Origin: Candidatus Falkowbacteria bacterium
GTDB lineage: Bacteria; Patescibacteriota; Patescibacteriia; UBA11705; JABHMO01
Assembly (NCBI GenBank): GCA_018674305.1
Contig: JABHAL010000010.1
Coordinates: 89,708 to 136,974, forward strand
Length of the DNA stretch: 47,267 nucleotides
Reading direction: 5' to 3'
Shown: in pieces, positions 1 to 47,267 of the stretch
Layout of the letters: every line of letters starts with the position of its first letter
Position numbering within the stretch: position 1 is the stretch's first letter
Notes under the pieces: generated by a model
What the model was told of the DNA's origin: nothing
Seen by the model: the letters and a program-made list of their open reading frames with translations, nothing else
Databases searched by the model: none
Position numbers and translations under genes: made by a program

Positions 1-152
1 AACACAAGAAAACACAGAAAGCATAAAAAAACACGAAAACACAGAAAGCACAGAAACCCTCTACAATAAAGGTTTCGTGATTTCGTGATTTCGTGATTTC
101 GTGATTTCGTGATTTTGTGGTTTAGTGATTTCGTGATTTTGTGTTTTCGTGA
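1..152. repeat. Tandem 8-bp repeat array with inverted left flank
   Basis: Positions 73-152 are ten consecutive 8-bp units of TTTCGTGA, seven of them exact and three variant (TTTTGTGG, TTTAGTGA, TTTTGTGT). Positions 30-56 contain the complementary words CACGAAA and CACAGAAA in series, so the two flanks could fold into a long imperfect hairpin around the segment near 57-72. The array runs right up to the ClpC-like gene, and the GTG of the longest reading frame lies in the last unit. I see no promoter in this stretch. Confidence 0.85.
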
Positions 153-157
153 AACTT

Positions 158-2563
158 ATGATCATCTTTTCTGAGAATCTAATTAAAACTCTTGAATATT
201 CCATAATTCTTTGCCAAAAAGAGCAAGGTCCACTAGTTACGCCCTCGCATTTACTAAAAGCCCTAGAAAAAACTAAAGGGGGTTTAGCATTTGGAATACT
301 TAGTCAAATTAAGCCTATAAACCAAGAAGCTTATACTTTTACAAAAAAAGACAACAAACAACTACCAGAGTTTAACAATGATACAAACATCGTACTAAAG
401 AAGGCTGCCAGTATTGCATTTGAATATGGTCATCATTATATTGGGACAGAACATGTTTTAGCAGCATTGCTAGAACTCCCTGTCAATAAAATTGCAAAAT
501 ACAAATTGCCAGCTGATAGAATAAAAAAACATTTAGAAACAGTGCTAAACAGTAGTTCCCATATTCCGGATTTTTCAAAAATATTTAAATCCAACCATTC
601 CGACATTGGAGCAATACAAAATGAAGCTGATAGTCAGTCAACTCTTCAGCGTTTTACTATTGATCTCACTGCGCCAAAAAACCACAAGGACCTAAACCCA
701 ATCATTGGGCGCCAACCAGAAATTCAGCGCTTAATTCAAGTTCTTAGTCGAAAAGATAAAAATAACCCCGTTATACTAGGCGATGCTGGAGTTGGAAAAA
801 CAGCTCTAGTTGAGGGCCTAGCCAGAAAAATATTTGAAAAACAAGTTCCACCGTGTCTCTATAATAAACAAATTCTAAGCCTAGATTTGGGATTGTTAGT
901 AGCCGGCACAATGTATCGTGGAGAATTTGAGAACCGACTTAAACTGGTAATGCAACATGTGGAAGATAATTTAAATATAATCTTGTTCATTGACGAATTG
1001 CATAACATTATTGGAGCAGGTTCAGCACAAGGCTCAATGGATGCTGCAAATTTACTCAAACCGCTATTATCACGAGGACGATTGCGTTGTATTGGAGCAA
1101 CCACCTCGGAAGAATACAAAAAACACATTGAATCTGATCCGGCCCTGGAACGAAGATTTCAAGCTGTAAATTTATCAGAACCATTACCTGAAGAAACATT
1201 AGAAATACTACAAGGAGTAAAAAATAATTATCAAAATTTCCACGGCGTTAGTTTCACTAATGACGCAATTGAAGCTGCTGTAGAATTAAGTGTTCGCTAT
1301 ATTCAAGATAAATTTCTACCAGATAAGGCTATAGATTTAATTGATGAATCAGCAGCAAAAGTAAAAATTCAAAATCAAGGCAAAGATAAACTTTTACAAC
1401 AAGAGATTGAATTAGAAAATGAACTCAAAAAAATTTATAAAGAAAAAGAAAAGGCCTTAATTTCAGAAAATTTTAATCAGGCTCTAAAAATCAAGAAACA
1501 AGAGGAAGCAGTCCAACAAAAACTGAAAAAAATTCAACAAGCCAGACAAACAAAGCTGGGACAAAAAAATCTAAAAGTCACCAGAAAAGACATTCTTGAT
1601 CTAGTATCACAAAAAACAAATATTCCAATCAATGAACTAAACAGCTCTGAATTCAAGCGCCTGAATTTAATCACTAAAAAAATAAAGAAAACTATAATTG
1701 GTCAAACTCAACAAATCGACCAAATCATGAAAACTATAATCCACGCAAAACTTGGGTTCACTGATGAGAATAAACCACTTGCGTCAATCTTACTTCTTGG
1801 CCCTAGCGGAGTTGGCAAAACCTACTTCGCGCAAGAACTAGCAAAAGCTTTATTTAAAAAATCAGAGGCTTTCATTCAACTGGACATGTCAGAATTCAAT
1901 GAAAAATTTCAAGCCACAAAACTAATTGGATCACCTGCCGGCTATATAGGCTTTCGTGAAGGCAACAAGTTCACAGATTTAGTCAAAAAAAATCCTCACA
2001 GTTTAATTTTACTCGATGAAATTGAAAAAGCTCACCCAGATGTACTTGATCTATTATTACAAATCCTTGATCATGGTCATTTAACTGACAGCACTGGAAA
2101 AAAAGTAAACTTCAAAAACACTATTATTGTCATGACTTCCAATGCCCTAAGTGATAAATTACAAAAAGGCACTATTGGATTCCATTCAACTATTCACGCA
2201 GGACAACAAGATCATGCTGAATTAATTAGTGAATTAAAAAAGAAATTCAAACCGGAATTAATAAATCGATTAAATCAAGTTGTCATTTTTAACTCTTTAT
2301 CTGAAAAAGATTTACAAAAAGTGACTAAATTAGAATTACAAAAGCTACAACAAAGATTAAGTAAAAATAGTTTTGACATAGAATTTAATTCACCAGTTAT
2401 AAATTTAATTGGTCGAATTTCACACCAGCAAAACAGCGGTGCTCGAGGTGTACAGGCTACTATTAAAACTGAGATTGAACATCTCCTTCTGGACAAAATC
2501 ATCTCTAAACAAAAAAATAAATTTAAAGTTACAAAAGAAAGAAATAAAATTGTGATCCAATAA
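158..2563 (+). CDS. clpC: ClpC-like AAA+ unfoldase (Clp/Hsp100, two ATPase modules)
   Basis: This is a Hsp100-type ATP-driven protein unfoldase of about 801 residues. Residues 1-140 match the Clp N-domain. The first AAA+ module has Walker [10 protein letters not shown] near residue 208 and Walker B FIDELHNI near 278. A middle segment around 430-450 ([18 protein letters not shown]) resembles the UVR motif of ClpC rather than the long ClpB coiled coil. The second module has GPSGVGKTY near 548 and [14 protein letters not shown] near 617. ATG at 158 is preferred over GTG at 149 because the GTG belongs to the 8-bp repeat array. No Shine-Dalgarno sequence is visible. It heads a plus-strand run whose next four genes encode envelope proteins, so it may serve that machine rather than a generic ClpP; no clpP lies in the window. 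The family assignment is strong, the partner unknown. Confidence 0.9.
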
Positions 2564-2564
2564 A

Positions 2565-4091
2565 ATGCCTGACGAAAAAACTTCAGACAACAACCAAAGT
2601 CAGCCGGAGGTAACGGAAAAAGAAACTGAAATTACTTCAAACCCAACACCAAGCTCTTCAGCTAGTAAATCTGACACCAAAGACCCAAAACCCGGCGAGA
2701 AAAAGGGTAAGTTTAAGTTTGAAATAGAAGATAGGGTTGAAGAATCTGGAGACAAAGGGCCAACTGTTGATGAAAGTATCGAGGAAGATACTGAAACAAA
2801 GGAACAAGGCACTTCGACAGAAGAACCAACACCTGATCAATCATCATTTGAAGATGAAGATTTTTTACAAGCTGCCAAATCTAGTATTGGAAACGATAAA
2901 ATGGGAACAGAACCAAAGAAAGCTTCTAAACCCAAGAAAGACTCTGACGACAAAGAAGTAGAAGGTGAAATAGTTGACGAAGAGGCAGTCCTTGAATTGG
3001 GTCCGGATGCTGGTAAAAATGCTGGTTCTAGCGAAGCGCCAGGGGCACCCTCTGTAAAAGGCTCCAGTGTAGGACCAGCACCAAAAACTGCAACTCAACA
3101 ATCACCAGTACCTTCCCCGCAAGAAGAAGGTAAAGAGGGAGAAGAACAAGAAAAGGAGGAGGAAAAAGACGAAGAGAAAGACGAAGAACAAGAAAAGGAA
3201 GAAGAAAAAGACGAAGAGAAAAACGAAGAACAAGAAAAGGAAGAAGAAAAAGACGAAGAGAAAGACGAAGAACAAGAAAAGGAAGAAGAAAAAGACGAAG
3301 AGAAAGACAAAGAAAAAAACAAAGAACAAGAAAAAAAACAGAAAGCAGAAGCAGAACGATATGCTGAACAAACTGGTGGTCAAACAACTGGCGGCGCAGA
3401 ACATCAAAAGGCCCTAAAAAGACAAATGGATCGACAAAAAAGAATTGATGATCAACATAAACAAGAACAACAAGAAGAGCTTGAAGAATCCAAACAAGAT
3501 AGACAACAAGAACAATCTGGAGGAGAAGGTGATCAACAAGGTGCACAACAGAGTGCTCAAGGTAGTCAACAGGGAAATGAACGAAAACCAAAGAAAAAAA
3601 AGTCCTCAATCAAAGACAAACTTGCTAAGGCTAAGAACATGCAACGAAAGCTGAATGGAATGCGTAAAAAATCAGCAAAGCAATTAGCCAAACAAGCTGG
3701 GACGGCCATGAAAAACAAGGCCAAAGCAGCCGCAAAAAATGCCGCAGCTGCGGCGAAAGCTAAAGCTCAAGAAGCTGCTCAGGATTGTGTGGATAAGTTT
3801 AACCCCCTAAAGTGGTTCAAAAACCTAAGTCCAGGTGGCTGTATTCCTAAATTTGGATTCAAAGGTGGCTGCAGCATAAGTAGTTGGTTTGCTAAAAAAA
3901 CAGCAGGATTTGGGAAAATGCTACGTACAGCAATGAAAATAGCTCGCATTGCTCGGTTTTGCTGTTCTTGTTGTTTGCAAATTACCGGTCCGCTATTACC
4001 CTACCTAATTGTAGTTGCGGCTATACTCGCCGCTGGCTTAGCGCTTGCTAAAATTATCGACATTGAAACCCTCCTTAGTTTATTCACATAA
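2565..4091 (+). CDS. Highly acidic, repeat-containing protein with C-terminal membrane segment
   Basis: I do not recognise a family for this 508-residue protein. Residues 1-190 are low-complexity, rich in Glu, Asp, Lys, Ser and Pro, and probably disordered. Residues 193-248 are four tandem 14-residue repeats of the type EEQEKEEEKDEEKD. Residues 260-420 are charged and then Ala/Lys-rich helix. The tail has clustered cysteines (GGCIPKFGFKGGC, RFCCSCCLQ) followed by one hydrophobic segment (LLPYLIVVAAILAAGLALA) near the C-terminus. It starts one base after the stop of the ClpC-like gene and precedes three membrane or secreted proteins. The layout suggests a tail-anchored protein with a long charged domain on one side of the membrane. 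Function unknown. Confidence 0.8.
   Translation: MPDEKTSDNNQSQPEVTEKETEITSNPTPSSSASKSDTKDPKPGEKKGKFKFEIEDRVEESGDKGPTVDESIEEDTETKEQGTSTEEPTPDQSSFEDEDFLQAAKSSIGNDKMGTEPKKASKPKKDSDDKEVEGEIVDEEAVLELGPDAGKNAGSSEAPGAPSVKGSSVGPAPKTATQQSPVPSPQEEGKEGEEQEKEEEKDEEKDEEQEKEEEKDEEKNEEQEKEEEKDEEKDEEQEKEEEKDEEKDKEKNKEQEKKQKAEAERYAEQTGGQTTGGAEHQKALKRQMDRQKRIDDQHKQEQQEELEESKQDRQQEQSGGEGDQQGAQQSAQGSQQGNERKPKKKKSSIKDKLAKAKNMQRKLNGMRKKSAKQLAKQAGTAMKNKAKAAAKNAAAAAKAKAQEAAQDCVDKFNPLKWFKNLSPGGCIPKFGFKGGCSISSWFAKKTAGFGKMLRTAMKIARIARFCCSCCLQITGPLLPYLIVVAAILAAGLALAKIIDIETLLSLFT
3141..3308 (+). repeat. Four tandem 42-bp coding repeats
   Basis: Four in-frame 42-bp units start at 3141, 3183, 3225 and 3267, each encoding 14 residues of Glu/Lys/Asp. 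The units differ by only a few bases (GAGGAGG in the first, AAAAAC at the end of the second), so the copies arose recently or are kept homogeneous. They lie inside the acidic membrane protein gene. Confidence 0.9.
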
Positions 4092-4119
4092 AAATTAAAA
4101 AAATAAAATAAAAAAACTT

Positions 4120-5451
4120 ATGCTTAACATTCAAAATCTACAAAATCTGAATTGGCGAAAAATAGCCATGATTGCTGGTTTTATTATCGTCTGCTTAATC
4201 ATTGCGTTTGGAATATATTTAATGTTTTTTAAACCTGTAATTGTCCCAGAAGACACAACCAAAGAAGTTGATATTGGACAACTACCCTCAGCAGATGAAG
4301 GTGATCAACCAGGTGTCATTGAAGAACCAGTTCCAGGCGAAGCTGTTCTCGTAGATCCAGTAGAAGATGATGCCGTTATAAAAATTCCAGCAGAAGTAAG
4401 TTTTGAAGATCTGCCTGATCAATATGCCCAGGGAGACATAACTGCTGTCACCAACTTAACCTATGAGCCATCTTATGCCTTGACCATCGACTCTACCGGA
4501 AACAATGCAGTTGTCTACCATCCTGAATCAGGTAAGTTTTATAAAATTACACCTTCTGGCAATCAAATCCTCATGACTAACAAGATTTATAAAAATGTAG
4601 AAAACATTGCCTGGTCACCCAAGACTGAAAAAGCAATTATGGAATTTCCTGACGGGACAAACATTTTATATAATTTTGACACTGACAAACAAGTAACACT
4701 CCCAAAAAACTGGACCGGCTTTGATTTTGACAGCTCTGGGAATCAAATTGTTTACAAGGATGTTAATCCAAACGAAGACTATCGCTTCATGGGCATTGCC
4801 AACGCTGATGGTTCAGGACAAAAATATCTAGAATACATGGGTGATGAGCAAAATAATTTTATTACAGACTGGTCACCAAACAACAAAATGGTTGCGCAAT
4901 ATAAATCAGGAAAATCAGGTACTTCTGCTGAACTATTTTTCTTGGGTCAATACGATGAAAAATTCAAATCAATTACCGTAAATGGTTACGGACTAGAAAC
5001 TGCCTGGACTCCAGATGGATCTAAATTAGTATATAGTGCTCATAATGCTTTCTCTGACCACAAGCCACTCTTGCATGTTGTCGATGCTGCTGGTGAAAAG
5101 GTTGGTTACAATCATCATAGTTTAAAACTCAATACCTGGGCCAGCAAATGTACTTTTGCCTCTAAAGATATTATGTATTGCGCTGTTCCCAAGGAATTAC
5201 CCTATGGGGCTGGTTTAGTACCAAGAATTGCCGATGAGACTGCTGATTATATTTACAAAGTTGATATTAAAAACGGAGTAAAGAGTTTTGTCGCCGAACC
5301 AGAAATCGGCTACAGTTTTGATCAACTACAAGTATCAGATGATGGCTCAAAACTATACTTTACTGACAAAACTACAAAAGGATTACATGTAATCAATCTC
5401 AAGAAACCATCAGGAATAGAAATACCTGAAGGCGAAAGTTCATCATTCTAA
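4120..5451 (+). CDS. Membrane-anchored TolB/WD40-like beta-propeller protein
   Basis: The 443-residue product has one N-terminal membrane helix (about residues 14-36, IAMIAGFIIVCLIIAFGIYL) with a short cytoplasmic tail. A Pro/Asp/Glu-rich linker to about residue 100 follows, then a repeated beta-sheet domain. The blades carry TolB-like signatures: AWSPKTEKAIM, DWSPNNKMVAQ, AWTPDGSKLVYS and VSDDGSKLYFTD. Such propellers usually act as protein-interaction platforms outside the cytoplasm. The leader is A-rich with no Shine-Dalgarno sequence. The gene lies 28 bp after the acidic membrane protein and 15 bp before the hydrolase-pilin fusion, so it probably belongs to the same envelope complex. The fold call is good; the role is inference. 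Confidence 0.75.
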   Translation: MLNIQNLQNLNWRKIAMIAGFIIVCLIIAFGIYLMFFKPVIVPEDTTKEVDIGQLPSADEGDQPGVIEEPVPGEAVLVDPVEDDAVIKIPAEVSFEDLPDQYAQGDITAVTNLTYEPSYALTIDSTGNNAVVYHPESGKFYKITPSGNQILMTNKIYKNVENIAWSPKTEKAIMEFPDGTNILYNFDTDKQVTLPKNWTGFDFDSSGNQIVYKDVNPNEDYRFMGIANADGSGQKYLEYMGDEQNNFITDWSPNNKMVAQYKSGKSGTSAELFFLGQYDEKFKSITVNGYGLETAWTPDGSKLVYSAHNAFSDHKPLLHVVDAAGEKVGYNHHSLKLNTWASKCTFASKDIMYCAVPKELPYGAGLVPRIADETADYIYKVDIKNGVKSFVAEPEIGYSFDQLQVSDDGSKLYFTDKTTKGLHVINLKKPSGIEIPEGESSSF

Positions 5452-5466
5452 AATAAATATAAAAAG

Positions 5467-7668
5467 ATGAAAATTAAGTATTCAATTTTACTTCTAATTG
5501 TGTTGGTGTTTATTAGTCTACCTTTCACCCCCAGCACTGCAAAAACTAGCGGGACTCCGGGAACCACCTTTCCCAATACATGCGCATCCATCATGGCCGA
5601 CGTCCCACTAGGTGACGCAACTTTTGATACAAGCGAAGGTGGTAGCTCTTATGTTACCGCTGGCTGGTATAAAACCGATATTGCTTCCTGGCAAAGCGCC
5701 AATTTATCCAGTATTACATTTGCTGGTAAAACTACTGATGTTATTTTCGAACCAATTCAAGTCAACAATGCTGCAAAACTTGCCTGGGCACTTTTTGGTA
5801 ATGCAGTATCCCTCTGTCCTGAAGTTGCACAAGGTCTTTATCAAATACATATATATGATAATTTTGCTTGTAGAATGATCACGCCCTCAGCTGTTAATGG
5901 AGCAAAAATACTAAGCCAACACGCCAGTGGTTATGCCATAGACATTAATGTAAACGAAAATAAATATGTATCAGGGCCGTGCAAGCCAGAAAATTGCAAT
6001 TATTCGCCATGTATTTTACAAGCCGCAAAAACTGCTGGAATTAGTTGGGGAGGCGGAACAATGGACCCTCAACTTTATCCTGGCACTTGTGACGGTCATC
6101 ATTTTGAATACAAAGCTGGAGGGTCTAATATCATTGATACTGCCATAAACTTTTGCCAACTACCTGCGGCAGTTGCTGCTCTGTATCCGGGATCCCCAGT
6201 TCAAACAGGAGCTGGAGCCGTTCCTGTAGTACCAATGTTTCAACCCCCAGCGCCCCCACCTCCTCCATCACCAACTGAAGTCAAAGTGCCTGTCATTAAC
6301 GTTAAAATCCCTGGTTTAACTGATTGGTCAAATCAAACAATTCAACCAGGAGAAGCATTTGCCAGCACGTGGATTGCTGATTATCTAATAGCAATTTATA
6401 AATATGGAATTATTATTGGTTCAATCCTTGCTATTTTAATGCTTATGAGTGGTGGCATATTATATATAACCTCCGCTGGATTTCCTGCCAATCTCCAAAA
6501 AGCAAAATCTATAATGTTTGGAGCAGTTGGTGGATTGGTAATCTTGATGTTCACTAACATAATCCTAACTACTGTTAGTCCAAACTTGACTACTATGCAA
6601 GGACTAGTTACAGAAACTGTCCCCGGATTAAACAATCTCGAAGCTTCTATGGCATTAAATGGTTCAAACAATTTTGGCTCATTTGAAGGTATGTCACTAC
6701 CCACTGGAGGCGCTTTCCGTTCAATATTATTCGGAAAAGAAGTCTGTGGAAACAAAGATGGTTTGGACCTACCCACTTATGAACAAAGAGTCAAAAAACT
6801 AATGCCGATCGTCGATGCTTGGAAACAAATTGGTTTTGACCAAGGTGGTGCTATATATGTAAGGGGCTATGATGCAAATTGCAGCACAGACTATGAAGTT
6901 AGACAGGAAGACTACCAACTTAATGCCATAGCAAATATTTTTGCAGCATATCCTTCTGCATTTAATGCACAAGACAGGGCAAATAAATGTTTTCCTGTTG
7001 TACTAGAATTATCAAAAAATAAAAAAAGTTATTCCTCTGATGCCAAAAAACTTAGAGAATCACATAATTTAGCTTCAAAATCTTGTCTACCATATATAAA
7101 CAGTATCTACCAAAAAACAATCCTAGCTGGAGCAAATAAAGCTGGTATGATTTGTGGTGATTGTATTGGTTTTTATAGTTTACTATTTAGAAAATGTTTT
7201 GATAGAAAAAATAATAACAAGATGAACACACAACTTGGAGCTGGGAGAGGATGTCCAGATCCAGATAAATCAATATTAAGTAAATATGTTTATCGATTCA
7301 AAACACACGAGACAGACGTAAACACCAAAATAGATGAAATGCTGGCAAATCTAAGATTTGGTGACGTATTACATTGGTCCACTGGAGAAAAATATGGAAG
7401 CTACAAAAGTGGGCACTATTTCCTGTATACTGGTGGGGTTGGTCTAGCGTATGAAATCTTGGAAATGGGTTCTGGTGGTCGCGCCGACCTTGTAAATAAA
7501 TCAGGTGGTGGTAAAAAAGCTGTTGCTAATATTGGCATGCCAAATTTAGGATGGTCTGGAGTTAGAGCTATTAGTGATGCTAGGGATTTCCTAATAAGAT
7601 CTTATGGAGGACACCGAGAAAGGAAAGCATGTGCATGGAGACCTCTTGATGATAGTCATTACGATTAA
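5467..7668 (+). CDS. Three-part fusion: M15-type peptidase, VirB2-like membrane segment, NlpC/P60-like domain
   Basis: The 733-residue protein starts with a signal peptide (about 1-25). The M15 (VanY/DD-carboxypeptidase) zinc motif SQHASGYAIDI lies near residue 150 and its partner GHHFEY near 210, so the zinc ligands H, D and H are all present. A proline-rich linker (255-270) leads to two membrane helices, about 305-340 (YLIAIYKYGIIIGSILAILM) and 348-372, separated by a short Lys-containing loop. That arrangement is typical of VirB2/TrbC-type pilin subunits. The C-terminal third has ICGDCIGFYSLLF near 560 and SGHYFLYTGG near 647, which resemble the Cys and His motifs of NlpC/P60 enzymes. The M15 call is firm, the pilin-like call good and the NlpC-like call tentative. 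The next gene repeats the pilin-hydrolase combination in another order. Confidence 0.75.
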   Translation: MKIKYSILLLIVLVFISLPFTPSTAKTSGTPGTTFPNTCASIMADVPLGDATFDTSEGGSSYVTAGWYKTDIASWQSANLSSITFAGKTTDVIFEPIQVNNAAKLAWALFGNAVSLCPEVAQGLYQIHIYDNFACRMITPSAVNGAKILSQHASGYAIDINVNENKYVSGPCKPENCNYSPCILQAAKTAGISWGGGTMDPQLYPGTCDGHHFEYKAGGSNIIDTAINFCQLPAAVAALYPGSPVQTGAGAVPVVPMFQPPAPPPPPSPTEVKVPVINVKIPGLTDWSNQTIQPGEAFASTWIADYLIAIYKYGIIIGSILAILMLMSGGILYITSAGFPANLQKAKSIMFGAVGGLVILMFTNIILTTVSPNLTTMQGLVTETVPGLNNLEASMALNGSNNFGSFEGMSLPTGGAFRSILFGKEVCGNKDGLDLPTYEQRVKKLMPIVDAWKQIGFDQGGAIYVRGYDANCSTDYEVRQEDYQLNAIANIFAAYPSAFNAQDRANKCFPVVLELSKNKKSYSSDAKKLRESHNLASKSCLPYINSIYQKTILAGANKAGMICGDCIGFYSLLFRKCFDRKNNNKMNTQLGAGRGCPDPDKSILSKYVYRFKTHETDVNTKIDEMLANLRFGDVLHWSTGEKYGSYKSGHYFLYTGGVGLAYEILEMGSGGRADLVNKSGGGKKAVANIGMPNLGWSGVRAISDARDFLIRSYGGHRERKACAWRPLDDSHYD

Positions 7669-7763
7669 TAATCTATGCCTAAATCATCCACAATCTTAAC
7701 CTGTACCAACTACGACGACCAATATCCAAAAAGGAAAAACTGTATATAAATATCTTAAATAAA

Positions 7764-9329
7764 ATGAAAACACAAAATAGCAAAAAATCCCCGCTACACG
7801 GGGCAAAAATCATACTTCTACTTCTATTTGTCACTGTCTCCATGTGTCTGCCCTTTTCAGGTTCCGCCGAAGAAACAACCAGTAAAGCAACCCAGCCTGT
7901 AATAAATATTCCTATTCCAACCCTTCCTAGTCTGACTGAAGTTCAAGTTGCCCCAGGCCAAGCTTTCTCTGCACCCTGGATTGCTGAATATTTAGTTGGA
8001 GTTTACAAGTATGCAATCATGCTGGGTGCAATTATTGCTGTTTTGGTCATGATGGCAGGTGGTCTCATGTATGTAACCTCCGCCGCCAATGCCAACAATA
8101 TTAAAAAAGCCCAAAGTATGATAGGTGGAGCTGTGTTTGGTCTAGTTGTTTTGATCATGAGTTATATGGTTTTGGGGGTAATAAATCCAAATCTTAATGA
8201 GCAAAAAGCTTTAGTAATGGAGACTGTGGAAGAAGTACTTTTGGATAATGTATTACTTGAGGCTGAAACCTCCTCTGCTGATCAACAATATGCTTTGGCC
8301 GTAGGTGCAGGAAAACCGGACAGTGGTATTTTACCAGGAACTTTCGGTGAAGGATATTTGGGATTTGAAGGTTATGCTTATGGTCCCGATAAAGACGCAG
8401 AGTGTATAAGTGATTATTTTTTTAATGGCATTTTGACTTATGGAACAAAGGCCTCTAAATATTCAACCAAAATTACCGCATTTGGACTAGATAAGTTTTC
8501 TGAACTATCCACCCCAGAACTGGAAGTTCTTCCTCAAAAATTTATAAAGAGAAGAAAAGGAAACGCAAAAAAAGACAGAAAACCATTGACCAAAGAAGAA
8601 CACAGAGCATACAAATTGAAAAAAATTACAGATGCCTCTAAAACCGGAGGATTTAAATTTTATAGTCATAAAAAATCAATTCCAGGATACGCAAATTTCA
8701 CTATGGCCTTGATGATGAGTCCTGACCCTGAAGTCAAAGGCTATTTACAATATATGTGGGATTACGCTGCTGGTAAAGTACCAAATTTACAAGGAGAATT
8801 TGGGCCAGACGGAATTGCCTCCTCTAACTTATCAAGCCAAGGAGCTGGGTTTAAAAGAAAAGGCCCAAAAGGAGTGAGACAAGCGTCCCCCGTCTGGGAC
8901 CCCCATACTTTGGGTTTAGCAACTGACTTTATGACCGAAAGTAATAACATGAATAAATCAACTAAATGCGGATATAAAAGTAAAGGAAAATGGAAATCTT
9001 GCGCAGGCGGTGCATCAAAAAAAGTCTGTGCTACCTACAAAGACACACTTGATAAAATGAAATCTGGGTATTATGGTGACTTTTTCAAAAACGACCCTTA
9101 TCAGATGTATGACAGAATGGATACACGGTTGGACTTATGCTTAAATGGGTCTTCTCCAGTTTGGTCATTTCCAAATGGATGGGTAGATATTGCCATGGAA
9201 AATGATTTTTGGCCAGCAATCTGGGGGTGGGGAAACCCCTATAGATCTGACGCAATGCACCATGAGTTTTATGGTCCTTGCTTCAGTCTTAAAGTTAAAA
9301 AATTAAAACCTGATGTTTACGGTCCATAA
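7764..9329 (+). CDS. VirB2-like membrane segment fused to a C-terminal M15-type peptidase domain
   Basis: The 521-residue product has a signal peptide (about 10-35), then PWIAEYLVGVYKYAIMLGAI and a second helix (GGAVFGLVVLIMSYMVLGVI) at residues 72-140. This two-helix segment is clearly related to that of the preceding gene. The C-terminal half carries DPHTLGLATDF near residue 380 and DAMHHEFYG near 498, matching the H-x2-G-x-A-x-D and HHE zinc motifs of M15 peptidases. The region between (about 150-360) is unrecognised. Its last base overlaps the ATG of radA (TAATG). Expected location is the cytoplasmic membrane with the peptidase facing the wall. It could open peptidoglycan for a secretion or pilus machine in place of VirB1; that role is inferred. 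Confidence 0.75.
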   Translation: MKTQNSKKSPLHGAKIILLLLFVTVSMCLPFSGSAEETTSKATQPVINIPIPTLPSLTEVQVAPGQAFSAPWIAEYLVGVYKYAIMLGAIIAVLVMMAGGLMYVTSAANANNIKKAQSMIGGAVFGLVVLIMSYMVLGVINPNLNEQKALVMETVEEVLLDNVLLEAETSSADQQYALAVGAGKPDSGILPGTFGEGYLGFEGYAYGPDKDAECISDYFFNGILTYGTKASKYSTKITAFGLDKFSELSTPELEVLPQKFIKRRKGNAKKDRKPLTKEEHRAYKLKKITDASKTGGFKFYSHKKSIPGYANFTMALMMSPDPEVKGYLQYMWDYAAGKVPNLQGEFGPDGIASSNLSSQGAGFKRKGPKGVRQASPVWDPHTLGLATDFMTESNNMNKSTKCGYKSKGKWKSCAGGASKKVCATYKDTLDKMKSGYYGDFFKNDPYQMYDRMDTRLDLCLNGSSPVWSFPNGWVDIAMENDFWPAIWGWGNPYRSDAMHHEFYGPCFSLKVKKLKPDVYGP

Positions 9330-10678
9330 TGAACAAAACTAAAACAATCTTCACCTGTACAAAATGCGATGCTCAGTCCCCTAAATGGTCCGGGCGATGT
9401 TTGAGTTGTGGGGCCTGGGGTACGGTTGAAGAGGCAATAGGTCAAAGTGAAAAGGTAAAAGTAAGAAAAGTAATCGCCTTTGATGACAAAAAACTAGTAG
9501 ACTTTAATCAGATATCTTCAGAGAATTTTCAACGGACAAAACTTGGGCTTAATGAAGTCGATCAGATTTTTGGCGGTGGGATTGTTCAGGGCAGTATAAC
9601 GCTCATAGGTGGCGAGCCTGGGATCGGCAAGTCGACTTTAGTACTACAAATACTAAAACAATTAGAGGGATCAGAAAAGACTCTTCTTTATATTTCAGGA
9701 GAAGAATCAGCACAACAAATTAAACTTCGAATGGATCGTTTAAAGTACACAGCCAATAGCTTAAAATTCCTATCAGAAACAAATGTGGAGCAAATTTGCG
9801 CCGCAATTCGGGATTTAAAACCAAAAATTGCTATTATTGATTCAATTCAAACAATCTATTCAAATGATGTTGAATCTGAAGCCGGAAACGTGGCTCAAAT
9901 TCGCGCCTGCACAGTGAAACTTCTCGAAGTAGCAAAAACAACCAACACTCCGGTTATAATCACCGGACACGTAACCAAGGACGGCTCTGTAGCCGGCCCA
10001 AAGACGCTTGAACACCTCGTTGACGTTGTTATTTATCTTGAAGGCGATAAATTCCACGGTTATCGAATTTTACGTACTTCAAAAAACAGATTTGGCTCAA
10101 CAAATGAAATTGGGGTTCTGGAAATGACAGCTGAAGGCTTAATTGAAGTAAAAGATCCAACTAAAGCGTTTCTTTCCAGTTCTAGCCAAAACATTCCTGG
10201 CTCGGTTATTAGTTGCTTTATGGAAGGAACCCGAGCATTTTTAGTTGAAGTGCAAGCTCTCGTAACTACCACAGTTTTTGGATTTCCACAAAGAAAAACC
10301 TCCGGTTATGATTTAAATAGATTACAAATGATTGCCGCGGTTTTATTTAAGCGCGCTGGGTTGAATCTGACCAATCAAGACATTCACCTCAACATAGTCG
10401 GTGGATTTAGAGTTACGGAACCGGCAATTGATTTAGCAGTAGCAATGGCTATAATATCTGCCCTGAAAAACCTTTCTATTCCAAAAAATACAATTGTAAT
10501 CGGAGAGCTCGGTCTTGGCGGTGAGATTAGAACCGTCTCCAACATTGAAAAAAGGATTATGGAAGCTGAAAAACTAGGATTTGATAAAATTATCGTTCCG
10601 AATGTCCAAATTAATAAAAATTTCAAAATTCAAATTCAAAAAGCAAAAAACATTGTTGAACTTTCGAAACTAACATAA
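9329..10678 (+). CDS. radA: DNA repair protein RadA (Sms)
   Basis: RadA is a RecA-related helicase that extends branches in recombination intermediates. The 449-residue protein has the usual length and parts. A four-cysteine zinc finger (CTKCDAQSPKWSGRCLSCGAW) lies at 10-30, Walker A GGEPGIGKST near 94, the family-specific KNRFG motif near 251, and a C-terminal Lon-protease-like domain (GGFRVTEPAIDLAVAMAI) near 355. The start codon overlaps the stop of the preceding gene by one base, which indicates translational coupling. No Shine-Dalgarno sequence is visible. The neighbouring envelope genes say nothing about its job; it appears to be a housekeeping passenger. Confidence 0.96.
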   Translation: MNKTKTIFTCTKCDAQSPKWSGRCLSCGAWGTVEEAIGQSEKVKVRKVIAFDDKKLVDFNQISSENFQRTKLGLNEVDQIFGGGIVQGSITLIGGEPGIGKSTLVLQILKQLEGSEKTLLYISGEESAQQIKLRMDRLKYTANSLKFLSETNVEQICAAIRDLKPKIAIIDSIQTIYSNDVESEAGNVAQIRACTVKLLEVAKTTNTPVIITGHVTKDGSVAGPKTLEHLVDVVIYLEGDKFHGYRILRTSKNRFGSTNEIGVLEMTAEGLIEVKDPTKAFLSSSSQNIPGSVISCFMEGTRAFLVEVQALVTTTVFGFPQRKTSGYDLNRLQMIAAVLFKRAGLNLTNQDIHLNIVGGFRVTEPAIDLAVAMAIISALKNLSIPKNTIVIGELGLGGEIRTVSNIEKRIMEAEKLGFDKIIVPNVQINKNFKIQIQKAKNIVELSKLT

Positions 10679-10679
10679 T

Positions 10680-11882
10680 ATGAAAAAATCATTTAAAATA
10701 TTATTACTTGGTTTATTGGCTATTACTTTATTTCTGCCCTGTACGCCTAGCATTGCCCAACAAGCAGTAGTCGCCGAAGATCCCAGTCAAGAAGAAGATA
10801 TACTTGAACCTTTGATAGAATCAGAAAATTCAGAATTAGGCGATGATTCAAACAGGTTTGAATATTTTCGAGGAGAAGTACTTTTAGCCACAGATGACGA
10901 CTATCAAAATGAACATTTCCCGAGCCAATTTGTCAAAATAATGCCTTTAGAGGGAAGTTTCAAAGATCAATTACTTACATTTGAAAATAAAAAAATATAT
11001 TTTGATGATGTTTACATATCCGTAAACATAGGTGAAAAAGTCGTGGTTTTATGGCAAGATTTAGCTATTCCAGAATTTCGAATCGATAGCAAATATAGGC
11101 TAAACTCCATCCTTTGGGCGGTGGGCCTATTTTTATTGGGAATAATTGCTTTAACTCGATGGCAAGGAGTTCAATCCATTATTAGTTTACTTGCGTCCTT
11201 AGCTGTCCTAGTTTTTTTCATAGTACCTGCAATTGCAGAAGGCCAAAACATAATGCTTGTTAGTCTTGTTGGCGCAATTGTAATCTTAGCTATTTCTATG
11301 TTTATTGGACATGGAATAAATCAAAGTTCAATGATCAGTTTTATAAGTGCCAGCATATCCCTTGGTTTAACAGTCGGCCTGGCATTCCTTTTTGTTAAGT
11401 ATGTAAACTTAACAGGTTTTGGCAACGAAGAAGCTTTCTTGCTTCGACTTGGACCATTGTATACTTTAGATTTAAAATCATTATTTATGGCAGGTGTTAT
11501 TATAGGAACAGTAGGTATACTTGATGATGTCGCCATAGTTCAAACAACCCTAACTGAGCAAATTCACAAAAACAATCCTTTATTAAACTTCAAACAACTT
11601 TATAAAAACAGCTTTAAGGTTGGAAAAGAACACATCGTATCCATGGTTAATACATTAGTAATCATCTATGCCGGTGTTGCATTACCAATTCTAATATTTT
11701 ATCTTCACGACAATCCCTTTAATGTCCCGCTATGGGTTAGACTAAACGCAGATTCACTTTTAGAAGAAATTGCCAGGGCCCTGATTGGTAGTTCTGTCTT
11801 AATTATTACAGTCCCTTTAACAACCTTATTAGCAACATACATTATTATAAAACGCAAAGGAGAATCAAAAAAATCTGAATAA
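10680..11882 (+). CDS. YibE/F-like family multi-pass membrane protein
   Basis: The 400-residue protein has an N-terminal signal or anchor (about 1-25), a soluble extracytoplasmic segment (40-135) and then about seven hydrophobic helices from residue 140 to 390. The pattern, including GRVIIGTVGILDDVAIVQ-like sequence (seen as AGVIIGTVGILDDVAIVQTT) and the HI/NTLV segment, matches the YibE/F family, which has no settled biochemical function. It starts one base after the radA stop and is the last gene of the plus-strand run. Its stop codon at 11880-11882 touches the T-run of the terminator serving the opposing gene. Confidence 0.8.
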   Translation: MKKSFKILLLGLLAITLFLPCTPSIAQQAVVAEDPSQEEDILEPLIESENSELGDDSNRFEYFRGEVLLATDDDYQNEHFPSQFVKIMPLEGSFKDQLLTFENKKIYFDDVYISVNIGEKVVVLWQDLAIPEFRIDSKYRLNSILWAVGLFLLGIIALTRWQGVQSIISLLASLAVLVFFIVPAIAEGQNIMLVSLVGAIVILAISMFIGHGINQSSMISFISASISLGLTVGLAFLFVKYVNLTGFGNEEAFLLRLGPLYTLDLKSLFMAGVIIGTVGILDDVAIVQTTLTEQIHKNNPLLNFKQLYKNSFKVGKEHIVSMVNTLVIIYAGVALPILIFYLHDNPFNVPLWVRLNADSLLEEIARALIGSSVLIITVPLTTLLATYIIIKRKGESKKSE

Positions 11883-11914
11883 AAAAGCTGGATCGCGTGT
11901 TAACGAACCAGCTT
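11881..11914 (-). terminator. Rho-independent terminator of the Cys-rich small gene
   Basis: Read on the minus strand, AAGCTGG and CCAGCTT form a 7-bp stem at 11885-11914 followed by six T residues. It lies 8 bp beyond the stop of the gene ending at 11923 and touches the stop of the convergent YibE/F gene. The plus-strand side has no T-run. Confidence 0.85.
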
Positions 11915-11922
11915 ATGGTCTC

Positions 11923-12312
11923 TTACGATGCTTCCACAGCACCCGCACTTATCCGAATTACATTTTCCTCATCTGAGTCAATAATCAACTCATCAACTGT
12001 GTAGGCAAATCCCTCGACTAGAACGTCCCTAAGCAACTCTCTGAGCTCAGCGTCATCTTCTGATAGATAAACAGCGTGCCGACGCCATACAATCAACAGA
12101 ACCTGCTCAAACCGACTGCAAACATTCTTTACAGTCCGAATCAGACCAAGAACTTCTATATCATGATTAAAGGCCAAGCCAATTGCATCTAAAACATGTT
12201 TGAGAATACACTGACGGTGATACAATTCACCACGAAAACTTCTAGCCTCATCTAAATGTTCAGATCGAATATATCCTCTGCACTGGGGACAAAACCGAGA
12301 CACTCCTTCCAT
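11923..12312 (-). CDS. Unrecognised small Cys/His-containing protein with canonical Shine-Dalgarno site
   Basis: The 129-residue protein has an N-terminal FCPQCRGYI and a later YHRQC (about residues 8-36), which could make a single zinc-binding site. The rest is helical, with acidic clusters and a C-terminal segment ending ISAGAVEAS. I cannot assign a family. AAGAGGAG lies 6 bp before the ATG, a strong ribosome site, whereas nearly all other genes here have none. The gene is monocistronic, with its own terminator and a hairpin upstream, and is less AT-biased than its neighbours. It may be a regulatory or phage-type small protein or an acquired gene. Confidence 0.75.
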   Translation of the reverse strand: MEGVSRFCPQCRGYIRSEHLDEARSFRGELYHRQCILKHVLDAIGLAFNHDIEVLGLIRTVKNVCSRFEQVLLIVWRRHAVYLSEDDAELRELLRDVLVEGFAYTVDELIIDSDEENVIRISAGAVEAS

Positions 12313-12407
12313 AGCTACTCCTCTTGAGTTAACCTAATGTTAATGATTGTGCTCGCTGCCAAATATAAGTTCATTATGAAACTATCTTTGGTAGCAATCC
12401 CAATTCA

Positions 12408-12443
12408 AAAGACTGTGAACAAAATAATATCACAGTCTTTTTT
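12408..12443. terminator. Hairpin terminator between the 88-aa gene and the Cys-rich gene
   Basis: AAAGACTGTG (12408-12417) and CACAGTCTTT (12431-12440) form a perfect 10-bp stem with a 13-base loop. The T-run is strongest in plus-strand reading (12438-12443), with four T in minus-strand reading. It lies just after the stop of the minus-strand 88-aa gene, so it most likely ends that transcript. Confidence 0.65.
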
Positions 12444-12460
12444 CTGTGTCAAGTTGATAT

Positions 12461-12727
12461 TTAAACAAATTTTTTCTCAAATTTTTCGTAAAGTGGATTT
12501 AATTCCTTCCATTCTTCTTTAAATTTACCACGTAGATAAGTTAATTCCGACTCCATAGAACGTAAAAGCTCTTTTAGCCCCTCTTTATCACCTTCCTCAA
12601 TTTTTTGAAGATAACCATCCCTTAAAAACTTAGCTTCGTCAGGGGCATATTTTTTGTTAACATAATCAGTTAACTCTTGTTTAATTTTACCAAGATCAAT
12701 TGTTTTTTCAGAAAAATTTTCTTGCAT
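12461..12727 (-). CDS. Small unrecognised charged helical protein (88 aa)
   Basis: The 88-residue product is highly charged and predicted helical, with no Cys, no signal peptide and no membrane segment. I cannot assign a family. TATAAA at 12737-12742 lies only 9 bp upstream of the ATG, so the transcript would be nearly leaderless. The 24-bp palindrome at 12746-12769 sits just upstream of that box, over the expected spacer and -35 region. The same palindrome occurs in the leader of the adjacent TrpR-like gene, suggesting shared control. Confidence 0.7.
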   Translation of the reverse strand: MQENFSEKTIDLGKIKQELTDYVNKKYAPDEAKFLRDGYLQKIEEGDKEGLKELLRSMESELTYLRGKFKEEWKELNPLYEKFEKKFV

Positions 12728-12745
12728 ATATAAATTTTTATACCG

Positions 12746-12769
12746 GTCCCATGGTATGTACCATGGGAC
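12746..12769. promoter_or_regulatory. Palindrome A, candidate operator of the TrpR-like regulator
   Basis: GTCCCATGGTA and TACCATGGGAC form perfect 11-bp arms around TG. The palindrome sits immediately upstream of the TATAAA box of the 88-aa gene, where a repressor would block RNA polymerase. A near copy lies at 13103-13126. It could instead be one of the many small palindromic repeats in this window. Confidence 0.5.
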
Positions 12770-12774
12770 TGCGT

Positions 12775-13089
12775 TTATTTTTTTATTTCTATTTTCAACG
12801 CCTTTTTATATCCACCACGACCAAAATTTAACCATCTTTGTACCCTAGCAATGGTTGACTTACCGCATTTCAATCGTTTAGCAATCTGTGAATAATTCTT
12901 TCCATCAGATAACAACTCCGCTATCATTAAACGCCTAATTAACATAATTCTTTCTTGTCTATTTAACAAATCCTTTAGAAAATCCTTTTTTTCTTCTTTT
13001 GTTTTTAATTCAGTCAAAATATAACAAAATACATCCATAAGTCTATCTTGTGTTTCGTAAGGTATAATTTTTTCATTAAATCTAGCCAT
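12775..13089 (-). CDS. TrpR-like (YerC/YecD-type) DNA-binding regulator
   Basis: The 104-residue protein fits the YerC/YecD group of the TrpR superfamily in length and pattern. A helical N-terminus is followed by NRQERIMLIRRLMIAELLSDG and a helix-turn-helix (YSQIAKRLKCGKSTIARVQRWL). An upstream GTG at 13116 would add nine residues, but that codon lies inside palindrome B; ATG at 13089 gives the usual family start. A good promoter (TTGAGT-17-TATAAT) lies at 13141-13169 and places palindrome B just downstream of the transcription start. Matching palindromes at its own promoter and before the next gene suggest autoregulation and control of the 88-aa gene. The ligand is unknown. Confidence 0.85.
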   Translation of the reverse strand: MARFNEKIIPYETQDRLMDVFCYILTELKTKEEKKDFLKDLLNRQERIMLIRRLMIAELLSDGKNYSQIAKRLKCGKSTIARVQRWLNFGRGGYKKALKIEIKK

Positions 13090-13102
13090 TGTTTTAGGAC
13101 CA

Positions 13103-13126
13103 GTCCCATGGTACACATCATGGGAC
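13103..13126. promoter_or_regulatory. Palindrome B, candidate operator in the TrpR-like gene leader
   Basis: GTCCCATG and CATGGGAC form 8-bp arms around an 8-base centre. In minus-strand reading it closely matches palindrome A (same outer arms, similar centre). It lies about 10 bp downstream of the predicted transcription start and 14 bp upstream of the chosen ATG. Confidence 0.5.
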
Positions 13127-13140
13127 CGCTTTTCATAATT

Positions 13141-13169
13141 ATTATAACATTAAATAACAACCTACTCAA
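13141..13169 (-). promoter_or_regulatory. Promoter of the TrpR-like gene
   Basis: Minus-strand TTGAGT (13164-13169), a 17-bp spacer and TATAAT (13141-13146) with an extended -10 TG (TGTTATAAT). The -35 lies at the very end of the recG coding region. Confidence 0.65.
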
Positions 13170-15210
13170 AATGCAAACTCAACTTTTGTTTATCCAAAGC
13201 TTTTTTTAACGATTTACTCAAGTTATTTTTAACAATTAGCTCTTTTGCTTCAGTTTGGGCGACCTGGATCAGGGCAGCATCAGTTAAACTGGCAATTTTT
13301 AAATCTGGCAGACCAGATTGACGAACGCCGTAAACTTCACCTGGGCCACGTAGTTCCAAATCCATTTCAGCTAATTTAAATCCATCGCGGCAATCTTCTA
13401 AGTATTTCAGGCGTTTTTGGGTTAAGGGTGAATTGTTATCACTAAAGAGAAAACAGTATGACTGATGCTGTCCTCTGCCGACTCGGCCGCGGAATTGATG
13501 TAATTGCGCTAAGCCAAAACGATCAGCTCCCTCAATCATCATGATTGAGGCGTTGGGTACATCAATTCCCACTTCGATAACAGAGGTTGAAACCAATATA
13601 TCTAATTTCTTATCGGAAAAAAGCTGCATAACGTCTTGTTTGTCCTTTGATTTGAGACGACCATGCATTAAACCAATTTTTAGAGCTGGAAACACTTCTT
13701 TGTCCAGTTTTTCAAACTCTTGTTTGACTGATTTAACTCCCAGTTTGTCTGACGGATCAATCAAAGGACAAATCACAAAGACTTGCCTTCCTTCTATAAT
13801 TTGCTCCTGAATAAAGTCGTATGCTTTTTGCCGATCACCCTCATAAACAACTTTGGTAATTATTGGTTTACGGCCGGGCGGCATTTCCGTGATTACGGAA
13901 AGATCCAGGTCGCCATATAGGGTTAAAACTAAGGTTCGTGGAATTGGCGTAGCAGTCATTGATAAAAAATGTGGTACATAACCTTCTTGTTGTTTTTTAT
14001 TAACCAAAGCTTTGCGTTGTCCTACTCCAAACCTGTGTTGCTCATCAACAATAACCAAACCCAAATCTTTAATTTCCACACCTTGCTGAATTAAAGCATG
14101 AGTTCCAACAACAATATCAAATTCGCCACTTTTCAACAATTCAAGCATTTTCACCTTTGATAACTTATCCACAGCCAATTGCCTTTTACTACCTGTAAAC
14201 AAAGTAATGCTAAACTTAAGTTTTTTGAACACTTGTTGCAAAGTTTGGAAATGTTGCTCAGCTAAAATCTCCGTTGGAGCCATCATCACCACCTTGTATC
14301 CGTTCAAAACACAATTCAGCATAGCCAAGGCTACGACTATAGTTTTACCTGAACCAACATCACCTTCCAACAAACGATTCATGGGTCTTTCTCTTTCTAA
14401 ATCCTTGATCATTTCCCAAGAACATTTTTTTTGTGAATCTGTTAATGTGAATTTCAAACTATCCACAAAATCCTTGGTTTGTTTTTCTAAAAACTTAATT
14501 TTCAAAGCTTTGTTGCTTTGAAGTTGCTGTTTAACTTGTTGAATAGCAAGCTGAACTAAAAACAGCTCGTCAAACTGTAATCTTTTTCTAGCCTGATCTG
14601 ATTTTTCTTGTGAATCAGGAAAATGAATATTTTGCAAAGCGTGATCAAGATTTAAAAACTTATATTTTAGTTTAATTTCCTCGGGCAAATACTCTTCAAC
14701 TTGTTCAATCACCTTTGTGCATTGACTTAACAAAAATCGCATTTGCTTTTGGGTTACACCTTGTGTTAAATGATAAATTGGCACAATTCTAGCTGTATGA
14801 ACGGTCTCAGTGCGAGCTTTTTCATAATCGGGACTAACCATCTGCATTCTAATTTCATCCAGCTTACCAGACAGAAAAACTTCATCACCAACTTTTAGAA
14901 TCTTAGAAATAAACGGCTGATTAAACCAAACTACTTTCATTGAACCACTATCATCAGCGACTAAGGCCTCGGTTAACATTTTTCGTTTACGATAACTTCT
15001 ACGATTAGCAATAAGTTGTACTTTGCATTTGACTGTTACTGCTTCACCTGGCATTAATTCATCAATAGATTTAATTTCACTATAGTCCTCATAGCGAAAA
15101 GGAAAATAAAAAATCAGGTCTTCAATTGTTTCCAAGCCAAGATTTTTTAGTCGTGAAGCAGTAGTCTTGCCAACTCGAGTTAATTCACTAATTGAAGTAT
15201 TCAAATTCAT
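13162..15210 (-). CDS. recG: ATP-dependent DNA helicase RecG
   Basis: RecG remodels stalled forks and Holliday junctions. The 682-residue protein has the wedge/OB domain at the N-terminus (about 1-170) and superfamily-2 helicase motifs: Walker A GDVGSGKTIVVALAML near 285, DEQHRFGV near 390, TATPIPRTL near 425 and the C-terminal RFGLAQLHQFRGRVGRG near 570. Length is normal for the family. The extended -10 TGCTAAAAT (15217-15225) ends only 6 bp before the ATG, so the mRNA would be leaderless. The gene is followed at once by the promoter of the TrpR-like gene. Confidence 0.97.
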   Translation of the reverse strand: MNLNTSISELTRVGKTTASRLKNLGLETIEDLIFYFPFRYEDYSEIKSIDELMPGEAVTVKCKVQLIANRRSYRKRKMLTEALVADDSGSMKVVWFNQPFISKILKVGDEVFLSGKLDEIRMQMVSPDYEKARTETVHTARIVPIYHLTQGVTQKQMRFLLSQCTKVIEQVEEYLPEEIKLKYKFLNLDHALQNIHFPDSQEKSDQARKRLQFDELFLVQLAIQQVKQQLQSNKALKIKFLEKQTKDFVDSLKFTLTDSQKKCSWEMIKDLERERPMNRLLEGDVGSGKTIVVALAMLNCVLNGYKVVMMAPTEILAEQHFQTLQQVFKKLKFSITLFTGSKRQLAVDKLSKVKMLELLKSGEFDIVVGTHALIQQGVEIKDLGLVIVDEQHRFGVGQRKALVNKKQQEGYVPHFLSMTATPIPRTLVLTLYGDLDLSVITEMPPGRKPIITKVVYEGDRQKAYDFIQEQIIEGRQVFVICPLIDPSDKLGVKSVKQEFEKLDKEVFPALKIGLMHGRLKSKDKQDVMQLFSDKKLDILVSTSVIEVGIDVPNASIMMIEGADRFGLAQLHQFRGRVGRGQHQSYCFLFSDNNSPLTQKRLKYLEDCRDGFKLAEMDLELRGPGEVYGVRQSGLPDLKIASLTDAALIQVAQTEAKELIVKNNLSKSLKKALDKQKLSLHFE

Positions 15211-15216
15211 AACTAT

Positions 15217-15225
15217 ATTTTAGCA
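15217..15225 (-). promoter_or_regulatory. Extended -10 promoter element of recG, leaderless start
   Basis: Minus-strand TGCTAAAAT with its last base 7 positions from the A of the recG ATG, so transcription should begin at the start codon itself. No good -35 is visible; that position is the T-run of the neighbouring terminator. Confidence 0.45.
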
Positions 15226-15237
15226 TGAAATTTAAAC

Positions 15238-15271
15238 AAAAAAAACCGAGCAACTTATCTAACCTGCTCGG
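15238..15271 (-). terminator. Rho-independent terminator of the cold-shock-like gene
   Basis: Minus-strand CCGAGCA ... TGCTCGG (15246-15271, 7-bp stem, 12-base loop) followed by eight T residues. It lies 17 bp after the stop of the gene ending at 15289. Confidence 0.9.
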
Positions 15272-15288
15272 GCTATGTTTAATTAACG

Positions 15289-15654
15289 CTAATCCATGTT
15301 GGCTGCTCTGGTGACGTGCTTGTTACTCCGTCCCTGACTTACTTGAACTGCTGAATCCCAATTGTTGGCAAAGCACCATACTCTAACCTTAGGCCCCCTG
15401 GGTGATTCCTTACGCTCAAAAACTACTTGATCCCCAACCTTGGGAAAATGCATCGCTGGCCTAAATGGGGCACCCCGAAAAGAAAATGTCCAGCTGGCTG
15501 AAAGCGCTGGCACTCCTTGACCAACATTGGCAAATCGACCTGATCGATAGGAAAAATACACCAATTTCCCACCGCTTTTCGGCTTAATAAAACCCCAGCC
15601 AGTATTATTCCCTACTCGAACATACTTCTTAACAGCACCTCTCTCCATGTTCAT
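15289..15654 (-). CDS. Cold-shock-domain-like nucleic-acid-binding protein
   Basis: The 121-residue protein looks like a single cold-shock (OB-fold) domain with an insertion. Residues 18-24 (TGWGFIK) match RNP1 and LVYFSY near 31 matches RNP2. VGDQVVFERKESPRGPKVRV near 90 matches the final strands. Between RNP2 and the last strands lie about 45 extra residues, and the tail is basic. AGGAGG lies 5 bp before the first ATG, which decides the start over the second ATG two codons later. The gene has its own consensus promoter and terminator, so it is probably expressed well and alone. It may be an RNA chaperone; the domain call is by motif only. Confidence 0.7.
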   Translation of the reverse strand: MNMERGAVKKYVRVGNNTGWGFIKPKSGGKLVYFSYRSGRFANVGQGVPALSASWTFSFRGAPFRPAMHFPKVGDQVVFERKESPRGPKVRVWCFANNWDSAVQVSQGRSNKHVTRAANMD

Positions 15655-15682
15655 CTTGTCCTCCTATCCTTCAGAACAAATT

Positions 15683-15711
15683 AGTATATCATATATTCAC
15701 AAGCTTGTCAA
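15683..15711 (-). promoter_or_regulatory. Strong promoter of the cold-shock-like gene
   Basis: Minus-strand TTGACA (15706-15711), 17-bp spacer and TATACT (15683-15688) with extended -10 TG (TGATATACT). This is the best promoter match in the window. It is followed by a Shine-Dalgarno AGGAGG at about 15660-15665. Confidence 0.8.
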
Positions 15712-15715
15712 TATT

Positions 15716-15763
15716 AAAAAAACCGTGCAATACATGATCTCTACTTTCGCATGACTTCACGGT
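15716..15763 (-). terminator. Terminator-like hairpin downstream of tRNA-Arg
   Basis: Minus-strand ACCGTG (15758-15763) and CACGGT (15722-15727) form a 6-bp stem, with a smaller CATG/CATG pairing inside the long loop, followed by seven T residues (15716-15722). It lies about 100 bp after the 3' end of tRNA-Arg and probably ends that transcript. Confidence 0.6.
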
Positions 15764-15827
15764 GAACTGTATTTAAAATAATTATCGCGAATGGTTTACC
15801 ATGAAGTTACCTTCAAGGAATGGCTCG

Positions 15828-15867
15828 CCATGAAGTTATACGAGCATAGCGAGTATATACTTCATGG
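15828..15867. repeat. Palindrome that includes the CCA end of tRNA-Arg
   Basis: CCATGAAGT (15828-15836) pairs with ACTTCATGG (15859-15867), and the stem continues with TATAC/GTATA after one bulged base. Its right end is the encoded CCA of tRNA-Arg. A shorter related hairpin beginning CCATGAAGTTA lies near 15799-15820, so two such units follow the tRNA. Confidence 0.75.
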
Positions 15868-15941
15868 TGCACCCGACAGGATTCGAACCTGTGGCCTCTT
15901 CCTCCGCAAGGAAACGCTCTATCCAGCTGAGCTACGGGTGC
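15865..15941 (-). tRNA. tRNA-Arg (anticodon GCG)
   Basis: A complete cloverleaf of 77 bases with encoded CCA. The acceptor stem pairs GCACCCG with CGGGTGC. The D-arm, T-arm (ACAGG/CCTGT) and anticodon stem (TTTCC/GGAAG) all pair. The anticodon loop TTGCGGA gives anticodon GCG, reading CGC and CGU. Most bacteria instead use an ACG (inosine) tRNA for this box, so GCG is unusual. Three tandem copies of its 5' half lie just upstream. Confidence 0.95.
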
Positions 15942-16212
15942 TAAAATTGATTATGATAACTGCTCTATCCAGCCCCGAAGGGGCCCCTTTGGGGCTGAGC
16001 TACGGGTACCTAAAATTGAATATTAATTATGAATGCTCTATCCACCTACTTGTCCACCGTAGTTTTAACGAAGGTGGAAGCTACGGGTGCCTAAAATTGA
16101 ATGTTAATTATGAATGCTCTATCCAGCCCCGAAGTTAATGGAATAAACTGAGTCCCGATGATTTAACAAAGTTAAATATCGGGATCCCGACGAACGTCGG
16201 GACTACGGGTGC
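15942..16212 (-). repeat. Tandem array of three tRNA-Arg 5' halves, each invaded by a different palindrome
   Basis: Upstream of the intact tRNA-Arg, three copies of its first 25 bases (GCACCCGTAG ... GGATAGAGC) lie in the same orientation at 15962-16010, 16035-16090 and 16116-16212. They are separated by similar 20-25-base AT-rich spacers that all end CAATTTTAG (or one added G). In each copy the D-loop is interrupted. Copy 1 has an AGCCCC ... GGGGCT double hairpin. Copy 2 has a CCACC ... GGTGG hairpin. Copy 3 has two hairpins, CCCGACG/CGTCGGG and TCCCGAT/ATCGGGA. The array accounts for the gene-free stretch 15942-16283, apart from an AT-rich tail after 16213 in which I see nothing. Confidence 0.85.
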
Positions 16213-16283
16213 TAAAAAAAATTATTTAAAAAGAAACCAGAAATCAAACCTCCTTTTGTTTAATTCCTAATTTCTTTTGTGTA

Positions 16284-16805
16284 CTAACGCAGACGAAGAA
16301 TTCTTTCAAAAGTTTCATCAAAATCTTCTTCTTCTCTTTCTAAATCTTCATCAATGTAATTAAGCAAAGCCTCCCTAACTTTTAAGGGATTCACATCTTC
16401 AAGTGGAATTGGCAAACTTTTCCGAACAGCTTTCCTGAAATCCAAGTATAAATACTTGATTGTTGGCGGTTCATAAACAATGGAGAAGCTTTTCAAAACC
16501 TTGTAGGAAAAAAATTGTGTATCCACTATAAGTCCATCCTCACCAACCACGACTGGAATCTTTCTAGCTGTTTGAAAATACTGGAAGATCACAATAAATC
16601 CACCGAGTAAAAGAATAAGTGCAAACAGAAAATTAGATGTCCAAACAGCATAAAACAAAAGTAAAGCTAGTATAACTGAAAACACAATATACCAGATTCT
16701 ACTTCTTTTCTGCTGTACAAATTCTGGAAAATCCCAACTAATATGAATATCACCAATATCGGCCGGCATCTTTGGAGTTGTTAAATCGATCAAAAACTTT
16801 TTCAT
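16284..16805 (-). CDS. Conserved-type two-helix membrane protein (unrecognised)
   Basis: The 173-residue protein has a short N-terminal cytoplasmic part containing WDFPEFVQQKRS. Two adjacent membrane helices follow (about residues 37-78: WYIVFSVILALLLFYAVW, then FLFALILLLGGFIVIFQYF). The remaining domain, about 90 residues, starts KIPVVVGEDGLIVDTQFFSY and looks like a PH-like or DUF5673-type beta fold followed by an acidic helix (LEREEEDFDETFERIL). Function is unknown. The gene stands alone between the tRNA fragment regions, with an AT-rich leader and no Shine-Dalgarno sequence. Confidence 0.75.
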   Translation of the reverse strand: MKKFLIDLTTPKMPADIGDIHISWDFPEFVQQKRSRIWYIVFSVILALLLFYAVWTSNFLFALILLLGGFIVIFQYFQTARKIPVVVGEDGLIVDTQFFSYKVLKSFSIVYEPPTIKYLYLDFRKAVRKSLPIPLEDVNPLKVREALLNYIDEDLEREEEDFDETFERILRLR

Positions 16806-16836
16806 ATTTTTATGTTAGTTTTTATTTTTGGCATTT

Positions 16837-16878
16837 GCCAGAGGTAGAGACAATTCATGAATTGTCTCTACCTCTGGC
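16837..16878. repeat. Perfect 42-bp palindrome abutting a tRNA-Ser fragment
   Basis: The left arm begins GCCAGAGGTAGAGACAATTC and the right arm is its exact reverse complement, with the centre between 16857 and 16858. In minus-strand reading it begins with the last bases (GCCA) of the tRNA-Ser 3' fragment, just as the palindrome beside tRNA-Arg begins at CCA. Confidence 0.95.
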
Positions 16879-16960
16879 GGAAGGGGTGGGATTCGCCCGG
16901 CATACGCCGGGCGCCCAGCGCATGCTGGGCGAACCCACAGAACTCTTCCATAGGTTTAGC
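16875..16960 (-). pseudogene. tRNA-Ser 3' fragment with a double palindrome in its T-loop
   Basis: Positions 16875-16895 are identical over 21 bp to the 3' end of the intact tRNA-Ser(UGA) at 17275-17295, exactly 400 bp away. Positions 16931-16960 match its T-arm and variable arm at about 22 of 29 bases. Between these blocks, inside the T-loop TTCGAA, sit two tandem hairpins (16896-16930) with arms CGCCCAGC/GCTGGGCG and CCCGGC/GCCGGG. The D-arm and anticodon arm are absent, so this is not a functional tRNA. Confidence 0.8.
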
Positions 16961-16975
16961 AAATATAAAGTACGT

Positions 16976-17251
16976 TTAAATTTCTATGCTTTCCTCTAAA
17001 ACTTCCTCAAAACTATCAAATCTTTTCCTGATATCCTTTCTTCCATCGCTACTCTTCAAAAACCGCTCTCTTTTTGATACTATCTTTTTCAAAAAGTATC
17101 CTTCATAGAACAAGATAATAAACGGCCTACGATGTTTAGTTGATTTCACTTTCCCTTGTTTATGTTCTTTCATTCTTCGAACTATATCATCCGTCTTTCC
17201 GACATAAAAACTCTTGTCCTTTTTACTTAACAAAACATAAACGAAAAACAT
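16976..17251 (-). CDS. Small GIY-YIG nuclease-like protein (copy 1)
   Basis: The 91-residue protein is a bare GIY-YIG domain of the UPF0213/YhbQ type. FVYVLL and FYVGKT provide the GIY/YIG-equivalent strands, followed by DIVRRMKEH with the catalytic-type Arg and a His, and a C-terminal KKIVSKRERFLKSSDGR helix. No DNA-binding extension is present. It sits in a 400-bp interval between the 3' end of an intact tRNA-Ser and a second copy of that 3' end. This layout resembles an element integrated at a tRNA 3' end. The family is clear; mobility is inferred. Confidence 0.88.
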   Translation of the reverse strand: MFFVYVLLSKKDKSFYVGKTDDIVRRMKEHKQGKVKSTKHRRPFIILFYEGYFLKKIVSKRERFLKSSDGRKDIRKRFDSFEEVLEESIEI

Positions 17252-17274
17252 ATCTTAAAATAATGATTTTTTCA

Positions 17275-17366
17275 TGGCGGAAGGGGTGGGATTCGAACCC
17301 ACGGAACCCTTTGACAGGTTCAACAGTTTTCAAGACTGCCGCCTTCAACCGCTCAGCCACCCTTCC
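17275..17366 (-). tRNA. tRNA-Ser (anticodon UGA)
   Basis: A 92-base class II tRNA with a long variable arm and encoded CCA. The acceptor stem pairs GGAAGGG with CCCTTCC. The anticodon loop CTTGAAA gives UGA. It lies 6 bp downstream of tRNA-Ser(GCU) on the same strand, so the two are probably co-transcribed. The GIY-YIG gene follows 23 bp after its 3' end. Confidence 0.96.
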
Positions 17367-17370
17367 ATGA

Positions 17371-17462
<92 letters not shown>

Positions 17463-17545
17463 GTAATAACAATCAATATTAAAAAGTTCAAAACCTCAAA
17501 CCAATACAGACATTATGTTAACACAAACTTAAGAACCTGTAAAGG

Positions 17546-18460
17546 TTAGACTCTAAGGTATTTCCCTATGGCGATTCCACTGCTGACAATGTTCAACAAG
17601 ATAACTGCAGCCAACTGAGCAAGAAAAATCTCTACAAAATTGGCTTTATAATAATCAATTAAACTAAAATTATAAGTTTCCAGAAAACCACCCAAATATG
17701 GCGTTAATGCAACGAAAATTCCATATAGAACTACAATCGTAATGATAATAGCAAACACCGCAAACAATATACTTTCCACTAAAAATGGGGCTCTAATAAA
17801 TGAATTACTAGCTCCAACTAAACGCATTACCGCTATTTCTTCTCGGTGAGTGTAAATTGTTACCCTGATGGCATTGAATACAATTAAAATTGCAATTACT
17901 GCAAATATGATTGTCAAAGACAAGCTGAATTTACTGACTTTATCACTCAACGAGCTAACTCGTGCAATAATTTTTTCATGATCTGTGTAATTCTGATATT
18001 TAATGACTTCTTGATTTTCTGCTGAATTAAGGATTGTTAATATCTTCTTGTAATCTTCTGTATTTTGAGCTCTAATAACTAAAGCATCTAATAGTGGATT
18101 CTCCTCAACTTCTTTTACTGCTTCCAAAATTGCGGAATCGTTCTTGTGTTTTTCTTTGAACTGAGCTAACGCCTGGTCCTTGGCAATGAAAACCGTTTCC
18201 TTGACCTCACTAATATTGCGTAGCTTTTCTTGAAAATTATCAATCACTGCTTGTGGAGTATCAGTTTTGAAAAATACACTTACATCAACTTTATCATGTA
18301 CTGAGTCAATAACACTATCAGAGACTGCATTTAATGAAATTAATATATTAACCGACAACAAAGCCAAGACTAAAACTGTAATTGTTACCAATGAAAGCCA
18401 AAAGTTACGCCAAAAATCTTGAAAAGCGAATTTTATAATTCTGAGAGAAGAATGCTTCAT
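17546..18460 (-). CDS. ftsX: Cell division permease-like protein FtsX
   Basis: FtsX is the membrane partner of FtsE. The FtsEX complex transmits ATP hydrolysis across the membrane to activate wall hydrolases at the septum. The 304-residue protein has the family topology: one helix at about 20-44, an extracytoplasmic domain to about 180, then three helices (about 183-205, 230-255, 275-298). The conserved stretch REEIAVMRLVGASNSFIRAPF joins TM2 and TM3. It follows ftsE by 63 bp. The upstream RlpA-like gene and the M15/NlpC-like proteins elsewhere in the window are possible wall-enzyme partners. Confidence 0.95.
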   Translation of the reverse strand: MKHSSLRIIKFAFQDFWRNFWLSLVTITVLVLALLSVNILISLNAVSDSVIDSVHDKVDVSVFFKTDTPQAVIDNFQEKLRNISEVKETVFIAKDQALAQFKEKHKNDSAILEAVKEVEENPLLDALVIRAQNTEDYKKILTILNSAENQEVIKYQNYTDHEKIIARVSSLSDKVSKFSLSLTIIFAVIAILIVFNAIRVTIYTHREEIAVMRLVGASNSFIRAPFLVESILFAVFAIIITIVVLYGIFVALTPYLGGFLETYNFSLIDYYKANFVEIFLAQLAAVILLNIVSSGIAIGKYLRV

Positions 18461-18523
18461 ATTTTATTTTTGTTTTTATCTAATAATTTTAAGATTCGAG
18501 GTCTCAACTACTATCATGGTAAA

Positions 18524-19204
18524 TTACAAAACGTACCGACCGACTTTTTGATCACTGACGACTTGCCCTTTATCCAAAACTATAACCCTCCGTTTAAGCA
18601 TATTCACAACATCACGATTATGCGTAACTAACAATACAGTTGTTCCCAATTCATTAATCTTTTTTAACAAATCAACAATCTCACGTGTATTTGTTAAATC
18701 CAAATTTCCGGTTGGCTCATCTGCTACCAATATTTTCGGACGATGAATTAAAGAACGAGCGATCCCGACCCTTTGCTGTTCTCCTCCTGACAATTGACGT
18801 GGATACATGTCTGACTTGTGAGCTAAGTTTACCACTTTTAATATTTGTGGAATTATTTTTTTTATTTTTTTGTGAGTTGCACCACAAGCTTCCAATGCAA
18901 AGGCAATGTTTTCAAAAACAGTTTTTTGCGGTAAAAGTTTATAATCCTGGAAGATTACACCAATCTGGCGTCGAAGTAGAGGAACTTCCTTGTGATGAAT
19001 GTTTGAAATATCCCAACCACTCAAACTGATTGAACCATTTGTTAGCCTTTCTTCCGCTGTCAAGAGCTTAACTACAGTAGTTTTACCACTACCACTTTGC
19101 CCAATAACGGAAACAAATTCGCCTGGCCGAATATGCAAACTAACACCTTTTAGCGCGTAAATATCTGGTTCGTAAAATTTAGTCACTTGACGCAACTTTA
19201 TCAT
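18524..19204 (-). CDS. ftsE: Cell division ATP-binding protein FtsE
   Basis: The ABC ATPase that energises FtsX. The 226-residue protein has Walker A GQSGSGKTT near 35, the signature LSGGEQQRVGIARSL near 138, Walker B ILVADEPTGNLD near 158 and H-loop LLVTHNRD near 193. The Q-loop sits in VIFQDYKLLPQKTVFENI, the FtsE-typical form. It starts 5 bp after the RlpA-like gene, with an AT-rich leader and no Shine-Dalgarno sequence. Confidence 0.96.
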   Translation of the reverse strand: MIKLRQVTKFYEPDIYALKGVSLHIRPGEFVSVIGQSGSGKTTVVKLLTAEERLTNGSISLSGWDISNIHHKEVPLLRRQIGVIFQDYKLLPQKTVFENIAFALEACGATHKKIKKIIPQILKVVNLAHKSDMYPRQLSGGEQQRVGIARSLIHRPKILVADEPTGNLDLTNTREIVDLLKKINELGTTVLLVTHNRDVVNMLKRRVIVLDKGQVVSDQKVGRYVL

Positions 19205-19209
19205 AATTT

Positions 19210-19959
19210 TTATTTTATTTTTGTTACTAAAATATTATGTAATACTCCCCAACTAAGCTTTCCTAACTGCTGAAACGCAACCTTGTCTAAATCAATAACC
19301 CTTTCAGGGAAAATACTACGATCCGGACCATAATCATTAATGGTTACAATAATTTCTTTTTGGGTATCCAAATCTTTTACTTTTAACTTACTCCCCTTAG
19401 GATAATCAGGTGAGGCAGCACACAAACAATCTTTGTAACCATACCAGGAAGCATCACCTATCTGAATAATCTCTTCATGTTCTAGAACAACCATCTTTGC
19501 GTAGGGTAAATGAAGAACTGATTTCATAATTTCCCGATCTCCCACTTCAGACGGTAATTCAACCCATTCACTAATCACACCGTTCCAAAAAAATATTTGC
19601 TTCAACATCTTAGTCTCTTCGAATGTTTTAATACGAATCAATAATGGCTTTTCATTTTGAAATGCTTGTTTGTTAAAAATATCAAACTCATAAACGTCAC
19701 TAACCGGTTGCCACTCCTCTGGATAAGTAAAATCATCTTTATTGTATTGTTTAACAACAACCCTAGTTTCCTCAGCTAGAACTTCTGGATAAATTCCTAA
19801 ACGAAAATTCTCATCTTCGCTAACGACTGTATATCCCTTAATAATAGTTGGTTGATCAATATTAATGTCAGTGATAAAAGTAGTTGCGCCAACTTGACCA
19901 AAGGGAATTAGCAACCCAACGACCAGAAAACAAAAGACTACAAATTGAACCTTACTCAT
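19210..19959 (-). CDS. RlpA-like double-psi beta-barrel secreted protein
   Basis: The 249-residue product has a signal peptide (about 1-25), a beta-rich middle domain of unknown type (30-155) and a C-terminal RlpA-like barrel (about 165-245). The barrel has GDASWYGYKDCLCAASPDYP, VTINDYGPDRSIFPERVIDL and a final WGVLHNILV strand. RlpA-family proteins bind or cleave glycan strands at septa. The catalytic-type Asp is present in INDYGP and IDL. Its position just upstream of ftsE-ftsX supports a role in daughter-cell separation, which is inferred. Confidence 0.85.
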   Translation of the reverse strand: MSKVQFVVFCFLVVGLLIPFGQVGATTFITDINIDQPTIIKGYTVVSEDENFRLGIYPEVLAEETRVVVKQYNKDDFTYPEEWQPVSDVYEFDIFNKQAFQNEKPLLIRIKTFEETKMLKQIFFWNGVISEWVELPSEVGDREIMKSVLHLPYAKMVVLEHEEIIQIGDASWYGYKDCLCAASPDYPKGSKLKVKDLDTQKEIIVTINDYGPDRSIFPERVIDLDKVAFQQLGKLSWGVLHNILVTKIK

Positions 19960-19964
19960 AAAAA

Positions 19965-21065
19965 TTATTTTTCGTCTAATGCGACAAACTTATATATTCG
20001 TGCCTTTTCTCTATATTCACTCAAATAATCATCATACCCCTTAAATGCAATTAGAATATGCTTAGCTTCGACCTCTTCTTCAACTTCAATACCTTCTTCA
20101 TTTTCAGCCCCTTCTTCCGGAACCATACGATTAACTAATTTAATGATGTGAAAACCAAAATCAGTTTGGACTAAATCACTAATCTGTCCAGGCTCTAAAG
20201 AAAAAACAGCGTCTTCAAATTCAGTCACCATAACTCCACGAGGGAAAAACCCTAAATCACCACCATCCTGAGCTGAACCGGGGTCATCACTATACTCCTT
20301 CGCCAATTCCTCAAAAGTCTTATCTCCCTTTTCTACTTCTTTTAGAACTTTTTCTGCCGCTACTCTTGACTGCTTAACCGCTCTATCAGACGTAGACATT
20401 TTTTCAATCAATTTTGCTCGTAAGGCTTCTGGATAAAGGATCCGCTCAGAAAATGTTTCCATATCCCAACCAAAAAAATCATCAACATTTTGAGCCAGCT
20501 TCTCAGCACTACCCACTTCCTCATATAAAGCATCTAAGTTTAATTGTATGTCTTCCTGTGTGGCCTTAACATCATAGCCCTTGGCCATTTTTTCAAGTAT
20601 TTTCTCCATTATCATCTTTTCTAAAACCTCTTTTTCTACTGCACTCTGATCAACTTCGCCAAAACGCTTTATATTAAAATTCGAAACTCCCTTAACCTCA
20701 AATTGCCAATCAGATAATTTGATAATTGAACCGTCAACTATTGCAGCTGGATAGGGCAGAGATTTTGTTAATGCACTTACAAAGCCATTATCCCAATTAT
20801 ATTTGTATGCACCTAGGCCAACAATAGCAAAAAAGCAAAATACTACTATCAGAATGCTAACAATGATAATGACAACACTTTTATTTGGTCTACGAATTAA
20901 TTTTTTTATTTTTTGAAATAAAGTCACAACTTTATTAAGGTTATTCTTTTCTTCCCCCCCACCAGCCTTTACTGAAGATTCTTCTTGTGTAGATGCGTTA
21001 GAAGACTCGTTGACTGATCCGTCATTTCTAATTTCAGGAAAGGAAGGTCTTTGTGTAGGTTCCAT
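19965..21065 (-). CDS. Membrane-anchored PpiC-type peptidyl-prolyl isomerase
   Basis: The 366-residue protein has a disordered N-terminus, one membrane helix (about 64-88, [20 protein letters not shown]), a SurA/PrsA-like helical segment (110-225) and a parvulin domain (about 230-345). The parvulin hallmarks are [30 protein letters not shown] and [20 protein letters not shown]. It probably folds exported proteins such as the surface proteins encoded nearby. A second short repeat of the parvulin-like end ([10 protein letters not shown]) is followed by a truncated tail. Confidence 0.88.
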
Positions 21066-21104
21066 AGTAAACTTTAATTTAATTATTAAATATAAAGACA
21101 GTGT

Positions 21105-21515
21105 TTAACTAAAGAAATACTGCCACCAAGCAAATAAGTTGACTTGCTTATTGTTGGTCTTATTATTATTTTCATTTGAATTAATTTCATCAGCTATTGA
21201 TGCCTCGGCTATCTTATTGACCGGAATAATAACTACCTGCTCTTTTGGCTTTTTCAGATTAAATTTCATTCTGGCTTCCTGCTCAACAAAAAACTCGCTA
21301 CCATAAGCATCAATCGAACTTAAAAAGTTCTTTTTCTTTAATTTTAGCTTTTCTAGTTCATTTTCAAGTTGGCTGATCTCCCTATCCAGTTCAACTCGCT
21401 TTACATATTCTCGAACAATCCCCAAAACAAAGATTACTGAAACAACAATCATCAATACTACAAAAAACCGAGAGAAAAAGCTCTGTTTTCTTTTTTCTTT
21501 CAACTTCCTTCTCAT
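21105..21515 (-). CDS. FtsB/DivIC-like septum protein
   Basis: The 136-residue bitopic protein has a basic start, one helix (about 14-36), a coiled coil (VELDREISQLENELEKLKLK, 44-65) and the family ending VEQEARMKFNLKKPKEQVVI. FtsB/DivIC bridges FtsL and FtsQ in the divisome. The gene has its own promoter candidate upstream and precedes ppiC by 39 bp. Assignment is by topology and motif; FtsL-type alternatives are less likely because of the ARMKF-LKKP ending. Confidence 0.82.
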   Translation of the reverse strand: MRRKLKEKRKQSFFSRFFVVLMIVVSVIFVLGIVREYVKRVELDREISQLENELEKLKLKKKNFLSSIDAYGSEFFVEQEARMKFNLKKPKEQVVIIPVNKIAEASIADEINSNENNNKTNNKQVNLFAWWQYFFS

Positions 21516-21610
21516 ATATTGAAATCTCTGATAAACATAGTTTCGTCACGAAATTCTCAAATTTTAAACAAAACTGCATCAGAAAATATGATTAGCAGAG
21601 GTTCCTTATA

Positions 21611-21639
21611 ATTATATCACAATTGATTTTTATTTTGAA
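21611..21639 (-). promoter_or_regulatory. Internal promoter candidate before the FtsB-like gene
   Basis: Minus-strand TTCAAA (21634-21639), 17-bp spacer and TATAAT (21611-21616) with an extended -10 (TGATATAAT). It overlaps the 3' end of the PH-domain gene and leaves a leader of about 90 bases before the FtsB-like ATG. Confidence 0.5.
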
Positions 21640-22267
21640 GTTCGGTTTGCGGTGAGCTTTTTCTCAATTCCTCTTTAACTTGTCGAAATATTCTAATTTT
21701 ATCAGATCGCTTTAAAAGTTGGATTTCAGCCATAATCAACCCCACTGGATCAGTACATTCACTTCCTACACTAAACTGCTCTGATTTATGTAAATACTCA
21801 CTAATCAATGACTGCAATTTTAATGGTTTACTAATTTTATATAACTCAACAGGCCCAACGTCTTCTTTTAAAATAAGTTTAAGATTTCCATAACGGAAAA
21901 TTGTTGGCCCCAAACCTCTAATTACAGCATTTGCCTGTTTAATCTTAGAATATGGGAACTCATTTATAAAACGTTCAAAAAATCCAACTTGTTCATAGTC
22001 AATAACTCTCTGATTAGTGATAACAAATCGGTTTTTCCGATACAAAAATATTAATCTCAAAATATAAAAAACAACGGATACAATAATTCCCAAAAATAAT
22101 ATTGCGCCCCACCATCCTTGCAAAAACAAATAATACATCAAGAAAAAATTCAATACTAAAATCAAAAAACAGATAATTAAGTGTGGGATAATTACTATTG
22201 GGTGGTGGTAAACGACCTGTACAATTTTTTCCTTTTCTCTTAATTGTACATCTTGTTCTTTTGTCAT
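21617..22267 (-). CDS. Bacterial PH-domain (bPH2) membrane protein
   Basis: The 216-residue protein has two adjacent membrane helices (about 25-72) and a PH-like domain beginning RFVITNQRVIDYEQVGFF, with FPYSKIKQANAVIRGLGPTI and FRYGNLKLIL, the usual bPH2 (YdbS-like) signature. The C-terminal 60 residues are charged. Function in this family is mostly unknown; some members protect against envelope stress or toxic products. Its stop nearly touches the following promoter, and it starts 1 bp after the murG stop. Confidence 0.82.
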   Translation of the reverse strand: MTKEQDVQLREKEKIVQVVYHHPIVIIPHLIICFLILVLNFFLMYYLFLQGWWGAILFLGIIVSVVFYILRLIFLYRKNRFVITNQRVIDYEQVGFFERFINEFPYSKIKQANAVIRGLGPTIFRYGNLKLILKEDVGPVELYKISKPLKLQSLISEYLHKSEQFSVGSECTDPVGLIMAEIQLLKRSDKIRIFRQVKEELRKSSPQTELQNKNQL

Positions 22268-22268
22268 A

Positions 22269-23360
22269 TTATTTCTTCTTTTTTATAAGTGAAGTTATAA
22301 ATTCCACATATTTTTCATTGGCCCCTTCCAGCATAACACTACCTAAATTATGTTGTAATCTCTGCAAACTATTAGGGTTGCTCAATAAACCTACGAGAAT
22401 TGTAACCATTTGATCAGCTGTGATTGTTTTTTGATCCATTAAAATTACGGCATTTTTGCTGTCAAAAAATCGCGCGTTTTCTTCCTGTTGATTATCAGGT
22501 ATAGGCACCAAAAGCATTGCCTTTCGTAGAGCCGTCAATTCAGTTAAAGTTGACATACCTGCCCGACAAACAGTCAAATCTGCTGCTGCATAAGCATGCA
22601 CTAAATCTTTGTATAAATAGCCAATTGAGTGATATCTATTAGCTTTCTCCCCAAATTTTTCTTTATCTACCCACTCAATTTCCTGCCCTTTACCAGTGAT
22701 ATGAATAATTTGGCAAATGTTAACCAGTTCAGGCACAGCTTCAAAAATTAACTTATTTAACTTAGTAGCGCCCAAACTACCACCCATTATTAACAAAGTT
22801 GGCAAATCGGGCTGTAAATTAAATAACTGCATTGCTTTTTCTTTGCTGCCAGAAAAAATTTCCTGACGTACAGGATTACCCGTCAATTGAGTTTTAGTTG
22901 AACTAAAATCCTTAACCGATTTTTCAAAAGTAGCGGTGACTTTACTAGAGAATGGTGCCATTATACGATTTGCTAAACCGACCTTGAAGTCTTGTTGATG
23001 AATTACAGTTTTTTTCTTTAATAACCAGCCTGCCAAAACAACTGGCACGCACACAAAACTACCCGCTGATAAAATTATATCTGGCTTAAATTTGATAATA
23101 ATTTTCAAGGACTGAAACCATCCTACAAGAAATTGAAAAGGTACCAAGAAATTCCAACCAGAAAAATAACGTCTCAGTTTGGCTGATTTTATTGCTTTAT
23201 AAGGAATGTTTTGTTTATCAATGATGTTTTTTTCAATACCAGTCTCAGTTCCAACCCAAAGATAGTCAGCTTGTATTTTCTGCTTTTCTAATTCTTGTTT
23301 AATGGCAATCAAGGGACTGACTGAACCGATTGTCCCTCCGCCTGTTAAAATTATTTTCAT
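22269..23360 (-). CDS. murG: MurG-like UDP-GlcNAc:lipid I glycosyltransferase
   Basis: MurG makes lipid II on the inner face of the membrane. The 363-residue protein is of normal length. It has the N-terminal loop TGGGTIGSVSPL, the middle GGSLGATKLNKLI and the donor-site region CRAGMSTLTELTALRKAMLLVP, then PDNQQEENARFF near 275. In the well-studied enzymes the first loop reads GGTGGH; here the His position is Ser. Related enzymes of this lineage may share that change. The operon places wall synthesis with division genes downstream and secretion genes upstream. Confidence 0.9.
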   Translation of the reverse strand: MKIILTGGGTIGSVSPLIAIKQELEKQKIQADYLWVGTETGIEKNIIDKQNIPYKAIKSAKLRRYFSGWNFLVPFQFLVGWFQSLKIIIKFKPDIILSAGSFVCVPVVLAGWLLKKKTVIHQQDFKVGLANRIMAPFSSKVTATFEKSVKDFSSTKTQLTGNPVRQEIFSGSKEKAMQLFNLQPDLPTLLIMGGSLGATKLNKLIFEAVPELVNICQIIHITGKGQEIEWVDKEKFGEKANRYHSIGYLYKDLVHAYAAADLTVCRAGMSTLTELTALRKAMLLVPIPDNQQEENARFFDSKNAVILMDQKTITADQMVTILVGLLSNPNSLQRLQHNLGSVMLEGANEKYVEFITSLIKKKK

Positions 23361-23414
23361 ATATTATTGAAGGTAATTGATTTTTACGTGCTACATGATT
23401 CATGATATGTGTTT

Positions 23415-24131
23415 TTACCCATGACAAACCGCTGAACAGACAACTTTTTTAATTCCAGCAGCTTTACATGTTTTAGCAATTTCACTAAAAGTGGCGCCTG
23501 TTGTTAATACGTCATCAATTAATATTACTTGCTCAGGAATAACTTGACGTATATTTATTCTAAAGGCATTTTGTAAATTTTGCAACCTTTGTTGTCGGTT
23601 CAGTTTAGCTTGATGTAATGTGTTCTCCTGTCGCTGAACGAGTTCCTGTTCTAACTGGCAATTATATTTAACCCTCAACTGTTTAGCCAGCTCTGAGGCC
23701 TGATTAAAACCTCGTTCAGCTAAGCGTATTTTATGCAAGGGTACGGGCACTAGCTTTTGAGCATAAAAAACTGAATTTAAACCTTGCTTTTGAATTTGCT
23801 TAATTAGAAGTTGACCTAATAGCTTTTTCAACTCCTCTAAATAATTATATTTGAACTGTTCGACTAATTGACCCGCGATATTATTAGTATAAGTACAAGC
23901 AATTACTATCTGATCTATAGATGTCTGCTCCTGACACTCAGGACAAATACCTACTTCATACTGCCCGCTATTACAAATAAAACAAGGAAACTGCTCAAAT
24001 AGTTCAATTTTAGCAAAACAGGCGGAGCATAAATACTCCCCCTCTTTTTGACAATTCAAACACTCCTTAGGAAAAACATAATCTAATGCCTCTGCCCAAA
24101 GAGTTTTAAGTCGAGAGCTTATACTAAACAT
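23415..24131 (-). CDS. ComF-family phosphoribosyltransferase-like protein
   Basis: The 238-residue protein has an N-terminal zinc-finger-like part (CLNCQKEGEYLCSACF, CFICNSGQYEVGICPECQ) and a C-terminal phosphoribosyltransferase domain with the PRPP loop VILIDDVLTTGATF near 200. ComF proteins take part in DNA uptake in competent bacteria, probably on the cytoplasmic side. It lies directly after the secretion-machine genes (6 bp after the VirB8-like candidate). This hints at DNA import by the machine; no comEA or comEC is in the window, so that is inference. Confidence 0.9.
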   Translation of the reverse strand: MFSISSRLKTLWAEALDYVFPKECLNCQKEGEYLCSACFAKIELFEQFPCFICNSGQYEVGICPECQEQTSIDQIVIACTYTNNIAGQLVEQFKYNYLEELKKLLGQLLIKQIQKQGLNSVFYAQKLVPVPLHKIRLAERGFNQASELAKQLRVKYNCQLEQELVQRQENTLHQAKLNRQQRLQNLQNAFRINIRQVIPEQVILIDDVLTTGATFSEIAKTCKAAGIKKVVCSAVCHG

Positions 24132-24137
24132 ATGAGC

Positions 24138-24725
24138 CTAATCCTGGTCTCGCCAGAAAGCTCCATCAATCGCCCACTCTCCATCTTGTTTAACTAATTC
24201 TAATACAATATCCTGGTTAAATGTCTGACTACTATTATCAGTTTTTTCCAGACGTTGTGTTTTTACTATTATTTCTACGAAATTCTCTTCTTCAACGCTA
24301 ATTTCTACTACCGGAGCAGAAGTTTTTATACTATAAAAATAACCTTTTGGATCATGCTCTTTTTTTAACTGTGGAAGATAAGTATTTTTTACCCAACTAG
24401 CCATAGACTGAGTCATTATTGAAGCCAATTCCTCAAAACCTGCATATTCCGATTGATTAGAATAAGAACCAAATCTCTCCACAAAGGTAGTTGCCACAGC
24501 TCTAACCGAGACAGCCAATTTTTCTTGGTCACTAGGAAGTGTCACAATTATATTATTGGTATCAGCATCTTCTTGTCCAATAATGGTCTCGACTGGTGTT
24601 ATTTCATTATCAGCTTTTTCCTGTTCGACACGTTTAACTTCAGACATTACAAAAAATATAATTATCAAGGCAATTACTAAGATTCCCGCTCCTGCAATTA
24701 AAATGACTTTTTTTCTTTGTTCCAT
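24138..24725 (-). CDS. Single-helix membrane protein, possible VirB8/TcpC-like subunit
   Basis: The 195-residue protein has one N-terminal helix (about 7-28) and an extracytoplasmic domain. The segment VRAVATTFVERFGSYSNQ, followed by alternating strands and a final VKQDGEWAIDGAFWRDQD, resembles the NTF2-like domain of VirB8/TcpC subunits. I assign this from topology and position (28 bp after the virB4 C-terminal gene), not from a clear signature. If right, it is the periplasmic-type scaffold of the secretion complex. Confidence 0.55.
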   Translation of the reverse strand: MEQRKKVILIAGAGILVIALIIIFFVMSEVKRVEQEKADNEITPVETIIGQEDADTNNIIVTLPSDQEKLAVSVRAVATTFVERFGSYSNQSEYAGFEELASIMTQSMASWVKNTYLPQLKKEHDPKGYFYSIKTSAPVVEISVEEENFVEIIVKTQRLEKTDNSSQTFNQDIVLELVKQDGEWAIDGAFWRDQD

Positions 24726-24752
24726 AATATTTATACTTAATTTATAATCTAT

Positions 24753-26657
24753 TTATTTAATACTAGCCTCACGTTCAGCAGCATCCTCATCCTCCTGCTT
24801 TTGTTCTTTTTCTTGTTTTAGTAGTTGTTTAGGATCAGTAGTAATCATACGGTCCTCTAATGGTGAAGCCACCACTTTCATAGCTGCATGCCGATTACCT
24901 GCAAAGAAAATACCTTCACCTATATTACATTCCAGCAATAAATATTTCTCTCCTTCAGTTAATTGAAACACTTTTTGAATCAATTCCATAGCCGAAGGTG
25001 CTTGTTTTAACAAAATTTTAAGTGCCGAATTAGTAACAATGGCCTGACCATACTGAGAAAGTAAAAAATCATTCACGTCCTGGGTAATGGTAGTCACACC
25101 AAGATAATATTTTCGACAACGTTTAACAAGAGCGTGAATAAACTTAGCTGAATCCTCGTGTTGCATTAACCACCAAGCTTCATCAATCACCAAAATACGT
25201 TTCTTTATTTCTGAACGAACTACGTTCCAAATATAGTTAACAATATTGTAAATGGCCATTGGTCTAAGCTCATCCTCTAGATCTCGAACACTGAAACAAA
25301 CTAATTGATTTGCCATATCTACATTTGTTGGTGAATTAAACAAGCCAGAAAAAGTACCAGTAGTATATTTCTTTAATCTTAGAGCTAAATCTGCTCCGCC
25401 CTCCATACCATCCAAGACATCATATAGATCTTGCATAATTGGCGGTTCAATTTTAGACAAATCTGATTCAGGAGTAATATCTTTTTTGGCGTAAGTTTCA
25501 ATCAAAGCGCGATCCATAATTGAATCTTCTTGATAAGTCATTTTACCAATCATAATACGCATTAGACCCTTTAGAGTAATCACTGCGCTACGAATCACAT
25601 CAGCTGCTGACATGTCTCCCATTTTTCTTGGCAAATCAAAAGGGTTAATTTTACTCTCGGAGTTCAGTGAAATATTTACATAAGTTCCGCCAACAGCATC
25701 ATTCAAGTTTTTATATTCTCTTTCTGGATCAATAATAATCACATCTGTCCCTAACATCATACTACGTAAAATTTCTAGCTTGATAGTATAACTCTTACCA
25801 GCACCAGAAGTAGCAAACACGCAAGAATTGGCATTTTGCAAAGAAAAACGATCGAATAAAATTAAACTATTGTTATGTCTATTAATACCAAATAAAATAC
25901 CATCATCTGAAGTTAGCTCTGAAGAAATAAATGGAAATGAAGCAGCAATCGGTGAAGAATTTAAATTCGCAGTTATCATTAATTCATCATTACAAATTGG
26001 CACAGTTGAATTGAACCCTTGTTCTGCCTGATAAAAAACTCGTTTGGAAAGAATTGACCGAGTTCCCAAAACTGCCTCAATATCTTCAGTCAAAACATCT
26101 AACTTTTTTAAATCTTTTTCATATAAAGTGAGATATAGCCCATACTGAAAAAACTTTTCTATACCCTGGGTCAAATCATCTCTAAGTTTTTCTATATCCT
26201 GCAAAGCAGTTTCCCGAAGTGGGTCACGTGGTGCGCCTTTTTCATTATCAGATGTCAGCTGGGCAGTCAAAACACCTACCTTATTTCTCAATTGTTTCAA
26301 CACAACTGCCGAATCCATCGGATAAAAAAACATGGACACATCTAATGTCGCATTGTAATTAATGATTGGAGAAAACCAGCCAACACTAATATACCTTGGA
26401 TATGTCATTACAAATAAAGTTCGAGAAAATAAACCACCAATCCTCACATGATCTGGCATAATTTCAAAGGCTGCTGGAGCAATGATATCCAAAACTGAAG
26501 TTACTCCTTTACGGTAAGTTTTTTCCATTTGCAAAGATTCTTTTTGCTTTGCTGCCTTAACTTCTTCTTTTTTTATTTTCTTGGACTCTGAAACTGTTTT
26601 CGGCCTTACCTTTTCACTAGTGACCGGCTTTTTTTTGACGTCTCCAGGTTTAAACAT
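24753..26657 (-). CDS. VirB4-type secretion ATPase, C-terminal (motor) part
   Basis: The 634-residue protein is the ATPase half of a VirB4/TraC-type motor that powers type IV secretion. Residues 1-50 are Lys-rich and disordered. Residues 55-270 contain the middle domain (SVLDIIAPAAFEI, ISVGWFSPIINYNATLDVSM). Walker A ATSGAGKSYTIK lies near 282 and is followed by IIIDPEREYKNL; Walker B ILVIDEAWWLMQ lies near 487; a C-terminal TEGEKYLLLECNIGEGIFFA completes the family pattern. The tail is acidic. The N-terminal domain expected in one polypeptide is encoded by the preceding gene. Confidence 0.92.
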   Translation of the reverse strand: MFKPGDVKKKPVTSEKVRPKTVSESKKIKKEEVKAAKQKESLQMEKTYRKGVTSVLDIIAPAAFEIMPDHVRIGGLFSRTLFVMTYPRYISVGWFSPIINYNATLDVSMFFYPMDSAVVLKQLRNKVGVLTAQLTSDNEKGAPRDPLRETALQDIEKLRDDLTQGIEKFFQYGLYLTLYEKDLKKLDVLTEDIEAVLGTRSILSKRVFYQAEQGFNSTVPICNDELMITANLNSSPIAASFPFISSELTSDDGILFGINRHNNSLILFDRFSLQNANSCVFATSGAGKSYTIKLEILRSMMLGTDVIIIDPEREYKNLNDAVGGTYVNISLNSESKINPFDLPRKMGDMSAADVIRSAVITLKGLMRIMIGKMTYQEDSIMDRALIETYAKKDITPESDLSKIEPPIMQDLYDVLDGMEGGADLALRLKKYTTGTFSGLFNSPTNVDMANQLVCFSVRDLEDELRPMAIYNIVNYIWNVVRSEIKKRILVIDEAWWLMQHEDSAKFIHALVKRCRKYYLGVTTITQDVNDFLLSQYGQAIVTNSALKILLKQAPSAMELIQKVFQLTEGEKYLLLECNIGEGIFFAGNRHAAMKVVASPLEDRMITTDPKQLLKQEKEQKQEDEDAAEREASIK

Positions 26658-26738
26658 ATTAGATTGGTATATTTTTTAAATTCTTATATTGATTGCCGTG
26701 AACTTAACCAAGTTACAGTTCATGGTTATATTGTTTTT

Positions 26739-27416
26739 TTACTCACCTACCCGAAGCTTATCCAAATCAGACAATTTTTGACTCTTGGCTATAGCTGGAT
26801 TATAAGCATTGTAATACAATTCAATCAAACTTTGAGTATCTAAACGAACCGCTGTAATCCCCAAGGAAGAAATATTCATGTTCACGTGCTCTACTCTTTG
26901 ATTCAAATCATGTAGGAACTTTTCAAATTTGTCTTGTTTCAATCGAATAACTTTAGCTGGGCTAAAAACAGCACCTAATTTCTCAAAAAAACCACCGCCT
27001 TTTCCCTCAATAGGACTAAAAGGTACGGCAATGAAAAAATGCTTGGTCATAATATCACCCAAGTCAACCAATTCATTAATATAATTTTTGTAATCCAGAA
27101 TCTGTCTTTTTAATAGCTCGTTGGTCAACTCTTTTTCAGCTTCTTCAATACGTTTAAGATAGCCTTCAATATCCAACTTACGAGATTGAATTACTATTTG
27201 AATAGGGAAATCCAAATAATTTAAAAATGTTACATAAGCTGATACTAAAGCATTTTGTTCGTCTTCAGATTTCAATGCAAAGTTGATACTAGAAGCCATC
27301 AGCACTGCCCGCATGGTTCCGTCCTTCATTATCACTGTGTCATTTTTTATCTCTGCAATATCCAGAAATAACTGGGTTGAAGTTGTAACTTTACCTGTTG
27401 TTTTTTTTGCTGGCAT
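26739..27416 (-). CDS. VirB4/TraC-type N-terminal domain protein (separate gene)
   Basis: The 225-residue protein begins with a Lys/Thr tail and a beta-rich domain (LFLDIAEIKNDTVIMKDGTM, VLMASSINFALKSEDEQNAL). A helical part with FPIQIVIQSRKLDIEGYL and FIAVPFSP follows. This is the N-terminal domain that in other species is fused to VirB4 and contacts the membrane subunits. The gap to the motor gene is 81 bp and both keep normal-looking ends, so this is a stable split rather than a frameshift; CPR secretion loci often show it. Confidence 0.85.
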   Translation of the reverse strand: MPAKKTTGKVTTSTQLFLDIAEIKNDTVIMKDGTMRAVLMASSINFALKSEDEQNALVSAYVTFLNYLDFPIQIVIQSRKLDIEGYLKRIEEAEKELTNELLKRQILDYKNYINELVDLGDIMTKHFFIAVPFSPIEGKGGGFFEKLGAVFSPAKVIRLKQDKFEKFLHDLNQRVEHVNMNISSLGITAVRLDTQSLIELYYNAYNPAIAKSQKLSDLDKLRVGE

Positions 27417-27460
27417 ATTATTATATATTACATTTAAAATGTTATGTATTGTGTGTTTTA

Positions 27461-27913
27461 TTACAGTGGTTTGAACTCATTAGTCATTTCTCCGCCATCA
27501 TACACTCCTCCGGTATTAACAACCAAAGAAACATCTCTTAGTCTAGAACCAGAAACTGAACGCTTTTTTTGCTTGGTAATCTTTTTTTCCGCTAACGGCT
27601 GACTATCAACCTCCTTAACTAGCCTTGCATAAGCTGCTCTATTCCAAACCCGTAGCCTTGGACGTTTACTAGTTTGCAAAAAATTTAGCATAAAGAAATG
27701 AATCGGTCTCCCATTTATTCGAACAAAAGCAATAATTGCTGTAAGTGCCAAAGTCAAAAAACCGAAAAAAGCAAAATAAACAAAAGCTAAAATTTTATAA
27801 GAGATGAAAGTAATCAAAACACCAATCAATACCTCCACAAACTGTCTTGTGGTAATTGGACCAATAATTTTGTCTTCTACATCAATAAATTGTGGCACCA
27901 AGAATTGTTGCAC
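27461..27913 (-). CDS. PrgI-family membrane protein (VirB3-like position)
   Basis: The 150-residue protein opens QQFLVPQFIDVEDKIIGPIT, followed by two short helices (about 25-65) and the conserved INGRPIHFFMLNFLQTSKRP. This is the PrgI family of small inner-membrane proteins encoded next to VirB4 in Gram-positive-type and CPR secretion systems, where they fill the VirB3 role. The C-terminal 50 residues are basic and variable. Spacing to both neighbours is under 50 bp. Confidence 0.9.
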   Translation of the reverse strand: MQQFLVPQFIDVEDKIIGPITTRQFVEVLIGVLITFISYKILAFVYFAFFGFLTLALTAIIAFVRINGRPIHFFMLNFLQTSKRPRLRVWNRAAYARLVKEVDSQPLAEKKITKQKKRSVSGSRLRDVSLVVNTGGVYDGGEMTNEFKPL

Positions 27914-27940
27914 AAAAATGAAATTTAATTAAATAAATTA

Positions 27941-29158
27941 TTATTCAAATTTTAACTTTTGATTCAAAGTAGCAATCATCTCATACTCACTCAGCGTCAA
28001 GCTTTCCTGATTTTTGATTTGTCGTTGTTCGATTACTTCTGAAATCTTTTTTATTTCCTTTATCCCCTGATAAGTCATCTGCAAGTACAACTTATAGACT
28101 GGAGCTATTTTCCAAGCGTTAATGCCTTCGATCTTTTTCAATAAAGACTGCTCTGCTAATATCTCAACCTTTTCCAATATTGCCTCCTTAATCTCATCTT
28201 CATTCCTACCTAACTTCCTCATGTCATCTAAATCCATTAATTCTAATTCCTCAACTGGGCCAATCAATCTGCGTCTCTTTATATCACGAATAGCTGGTCT
28301 TGCTTGTTTTCCAATATCAGGTGAAGCAATTGGCCTCTGGACAACTGGTCTTGGCATAGTTTTGGCAATCACAGGTCTATTGATTGGTGTAGCCACCGGT
28401 GCTGACTTTACGGTTTTTTTCTGAGGCTTGATAATTGCCGGCGGTGGCGGTGCAATCTGATGATCCAAATCCGCAGTTACCTGCAAAGCTAGCTTCTCTT
28501 TAGGCTTGGCAACAACGTGACGTCTTTGCTTTTCAATTTCACTAAAATCATGCTCCAATACTGACATTATTATTTGAACTTTGTCCTTCGCCAACTCCAT
28601 ACCTCCACTAATTTTAGGCAACCCCAAAATGTATTCTAATTCCTTTGGTTTACGAATACCTCGAAAATAGGTCGCTAAAATATTACGAAAACGACTTTCA
28701 ATATTTTTATCACTAAACTTAATTTTTAATCTTTCAATAACTTCTGCCACTTTTTGTTCAATCAAACCCTGATCTTCAGATCTACGACTATGCATTTCTC
28801 CACTTGGTTTTAATTCCTCTAAATCAACCTCTACTGGATTAGCACTTGGCTTAGCTTTTGGCCAGACTGGCTTTTTTGATTCTGGCAAACTTGGTTTAGG
28901 TGCCACTGGAGCCTCTGGTAGAACTCTCGGTGTAGTTGCTACCTTTTTAATTTTCGGTGGGGCAACTTTTGGTTTAGATTTTTTTGATGAATCAAAACTG
29001 AAAGAAGGTTTTAGCTTGATTTTTTGTTTTACTTGCTCTTGTTTTTGTTCTTGGACTTGAATTTGTTCTAGTGTGAAAAACTTTCCATCTTTATAATACT
29101 TAAGTTTTCCATCTTTGTCTTTGACTAAAACGTAGCCCGCTGGTGCGCCTGAAATCAT
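27941..29158 (-). CDS. Unrecognised Pro/Lys-rich protein of the secretion operon
   Basis: The 405-residue protein starts with GYVLVKDKDGKLKYYKDGKF, then a Lys/Gln/Pro-rich linker (30-120) and a helical domain (about 130-220: EVIERLKIKFSDKNIESRFR, LGLPKISGGMELAKDKV). A second Pro-rich stretch (225-300) and a helical C-terminus rich in Glu/Lys follow. No membrane helix or signal is visible. The ATG overlaps the stop of the preceding gene (ATGA), so the two products are probably made in fixed ratio. Its position inside the secretion operon suggests a cytoplasmic accessory or substrate; no function can be assigned. Confidence 0.75.
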   Translation of the reverse strand: MISGAPAGYVLVKDKDGKLKYYKDGKFFTLEQIQVQEQKQEQVKQKIKLKPSFSFDSSKKSKPKVAPPKIKKVATTPRVLPEAPVAPKPSLPESKKPVWPKAKPSANPVEVDLEELKPSGEMHSRRSEDQGLIEQKVAEVIERLKIKFSDKNIESRFRNILATYFRGIRKPKELEYILGLPKISGGMELAKDKVQIIMSVLEHDFSEIEKQRRHVVAKPKEKLALQVTADLDHQIAPPPPAIIKPQKKTVKSAPVATPINRPVIAKTMPRPVVQRPIASPDIGKQARPAIRDIKRRRLIGPVEELELMDLDDMRKLGRNEDEIKEAILEKVEILAEQSLLKKIEGINAWKIAPVYKLYLQMTYQGIKEIKKISEVIEQRQIKNQESLTLSEYEMIATLNQKLKFE

Positions 29159-30750
29159 AAATCACTCCATTTAAATTTATGGTCATGCAAATCTAAATAT
29201 GCTAATTGTGCATATTGTGGCATGCCCTTTTGCATAAAAACATTAGAAATATTGGCGGCCAATCTAGCTCCCTCTGCTTCGGCCATACCCAAACGTTCTA
29301 AATATACAAACTTTAGAAAATACTGTACATATTTCGCTTGGTGAGGATTTTTTTTGAATTCAATTTCTTCACCTTGCAGATTATTACGTTTAAAAAATCC
29401 TTTCATGTATTTCAGGTAACGTGGGTCCTTACTAATCAAATCATCCAAAGATCCAGTCTCCGCCAAGATCTCAACTGCTGCTAGAATATTATGCTTATAA
29501 CGAGATATTAAATTCTCTTCTAAATAATCAGCGACTTTGTCATACTCTTTTCTAGTTTTTTCAATAATTTCCACTTTCAGAGCTTCAATCTTCTGCTTAT
29601 CTTCCGGTTTCCCTTCATATAATTTCATAATATCAGCAGGTGGAATATCTTCTCCCCCAGTGCTTGACTCGGAACCAACAGAACCTTCTTCATCTGCAGC
29701 TTTCTCTAAATCTGAGAATAGGGCTTTTTCTTCTTCTGGAGACAGATCAAAGATACGTAAGTCCTCAATTTCTTTTTTGGCCAAGTCCAGATAAAAATTC
29801 TTGATAGAACTGAATACTGAAAATAATTTATCAACAGTTTTTCTGTCCTTTTCATTTAAGCCCCCGATATTATTCGAGTCAGTTAAATATTTCGCTTTTT
29901 TTATTGAATTAATTGGGCCGTCAGTTATTTCAACTTCACGAATGAAATCCTTAATCCAATTGGCTACCGTTGGTTTTACTTGTGCACCTTTTATTAAAAT
30001 ATTTTTACTAGACAGTTCTTCCTGATTCTGATACAAAGCTTCTAATATATTTTTTTGGAATGTTTTATCATCACTCTCCTCAGCCTCTTGTGATAACAGA
30101 GTAATCAACCTGATATTCAATTCTATTTTGAGAACATAATCATTAATGGACAACAAATCTTTAACTTGTTCAGAAAATATTTTAACAGCGGCCTTTTTCT
30201 CACTTTCTGGATCTTTTAGTACGGCAGCCTCTTGCTCTTTCATCTTATCATTGATGAAATCTTTTTCTAACGCCTTTTCATCTTCTGCCTCCATCTCTTG
30301 TTTTTTTACACGAACATATACTTCTTTCATCACAGCCTGTTTATATTCACTAACTAACTTTCCAAATTTACCTGGATCTCCACCTAACTCTTTGATTTTT
30401 TTACTTGCAGCACCCTTAAACCATTTAGTATCCGCAATCAAAAAGCGATTAGCGCAAATTGCTATTGCCATTTCTTTAGCTTTATCCTGAGCCACACCCA
30501 GTCTATTTATTAATTCACTTTCAATTTTATCTAAAGCAACAGTTTTTCGATAAATATCGTCAATCAAAAAGGTCATCTTAGCAGTCTGGCCAATTGTTAG
30601 CTTAAACTTCTCTGCCATTTTACCATTTAAATCACTACCAAATTGAGCATACAAAGCCTCTTCAATCATTTTTGGTAACTGTTTTTTCTCAGTAACCGCA
30701 GACTTTGGGGCAACTGTTGTTTTTTTATTTTGTTGTTTTTTTGCTTTCAT
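29155..30750 (-). CDS. Unrecognised large helical protein of the secretion operon
   Basis: The 531-residue protein is almost entirely helical and charged, with a Lys-rich N-terminus (AKKQQNKKTTVAPKSAVTEK) and no signal or membrane segment. A segment near 55-110 (FLIDDIYRKTVALDKIESEL, NRLGVAQDKAKEMAIAI) recalls the helical domain of the next gene (LGLPKISGG, AKDKVQIIM), so the two could be distantly related; this is only an impression. It lies 32 bp after the VirB6-like gene and overlaps the next gene by 4 bp. Likely cytoplasmic, role unknown. Confidence 0.75.
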   Translation of the reverse strand: MKAKKQQNKKTTVAPKSAVTEKKQLPKMIEEALYAQFGSDLNGKMAEKFKLTIGQTAKMTFLIDDIYRKTVALDKIESELINRLGVAQDKAKEMAIAICANRFLIADTKWFKGAASKKIKELGGDPGKFGKLVSEYKQAVMKEVYVRVKKQEMEAEDEKALEKDFINDKMKEQEAAVLKDPESEKKAAVKIFSEQVKDLLSINDYVLKIELNIRLITLLSQEAEESDDKTFQKNILEALYQNQEELSSKNILIKGAQVKPTVANWIKDFIREVEITDGPINSIKKAKYLTDSNNIGGLNEKDRKTVDKLFSVFSSIKNFYLDLAKKEIEDLRIFDLSPEEEKALFSDLEKAADEEGSVGSESSTGGEDIPPADIMKLYEGKPEDKQKIEALKVEIIEKTRKEYDKVADYLEENLISRYKHNILAAVEILAETGSLDDLISKDPRYLKYMKGFFKRNNLQGEEIEFKKNPHQAKYVQYFLKFVYLERLGMAEAEGARLAANISNVFMQKGMPQYAQLAYLDLHDHKFKWSDL

Positions 30751-30782
30751 GTTTATCTTAATTCATAATTCTTAATTTATTT

Positions 30783-33700
30783 TTAACCCAAATCATCTGG
30801 CTCATTGCCACCGTCACGCAAAACTTCTGCTACGGCTGCATCATCAGGAACAGGTACTTCTTCAGGAGCCTCTGCCTTGTCAGGCAGTTCAGTCGGTGGC
30901 GCTTCAAGTTTTTCAAGTTTCTCTGACTTGATAGCAAAAACTGCTCCGCTTTTCTCGTCTTTGACCTGAACCATCCCTTTTACAGTTTTCCCACCTGTGA
31001 CAACAGCCTCTTTTCCATTATAAGAGACAGTATCGTTTTTACGATAGGTATGCTGAACTGCAGGTTTCGCGGCCGCGTATTCAGTGGAGATTCTTTCAAT
31101 ATCAGCCTTATCTTCTGGATTAAGAGCTCCCATAATTCGATTATCACTAGCTATACTAGAAATTTTTGATTTCATGTTTGATTGCATCTCAGGTGGAGCA
31201 GTATCGTCACCTTCTTGGGCAATAATTGCTCCAGCCAACATGCTAACAGTTTCAGCTGAACCACCATCGCCGGAGGTTGCCACCTGAGTTATTTGTTCTT
31301 TGGTAATATCCTGTGCCATTAGCTTTAGGGCTCCAGCCGATTTACCTGCATCAATACCAAGTAACTCTTTTTTACCAGCACTCCTGGTATACTCCTGTAA
31401 AGCTGCCGCATTATCCGTACCCGGTAAAATTGTTCCTGCGTTGACTGTACCATCAGCGTTTCTTGAACCAAACGCTTCATCCAAATTTCCAGTAACTTTG
31501 GCATGCGATTTTTGAAAACCTTTTTGCTTTTTATTAACAGCTTTTAACGCTACTGCCCGTTTTTCTAATTCTTCAGCCTGTGTAACGTTACCAGCTTTCC
31601 TTGCTACTTCAGCCGCTTTTTCTACCTCTGCAATTTGTCCTTTTGGTCCGGAAAGAGCAACATTAGCATCTCCACCAGCATTAGCAATCTCCTCACTAAA
31701 GCTCGAATGTACAGTTTCGGCCAAATCAGGCATTGCAGACCTAATTGCATCACCATGTGTTTCACTTCGTTTGGACACATCTTCCAAAGTAGAAGCAAAC
31801 TTTTTATCACCCAAGGCGCTTCTGGCAGCTGCTAAAAATTCTTGATCACCAAAAGCTTCTGCATTCTGTTTGCCAACGTCAAGCTCACCTCGGTTTATTC
31901 GAGTTCGAATCCTTTGCTTCTCTTTATCATCCGCCATTGCATAGCGCATATGTAATTGATTTTTTTCCAAATTACCATTGAAAGCATCTCTTGACTCTTT
32001 GTCGCCCCCCATTAAATCATTTGCAGTTTTAGCGTACTCATCCGCCGTACGACCACCAGGTATTGGTTTACCATGCTCATCCAAATCTCCCTCTATTCCC
32101 ATTGCAGATAATTTCAAAGCTGCAGCTTTGCGCACATCCTTGCCCTGAGTTGCATCCATAAGAACTTCCTTCAACTCATCAAGCTTATCAATCCCCCTAG
32201 CTGCCAAAAATGCGTTTGCTTCTTCCAGTTTTTCTTTTTGTCTAGATTGACCTATGCGATGCGCCATAACCTCCCCCATCGGCATAGCTGAAGCGGTACG
32301 ATCCCATTGTTTTTTCATAAAACCGCCAACCTTACTTCCACCTACTCTATTTAATAGCTTTTTTGTTACATCCTTTGCTTTATTATATTTATCTTTAACA
32401 ACCGTTCCTGCTTTAGAGTCTCCTGCCTTTCCAGCTACATATCCAATTCCAGCCGCTGCTGTTGTAAATGGTAATTTCGCTATCCGAGTAGCCACATCTC
32501 CTACCTTTGCCTGAGCACCCATCACACCCTCACCAGCTCGTTTATATTTTGCTAGTTTCATTTGTTTAAATTCCTGACGACGAGCCTTGTACCCCTGAAA
32601 GGCAGCTCCAGTTTTTTCTGGTGCACCGAGAGTCATCTTGTTGGCTGTCCATTTGGCCATACTCATAGTTGATTTTTGGGCTGACTGAGCCATACTGCCA
32701 ACTACTCCACCAGCTTCTTGGGCAATCATTAAACTACCAAAAAGCAAAGCCAAACCAATAGCTGTTTGGGCCAAATTATCAATCCCAGAAGCTCCAGAAA
32801 CCGGACCACCTGCGCCTTTTTGTTCAATATCAGCCACATTTATATCTGCAACCATCTGACCAGGATCAGACAAAACTAATAAACTTAGCCACAAGAAAAA
32901 GGCCATGAATGGCCCAACTGCCACAGTCCAACCAAAACGTTGCCACCATTTAGCGGCCTCACTCTGCAATCCACCAAGTGGAACAGCTTCTAGGGTAAAG
33001 GCCAACGGTGACAAAACCACTAAAATCCAAAGCTGAACTATTCTCAAAACTAATAATACTAAGATGAAAAACGTAACTGTAATGGTCATAACCAAAATAA
33101 AAATCGCCAATAACATTCCGATAAAAACATCTATGCTAGTTACAGGAGCTTCGCCCGCTGTTGGAGCTTGAGTTACGCCTGTAGATTCACTCATATTTAA
33201 TAGTTTTGTTAGATTCAAGCCATTCACCAGATTACCACCGGCTGAAGCTGAATAACCATTAACAAAAGTCATCATAACTACTTGCCCAAAATCAATCAGT
33301 AAACCACAAATCAATTTCGAGAAATTCACTAATACCGCCACCAATACCACTCGAAACAACATCTTCGTTGGTTCATATCTCTTAACTTGCAAAATTATCA
33401 TAAAAGCAATAACCAACAAAATCATTACAAAAAACAGATTACAGACATCTCTCATCATTACCCAACCCTTGGTTACTGCAGGCGAAGTTACAAAATTATT
33501 ATATGAACTTATAACAATTAAAATTGAAAAAAGTTGCATAGCAACCCAACCTAAACCGGTGGCAAGCTGTAACAAACACCAATTTATAATATACATTAAA
33601 AAATTAGCAATACTACTAGTATCGATGGCATAAGCACTTGCTCCTATAACAAACACTCCCAACAAAATAGCAACTATACCCACTCTGAGTACGGTTTTAT

Positions 33701-33791
33701 TTTTGGGCAAAATAAAAACCTTCATAAACCGTAATACTTCTACTAGTCTATTGAAAAAGCTATTCCAAATTTTCCTGAATTGACTTTGCAT
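30783..33791 (-). CDS. VirB6/TrbL-like polytopic membrane protein with long soluble tail
   Basis: The 1002-residue protein has about seven to eight membrane helices within residues 35-375, including FFVMILLVIAFMIILQV and VLVNFSKLICGLLIDFGQVV. The stretch LRIVQLWILVVLSPLAFTLE is typical of VirB6/TrbL-type channel subunits. From 380 on it is soluble, Ala/Lys/Asp-rich and helical. Near residue 935 lies a short beta unit (YRKNDTVSYNGKEAVVTGGK ... MVQVKDEKSG) like a KOW/SH3-type module, then an acidic tail. It is the first gene of the operon, behind a clear promoter. It probably forms the membrane channel of the secretion machine. Confidence 0.82.
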   Translation of the reverse strand: MQSQFRKIWNSFFNRLVEVLRFMKVFILPKNKTVLRVGIVAILLGVFVIGASAYAIDTSSIANFLMYIINWCLLQLATGLGWVAMQLFSILIVISSYNNFVTSPAVTKGWVMMRDVCNLFFVMILLVIAFMIILQVKRYEPTKMLFRVVLVAVLVNFSKLICGLLIDFGQVVMMTFVNGYSASAGGNLVNGLNLTKLLNMSESTGVTQAPTAGEAPVTSIDVFIGMLLAIFILVMTITVTFFILVLLVLRIVQLWILVVLSPLAFTLEAVPLGGLQSEAAKWWQRFGWTVAVGPFMAFFLWLSLLVLSDPGQMVADINVADIEQKGAGGPVSGASGIDNLAQTAIGLALLFGSLMIAQEAGGVVGSMAQSAQKSTMSMAKWTANKMTLGAPEKTGAAFQGYKARRQEFKQMKLAKYKRAGEGVMGAQAKVGDVATRIAKLPFTTAAAGIGYVAGKAGDSKAGTVVKDKYNKAKDVTKKLLNRVGGSKVGGFMKKQWDRTASAMPMGEVMAHRIGQSRQKEKLEEANAFLAARGIDKLDELKEVLMDATQGKDVRKAAALKLSAMGIEGDLDEHGKPIPGGRTADEYAKTANDLMGGDKESRDAFNGNLEKNQLHMRYAMADDKEKQRIRTRINRGELDVGKQNAEAFGDQEFLAAARSALGDKKFASTLEDVSKRSETHGDAIRSAMPDLAETVHSSFSEEIANAGGDANVALSGPKGQIAEVEKAAEVARKAGNVTQAEELEKRAVALKAVNKKQKGFQKSHAKVTGNLDEAFGSRNADGTVNAGTILPGTDNAAALQEYTRSAGKKELLGIDAGKSAGALKLMAQDITKEQITQVATSGDGGSAETVSMLAGAIIAQEGDDTAPPEMQSNMKSKISSIASDNRIMGALNPEDKADIERISTEYAAAKPAVQHTYRKNDTVSYNGKEAVVTGGKTVKGMVQVKDEKSGAVFAIKSEKLEKLEAPPTELPDKAEAPEEVPVPDDAAVAEVLRDGGNEPDDLG

Positions 33792-33816
33792 TCAAGATGA
33801 TATTAATTTCAGTGAT

Positions 33817-33845
33817 ATTATACCACAATTTTCCAAACTGAACAA
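33817..33845 (-). promoter_or_regulatory. Promoter of the secretion/division operon
   Basis: Minus-strand TTGTTC (33840-33845), 17-bp spacer and TATAAT (33817-33822) with extended -10 (TGGTATAAT). Transcription would start near 33810, giving a leader of about 20 bases without a Shine-Dalgarno sequence before the VirB6-like ATG. Confidence 0.75.
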
Positions 33846-33870
33846 AGTTTATACACAGTTAGAATACTCT

Positions 33871-35967
33871 TTAATTTTGCTTAAAATCAATAGCGCCTTT
33901 ATACTCCTTTTTGTGTACCAACTTGTCTACAAAATTAATAACATTCCAACGCTTCCGCCACAAAATAAATAGATTGGCTAGCGCGGTTATTATCACACCA
34001 GAACCCAGAAACCAAAAGGTCCTACGACGCGCTGAACCGGGCGAAACCACAGCATTTTCGACCTGCAAACTACCGACGACTGGCTCCGCTTGCCAAGTTT
34101 GATTAATCATATCATCCTGACTCCTAGGCATCACCCTCAATTGATCATTATATTGGCCCAAAACACCAGTAATCTCCAGCTTATCACCAAGATTATACAC
34201 TTTTCCACTAATTCCTGTTCCCTGTTTAAGATAAATTGTAAACTCACCATAATCATCAGCCATAATCAATTTACTGCCTTCTTTACTCACAAGTTTACCT
34301 TGAACCTGAAGCAAGGAACCGACTAAATCAGTTGTCAGCTCTAAACTTTTAACCACAAGGGGCACAACTTCAGTTTGGAGTTCCAGAACCTTAATATCTG
34401 CTTGAGCTTTAACAAGAATTCTTTTTTCGCCATAACTTTCAGAAACACTACCACTAACTTCAATTTGATTTCCAATTTGTAGCTCTGGCCAATCAGCTGA
34501 AGAATAATATACCTGCAAACCATTAACATATATATAGTTTTTACCAAAGACTCCTGGTAGAACTGTCACTACTCCTTGAATCCTGACCTTACTGCCCTTT
34601 TTCAAGTCTTTAATCTGTTCAATAGTCACAGTTTTATAAAATGAACCTTGGCCCTGACTGACCGGTTTATAATTCGCTGTTTGCAAAACTGGCTTTTCGT
34701 TTACTTGCGCTGGCGTTAATTCAGAAGTTTGTAACCAACCATCTTCAAACCAACTAAAACTACTGCCAGTTTTTGGATTTTGGTATTCATATTGATCGAT
34801 CAACTTTAAATTAGGATCAAGTAAACGCACTGAATCTGAGGAATTGTTCAAAACTAAGCCTGACTCTTCTTTTTTTATAACTAAATAGTCCTGAGATTTT
34901 ATTATTAAATTATCTTTGATAACAAAGGGATTACTTCCACCTTCAGCATCATCCAAGCTCCAGCCTAGCAAATTAAGGTCTTCGTCACTTGCATTATAAA
35001 GTTCAATCCATTCCTCATCGTCACTGCCTTCAGGATCAGCCATAAATTCGCTAATAATAACTTTATCCGAGAATTGATAGACAACTTGGGGCTCAGGTTG
35101 TTCTTCAGGCGAATCAACCACAATTTCAGGTTGAGATAACGGAACTTCCGGCACAACTAAATCTTCAACCACAGCTGGAATTTCTGGCTCTTCAACTGAA
35201 ACTTGAGAGTCTTCTTCTATCTCAACAATTTTTTCATAAAAAATATTCATTTGCCCTGGCGTCGCCGTCTCACTTTGCTTAAACTCAGATTCATGCCAGA
35301 TTAACGAATTACCAGACTCTGCAGCAGGTGCATTATCATTAACATTGCCATCATTCCAATCACCGTAACTAACTTGATCAATTACTTGTCCACTTGGATC
35401 TTGCAAAACTACACTGTCACCACCATTATTCAGACTGGATTTATCAAAGACAATATAATCACCAGCACTTAATTGACCAGTTAACTGAGTTTGCTTGCCT
35501 GCACCTTCAAGTAAAACCCAATTTGTCAGATCAATCGGTTCATTTGTGCTATTGAATAACTCAACCCACTCCGGGTCGCCAGGAAGCGGGGCCGACATTA
35601 TTTCATTAATTAAAACTTGACCGGGCAGATAGGTAATCGGTTCTTCATCCTCAACCTCCTTACCCTCCTCTTTCTTGACTGCCGGAGCTTCAGCAGAGGC
35701 AGTAGAGGGGGATGAACCAGCTTCTTCGTCAGCAGACGATAAATCTGGTTCTTCAGCTAAATCCTCCTGACCCTCCTCATTCATATTCAAAATCAACTCA
35801 CTAAACCACCCCTGACATTCATCAGTCTGACAATTCAAAACAATAAACTGATCAACTTCGCTGTGAGAAATATTATTACTAACCAAAGCTGCATTAGCTT
35901 TATAACAATACAAATCAAAGGGAATTGTTAACAAAATTAAAACAAACATACATAAAAGATATTTCAT
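33871..35967 (-). CDS. Secreted, membrane-anchored protein with two lamin-tail domains and an OB-like domain
   Basis: The 698-residue protein has a signal peptide (about 1-26) and an acidic Ser/Ala/Glu-rich linker. Two lamin-tail domains follow: one near 115-210 (INEIMSAPLPGDPEWVELFN, NWVLLEGAGKQ), the other near 300-395 (IISEFMADPEGSDDEEWIEL, LLGWSLDDAEGG). An OB-like part (about 445-620, KGSKVRIQGVVTVLPGVFGK) comes next, then a C-terminal helix (FWFLGSGVIITALANLFILW) with a basic tail. Such proteins are found on bacterial surfaces and sometimes near nucleases. No nuclease motif is visible here. Role unknown, probably surface display or DNA binding. Confidence 0.82.
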   Translation of the reverse strand: MKYLLCMFVLILLTIPFDLYCYKANAALVSNNISHSEVDQFIVLNCQTDECQGWFSELILNMNEEGQEDLAEEPDLSSADEEAGSSPSTASAEAPAVKKEEGKEVEDEEPITYLPGQVLINEIMSAPLPGDPEWVELFNSTNEPIDLTNWVLLEGAGKQTQLTGQLSAGDYIVFDKSSLNNGGDSVVLQDPSGQVIDQVSYGDWNDGNVNDNAPAAESGNSLIWHESEFKQSETATPGQMNIFYEKIVEIEEDSQVSVEEPEIPAVVEDLVVPEVPLSQPEIVVDSPEEQPEPQVVYQFSDKVIISEFMADPEGSDDEEWIELYNASDEDLNLLGWSLDDAEGGSNPFVIKDNLIIKSQDYLVIKKEESGLVLNNSSDSVRLLDPNLKLIDQYEYQNPKTGSSFSWFEDGWLQTSELTPAQVNEKPVLQTANYKPVSQGQGSFYKTVTIEQIKDLKKGSKVRIQGVVTVLPGVFGKNYIYVNGLQVYYSSADWPELQIGNQIEVSGSVSESYGEKRILVKAQADIKVLELQTEVVPLVVKSLELTTDLVGSLLQVQGKLVSKEGSKLIMADDYGEFTIYLKQGTGISGKVYNLGDKLEITGVLGQYNDQLRVMPRSQDDMINQTWQAEPVVGSLQVENAVVSPGSARRRTFWFLGSGVIITALANLFILWRKRWNVINFVDKLVHKKEYKGAIDFKQN

Positions 35968-35978
35968 ATTTTTTAAAG

Positions 35979-36017
35979 AGAGCCGGGAGCAACACTAAAG
36001 TATTAACTCCCAGCTCT
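35979..36017 (-). terminator. Hairpin between the transposase-like gene and the lamin-tail gene
   Basis: AGAGCCGGGAG (35979-35989) and CTCCCAGCTCT (36007-36017) pair over 11 positions with one mismatch. In minus-strand reading it is followed by CTTTAAAAAAT, a weak T-run, and then the lamin-tail ATG 11 bp on. It could end the transposase-like transcript or regulate the downstream leader. Confidence 0.5.
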
Positions 36018-36060
36018 ATTATTAATTAGTTAACTCCGTACTTTACGAAGAATAACTAAA

Positions 36061-36774
36061 CTAAGCTGTTACTTGTGAACTTTCAATGTTAATTATTGGC
36101 AAAAAATCAGCTATTTTCAATTTGTTAGTATCAATTTCTTGCAGTTCATCCGCAATGTACAGATAAGGATAATCTTCTGATTTTTTAGCCATTTGCCATC
36201 GCTCAAGCGTTGGCGCTTTTTTAATTACCGTCAATTTTTGCTGTAATATTTCGTCAGTGTCAATCAAACGAATTTCAGTTTTTGGTGTCCACACCTTATA
36301 TCGCTTGGAAGTTTCAAATTGTTTACCATACTCTTCAAAAGTCCAAATCAAACGCTCTGCCGTTGTTCGACCAACCCGCTCATTATCTTTGAATAGGTCA
36401 GCCAACTGGTGAGCTTCACCTTTAGACTCCTCTTGCAGTGTTTCCAATATAGCTTTCGCTACATCTCCCTTTAATTCACCGTAAATCTCTACTGGATTGT
36501 CTTTGTTTTCACTTAACCGGAAAATCCAGTAAAAATAATTAGGCATTACCACGAAAGCTAAATTTTTAACATCTTTTTTTAACTCAGTGGCTTTGAAGGC
36601 ATTAACCAGTAGGTCAATATACTGATCAGTTACAAATACATTTTTGCGACCAATAATTGCCCCACAATGGAAGTACATGCCTCCTTTTTGACGCAAAGGT
36701 TTGCGGTCTTTTTTTGACTCATCTTTTGTTTGCTTGTCCGCAGGAGCCTTGGCGGAGGTCGATTCTTTTTTCAT
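36061..36774 (-). CDS. REP-associated (Y1/IS200-like) transposase-like protein with altered HUH motif
   Basis: The 237-residue protein follows the layout of REP-associated tyrosine transposases: RKPLRQKGGMYFHCGAIIGR near 24, then the segment that in these enzymes reads MPNHxH, and a C-terminal TLERWQMAKKSEDYPYLYIA. Here the metal-binding HUH motif reads VMPNYFYWIF, so both His are Tyr. Without those ligands normal nicking activity is unlikely, so it may be a domesticated DNA-hairpin-binding protein. Residues 5-13 (STSAKAPAD) come from a small palindrome (36737-36756) inserted in frame. Assignment is by motif order, moderate confidence. Confidence 0.6.
   Translation of the reverse strand: MKKESTSAKAPADKQTKDESKKDRKPLRQKGGMYFHCGAIIGRKNVFVTDQYIDLLVNAFKATELKKDVKNLAFVVMPNYFYWIFRLSENKDNPVEIYGELKGDVAKAILETLQEESKGEAHQLADLFKDNERVGRTTAERLIWTFEEYGKQFETSKRYKVWTPKTEIRLIDTDEILQQKLTVIKKAPTLERWQMAKKSEDYPYLYIADELQEIDTNKLKIADFLPIINIESSQVTA
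36737..36756. repeat. Small palindrome inside the start of the transposase-like gene
   Basis: TCCGC and GCGGA arms separated by 10 bases, encoding the peptide SAKAPAD in frame. I recall similar AKAPADK-type peptides from many CPR proteins, which would make this a recurrent in-frame palindromic element; that point is from memory only. Confidence 0.55.
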
Positions 36775-36842
36775 AAAAACTTTTTTTAAGTTAATTAATT
36801 ATTCAGCTTAGATTAGTTATGTTTAATTATGATCAGTAAGAC

Positions 36843-36879
36843 TTTATGAGCTTGCTTCAGCCTGTATACTCAGGCTTCG
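36843..36879. repeat. 37-bp direct repeat, left copy
   Basis: Identical to 37292-37328 over 37 bp (begins TTTATGAGCTTGCTTCAGCC). It contains a small hairpin AGCCTG/CAGGCT. Similarity continues with mismatches for about 19 bp (GACGCTT, GTG). The stretch from 36880 to 36983 also holds a GC-richer word series (TGCGAGG ... GACGCAATCG) of a type common in CPR intergenic DNA. Confidence 0.92.
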
Positions 36880-36983
36880 TAAGACGCTTGGGAGTGTGCT
36901 ACTTCAGTGCCGCTCATGACGGCAAGCCACTCTAATGTCCTTGCGAGGACTGCGAGGGAAACGAAGCAGTACGACGCAATCGC

Positions 36984-37280
36984 CTAAAACCACTCCATCG
37001 ATAAATCTTCATATGCGTTATTTTCCTGCTCAATCAAAGCTCGTTTCTTTAAACTTGAACCTGCCTTTAGCTGTTTTTCACGGCAAATCGCAGACCAGGG
37101 ATCTTCAAAAACTTCATAGTACATTAATTTATTAATGTTATAACGGGCAGAAAAAGAACGCGGATACACTTTTTCTTTATGCTGATACATACGGTTACGC
37201 AAATCACTAGTCATTCCCACATAAAGCACCGAATTATACTTATTCGCCAAGATATAAACATAATAATGTTTTTGATTCAT
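36984..37280 (-). CDS. Small GIY-YIG nuclease-like protein (copy 2)
   Basis: The 98-residue protein is a bare GIY-YIG domain. YYVYILANKYNSVLYVGMTS supplies the two signature strands, DLRNRMYQHK the Arg/His helix, and YNINKLMYYEVFEDPWSAIC with REKQLKAGSSLKKRALIE the usual C-terminal helices including the Glu of the family. It lies between perfect 37-bp direct repeats (36843-36879 and 37292-37328, offset 449 bp). It belongs to the same broad family as the copy at 16976, but the two are clearly diverged. Both are bracketed by repeats, which suggests a mobile or repeat-associated gene. Confidence 0.9.
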   Translation of the reverse strand: MNQKHYYVYILANKYNSVLYVGMTSDLRNRMYQHKEKVYPRSFSARYNINKLMYYEVFEDPWSAICREKQLKAGSSLKKRALIEQENNAYEDLSMEWF

Positions 37281-37291
37281 ACGGAGTTTGT

Positions 37292-37328
37292 TTTATGAGC
37301 TTGCTTCAGCCTGTATACTCAGGCTTCG
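37292..37328. repeat. 37-bp direct repeat, right copy
   Basis: Perfect match to 36843-36879. It begins 12 bp upstream of the GIY-YIG start codon, so the gene is transcribed out of the repeat. The rest of the gene-free stretch 37281-37629 holds a diverged repeat tail, an AGGC-TTTTTT/AAAAAA-GCCT hairpin near 37441-37471, one DnaA-box-like TGTGGATAA at 37501, and the terminator listed next. Confidence 0.92.
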
Positions 37329-37519
37329 CAATGACGCTTAAGAGGGTGTTACCACTTTCTCACCTATATTATCTCAGCCCAAAAAGGAATTAACAAAGAG
37401 ATTCTGTCGACCTACCTCGTCAAGATTTATCCCATTTTTTCAAGGCGTTTTTTTAAAATCAAAAAAGCCTGACGAGTTGTCTCGACAAGCTTTATTCACC
37501 TGTGGATAACTTACTTAGT

Positions 37520-37569
37520 TAAAAGTTAAAAAGCCCGCCTGCACCGCTATGCGAAGCATTGCGGGCAGG
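37520..37569 (-). terminator. Terminator of the Ig-like surface protein gene, with nested palindrome
   Basis: Minus-strand CCCGC ... GCGGG outer stem with an inner ATGCTTCGCAT hairpin in the loop, followed by CTTTTTAACTTTT. The word AAGTTAAAA occurs on both sides (near 37523 and 37576), as a target duplication might. Confidence 0.65.
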
Positions 37570-37629
37570 TTTATAAAGTTAAAAGTAACTTTTCTGAAAG
37601 ATTATTATTTACTATTTATCATTTACTAT

Positions 37630-39255
37630 TTATTCGATACCCCCACCAACACTATAATCCAAAAAAAATGATTCTGGTAAATCCTTAACTGTACTAGCCC
37701 AATTCGCACCATACAATGACTTTGCAGTTGCTTCATCAGCCACCCAATGGATTGAAGCGTTTTGGGAAACGTAATAAACCTTTGGAACTGAAGGAATTTT
37801 AATTAAACCACCAGATTTAAATGGTACATTGCGACCAAGGGCATAACTGGCCATTTCATCTACATCAATCGTTTCTACAAAAGAAAAATCTTCTTCCCAA
37901 TAGCTTTCCCAAATCGACTGAGTAGGATATGCATGGCGAATGTTATTAGAATCTAAATGATAAACTGCAGTCTTTTCAGCTAGCTTGACCCATTTACCGG
38001 AAGTATAATCAATGTCTAAAGTTACTTCAGAATAATTAACTGTAAACTGTTCTTTCACAGTATCCCCATCTTCGGTGGTAATACTAACTAATTGATCGCC
38101 AGCTTTTGTGCTTCGCATTTTGTAATCAACCATACCATCAGCATCTGTGACTTTTGATTTTAAGATTACTGGCCCATCATCTTCGCGAATTTCATTAAAA
38201 TAAACTATTGTATTTTTAACTGGCTCATTATTAGAATCATTAACAGTTACATCAAATTTAATATAATCAACGCCATTGGCAACAGCGAAATCTTTATCTT
38301 GAATAACGGTTGAATTTTCCATTGAAAAAACAGCTTCACTTGGGGTTACTTCTTCTGGTTCAACAACAGCTACCTCTAAATCAACATTTACGGTGATTGT
38401 ATCTGAAGTGAAGGTATTATCATTGAAATCCGTAGACTTAACATAAACCTCATAAGCGCCTGTTTCCAATCCACCCCAATCATATGTCCAAGTGCTATTA
38501 TATGATCCAGTATTGGTAACAGCTTCACATACAGCATCGATACAAATCTGAGTATCAGCAGAAAAAGAACCACCCTGATCTTTGGCCTCACCAGTGATTG
38601 TGAATGTCTCGACATCAAGAGTCTGCCCATCCACCAAGTTGGTGATAGCAGCCACTGGAGCCCAAGGATCTCCAGCTACTGTATTATATTTAGAAGAACC
38701 TACTATTTGTAAATCGGCACTGGGCAAACTTAGATTAGTTTCGAAAAACATACCACGATCCCCAGAATCATAAAGTCCGTCATTATTTTGATCACTAAAC
38801 CCAGGTAGATAAAAAACAAAAGATCTGTTCACAGTTCCATTTTTCAGAGTTTCCGCTGAAACAAAAAACCTATTTTCTCCACTGGACACAACCTGAGATA
38901 TGTCTGTAAAAGCCCAATTCCCACTGTCTTGATCATATGTTCCACTAGCCAATAATTCGTCAACCGCAAAACCATCAAAGCCAACATTACCACCGTCCTG
39001 CCACAAAGACAGTCCACTAATTTCTAGTCCTGACTTTGCAGTACCACTATTTCGCACAACCAAACTATTAAGCGTATTATTTTCAGGCAAATCCACTGTA
39101 AAATCCAACAGTAAATTATCAAAAGTATTAGCATAAAAATACACATCCAAATTAGGATTATTCATACTAACTGTAGACTCAGTGGCAGCGAATACAGAAA
39201 GAGGTGAACACAAAACGACTACTATCAATAATGAGATAACTTTTTCTTTGATCAT
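37630..39255 (-). CDS. Secreted Ig-like surface protein with C-terminal surface-layer module
   Basis: The 541-residue protein has a signal peptide (about 1-23) and a beta domain (25-190) with calcium-type NNDGLYDSGD. An Ig-like domain near 200-290 (VDGQTLDVETFTITGEAKD) and a second of Big_1 type near 320-405 (VYFNEIREDDGPVILKSKV) follow. The C-terminal module (420-541: HLDSNNIRHAYPTQSIWESY, IKIPSVPKVYYVSQNASIHW) is shared with the N-terminus of the 1429-residue protein. It is probably a cell-surface protein; the shared module may attach it to the layer. Confidence 0.82.
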   Translation of the reverse strand: MIKEKVISLLIVVVLCSPLSVFAATESTVSMNNPNLDVYFYANTFDNLLLDFTVDLPENNTLNSLVVRNSGTAKSGLEISGLSLWQDGGNVGFDGFAVDELLASGTYDQDSGNWAFTDISQVVSSGENRFFVSAETLKNGTVNRSFVFYLPGFSDQNNDGLYDSGDRGMFFETNLSLPSADLQIVGSSKYNTVAGDPWAPVAAITNLVDGQTLDVETFTITGEAKDQGGSFSADTQICIDAVCEAVTNTGSYNSTWTYDWGGLETGAYEVYVKSTDFNDNTFTSDTITVNVDLEVAVVEPEEVTPSEAVFSMENSTVIQDKDFAVANGVDYIKFDVTVNDSNNEPVKNTIVYFNEIREDDGPVILKSKVTDADGMVDYKMRSTKAGDQLVSITTEDGDTVKEQFTVNYSEVTLDIDYTSGKWVKLAEKTAVYHLDSNNIRHAYPTQSIWESYWEEDFSFVETIDVDEMASYALGRNVPFKSGGLIKIPSVPKVYYVSQNASIHWVADEATAKSLYGANWASTVKDLPESFFLDYSVGGGIE

Positions 39256-39274
39256 ATTTTGTTTTATTTCTTAT

Positions 39275-39949
39275 TTATTTTAGGTTTTTAAGTTCTTGGA
39301 TTCGTTGCAAAACTTCAGTGTCATTTGGCACATATGGCAACAGTTCATTATAGTATCTCAGAGCCTTGGTATAATCCTCTGCAAAAATATCATAATACAA
39401 AGCTAACTGAGAAATCATATCTTGTTTAGCTTCAGGAAAATTTTCATAACCGTACAATAAAAGTGGCTCTATTTTTTCTCTTCTATCTTTCAAATGATAC
39501 CGATAAATAGACATCAACTCTCGATATGAGTTTGCCCATTTATAATTAATATCCAAAATCTTCAATTGTAATTCTTCTGCCAATTCATACTTTCCAGTGT
39601 CAAAATAAATCGTCGCCATATTTTGCAAAGGCGTAATCTCATCGGGACGGAATCCGTGTAATATTTCATAAAGCTCAATAGCTCCATCATGATCTCCCAA
39701 AGTTTGCTTTAGCATTGCTAGCATCAGCAATCCTTGATCATCATTAATATTAGCGCTCAACAACACTTTTATTTCTGCCAAATCACCTATTTCTGATGCT
39801 GTGAGCTCTCTTGTATTATTAATCTTTACTAATTCCGCGACTTCTGAACTAGGTTGATTTGGACTAAACATAATCACTCCTACCACAATAACGGCAATTA
39901 TCACTAATCCTACTACTACCCCCCCTGTTTTTCTGGAAATAAACTTCAT
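39275..39949 (-). CDS. Membrane-anchored TPR-type protein
   Basis: With the start at 39949 the protein is 224 residues: one N-terminal helix (about 8-30, VVVGLVIIAVIVVGVIMF), then tetratricopeptide-like helices (GLLMLAMLKQTLGDHDGAIE, MATIYFDTGKYELAEELQLK, DYTKALRYYNELLPYVPND). A longer frame beginning at 39988 would add MLSPLSPLSPINI, but those codons come from a 9-bp tandem repeat, so the shorter start is preferred. TPR proteins usually scaffold other proteins; the helix places this one at the membrane outer side. Confidence 0.8.
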   Translation of the reverse strand: MKFISRKTGGVVVGLVIIAVIVVGVIMFSPNQPSSEVAELVKINNTRELTASEIGDLAEIKVLLSANINDDQGLLMLAMLKQTLGDHDGAIELYEILHGFRPDEITPLQNMATIYFDTGKYELAEELQLKILDINYKWANSYRELMSIYRYHLKDRREKIEPLLLYGYENFPEAKQDMISQLALYYDIFAEDYTKALRYYNELLPYVPNDTEVLQRIQELKNLK

Positions 39950-39958
39950 AATATTTAT

Positions 39959-39985
39959 AGGGGATAAAGGGGATAAAGGGGATAA
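39959..39985. repeat. Three tandem 9-bp repeats upstream of the TPR gene
   Basis: GGGGATAAA occurs three times in tandem (last unit ends ACA). The array lies in the leader and creates a spurious N-terminal extension LSPLSPLSP in the reading frame. Confidence 0.85.
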
Positions 39986-40034
39986 CATATAAAAAGTTAT
40001 CTTCTTCTACCATCTTCTCCCTTGTTTAATATCT

Positions 40035-40389
40035 ATAGCAATTATAGCAAATATCTTCAAAAATTAAAAGTCCCCCGAAGTACATACTACGTATGACTTC
40101 AGGGCAAGCCCCTACTATGTTTATATTCGGAATAAATCCGCTATCCTCACAAACAAAAGAACCCCCGAACAGTTACTCTTCAGGGGCCGCCCCGACGTGA
40201 CGTCGGGGCTAGTGATTAAAACCCCCGTAAACGAGGCTAAAATTTTCAGGCTCGTTTAGGAGCCTTTGTCGTAAATAGCCTGGCCGTTCCAGGGCCAGGC
40301 GGCCTATGTTTATATTCGGGACAAATCCGATATCCTCACAAACAAAAGAACCCCCCGAAGGGGGCTCTTTTCAATATCTGAGTAATTAC
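40035..40389. repeat. Gene-free palindrome cluster with a duplicated terminator segment
   Basis: A 54-bp direct repeat (40115-40168 and 40304-40357, only a few differences) carries a terminator-type CCCCCGA arm plus its flank. Around it lie at least five other palindromes: CCCCCGAAG ... CTTCAGGGG near 40073-40104 with a nested ACATA/TATGT-like centre; the exact palindrome GCCCCGACGT G ACGTCGGGGC at 40189-40209; TAAACGAG ... CTCGTTTA near 40228-40257; and GCCTGGCC ... GGGCCAGGC near 40278-40300. No gene is visible. Confidence 0.8.
40340..40370 (-). terminator. Terminator of the 1429-residue surface protein gene
   Basis: Minus-strand AGCCCCC TTCG GGGGGTT stem-loop followed by CTTTTGTTTG, 20 bp after the stop codon. 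The plus-strand side also ends in CTTTT, so it could act both ways. Confidence 0.85.
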
Positions 40390-43300
40390 CTAGTAGGTCA
40401 ATGTTCCACCAGCAACTGGTAGATTCTTTGTTAACGCATTGTCTACGTCTGTACCACCTGAATTTTCCCAGATGACACCGGCTGCTGTTACCGCGTTTAC
40501 GGCTGTTGAATTTTCCCTAACAGTAATCTTCAATGAGTCATTGGTAGTGAAACCAGTAGTATCACCAATCAATTTCAAAGTTATAGTTTCACCTTGAGGA
40601 ACCTTCACTTCGGATGATAGTTCTTCCATATATTCACCAATGCTATCTTCATTATCACCTGTAACATATGGAACCACATCCGTGTAGTCAGTATCACCAA
40701 ATGAGAAACACTGCTCACCAGCGTCTACACCAGTCTTAAGTGGAACAGATAGGTCTACATCTGCACCATCACCACCAATATCATCCCAATAAAGGACAAA
40801 CTCAGCTGGAGTGATTGTACCGTAAGTGGTCTGCAAATCGCTACTCTTTAAGATAAGATCTCCAGTAGGATCAGCATTACCCGCAACACCAGTATAGCAG
40901 AACTCTAGAACACCAATGGTAATTTCATCACCATTAGCATATAGATCGATAGCTAATAATTCACTATCATCAGATCCAGTGGTTACACCACTTGGGCTAG
41001 CAGTATTCTTTGAAACTACTAGTAAACCATCATATAAATAGTTAACATAACTAGCAATAACATTACCAGCATTTGTTCCAAGTGAGTCGATAGTTGTTTC
41101 AGTCAATACTGTTCCTGAGCTAACACCTGTAGCTACCATCTTGTAACTACCAGCGGCAGCAACACCTGCTGCGCCCCATTCAGCATCAACACCATTTACA
41201 TCACCTAGACCAATTTCTAGTGTAGCACCGTCTGATAAGTCAGCTTTAGCTGAAAAGTCTACCTTAATATCAAGGTTCTTGTACTCTGGGCTCTTTGGTA
41301 CAACCAAAGTTCCAGCAGTTAAGACAACTTTAGCATCTCCACCTGTGTCTAGTGAATATCCACCAGCATCGCCGATCAATACACCGTCAAGGTAAAGTTT
41401 AACTCGATATACATCCTGTCTAGCAGTTGCGCCAGTTGTAGCGATGTATAGTTCAGTTACATCAATTTCTTCGTTTGTTGACTGTAACTTGTAAGTCATT
41501 AGACTATTACCAGTTGCACCAGCAACATACTGTGCAGCAGAAGCTCTACCAGAAGCAGCAGTAATCTTCAATGTTCCCACAGAAGCTACAGTAGCCTCTG
41601 AACTTTCAATAGCAGTTGTTACACCACCATTGATATCAGCAGCAATCAAAGAATATCCTGAAGCTAGACCAGTAGCTACAATGTCAGCAGTTGGAGTTTC
41701 TACACCAACAAACCAAGGACCTGCAGTACTACCAGTAATATCAGCAACAACATTAATTCGAACTGTACCACCGGCAGGAATTGTTAAATTATCAATTCCT
41801 GAGAAAGTAGCAGAATCCTCAGCAGTATCACCGTCAGTAAGATTCAAATTAGAACCATACTGTGCACCAGTATCTTCATCGATCAATTTGAAACTAGTAA
41901 GGGTAGCGCTTGCAACTGAAGCGCCAGTGATACCAGTAAGGTCATCAGCTGAAATCTGAATAGAAGTAACTTTAATCTCTTCAGCAGTACCTGCTTGCAT
42001 GATCAATTTACCTAATGTTACATCATTAGCGTTTTGAACATATGTACCATCAACTGGAGCTGTTCCCATGTAAGCTGTGATTGTTGGAGCAGTTACAGTA
42101 ATTACGTTACCAACAGCTGTACCTGTCTCTGTAATATCAGCAGCAGAAAATGCACCAGTACTAGTAATATCATCAGCAGCAGTATCCATATCTAGACGAA
42201 CAGTATCAGTACTTGTAGCACCATCCAAAACGTTTCCATAAACACTAACAACTACGTTTTCTTCTTTTGGTACGTCTAATTCAAAACTGAAGCTACATTC
42301 ACCAGTAGTAGTACCACTAGTAAACGCACTACAAGTTGAACCAATCTGATCACCATTTGCGTCTGTCAAGTATACAGTATCTACATCATCAGAAAGATCT
42401 GTTGAAGCAGTACCTGTAATTACTAATTCTGAAACTAGCATGTCTTCACCAGTTGAATAAAGGTTAATGTCTGTAAAGTGAACATTTTTTGCTCCCTTAG
42501 AAACATTAGTAGCACCTGGAGAAGAAGCAGCCTTAGAAACAACCAAAGAACCGTTTGCAGCACCCTCAAATGTTTGTGCATTACCAGTTGCTACTCCAGA
42601 TAAAGTTACACCACTGGTAACATATTCATCTGAATCAAGTCCTTTAATTCTAACTAATGTGTTGGTTGTACCATTATCACCAACGTAAGCGTGAACACCT
42701 GTTTCAGTTCCAGCAAATGAAGTACTTACATCAGCGCGAACAACAACTGTTTCGTTATCTGATTTAGCTACATCAAGTAGCCCATCAGTAGTATCTTCAA
42801 AAGATACAGTAAAACTACTTACTGAACCTGAAACTGGAATTTCTACTTCAGCACCATCAACGATCTTATACAACATCCAGTTAGCAAAATCAGTGTTAGC
42901 AATACCAGCAGTACCAGCCATAATAACTCGTAATCTAGTCATTCTTACACCTTCATTTGAACCAGCTGTTAACTTATAAGCTCCCAGTTTATTACCTTCA
43001 ACACCCTTAACAAGAGTGCCTGCAGCTGGAGCATAAGCTGAATCTTGAGTTAGAGTTGCACTACCTTGACCAATAGTATTAGTCTTAGCAGATTGTGCTG
43101 AGAAAGTTGTTCCACCAGTAGTAATTAATACTTGGCCAGCTGAACTATCACCACGAGCTGCAACGTCACCAGTTTCTGCAACCTGGAAAATCAAAGTTTT
43201 GGAAACTGTGATTCCAGCAGCAATATCACCGTAAGCACAGATTTTCTTGGTCTTGCTTAGGTCGATGAAATATGGGTCTGCACTTAAATCAAAAGTAACT

Positions 43301-44679
43301 GTACCATTGCTAGCCATAGCTGCAGTGTCAGAACCTTCGATTTTGTTTGAACTTTGTTTTAGGTAAAAATTCAAAGCATCACCTGAAGATGCGCTACCAA
43401 TATTGGTTAGCATTAATGAATCAATGTGGAATCCTTCAATTGAAGAAGTGTTAAAATTCCAACAACCTAATTCTACTTCTGCTTCACCTGAAATAACTGC
43501 AGCTGAACCAGCAACAGAAGCGACGTTTAATACACCAACGCTTAAGTTTGAGAATTGCATTGCATTACCAATTACAGGTAAACCTGTAACACCTGCATCA
43601 TTAGCATCAATTTCTACTATTGATAAGTAGTCATTAGTACCAGATGGAGCAGCATCAATGTTAGCTTTTACAGATAAAACTGTATCTGCACTAACTGTCC
43701 AATTCAAGTTCTTGAAAGTTACTTTGTGAGTAGTAGTATTCAATGATTGATCATTACCAACCTGAGTAGCACCATCGTATAAACGAATAGTACCAAGATC
43801 AGCATCATAACCTAAACCAGCTCTTTGTAAAACAATTTTATCAATTTCAACAGTACCAGAAACACCTAAGTCAAATTTTGCAAATAAGACATTTTGTGCT
43901 CCCTTTGAAACGTACTGTCCTTCTGGATTACCAGAGTTCAATGAAACTGAAAGATCACCAGAAGCTACAACTGTACCAGAACCTCCACCACCACCTTGTG
44001 AAACATCAATATATGAATCAACCATAGCAGTAACATCAGCACCAGCAGTTCCCATAGCTAGGCTTGTTTCAAGTACAAAATCCCAGTCCCAGTTATTGGC
44101 ATTGAAAGCTGCTTCATCAGCAACTAGACTCCATGAACCATCAGCATTTACATAGTATGTATCAGCTGAATCTGCAGGAGATACCAATTGACCTTCTGGA
44201 TAAACAGTACCATCTAAGGCAACACCACTGTCAGTGTAGTTGGTGAATAAACTATCTGGAACATCAATAACCATTGATGACCAGTTATCACCATAAAGAG
44301 CTTTAGCAGCTGCTTCTGTTTCTACCCAGTAAAGCGCACCTTCTGGACCAACAGCGTAAACCTTTGGAACTGTAGTAATCTTAACTAACTTAGTACCTGG
44401 GCGAACCATTACGTTACCCACTAGATCGATAGCAGCTAGTTCGTCGTCAGTGACAGGAACAACACTACTAAAATCATTATACCAAGTCATGTAAGTAGAC
44501 TGCGTTGGGAAAGTATAGCGTCCACCATCAGCAGCATAAAAATATACTGCAGCGCCGCTTGCTTTAATCAAATCGCCAGCTGACAATGTAGCAGCTGATG
44601 CAACTGGAATAAAGGCACCGATTCCAACCGTCCAACAAATTGTTGTAAAAACAACAAATGAAATAAAGACTTTTCTCAT
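40390..44679 (-). CDS. Large surface-layer-like protein with repeated beta domains
   Basis: The 1429-residue secreted protein has a signal peptide (about 1-30). Next comes a module at 35-215 (YFYAADGGRYTFPTQSTYMT, LVKITTVPKVYAVGPEGALY, LYGDNWSSMVIDVPDSLF) shared with the 541-residue protein. Then at least six related beta domains of about 150-200 residues follow, recognisable by starts such as GNPEGQYVSKGAQNVLFAKF, SSPGATNVSKGAKNVHFTDI and ASPSGVTTGSDDSELLAIDL. The composition is Thr/Ala/Gly/Asp-rich and acidic with very few Cys, as in S-layer proteins. It has its own promoter and terminator and is probably the major cell-surface protein. The name is by type, not by a specific family match. 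Confidence 0.82.
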   Translation of the reverse strand: MRKVFISFVVFTTICWTVGIGAFIPVASAATLSAGDLIKASGAAVYFYAADGGRYTFPTQSTYMTWYNDFSSVVPVTDDELAAIDLVGNVMVRPGTKLVKITTVPKVYAVGPEGALYWVETEAAAKALYGDNWSSMVIDVPDSLFTNYTDSGVALDGTVYPEGQLVSPADSADTYYVNADGSWSLVADEAAFNANNWDWDFVLETSLAMGTAGADVTAMVDSYIDVSQGGGGGSGTVVASGDLSVSLNSGNPEGQYVSKGAQNVLFAKFDLGVSGTVEIDKIVLQRAGLGYDADLGTIRLYDGATQVGNDQSLNTTTHKVTFKNLNWTVSADTVLSVKANIDAAPSGTNDYLSIVEIDANDAGVTGLPVIGNAMQFSNLSVGVLNVASVAGSAAVISGEAEVELGCWNFNTSSIEGFHIDSLMLTNIGSASSGDALNFYLKQSSNKIEGSDTAAMASNGTVTFDLSADPYFIDLSKTKKICAYGDIAAGITVSKTLIFQVAETGDVAARGDSSAGQVLITTGGTTFSAQSAKTNTIGQGSATLTQDSAYAPAAGTLVKGVEGNKLGAYKLTAGSNEGVRMTRLRVIMAGTAGIANTDFANWMLYKIVDGAEVEIPVSGSVSSFTVSFEDTTDGLLDVAKSDNETVVVRADVSTSFAGTETGVHAYVGDNGTTNTLVRIKGLDSDEYVTSGVTLSGVATGNAQTFEGAANGSLVVSKAASSPGATNVSKGAKNVHFTDINLYSTGEDMLVSELVITGTASTDLSDDVDTVYLTDANGDQIGSTCSAFTSGTTTGECSFSFELDVPKEENVVVSVYGNVLDGATSTDTVRLDMDTAADDITSTGAFSAADITETGTAVGNVITVTAPTITAYMGTAPVDGTYVQNANDVTLGKLIMQAGTAEEIKVTSIQISADDLTGITGASVASATLTSFKLIDEDTGAQYGSNLNLTDGDTAEDSATFSGIDNLTIPAGGTVRINVVADITGSTAGPWFVGVETPTADIVATGLASGYSLIAADINGGVTTAIESSEATVASVGTLKITAASGRASAAQYVAGATGNSLMTYKLQSTNEEIDVTELYIATTGATARQDVYRVKLYLDGVLIGDAGGYSLDTGGDAKVVLTAGTLVVPKSPEYKNLDIKVDFSAKADLSDGATLEIGLGDVNGVDAEWGAAGVAAAGSYKMVATGVSSGTVLTETTIDSLGTNAGNVIASYVNYLYDGLLVVSKNTASPSGVTTGSDDSELLAIDLYANGDEITIGVLEFCYTGVAGNADPTGDLILKSSDLQTTYGTITPAEFVLYWDDIGGDGADVDLSVPLKTGVDAGEQCFSFGDTDYTDVVPYVTGDNEDSIGEYMEELSSEVKVPQGETITLKLIGDTTGFTTNDSLKITVRENSTAVNAVTAAGVIWENSGGTDVDNALTKNLPVAGGTLTY

Positions 44680-44927
44680 AAATTTTTTAATTCTCCGTTA
44701 GTCAAATGTTTAGCAAATTAATTCTTATAGAATCAATTGTTAAACACTGACAATATTATATTCTTTATTATGTAGTAGACGTTCTTCGACAGACTCAGGG
44801 TAACCCCCAAATCCGTGTCATCAGAACTCGACCTTTGAGACCACTACAACCCAAAGAGAGTTTCTTTAGGATTTATTTATATATTATTAATTAATTATAT
44901 TTTAAATTGTATTTTTCTAAGATTAAT
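44680..44927. other. Leader region of the surface-layer-like gene
   Basis: A 248-bp gene-free stretch. It contains the surface gene promoter (44724-44753), a GGAG 13 bp before the ATG as a weak ribosome site, an AT-rich tail of the DUF5667 gene and, near 44790-44810, a GTTCTTCGACAGACTCAGGG word of a kind common in CPR intergenic repeats. Confidence 0.5.
44724..44753 (-). promoter_or_regulatory. Promoter of the surface-layer-like gene
   Basis: Minus-strand TTGTCA (44748-44753), 18-bp spacer and TATAAG (44724-44729), giving a leader of about 37 bases. Confidence 0.65.
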
Positions 44928-46247
44928 TTAATTTTGACTTTCTTCATCAGTCACTTCTTCTGTCGCTTCTATTTCTATTACTTCTTCATTTTCTAAGTCT
45001 TCTAATTCTTCAATTCTGGCAGCTTCATCGATTTGATCCTGAACCTCACCCTCTATAGCAGTATTAAGAGTTTTTACATCCTCATCTGTACCTCGTGTAA
45101 TTTCAGCACCTTGTTGTATCTTTTCTAAGGCTGACGCTAAATCTCCATGATTTAATAAATCTTTGGCATCAGTTAATGCTTGTTCAGCTTCACCTTGTTT
45201 TCCTTTTAATTCTTCAACCATCTCATTAACTGTTCCGGTTGACTCTTGCTCAACTGGAGCCTCGTCTGAAACTTCTGTTTCTCCTTCTTCACCGTCAGTC
45301 TCATCCTCAGCATTTTCATCTATATTAACTTCTTCGGTTTCAGCTGTTTCTTCAGACTGTTCGGTTTCTTCTTCCTGGTTAACGACCACCGCGCCACTCT
45401 CGGCATCCTTAGCGCTTTGTTCAACTTCATCAACCTTTTCTTGAGTTTCTTTGATATCTTCTTTTGCTTTATTTATTTTACTGTCAATTACATCAACTAA
45501 ATCTTTTTCTGACAATGTCACTTCACCACCAGCAAGTTTATCAACAATTACCTCAACGGCCTTAACACCTGTTTCATCAGTAGCATCTACTGCCTGCTCT
45601 AAAGTCTCTACCAAATCCTTATCCTCTCCTAATTCTTCTTGTGTTTGTTTAAGCTTCTCACTGATCTCTTCTGTTTTTTCATCAACCTTTTTAGCTGAAT
45701 CAACAACTGCTTGAGCTTTTTTGTTTCCTTCTTTTACTTTACCTAAAGTTTCAGTAGCTTTTTTCATTTCGTCGGTTAAACCATCAACGGCCACCTTAAC
45801 CTTGGCTTTTTTAATTGACAGAACTGGTTCAGTCTTTACTACTTCTTCAATCTCTTTAATTCGCTCTTCCGCAAACTGCATATGCAGTTCTGCTTGTTTT
45901 TCCCCTACGGCAGTAAAGCCAACTTTGACTCTTTCACTGGTTAGCTTCACTGAATAAAGGAAATCACCGGGCAAACTACCCTTTGAAGCACTTACACCCA
46001 AAATACCCGTACTAAAAATAAATAAACAAATTACTGACAAAACACCTACTGGTCTAGCTACAAATCGCAACATACTTCCTGGTAGCATTGATTTAAACAA
46101 AAACCAGCTATTAATAAAATAAGACTGGCGTCGACTAGCGCTTTGACTCGTTATCTGAGATAACAAAAGTTCGCGCTGAGTCTTGACCCAGTCTTTTCTT
46201 GGTTTTACACTTTTCAAATCCTTAAGTTGTTCAACAACTTTATCCAT
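44928..46247 (-). CDS. DUF5667-type membrane protein, probable anti-sigma partner
   Basis: The 439-residue protein has a basic cytoplasmic N-terminus (1-60, including RKDWVKTQRELLLSQI) and one membrane helix (about 64-86, VGVLSVICLFIFSTGILGVS). Directly after the helix comes the DUF5667 signature GSLPGDFLYSVKLTSERVKV ... MQFAEERIKEIEEV. The rest is acidic coiled coil (Glu/Lys/Asp to residue 439). DUF5667 proteins are usually encoded after an ECF sigma factor and are taken to be its membrane-bound regulator. It follows the sigma gene by 106 bp. Binding is inferred from context. Confidence 0.85.
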   Translation of the reverse strand: MDKVVEQLKDLKSVKPRKDWVKTQRELLLSQITSQSASRRQSYFINSWFLFKSMLPGSMLRFVARPVGVLSVICLFIFSTGILGVSASKGSLPGDFLYSVKLTSERVKVGFTAVGEKQAELHMQFAEERIKEIEEVVKTEPVLSIKKAKVKVAVDGLTDEMKKATETLGKVKEGNKKAQAVVDSAKKVDEKTEEISEKLKQTQEELGEDKDLVETLEQAVDATDETGVKAVEVIVDKLAGGEVTLSEKDLVDVIDSKINKAKEDIKETQEKVDEVEQSAKDAESGAVVVNQEEETEQSEETAETEEVNIDENAEDETDGEEGETEVSDEAPVEQESTGTVNEMVEELKGKQGEAEQALTDAKDLLNHGDLASALEKIQQGAEITRGTDEDVKTLNTAIEGEVQDQIDEAARIEELEDLENEEVIEIEATEEVTDEESQN

Positions 46248-46252
46248 ATGAT

Positions 46253-46354
46253 GTACGGATTACTGATTGATACATATTTACGGATTAACTTGGGGACCAT
46301 TATTAACATCTCTCGATAGATCTGTACATCCGTACAAATCCGTAATCCGTAAAC
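46253..46354. repeat. Repeat words and inverted repeat between the sigma gene and its partner
   Basis: The 106-bp gap holds GTACGGATTAC (46253-46263), TTTACGGATTA (46277-46287), GTACATCCGTAC (46324-46335) and AATCCGTAATCCGTAAAC near its far end. The outer words GTACGGATTAC and GTAATCCGTA are inverted and could close a hairpin over almost the whole gap. Function unknown; possibly a transcript-processing or attenuation site between the two genes. Confidence 0.7.
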
Positions 46355-46908
46355 TATTGTTCACCAGCAATATCTTTTAGCGCAGCTAATGCTCGATGAA
46401 GTATTACTCGAACATTACCTTTACTTTTGTCTAAAATCTCGGCAATTTCGGTTATGGAAAATTCTTCAACATATTTAAGCACAATAACTTCTCTATGATC
46501 ATCCTTCAATTTCTCCAAATGTTTTTCAATGCTTTTAATTTCCAGCTTCACGCTGATCTCGGTTTCTAAATCTCGATCATCCTTAATACGCTCCATGTAC
46601 TCTTCATCAGTGCCAATAAAGTCTTTGCTTTTGATCCGATAATGATCAATCACCGCATTTCTGGCCACTCGATACAATAGGGCATTCAAATTACCAATCT
46701 TGCGATTAGTTTTGTTGATATATTCCCAGGTCTTCAGAAAAACTTCAGAAGTAATATCTTCCGCAATTTCTTGGGATGAGACCTTAAAAAAGACAAATCT
46801 AAAGATGCGGTCCACATAGATATCATACAACTGGCCGTAACTTTCTGCATCCTTATTCTGTCGAACCTGATATATCAGGAACTTTTCTTTTAATGAGGGT
46901 TTCTTCAT
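46354..46908 (-). CDS. ECF-type RNA polymerase sigma factor
   Basis: The 184-residue protein has sigma region 2 (about 20-90: YGQLYDIYVDRIFRFVFFKV, EIAEDITSEVFLKTWEYI, ARNAVIDHYR) and region 4 (about 125-180: HREVIVLKYVEEFSITEIAE, KGNVRVILHRALAALKD). There is no region 1.1 or 3, as expected for an ECF factor. The next gene encodes a DUF5667 membrane protein, probably its regulator. A possible -10 TATAAT lies 48 bp upstream. It could control the surface-protein genes that follow, but no shared promoter motif was established. Confidence 0.93.
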   Translation of the reverse strand: MKKPSLKEKFLIYQVRQNKDAESYGQLYDIYVDRIFRFVFFKVSSQEIAEDITSEVFLKTWEYINKTNRKIGNLNALLYRVARNAVIDHYRIKSKDFIGTDEEYMERIKDDRDLETEISVKLEIKSIEKHLEKLKDDHREVIVLKYVEEFSITEIAEILDKSKGNVRVILHRALAALKDIAGEQ

Positions 46909-46955
46909 TTATTAAGACGTCGTTAGCTTAATTTTGTTACAATCTGGAAGTAAGT

Positions 46956-46961
46956 ATTATA
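46956..46961 (-). promoter_or_regulatory. Possible -10 box of the sigma factor gene
   Basis: Minus-strand TATAAT about 48 bp upstream of the ATG. No good -35 lies 17 bp upstream (CATGTT), so this is tentative. The rest of 46909-47201 is AT-rich with no gene or clear structure visible. Confidence 0.35.
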
Positions 46962-47201
46962 AGTATTAGATATACAAAAACATGAATCCGTATACCAAGT
47001 ACCGGCTTCCCAAAGAGTGTTTAGATTAATCAGCCAGAAGCTAATTAACTGTTCAAAATTATATAGTAAATATACTATTTTGTAAAGAGCTAAATAAGAT
47101 TTAAGATTGAAGTTTTAAGACTCAATTGAAATATGTAATTAAATCATTCTAGGTCTATTAACTTTAATCTTCGCTCTAACAACTTAAATCATTAATGACT
47201 A

Positions 47202-47230
47202 TTGACAATATTATAGTACTTGTATACACT
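47202..47230 (+). promoter_or_regulatory. Plus-strand promoter at the window edge
   Basis: TTGACA (47202-47207), 17-bp spacer and TACACT (47225-47230) pointing out of the window. It is followed by the palindrome at 47242-47267, so it probably drives a regulated gene beyond the edge. Confidence 0.55.
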
Positions 47231-47241
47231 AAATACAGAAC

Positions 47242-47267
47242 GTTTGTATACACTAGTGTAGACAAAC
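47242..47267. promoter_or_regulatory. 26-bp near-perfect palindrome, candidate operator
   Basis: GTTTGTATACACT and AGTGTAGACAAAC pair with one mismatched position. A half site CTTGTATACACTA overlaps the -10 of the promoter just upstream (47219-47231). The arrangement is typical of a dimeric repressor site, though the window ends here. Confidence 0.55.

Follow-up and report, generated by a model that had tools for sequence, protein, structure and literature searches.

Upstream of an intact tRNA-Arg gene, the window (i.e. the whole 47,267-nucleotide stretch of Candidatus Falkowbacteria DNA that was analysed) holds a tandem array of displaced tRNA-Arg 5' halves, each with a palindromic insert in its D-arm. 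Because relatives often hold a tRNA-associated GIY-YIG gene in the same position, it seems, on balance, that this array is the nuclease-less footprint of repeated strikes on tRNA-Arg by small, tRNA-restoring selfish elements of the homing type. The array is neither chance nor assembly noise, because its copies differ mutually, the arrangement recurs at 15 of 39 tRNA genes as well as in independent genomes, and the antisense control gave 0 at the coarse setting. The initial annotation of this DNA overlooked the genome- and order-wide pattern, which extends to both sides of tRNA genes, to D-, anticodon and T-loops, and to a tie with GIY-YIG genes.

The tRNA-Arg array

The intact tRNA-Arg gene (anticodon GCG; 15865-15941, minus strand, as are all features of the array and of the tRNA-Ser locus given below) was located with ARAGORN and scores 68.6 bits against Rfam RF00005. 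As the initial annotation had claimed, three extra 5' halves lie upstream of it in the same orientation; to this should be added that the strand is the minus one. Copy 1 (15962-16010; 22 of 22 aligned bases identical to tRNA nucleotides 3-24) is nearest to the intact gene, followed farther upstream by copy 2 (16035-16091; 19 of 21 aligned bases) and copy 3 (16116-16213; 25 of 25), the farthest. Each copy consists of the 5' strand of the acceptor stem plus the D-arm, i.e. the first 21-25 bases of tRNA-Arg, and both D-stem strands are kept in every one, which places the insert inside the D-arm.

In copy 1, a 22-nt double hairpin, CCCCAAAGGGGCCCCTTCGGGG (15973-15994; family 1), interrupts the D-loop at AG^CT, so that the reported split at the centre of AGCT is confirmed. 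The hairpin insert of copy 2 measures about 30-35 nt (16045-16079, with boundaries ambiguous by a few bases). Copy 3 carries two inserts and not the single hairpin originally assigned to each copy: a 50-nt double hairpin, TCCCGACG..CATCGGGA (16153-16202; family 2), at G10^C11 in the D-stem, and a 21-nt insert in the D-loop (16127-16147), the 3' end of which, CTTCGGGG, is like that of family 1. The claim of a different hairpin in each D-loop therefore stands in so far as the palindromes of the D-arms differ, but not every insert lies strictly in the loop. Taken as isolated single strands with DNA parameters, copy 3 folds far beyond its shuffles (z -4.9), and copies 1 and 2 modestly better than theirs (z -1.2 and -0.8).

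A near-identical AT-rich spacer had been described at each copy. This holds for the two 24-nt spacers, between copies 1 and 2 (16011-16034) and between copies 2 and 3 (16092-16115), which differ at 1 base (23/24 identical), but not for the 20-nt spacer or leader between copy 1 and the intact gene (15942-15961), which is unlike them. Since like spacers go with unrelated hairpins, half and spacer were duplicated apart from the hairpins. This is well explained by a different history, in which leader and tRNA half were first duplicated locally (through slippage or unequal recombination) into a tandem and the dead copies were subsequently struck by an independent family of mobile palindromes that prefer loops, akin to double-hairpin or REP elements, the GIY-YIG genes being a separate matter. 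We nevertheless regard that history as rather unlikely. None of the spacers of the array holds an insert.

There is no nuclease gene or ORF between the array units, which measure 73-122 bp, and there are no matching 3' halves downstream of tRNA-Arg. The short, gene-free units also bear on the idea that the copies are leftover attachment sites of integrative elements of the tyrosine-recombinase type. Integration beside tRNA genes commonly leaves partial tRNA copies, and crossover in the T-loop is known for some integrases. An integrase with a long element between repeats, as expected of such an element, was not found here, nor is there an integrase among the ORFs read beside the other loci described below; moreover, attachment sites would hardly be tandem, occur at many tRNAs as 5' as well as 3' halves, and have a palindrome in a loop of nearly every copy. 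This origin is thus extremely improbable. Fragments of tRNA genes in prokaryotes are discussed in PMC9897764.

Displaced tRNA copies across the genome

The genome (1.28 Mb, 16 contigs) was surveyed by locating all of its 39 tRNA genes and scanning their flanks for short matches to the same tRNA. Displaced, hairpin-plugged copies lie beside the 15 tRNA genes mentioned above. At the coarse setting these were found at Arg-GCG (three copies), at Gly-GCC, Met, Glu-CTC and His (two each), at Ala-GGC, and singly at Thr-GGT, Thr-TGT, Tyr, Val-GAC, Ser-TGA and Leu-GAG; a finer setting adds Gln-TTG, Glu-TTC and Gly-TCC, while one more match, at Asn, seems to be fortuitous. In the antisense control, none of the 39 tRNAs gave a match at the coarse setting; at the finest one, matches were confined to Gly-TCC, Glu-TTC and Glu-CTC, whose inserts hold an inverted copy of the T-arm and so produce them.

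Upstream of a tRNA, the copies represent its 5' part and are interrupted in the D-arm (at Thr-TGT and Tyr, also in the anticodon loop); downstream, they represent its 3' part and are interrupted in the T-arm. One of the Met copies lies downstream and is almost complete, its D-loop, variable region and T-loop each having an insert. By our own count, which omits difficult cases, 17 of 24 cleanly aligned inserts lie in a loop and the rest in the D-arm, with none of the 24 in an acceptor, anticodon or T stem. The copies at Met and Glu, and most of those in the relative G001 (see below), were read by eye and not by automatic alignment. Nearly all displaced copies have an insert (the 5' copy at His is too short to judge), every mapped one is adjoined by an intact tRNA, and the displaced copies hardly differ from the intact ones (e.g. 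80/82, 29/29 and 25/25 bases identical).

A group I tRNA intron was considered and rejected, as the displaced copies are mostly incomplete, with the intact gene adjoining, and Rfam found neither a group I intron nor any other named RNA in the inserts of the window or of eight loci.

Two further kinds of structure were seen at tRNA ends. Downstream of Glu-TTC, Gln-TTG and Glu-CTC (L033, L040 and L041), the displaced T-arms contain a conserved branched insert of ~97 nt that belongs to no Rfam family and begins, at its 5' end, with an inverted copy of the T-loop; for two of the three loci its fold has z values of -3.9 and -4.4. In the window (15801-15870) and at many other tRNA ends of this genome (e.g. 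L011 and L077), other hairpin families directly abut the tRNA and take its CCA or first GGG into their stem (CCATGAAGT..ACTTCATGG; CCATTCTTCG..CGAATGG).

Hairpin insert families

Family 1, to which the 22-nt palindrome of copy 1 belongs, is present four times without mismatch in the genome, always in the D-loop of an extra Arg, Ala or Met copy; two weaker matches, with three mismatches each, are unrelated hairpins. In all four occurrences the palindrome sits at AG^TTGG or AG^CTGG of the D-loop, which bears out the earlier suggestion that a recurrent process acts at one and the same insertion point. Family 3 (36 nt) was likewise found only at displaced tRNA copies, namely the 3' halves of Ser, Val, His and Leu (4/4). 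Since positions no more than 300 bp from a tRNA make up ~1.6% of the genome, four out of four near-tRNA positions have a chance probability of ~6e-8 for each of these two families, to be read with the caveat that the copies are not independent events. Family 2 (50 nt) occurs in both tRNA-Gly copies, in Arg copy 3, and in two intergenic places.

This distribution cuts both ways for tandem duplication followed by insertion of mobile palindromes. The intergenic copies of family 2 and the presence of Y1-transposase family genes in the genome speak for palindromes that move on their own, as does the finding that insertions in rRNA genes of the Candidate Phyla Radiation (CPR) likewise lie at the tops or bases of stem-loops (PMC11270868). 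Against it, families 1 and 3 are restricted to tRNA copies, and nearly every displaced copy has an insert. With regard to REP/RAYT or IS200-type elements, whose hairpins are accompanied by GTAG or a similar tetranucleotide, GTAG precedes only some of the D-arm inserts and none of those in T-loops. All three families consist of two adjacent GC-rich hairpins, as do double-hairpin elements.

A tRNA-associated GIY-YIG subfamily

The window also contains a locus of this kind that has a nuclease gene. It consists of an intact tRNA-Ser(TGA) (17275-17366, ARAGORN; the second such locus in the window), a gene for a GIY-YIG endonuclease of 91 aa (16976-17251; Pfam PF01541, 4.1e-15), and a displaced 3' half of the same tRNA (16875-16948) with a family 3 double hairpin of 36 nt in its T-loop (16894-16929), the nuclease gene sitting between the intact tRNA and the displaced half.

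The GIY-YIG proteins of nine genomes (this one and eight relatives) fall into two groups. A profile (A1) was made from 16 tRNA-adjacent members, with the window gene as its row 1 (109.6 bits), and searched in ten genomes of the order, where the scores separate into two sets, 31 matches with at least 64.9 bits and 21 with at most 59. Of the 31 in these ten genomes, 29 adjoin a same-strand tRNA, and among the GIY-YIG matches outside the profile this was so for 13 of 15, compared to 1 of 20 tested members of the other group (for the held-out set, Fisher p is about 6e-7, computed with 1/21 for the other group). The tRNA-associated subfamily conserves Y, YxG, R, H and E, which we take to be the catalytic-type GIY-YIG positions, and the solved structures nearest to it in sequence are those of UPF0213 proteins, SLX1 and I-TevI. 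The pattern gives this poorly characterised GIY-YIG subfamily a specific candidate target, the tRNA genes.

An endonuclease ORF between an intact tRNA and a displaced part occurs at about ten related loci, including the tRNA-Ser of the window, and is absent at the Arg array. The order displaced plugged copy, GIY-YIG gene, intact tRNA was found at Glu in this genome, at Ser-GCT in G002, at Leu in G005 and G009, at Ser-TGA in G009 (where the displaced copy is nearly full-length and plugged in both the D- and the T-loop), at Ser-GGA in G003 (two displaced copies), and in G007 at Tyr and at Arg-TCG, the latter with one displaced copy on either side of the nuclease. The mirror-image order occurs at Met and Ser-TGA of the present genome.

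The tRNA-Tyr pair is the most telling of these. The displaced copy of the present genome is as in G007, with D-loop and anticodon loop opened at the same points and with shared edges, while the hairpins themselves are different; G007 has the nuclease and the present genome does not. From this comparison, the nuclease-less form, like that of the Arg array, is most simply seen as a putative derivative or partner of the nuclease form. It also ties one and the same plugged copy to a nuclease, which counts against duplication and palindrome insertion that have nothing to do with GIY-YIG genes.

Two nuclease frames (L178 and L193) run into a tRNA, Ser in G002 and Leu in G005, and the C-terminus GEVPEWLKGAPC of a GIY-YIG frame is read from tRNA-Ser, which is a likely annotation trap. 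For annotation in general, tRNA fragments in these genomes are probably footprints, and some GIY-YIG ORFs extend into tRNA genes.

Relatives and wider scans

The proposed search of the genome and its relatives for tRNA halves was productive: besides the present genome (15/39), in G001, which belongs to a different genus of the family, 8 of 34 tRNAs are followed by 3' halves, several in tandem, and G003 has one displaced-copy case in 31 tRNAs. The T-arm of most 3' halves in G001 contains a conserved hairpin, GAGAAGCC...GAGGGG, a motif confined to G001 among 142 genomes, and at Lys-CTT the repeat unit is 81 bp. The tRNA-Arg(GCG) genes of G001, G003 and G009 have no array and therefore represent empty sites.

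These comparisons also bear on whether the displaced halves could be functional RNA, co-transcribed with the tRNA to serve as decoys, as processing signals or as structures of its leader or trailer. Several displaced T-arm 5' strands in G001 match the complement of the tRNA 3' strand, palindromy and insertion point (and not sequence) are conserved at tRNA-Tyr between the present genome and G007, and the ~97-nt branched insert is conserved at its three loci with the fold scores given above. However, most tRNAs have no displaced copy, the relatives have none at tRNA-Arg(GCG), and at the same tRNA the side and type of the copy vary between related genomes, which makes a function of this kind improbable.

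A universal pattern for a split D-arm, when run over GTDB with the present genome excluded, returned mainly nested tRNAs and chance matches and no such array, and over the 142 relatives it matched only the Met copy of the present genome, because the arms differ between tRNAs. Nesting itself could be the origin of the array, if a whole replacement tRNA with inverted arms had entered the D-loop of an older tRNA and the array were its left-hand remains. Clear nested tRNAs of the same anticodon do occur in a Moraniibacteriota genome and in other bacteria, and one Moraniibacteriota locus (L083) has two successive 5' halves followed by an intact tRNA-Val. Yet in the Arg array the 5' halves keep both D-stem strands, the insert is not between half and tRNA, and the 3' halves that should follow downstream are missing, so that this origin is very improbable.

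As an observation in its own right, complete tRNAs inside the D-loop of another one were seen in other genomes at L095, L079, L083, L100, L101, L094, L084 and L087. They often share the anticodon and are usually flanked by inverted arms of variable yet complementary sequence, and L079 looks three tRNA layers deep.

Proposed origin of the array

The architecture, the association of nuclease and tRNA, and the conserved insertion points are matters of observation, to which the following mechanism for the selfish elements would add a history. The full element would consist of a GIY-YIG gene between an intact tRNA and a partial or full displaced copy, the loops of which are plugged by short GC-rich hairpins. 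The nuclease would cut the tRNA gene in or near a loop, upon which repair may duplicate part of the tRNA, always leaving one intact gene. The displaced copy, which keeps the original flank, would survive only with a loop interrupted by a hairpin; such dependence is proposed because nearly all displaced copies seen have an insert. The hairpin would destroy the cleavage site and thereby stop self-cutting. Units without an ORF, a form that does exist at tRNA-Tyr, could then persist and accumulate in tandem at tRNA-Arg, the three copies of which would stem from three such rounds or from duplications of the unit.

Several observations count against this mechanism. The Arg array has no nuclease, nor a sign of a former one, and several tRNA-adjacent nucleases have no displaced copy (Arg/Lys in the present genome, Pro and Val in G008, Asn in G001). 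The near-identity of displaced and intact copies gives no hint of a foreign donor either. The intact tRNA keeps an uninterrupted loop, and immunity by interruption must therefore also depend on flanking sequence, while hairpins in two loops of some displaced copies are more than immunity needs.

Beyond the array itself, the elements may, more tentatively, form a distinct class of bacterial selfish DNA, i.e. tRNA-specific GIY-YIG elements that spare the intact tRNA, use a hairpin to lock the target they have displaced, and leave behind tandem arrays without a nuclease. If so, position and palindromy of the hairpins would be conserved with their sequence free to vary, and each tRNA locus would record past homing. 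Being essential and conserved, tRNA genes are good targets for selfish DNA provided that the gene can be spared, and the pattern suggests a general solution for selfish DNA in reduced bacterial genomes. It also offers a testable account of hairpins in tRNA loops.

Comparison with known systems

The initial annotation knew of no named element of this form. For the combination as such this stands, since no published description of plugged displaced tRNA copies with GIY-YIG genes was found in the literature searched, nor any paper in a search on GIY-YIG with tRNA in the CPR; parts of its logic, however, are shared by fungal mitochondrial mobile ORFs, by SegB and by double-hairpin elements.

The mobile ORFs of fungal mitochondria (Allomyces atp6; Glomus atp6, atp9, cox2 and nad3) are a precedent for gene-restoring endonuclease elements (PMC3630166). 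As at the nuclease-bearing loci described above, though not at the Arg array, the gene for an endonuclease (LAGLIDADG or GIY-YIG) is found there between the host gene, which has been restored, and the native part that it displaced; the host gene is kept intact, comparable to the intact tRNA beside each mapped displaced copy. They target protein genes and carry a divergent foreign replacement, whereas the targets here are bacterial tRNA genes, and the near-identity of displaced and intact copies means that there is no sign of a foreign donor. The hairpins in loops of displaced copies and the nuclease-less tandem arrays are further differences.

SegB of phages T4 and T6 is a free-standing GIY-YIG homing endonuclease in the phage tRNA region (PMC2988022, PMC13096335), and T6 offers a precedent for GIY-YIG-driven amplification, because SegB there causes a tRNA-Tyr unit to multiply in tandem; the 5' end of the tRNA and the 3' end of segB share microhomology (PMC13096335). 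The GIY-YIG domain, the free-standing gene and the position beside a tRNA are shared, the tRNA being a candidate target in the present case and the gene being absent at the Arg array. Unlike here, SegB belongs to a phage, and full tRNAs are amplified, without loop hairpins or half copies.

Mitochondrial double-hairpin or repetitive hairpin-forming elements, thought to be mobile, are short and often GC-rich single or double hairpins, like the present inserts (PMC2800124 and PMC5910586, citing Paquin 2000); they are dispersed in organelle DNA, whereas two of the families examined here are confined to loops of displaced tRNA copies. The rRNA genes of the CPR contain short ORF-less as well as GIY-YIG-coding insertions that are not introns, mostly at stem-loop tops or bases (PMC11270868), which is a precedent in what is probably the same kind of bacterium and resembles the present case in insertion type and in the choice of stem-loops of structural RNA; those insertions interrupt the rRNA gene, whereas here a clean tRNA copy lies beside the interrupted one.

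Elsewhere in the window, positions 24753-26657 hold a gene for a VirB4-like conjugal transfer ATPase (CD1110 family).

Follow-up and report, generated by a model that had tools for sequence, protein, structure and literature searches.

What is a gene for a lone nuclease domain doing between two copies of the 3' end of a tRNA gene? The question is raised by the window analysed here, a stretch of 47,267 nucleotides from Candidatus Falkowbacteria, in a genome of 1.28 Mb of the Patescibacteria type. An intact tRNA-Ser(TGA) gene occupies positions 17275–17366 of the minus strand; it was identified by ARAGORN and Rfam, as were its upstream neighbour tRNA-Ser(GCT) (17373–17462, minus strand) and tRNA-Arg(GCG) (15865–15941, minus strand). 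The last 21 nt of tRNA-Ser(TGA), at 17275–17295, recur at 16875–16895, exactly 400 bp away on the same strand, where nt 72–92 (T-loop to 3' end) are identical at 21/21 positions in BLAST and gapped alignment (BLAST E 1.5e-7, searched within ±2 kb). An earlier note on this DNA had pointed out this repeat and its orientation, and ARAGORN, Rfam and BLAST confirmed both. It had further claimed that a 91-codon GIY-YIG gene stands alone between the copies; the ORF list indeed contains a single gene there (16976–17251, minus strand), which encodes a protein matching PF01541, the Pfam GIY-YIG family, with an E-value of 4e-15. The intact tRNA lies 24 bp upstream of this gene, on the same strand.

The sequence beyond the 21-nt repeat had been described as a diverged T-arm and variable arm. 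It does differ from the intact gene, but the T-loop of the copy is split by a 36-bp insert, after which the tRNA sequence resumes at nt 47–71. The insert (16896–16931, minus strand) is predicted to fold as a twin hairpin (fold z −4.3), and the decayed variable arm and 5' side of the T arm follow at 16932–16956 (minus strand), matching at 20 of 25 positions when aligned by eye. Upstream of nt 47 the remnant is weakly tRNA-like back to about nt 36. Its gapped alignment with tRNA-Ser scored 57, as against maxima of 22.7 and 26.3 for the null of reversed flanks; these scores, together with the recurrence of such copies at other loci, ruled out a chance repeat. Judged from the alignment, a more accurate description of the remnant is the 3' part (nt 47–92) of tRNA-Ser(TGA), its T-loop interrupted by the 36-bp twin hairpin. 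A perfect palindrome of 42 bp (16837–16878) abuts the remnant and overlaps it by 4 bp. An Rfam scan of the window returned the three tRNAs only and no intron match, and a group I intron surrounding the GIY-YIG ORF was rejected on this result.

The order ftsX, Ser(GCT), Ser(TGA), a gene for a 173-aa protein (16284–16805, minus strand, the downstream neighbour and our reference for empty sites) and Arg(GCG) is kept, whole or largely, in many relatives. The spacer between Ser(TGA) and the 173-aa gene measures 469 bp here and 104, 82, 94, 136, 59, 59 and ~1 bp in seven syntenic relatives; at 1–136 bp the latter are too short to fit a GIY-YIG gene, and therefore none is present in them. By this comparison, among the seven relatives and this genome, the site is occupied in this genome only. 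Two further genomes have a gene nearby: G009 has its own GIY-YIG gene and a partial Ser(TGA) copy on the opposite side of that tRNA; in G015 a GIY-YIG gene lies upstream of Ser(GCT). The earlier note had asked for such a comparison and had allowed that the gene might be fixed here in all relatives, or that the left copy might be a decayed third tRNA-Ser gene. The seven empty sites, which lack both gene and remnant, contradict the former. As to the latter, the remnant and the Ser(TGA) of this genome have in common two characters absent in nine relatives, a variable arm longer by 2 nt and the CCCCTTCC acceptor. Since the same lineage-specific peculiarities are present in both, the remnant was made from the Ser(TGA) lineage of this genome, and an old third tRNA-Ser gene was ruled out. 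The gene thus lies at its presumed target with empty alleles in relatives, as is expected of a homing element, the tRNA being the putative target of the nuclease. The intact tRNA beside the gene retains every presumed target, with no protective sequence change evident.

The 91-aa protein consists of one GIY-YIG domain, with no separate DNA-binding domain. In an alignment of 38 sequences, Y5, Y16, G18, H30, E62 and K66 were invariant and R26 nearly so. The AlphaFold model has a pLDDT of 94.9, and the closest solved structures by profile and fold are UPF0213 and SLX1, followed by the catalytic domain of I-TevI, although Foldseek gave weak E-values, from 1e-3 upwards. The PF01541 match, the conserved Tyr/Tyr, Arg and Glu residues and the predicted fold place the protein in the GIY-YIG nuclease domain family. 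A phage origin of the gene was rejected, as no close phage relative was found and weak matches occurred in Listeria phage records only.

The earlier note had called the element minimal. It does carry a single nuclease gene, but to call it minimal and unusual would be an understatement, as the arrangement was found again in dozens of genomes. This genome alone encodes eight small GIY-YIG proteins, five of whose genes adjoin tRNAs (Met, Ser, Glu, Arg and Thr); a further match, in a 417-aa frame, we take to be UvrC. Relatives were surveyed through stretches around tRNA and GIY-YIG genes. Across 36 genomes of the class, a tRNA lay within 200 bp of 64 of the 90 small GIY-YIG loci, most of which were found with a tRNA-linked query that favours the tRNA-linked subfamily in such counts; the share expected from the tRNA density of this genome is ~2%. 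All but one of the 89 nearby tRNAs (88/89) are on the same strand as the GIY-YIG gene, and those downstream often start between −46 and +23 bp from its stop codon. The ends of several GIY-YIG ORFs translate into tRNA sequence; at loci L131, L146, L151 and L159 the ORF reads into the next tRNA gene, and therefore the C-termini of proteins annotated there may be tRNA sequence in translation. In the named set, covering one subfamily, a tRNA lay within 250 bp at 53 of 80 loci and on the same strand in 58/59 cases, with linkage extending to Bacteroidota (mostly tRNA-Asn), Omnitrophota, Nitrospirota and Planctomycetota. The tRNA isotype tracks the GIY-YIG phylogeny beyond chance (66 changes vs 77–90 in 200 shuffles). 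The clades holding loci L001, L004 and L005 are mostly away from tRNAs. Direct repeats flank 39 of 110 tRNA-linked GIY-YIG genes, 8 of 49 other GIY-YIG genes and 9 of 300 control ORFs. A second GIY-YIG match in the window (37062–37265), off any tRNA, lies between direct repeats at 36843–36879 and 37292–37352, which have 37 of 61 bp exactly in common and contain a REP-like palindrome; at L001 and L004, both in one genome, off-tRNA GIY-YIG genes have palindromic repeats on either side, as inverted copies.

Partial tRNA copies were sought by gapped alignment, scored against a null of reversed flanks with a cut-off of 26. A total of 72 alignments exceeded the cut-off as compared to none in the null; a single null score, of 26.3, lay above it in a later set. 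The copies follow a rule of position, with the 5' end of the tRNA found in upstream copies and the 3' end in downstream ones (85 in agreement vs 6); 5' copies upstream numbered 47 and 3' copies downstream 38. Most are identical to the host's own tRNA. Several upstream copies end after the second anticodon base, and one locus (L128) displays a clean split of tRNA-Gln, in which the part up to nt 34 is separated from the part starting at nt 35 by a GIY-YIG gene and a whole tRNA-Gln. When breakpoints of the remnants were pooled, no loop enrichment was seen (36/85 vs 32 expected, p 0.24); for the T-loop alone the count was 21 vs 10. In this genome some 15 of 40 tRNAs have partial copies, mostly with no adjoining GIY-YIG gene. 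Partial copies were found at 28 of 74 tRNAs in the GIY-bearing genomes G000, G015 and G032 and at 1 of 81 in the GIY-lacking genomes G018, G022, G024 and G028 (Fisher p 1e-9), a contrast between seven genomes in which tRNAs of one genome are not independent and the lacking genomes may differ in other respects, e.g., repeat load. In the window, three tandem partial 5' copies of tRNA-Arg(GCG) lie at 15942–16215, each with flank and its own different D-arm hairpin insert; no GIY-YIG gene is present at this array.

Inserts are a common feature of the partial copies. The 73 inserts of 15–70 bp fold far better than shuffled sequence (median z −2.7, as against +0.2 for random segments of the same length), lengths of 20, 22 and 30 predominate, and D, anticodon or T loops account for 50 of 85, where 28 were expected (p 7e-7). 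The 34-bp core of the T-loop insert in the window has one further copy in the genome (≤3 mismatches), in the T-loop of a partial tRNA-Val, and with two copies in all a high-copy REP was ruled out as its source. Two hairpin families of this genome keep to one loop each: the first to D-loops of partial Met, Arg and Ala copies (4/4), the second to T-loops of partial Ser and Val copies (2/2). A 20-bp palindrome, by contrast, was found in partial-tRNA loops across several genera; 14 of 36 genomes have it in dispersed form, with up to 39 copies, which ruled out the idea that the hairpins occur only at tRNAs. Its presence was not a significant marker of GIY-YIG presence (14/31 vs 0/5, p 0.13). The predicted loop hairpins are REP-like. 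In a tRNA-Trp remnant (L148), two D-arm hairpins seem to duplicate TGAA, possibly a short target-site duplication.

We consider it probable that the locus in the window belongs to a widespread group of GIY-YIG elements, free-standing and with one gene each, that settle in tRNA genes; as the earlier note had proposed, an element with a nuclease as its only gene, bracketed by duplicate 3' parts of a tRNA, is supported. We favour this reading because of the same-strand gene beside an intact tRNA, the flanking partial copies, the empty sites and the near-absence of such copies from genomes without GIY-YIG genes. The recurrence at many tRNAs and in many bacteria points to overlooked one-gene mobile elements that spare tRNA function, and the best reading is that they are homing-like, with cleavage and mobility as putative activities. 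A small SLX1/UPF0213-like nuclease would cut the tRNA gene at a stem-loop or close to one. In the repair, the nuclease gene would be copied in together with the part of the tRNA needed for one intact tRNA, and the displaced part of the old tRNA would be left as a decaying remnant. At tRNA-Ser(TGA) the 5' half would then be native, the 3' half would have arrived with the gene, and the far side of the gene would hold the old 3' half (~nt 36–92); short palindromic, REP-like hairpins would subsequently gather in the loops of the remnant. Much more tentatively, we suggest that structure-recognising GIY-YIG nucleases of one domain target the stem-loops of structured RNA genes in general (tRNA, and rRNA in CPR bacteria), home with a spare tRNA copy and drive insertion of palindromic micro-elements into loops, so that more than one third of the tRNA genes in some genomes would be scarred.

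The element reading has to be weighed against many tRNAs with partial copies and no adjoining GIY-YIG gene, against the copies of the Arg(GCG) array, which resemble plain tandem duplications, and against palindromes dispersed off tRNAs in some genomes. It also has against it the presumed targets kept in the intact tRNA, the identity of most partial copies with the host's own tRNA, which gives no sign of foreign replacement, the pooled breakpoints, which are not enriched in loops, and the small number of genomes, seven, behind the contrast between GIY-bearing and GIY-lacking ones. The tRNAs with no adjoining gene and the Arg(GCG) copies would suit a plainer history, in which tRNA genes were duplicated in tandem and then decayed, with GIY-YIG genes merely gathering in the neutral DNA next to tRNAs. 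The array repeats in tandem a unit of flank and tRNA nt 1–26, and partial duplication at either end of a tRNA yields the positional rule for 5' and 3' copies with no element at all. Yet duplication of this kind leaves unexplained why partial copies are nearly absent from GIY-lacking genomes (1/81 vs 28/74), and a neutral bystander would not be expected to show a strand bias of 88/89, a gap of a few bp to the tRNA, an isotype that tracks its phylogeny, or flanking direct repeats far more often than control ORFs; we judge this explanation unlikely. The dispersal of one 20-bp palindrome through 14/36 genomes and into partial-tRNA loops of several genera, and the preferred lengths and loop positions of the inserts (50/85 vs 28 expected), would be in keeping with a mobility that belongs primarily to the hairpins and depends on another enzyme, such as a REP-associated transposase, with remnants and GIY-YIG genes as secondary passengers. 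Given that the D-loop and T-loop families of this genome (4/4 and 2/2) are confined to their partial-tRNA loops, and that the siting of GIY-YIG genes at tRNAs would be left unaccounted for, this appears improbable.

We place on the same low footing a segmental amplification resembling that of phage SegB, in which GIY-YIG breaks at tRNA genes are repaired into tandem tRNA segments and the gene is kept for raising or repairing tRNA dosage, e.g., against tRNA-cleaving toxins. SegB of T-even phages drives amplification of tRNA segments and co-occurs with tRNAs in phages (PMC13096335), and the partial copies can be in tandem; nearly all the extra copies are broken, so that dosage is not raised, and whole duplicate tRNAs are not the pattern. 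The earlier note had likened the geometry to the attL/attR sites of integrase-borne elements, and parts of 18–21 nt of the 3' end do recur downstream of intact tRNAs. A classical integrative element at the tRNA 3' end, or a decayed island whose integrase was lost, is nonetheless very improbable: the GIY-YIG ORF is the only gene between the copies and no recombinase is present there, intact tRNAs have copies on both sides, those of the 5' part upstream (47) being as common as those of the 3' part downstream (38), breaks occur also in D and anticodon loops, hairpins sit in D, anticodon and T loops, spacers measure tens to a few hundred bp, and partial copies are found also at tRNAs that have no GIY-YIG neighbour.

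Patescibacteria have many short GIY-YIG genes, which occur in Bacteroidota as well, and no paper that we found assigns them a role; in the literature covered, which included few subscription journals and no preprints, none dealt with GIY-YIG genes in bacterial tRNA genes. A niche in tRNA genes would explain why these genes sit where they do, would add a naturally occurring example in which an essential gene is broken by an element and yet retained as an intact copy, and would make the origin of the loop hairpins testable through comparison of strains. It would also be a warning for annotation, as partial tRNAs and ORFs entering tRNAs in such genomes would be scars rather than genes.

Among known proteins, UPF0213 and SLX1 are the nearest in solved structure. 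SLX1 is a structure-specific nuclease; it has extra domains and a partner, and we know of neither protein as a mobile element. The hairpins resemble REPs and REPINs in being short, paired and dispersed between genes; typical REPs are high-copy, whereas several of the families described here are low-copy and limited to one loop of partial tRNA copies. In CPR bacteria, rRNA genes carry GIY-YIG ORFs within non-intron inserts, and most catalogued inserts are at the tops or bases of stem-loops (PMC11270868); the bacteria are the same and the genes likewise encode structured RNA, but the host gene is rRNA there and tRNA here. SegB, a free-standing GIY-YIG enzyme of T-even phages and the parallel on the side of the enzyme, is likewise tied to tRNA genes and promotes recombination-dependent amplification of a tRNA-containing segment (PMC13096335); it is phage-borne and whole segments are amplified, and the portion of that account available makes no mention of broken tRNA copies with loop hairpins. 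The parallel in form is provided by the mORFs of fungal mitochondria (e.g., atp6 of Allomyces and Glomus), which are free-standing endonuclease genes, sometimes of the GIY-YIG type, that bring along an end of the host gene and displace the native end beyond as a partial copy (PMC3630166). Here, too, the 3' end of the tRNA gene is partly duplicated on the far side of the nuclease gene, and many loci are built in a similar way. The mORFs are large ORFs in a mitochondrial protein gene and the part that they supply is foreign; here chromosomal tRNA genes are the hosts, the nuclease is a domain of ~90 aa, and the intact 3' half has the same lineage-specific characters as the remnant. What these loci represent, as supported in outline by the sequences, is a new variant of free-standing, homing-like GIY-YIG elements, presumably mobile, at bacterial tRNA genes.

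Follow-up and report, generated by a model that had tools for sequence, protein, structure and literature searches.

A double-hairpin element in the loops of leftover tRNA gene pieces across Patescibacteria

How does a double palindrome come to lie in the middle of the T-loop of a tRNA gene fragment? The question was raised by a stretch of 47,267 nucleotides from a Candidatus Falkowbacteria bacterium (assembly GCA_018674305.1, contig JABHAL010000010.1, positions 89,708 to 136,974), referred to below as the window. A sequence-only reading had described two tandem hairpins inserted in the T-loop of a tRNA-Ser fragment and had proposed, together with inserts in the D-loops of tRNA-Arg fragments, a preference of such palindromes for the apex of tRNA arms. 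We examined the locus, the stretches around tRNA genes and around model hits in the same genome, and relatives across the phylum. Individual loci and genomes are designated by L and G numbers, respectively.

The split tRNA-Ser(TGA) piece

On the minus strand and in gene order, the window contains tRNA-Ser(GCT) (17462-17373), the intact tRNA-Ser(TGA) (17366-17275), which is the only one found in the genome, a GIY-YIG endonuclease gene of 91 aa (17251-16976) and a piece of tRNA-Ser(TGA) spanning about 16963-16875. The inner part of this piece, 16963-16932, comprises the T-stem 5' strand and a decayed variable arm, with about 32 nt of similarity to the intact gene; the outer part, 16895-16875, comprises the 3' strands of the T-arm and the acceptor. 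Window positions 16875-16895 together with the sequence from 16932 on equal the T-arm and 3' end of the intact gene. Between them, the T-loop is split TTCG|A by 36 nt (16896-16931, minus strand) forming two tandem hairpins. In plus-strand coordinates, these are hairpin CCCGGCATACGCCGGG at 16896-16911 (CCCGGC ATAC GCCGGG), CG, hairpin CCCAGCGCATGCTGGG at 16914-16929 (CCCAGC GCAT GCTGGG), and CG. In the tRNA sense the arrangement reads GGTTCG|CCCAGCATGCGCTGGG CG CCCGGCGTATGCCGGG CG|A, with stems and loops CCCAGC ATGC GCTGGG and CCCGGC GTAT GCCGGG; because CG is repeated, the exact ends are ambiguous by 2 nt. A covariance model described below recognized this element (double-hairpin element, DHE) with E = 3.3e-16.

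The observation of a double palindrome in this T-loop is therefore confirmed, with one correction to the insert length. Removal of 16896-16930, the 35 nt proposed by the sequence-only reading, leaves one G too many, whereas removal of 16896-16931 restores ATTCGAACCCAC with the loop TTCGAA. Only 1 of 200,000 shuffles of the 36-mer gave two such tandem stems. The D-loop inserts in the 5' fragments of tRNA-Arg are real as well. The intact tRNA-Arg(GCG) (15865-15941, minus strand) lies downstream of three 5' fragments, all on the same strand: the nearest carries the palindrome CCCCGAAGGGGCCCCTTTGGGG (15973-15994) in its D-loop (CAG|CTG), the second (16034-16091) a palindrome in the D-arm and the third (16115-16213) two palindrome-like inserts in the D-arm. 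These palindromes belong to other sequence families but follow the same principle. 5' fragments of tRNA-Arg(GCG) with different D-arm palindromes (window 15959-16215) also stand upstream of the intact gene in two other genera of the order (L038, L044).

Split tRNA copies in the genome and its relatives

A first T-loop pattern with a short gap was too narrow and gave one chance match. We then searched for tRNA copies split by 15-200 nt around 266 tRNA genes of this genome and 80 named relatives, mostly Falkow-, Uhr-, Magasanik- and Buchananbacteria. This strict scan gave 24 chains, corresponding to 23 distinct sites, against 0 with reversed and 0 with reverse-complemented queries. Splits fell in D loops, T loops and, twice, anticodon loops. 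The absence of other split tRNA arms, which had been named beforehand as the outcome that would count against the proposal, was thus not observed: the same genome alone has more than ten split tRNA copies. Ser, Val, His and Leu copies in this genome carry the same insert family at the same T-loop base, TTCG|CCCAGCATRCGCTGGG CG CCCGGCGTATGCCGGG CG|A in Ser and Val and TTCA|GCCGGCATGCGCCGGC TG CCCGGCGAATGCCGGG CA|A in His and Leu. Genome-wide, five of six places with this hairpin adjoin tRNA genes.

A second, unrelated insert of about 100 nt (AATCGAACCAGGGATGGTAAGGG...GTGAGATT), whose left end looks like an inverted T-arm, sits in the T-loops of three 3' tRNA fragments downstream of tRNA-Glu(TTC), tRNA-Gln and tRNA-Glu(CTC) (L019, L026, L027). 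There are four copies in the genome, and no Rfam match to the insert was found in the L027 and L168 stretches. Near the fourth copy (L168, G000:C15:164426), a group I intron (Rfam RF00028, 80.5 bits; L168 1706-1959, minus strand) appears to interrupt a tRNA.

A defined family of double hairpins

The pattern GGTTCGCCCN{12,42}GGGCGA (GGTTCGCCC..GGGCGA) gave 29 matches over 380 genomes of the class. The 15 that fold as a double hairpin lie in T-loops of tRNA copies, 14 of them close to a tRNA and the other (L202) near a contig end, whereas none of the 14 that do not fold so has a tRNA nearby. Eighteen aligned elements keep the hairpins through compensatory changes, while the T-stem around them is only 70% paired. 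A covariance model including the flanks (R1) found the element in 49 of 190 genomes of the class and, at a stricter cut-off, in 26 of 380 across the phylum, including one-contig genomes such as G550 with nine model matches on the two strands. Of 85 distinct sites read from the class search and earlier loci, 75 have an intact tRNA within 600 bp, covering at least 14 amino-acid types. Several of the remaining ten are tRNA pieces near contig ends or full-length split copies such as L241 (G129:C177:612-731), a full-length tRNA-Ser with the double hairpin in its T-loop and no intact tRNA in the 1.7-kb stretch read from this 75% complete genome.

To avoid circularity, a second model (R2) was built from the hairpins only, without any tRNA flank. 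It gave 98.4% paired cells, 12 of 14 pairs with double changes, covariation of 0.556 against 0.158 in shuffles, and invariant loops ATNC/GNAT. In 20 genomes it found 48 distinct places by our count, 0-8 per genome, of which about 44 are in tRNA-derived loops. Exceptions include L301 (apparently inside a coding repeat), L268 (intergenic) and L303. The training members came from tRNA sites, so unrelated double-hairpin families elsewhere would be missed, and the window's own 34-mer type is too short for R2 at the cut-off used.

The left junction is TTCG or TTCA in 80 of 87 rows. The anticodon-loop hosts recognized are all tRNA-Ser(CGA), for example GGTCTCG|DHE|AAAACC and TTTCG|DHE|AAAAC (L229, L236, L252, L260, L273, L314). 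As that anticodon loop contains TCGA, like the T-loop, the rule is a motif inside a loop and not the T-arm as such. Some hairpins carry further hairpins in their own loops (L211, L251, L266). The proposed preference for the apex of tRNA arms is supported genome-wide and phylum-wide, although that reading had missed the GIY-YIG gene between the intact tRNA and the fragment and the fact that the T-loop family is a defined element with a fixed junction (TTCR|A), distinct from the palindromes in the D-loops.

Two recurrent layouts

In the first layout, the leader and 5' part of the tRNA, with the DHE in its loop, are followed after a few nt by a GIY-YIG gene on the same strand and then by the intact tRNA. 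A GIY-YIG gene lies between the split copy and the intact tRNA in 16 of 22 such sites and in 4 of 4 anticodon-loop sites near tRNA-Ser(CGA). The latter had appeared as opposite-strand sites because the element is nearly symmetric, and were re-read as anticodon-loop insertions in the usual layout. The start codon is usually 11-50 nt after the hairpins. In the second layout, the intact tRNA is followed after 5-100 nt, rarely more, by the T-stem with the DHE and the 3' end; here a GIY-YIG gene lies between in only 2 of 46 sites, one being the window. Both layouts can occur at one tRNA (L211, L314). Inner boundaries cluster at the arm: 27 of 41 downstream copies match the tRNA for at most 10 nt inward and 12 of 14 upstream copies for at most 9 nt, whereas the outer side is usually complete. 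Full-length tandem duplication followed by random decay was therefore rejected as the general rule, although L037 and L088 show full-length copies. Within this genome, D-loop palindromes follow the same plan, as at tRNA-Glu, where a 5' fragment with a D-loop palindrome, a GIY-YIG gene and the intact tRNA succeed each other (L027; see also L070).

DISPLACEMENT

In the relative G002, the intact tRNA-Ser(TGA) is followed by CCAGAGGTAGATGC..GCATCTAC and then by the next conserved gene. In the window, that kind of flank (CCAGAGGTAGAGAC..GTCTCTACCTCTGG) and the same gene follow the DHE piece and not the intact tRNA. The flank includes a perfect 42-nt palindrome (16837-16878) that begins with the tRNA's terminal GCCA; its counterpart in G002 abuts the intact tRNA, which marks the original 3' flank. 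The DHE piece is thus most simply the original 3' end, pushed aside, and the 3' end of the intact tRNA is inferred to be the newly acquired one. This comparison rests on one locus, and the flank palindromes are similar, not identical. Perfect palindromes often begin within the last bases (CCA) of tRNA genes in these genomes: 52 of the 266 examined have a perfect stem of at least 8 bp starting there, a count obtained without a control.

GIY-YIG proteins and other genes

The protein encoded at 16976-17251 matches PF01541 (E = 9e-15) and contains the GIY, YVG, R and E motifs. Its nearest solved structures are UPF0213 proteins and, weakly, SLX1, a structure-specific nuclease. Five of the eight small GIY-YIG genes of this genome adjoin tRNA genes. 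A second GIY-YIG gene in the window (37062-37265, minus strand) has no tRNA near it and groups with two other non-tRNA GIY-YIG genes of this genome. In a tree of 45 short proteins, twenty, all DHE-linked (including L209, which lies by a DHE), form a clade with support 90/93. Inside it, the five from tRNA-Ser(CGA) anticodon-loop sites, from three host families, form a 100/99 clade. This is what would be expected of target-specific homing lineages, but the alignment is short, and the window's enzyme falls outside the clade of twenty.

Two IS200-like Y1 transposase genes of the genome are flanked by their own, different terminal hairpins (GCCTGG...CCAGGC), and a third, longer and RAYT-like gene has none of this type; none of the three is flanked by this DHE (L062, L063, L064; G000:C13:118914, C4:118156, C4:303861). 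Two very large reading frames of the window (30783-33791 and 40390-44679, minus strand; 1002 and 1429 aa) gave no Pfam match at 0.001.

Origin of the element

We consider it somewhat more likely than not that the feature is one copy of a family of site-specific selfish DNA elements living in tRNA genes of Patescibacteria. In this view, the core is a 34-40 nt double hairpin inserted after YTCR and before A in a tRNA-gene loop, either the T-loop of any tRNA or the anticodon loop of tRNA-Ser(CGA), and the fuller form carries a 90-aa GIY-YIG gene directly behind the hairpins. Insertion would split the tRNA gene and be tolerated because the event also supplies a second copy of the lost half, so that one intact tRNA results and the split half is pushed aside with the hairpins in its loop. 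In the window, the original 3' half of tRNA-Ser(TGA) would have been displaced by a GIY-YIG gene plus a new 3' half. Most likely the GIY-YIG enzyme, or else an unknown one, cuts tRNA-gene or hairpin DNA, perhaps as an extruded hairpin, and repair copies in the DHE with or without the enzyme gene (homing-like) and duplicates one tRNA half; selection would keep only events that leave an intact tRNA, and solo double hairpins would be non-autonomous remnants or hitchhikers. The data establish the location, junction, constrained structure, layouts and GIY-YIG linkage, and the displacement at one locus only, whereas the enzymology, including cleavage and the movement of the hairpins by GIY-YIG, and the way in which the duplication forms are inferred, no transposition event, cleavage or expression having been observed. 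The scarcity of GIY-YIG genes in the downstream layout shows that the enzyme is not needed at most sites today. A simple homing model has one real difficulty: the restored tRNA still has the TTCRA loop, so a nuclease cutting that motif alone would cut its own host, and the true target must be larger or structural. A bolder view, that this is a new class of mobile element, spread across a bacterial phylum, in which a GIY-YIG endonuclease recognizes a double DNA hairpin and inserts it at YTCR|A of tRNA-gene loops, rebuilding the tRNA gene on the way, is not excluded but remains tentative.

Among the alternatives, a REPIN-like palindrome moved by a Y1 (HUH) single-strand transposase that prefers hairpin loops after TTCR, with GIY-YIG genes merely sharing the tRNA neighborhood, is unlikely but has some support. 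The second hairpin is close to the reverse complement of the first (GTCATTCGAC / GTCGAATGAC), as in REPINs, the genome has three Y1 transposases, and insertion 3' of a fixed tetranucleotide fits single-strand transposases. However, the hairpins at the Y1 genes do not match, there is no GTAG or CGTC tag, the copies are few per genome and almost only in tRNA loops, and GIY-YIG genes adjoin the hairpins. Slightly less likely still is a process without a dedicated enzyme, in which template switching or microhomology repair spreads the hairpin from one tRNA to another through the universal T-loop sequence GGTTCRANTCC and only events that leave an intact tRNA survive. The flanks GG..CC and the T-loop are nearly identical in all tRNAs, inner homology is short, and hairpins stall replication; yet the anticodon-loop copies in tRNA-Ser(CGA) lack the GGTTCR/ANTCC flanks but keep TCG|A, and the consistent position of GIY-YIG directly behind the DHE would be unexplained.

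A functional RNA, kept as a regulatory leader or processing signal that for instance controls GIY-YIG expression as the hairpins before phage T4 segB and I-TevI do, appears improbable. Hairpins do precede most GIY-YIG start codons by 11-50 nt, and T4 segB has an upstream translation-controlling RNA structure (PMC2988022), but most DHEs have no GIY-YIG gene behind them and the tRNA part decays while the hairpins stay. An intron was rejected, as no intron match was found in the window at Rfam gathering scores, most copies are truncated and an intact tRNA coexists. Although most genomes are metagenome assemblies, an assembly artefact, or ordinary decayed tRNA duplicates with chance palindromes, is refuted by the presence of the element in one-contig genomes and in many unrelated assemblies, by the empty controls and by covariation.

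Relation to known systems

Phage T4 SegB is a free-standing GIY-YIG homing endonuclease encoded between tRNA-Arg and tRNA-Ile, shown to favor inheritance of the tRNA region, with an RNA structure upstream of its start codon (PMC2988022; see also PMC13096335). The small GIY-YIG gene with its motifs between tRNA sequences is shared, but SegB sits between intact tRNA genes and targets the intergenic region of a phage, not a chromosome, and neither split tRNA halves nor a double hairpin in a tRNA loop has been described for it. The double-hairpin elements of Allomyces mitochondrial DNA (Paquin et al. 2000, as cited in PMC4478555 and PMC5910586), which are considered mobile, and yeast mitochondrial GC clusters are likewise short G+C-rich hairpin elements with signs of mobility and no gene of their own. 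The present element shares the two tandem G+C-rich hairpins of tens of bp; the mitochondrial elements are not described there as tied to tRNA loops with a fixed YTCR|A junction or to a GIY-YIG gene. REP/REPIN palindromes share the inverted pair, the conserved loops and insertion beside a short motif, but REPs are typically high-copy, extragenic, GTAG- or CGTC-tagged and tied to RAYT transposases (PMC3733652, PMC2817692), whereas here the flank is TTCR from the tRNA loop, the internal joint is CR, the copies are few and in tRNA loops, and the neighbor is GIY-YIG. Integrative elements that recombine into tRNA genes also leave a displaced 3' tRNA end and a restored intact tRNA; in the present case there is no integrase, only a GIY-YIG gene lying between the tRNA and the displaced end, the inserts are tens to hundreds of bases, the displaced loop carries the hairpins, and 5' halves are displaced too. 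The element thus fails the tested REP criteria, resembles the mitochondrial elements in form and SegB in partner and location, and we assign it to none of them. Searches of the open literature, which left out subscription papers and preprints, for GIY-YIG with tRNA in Parcubacteria/CPR, palindromes in T-loops and REPIN with tRNA genes found nothing on point.

tRNA genes are essential and about the worst place for a small element to jump into. A family that has specialized in their loops, at one fixed base, across a phylum of streamlined bacteria shows a way for selfish DNA to live inside essential genes, namely to break the gene but bring or copy the missing half. For annotation, it is a warning that many tRNA pseudogenes and T-loop fragments in these genomes are element footprints. 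If the GIY-YIG enzyme is the mover, this gives the common but unexplained small GIY-YIG genes of Patescibacteria a job and makes hairpin-loop targeting testable in vitro.
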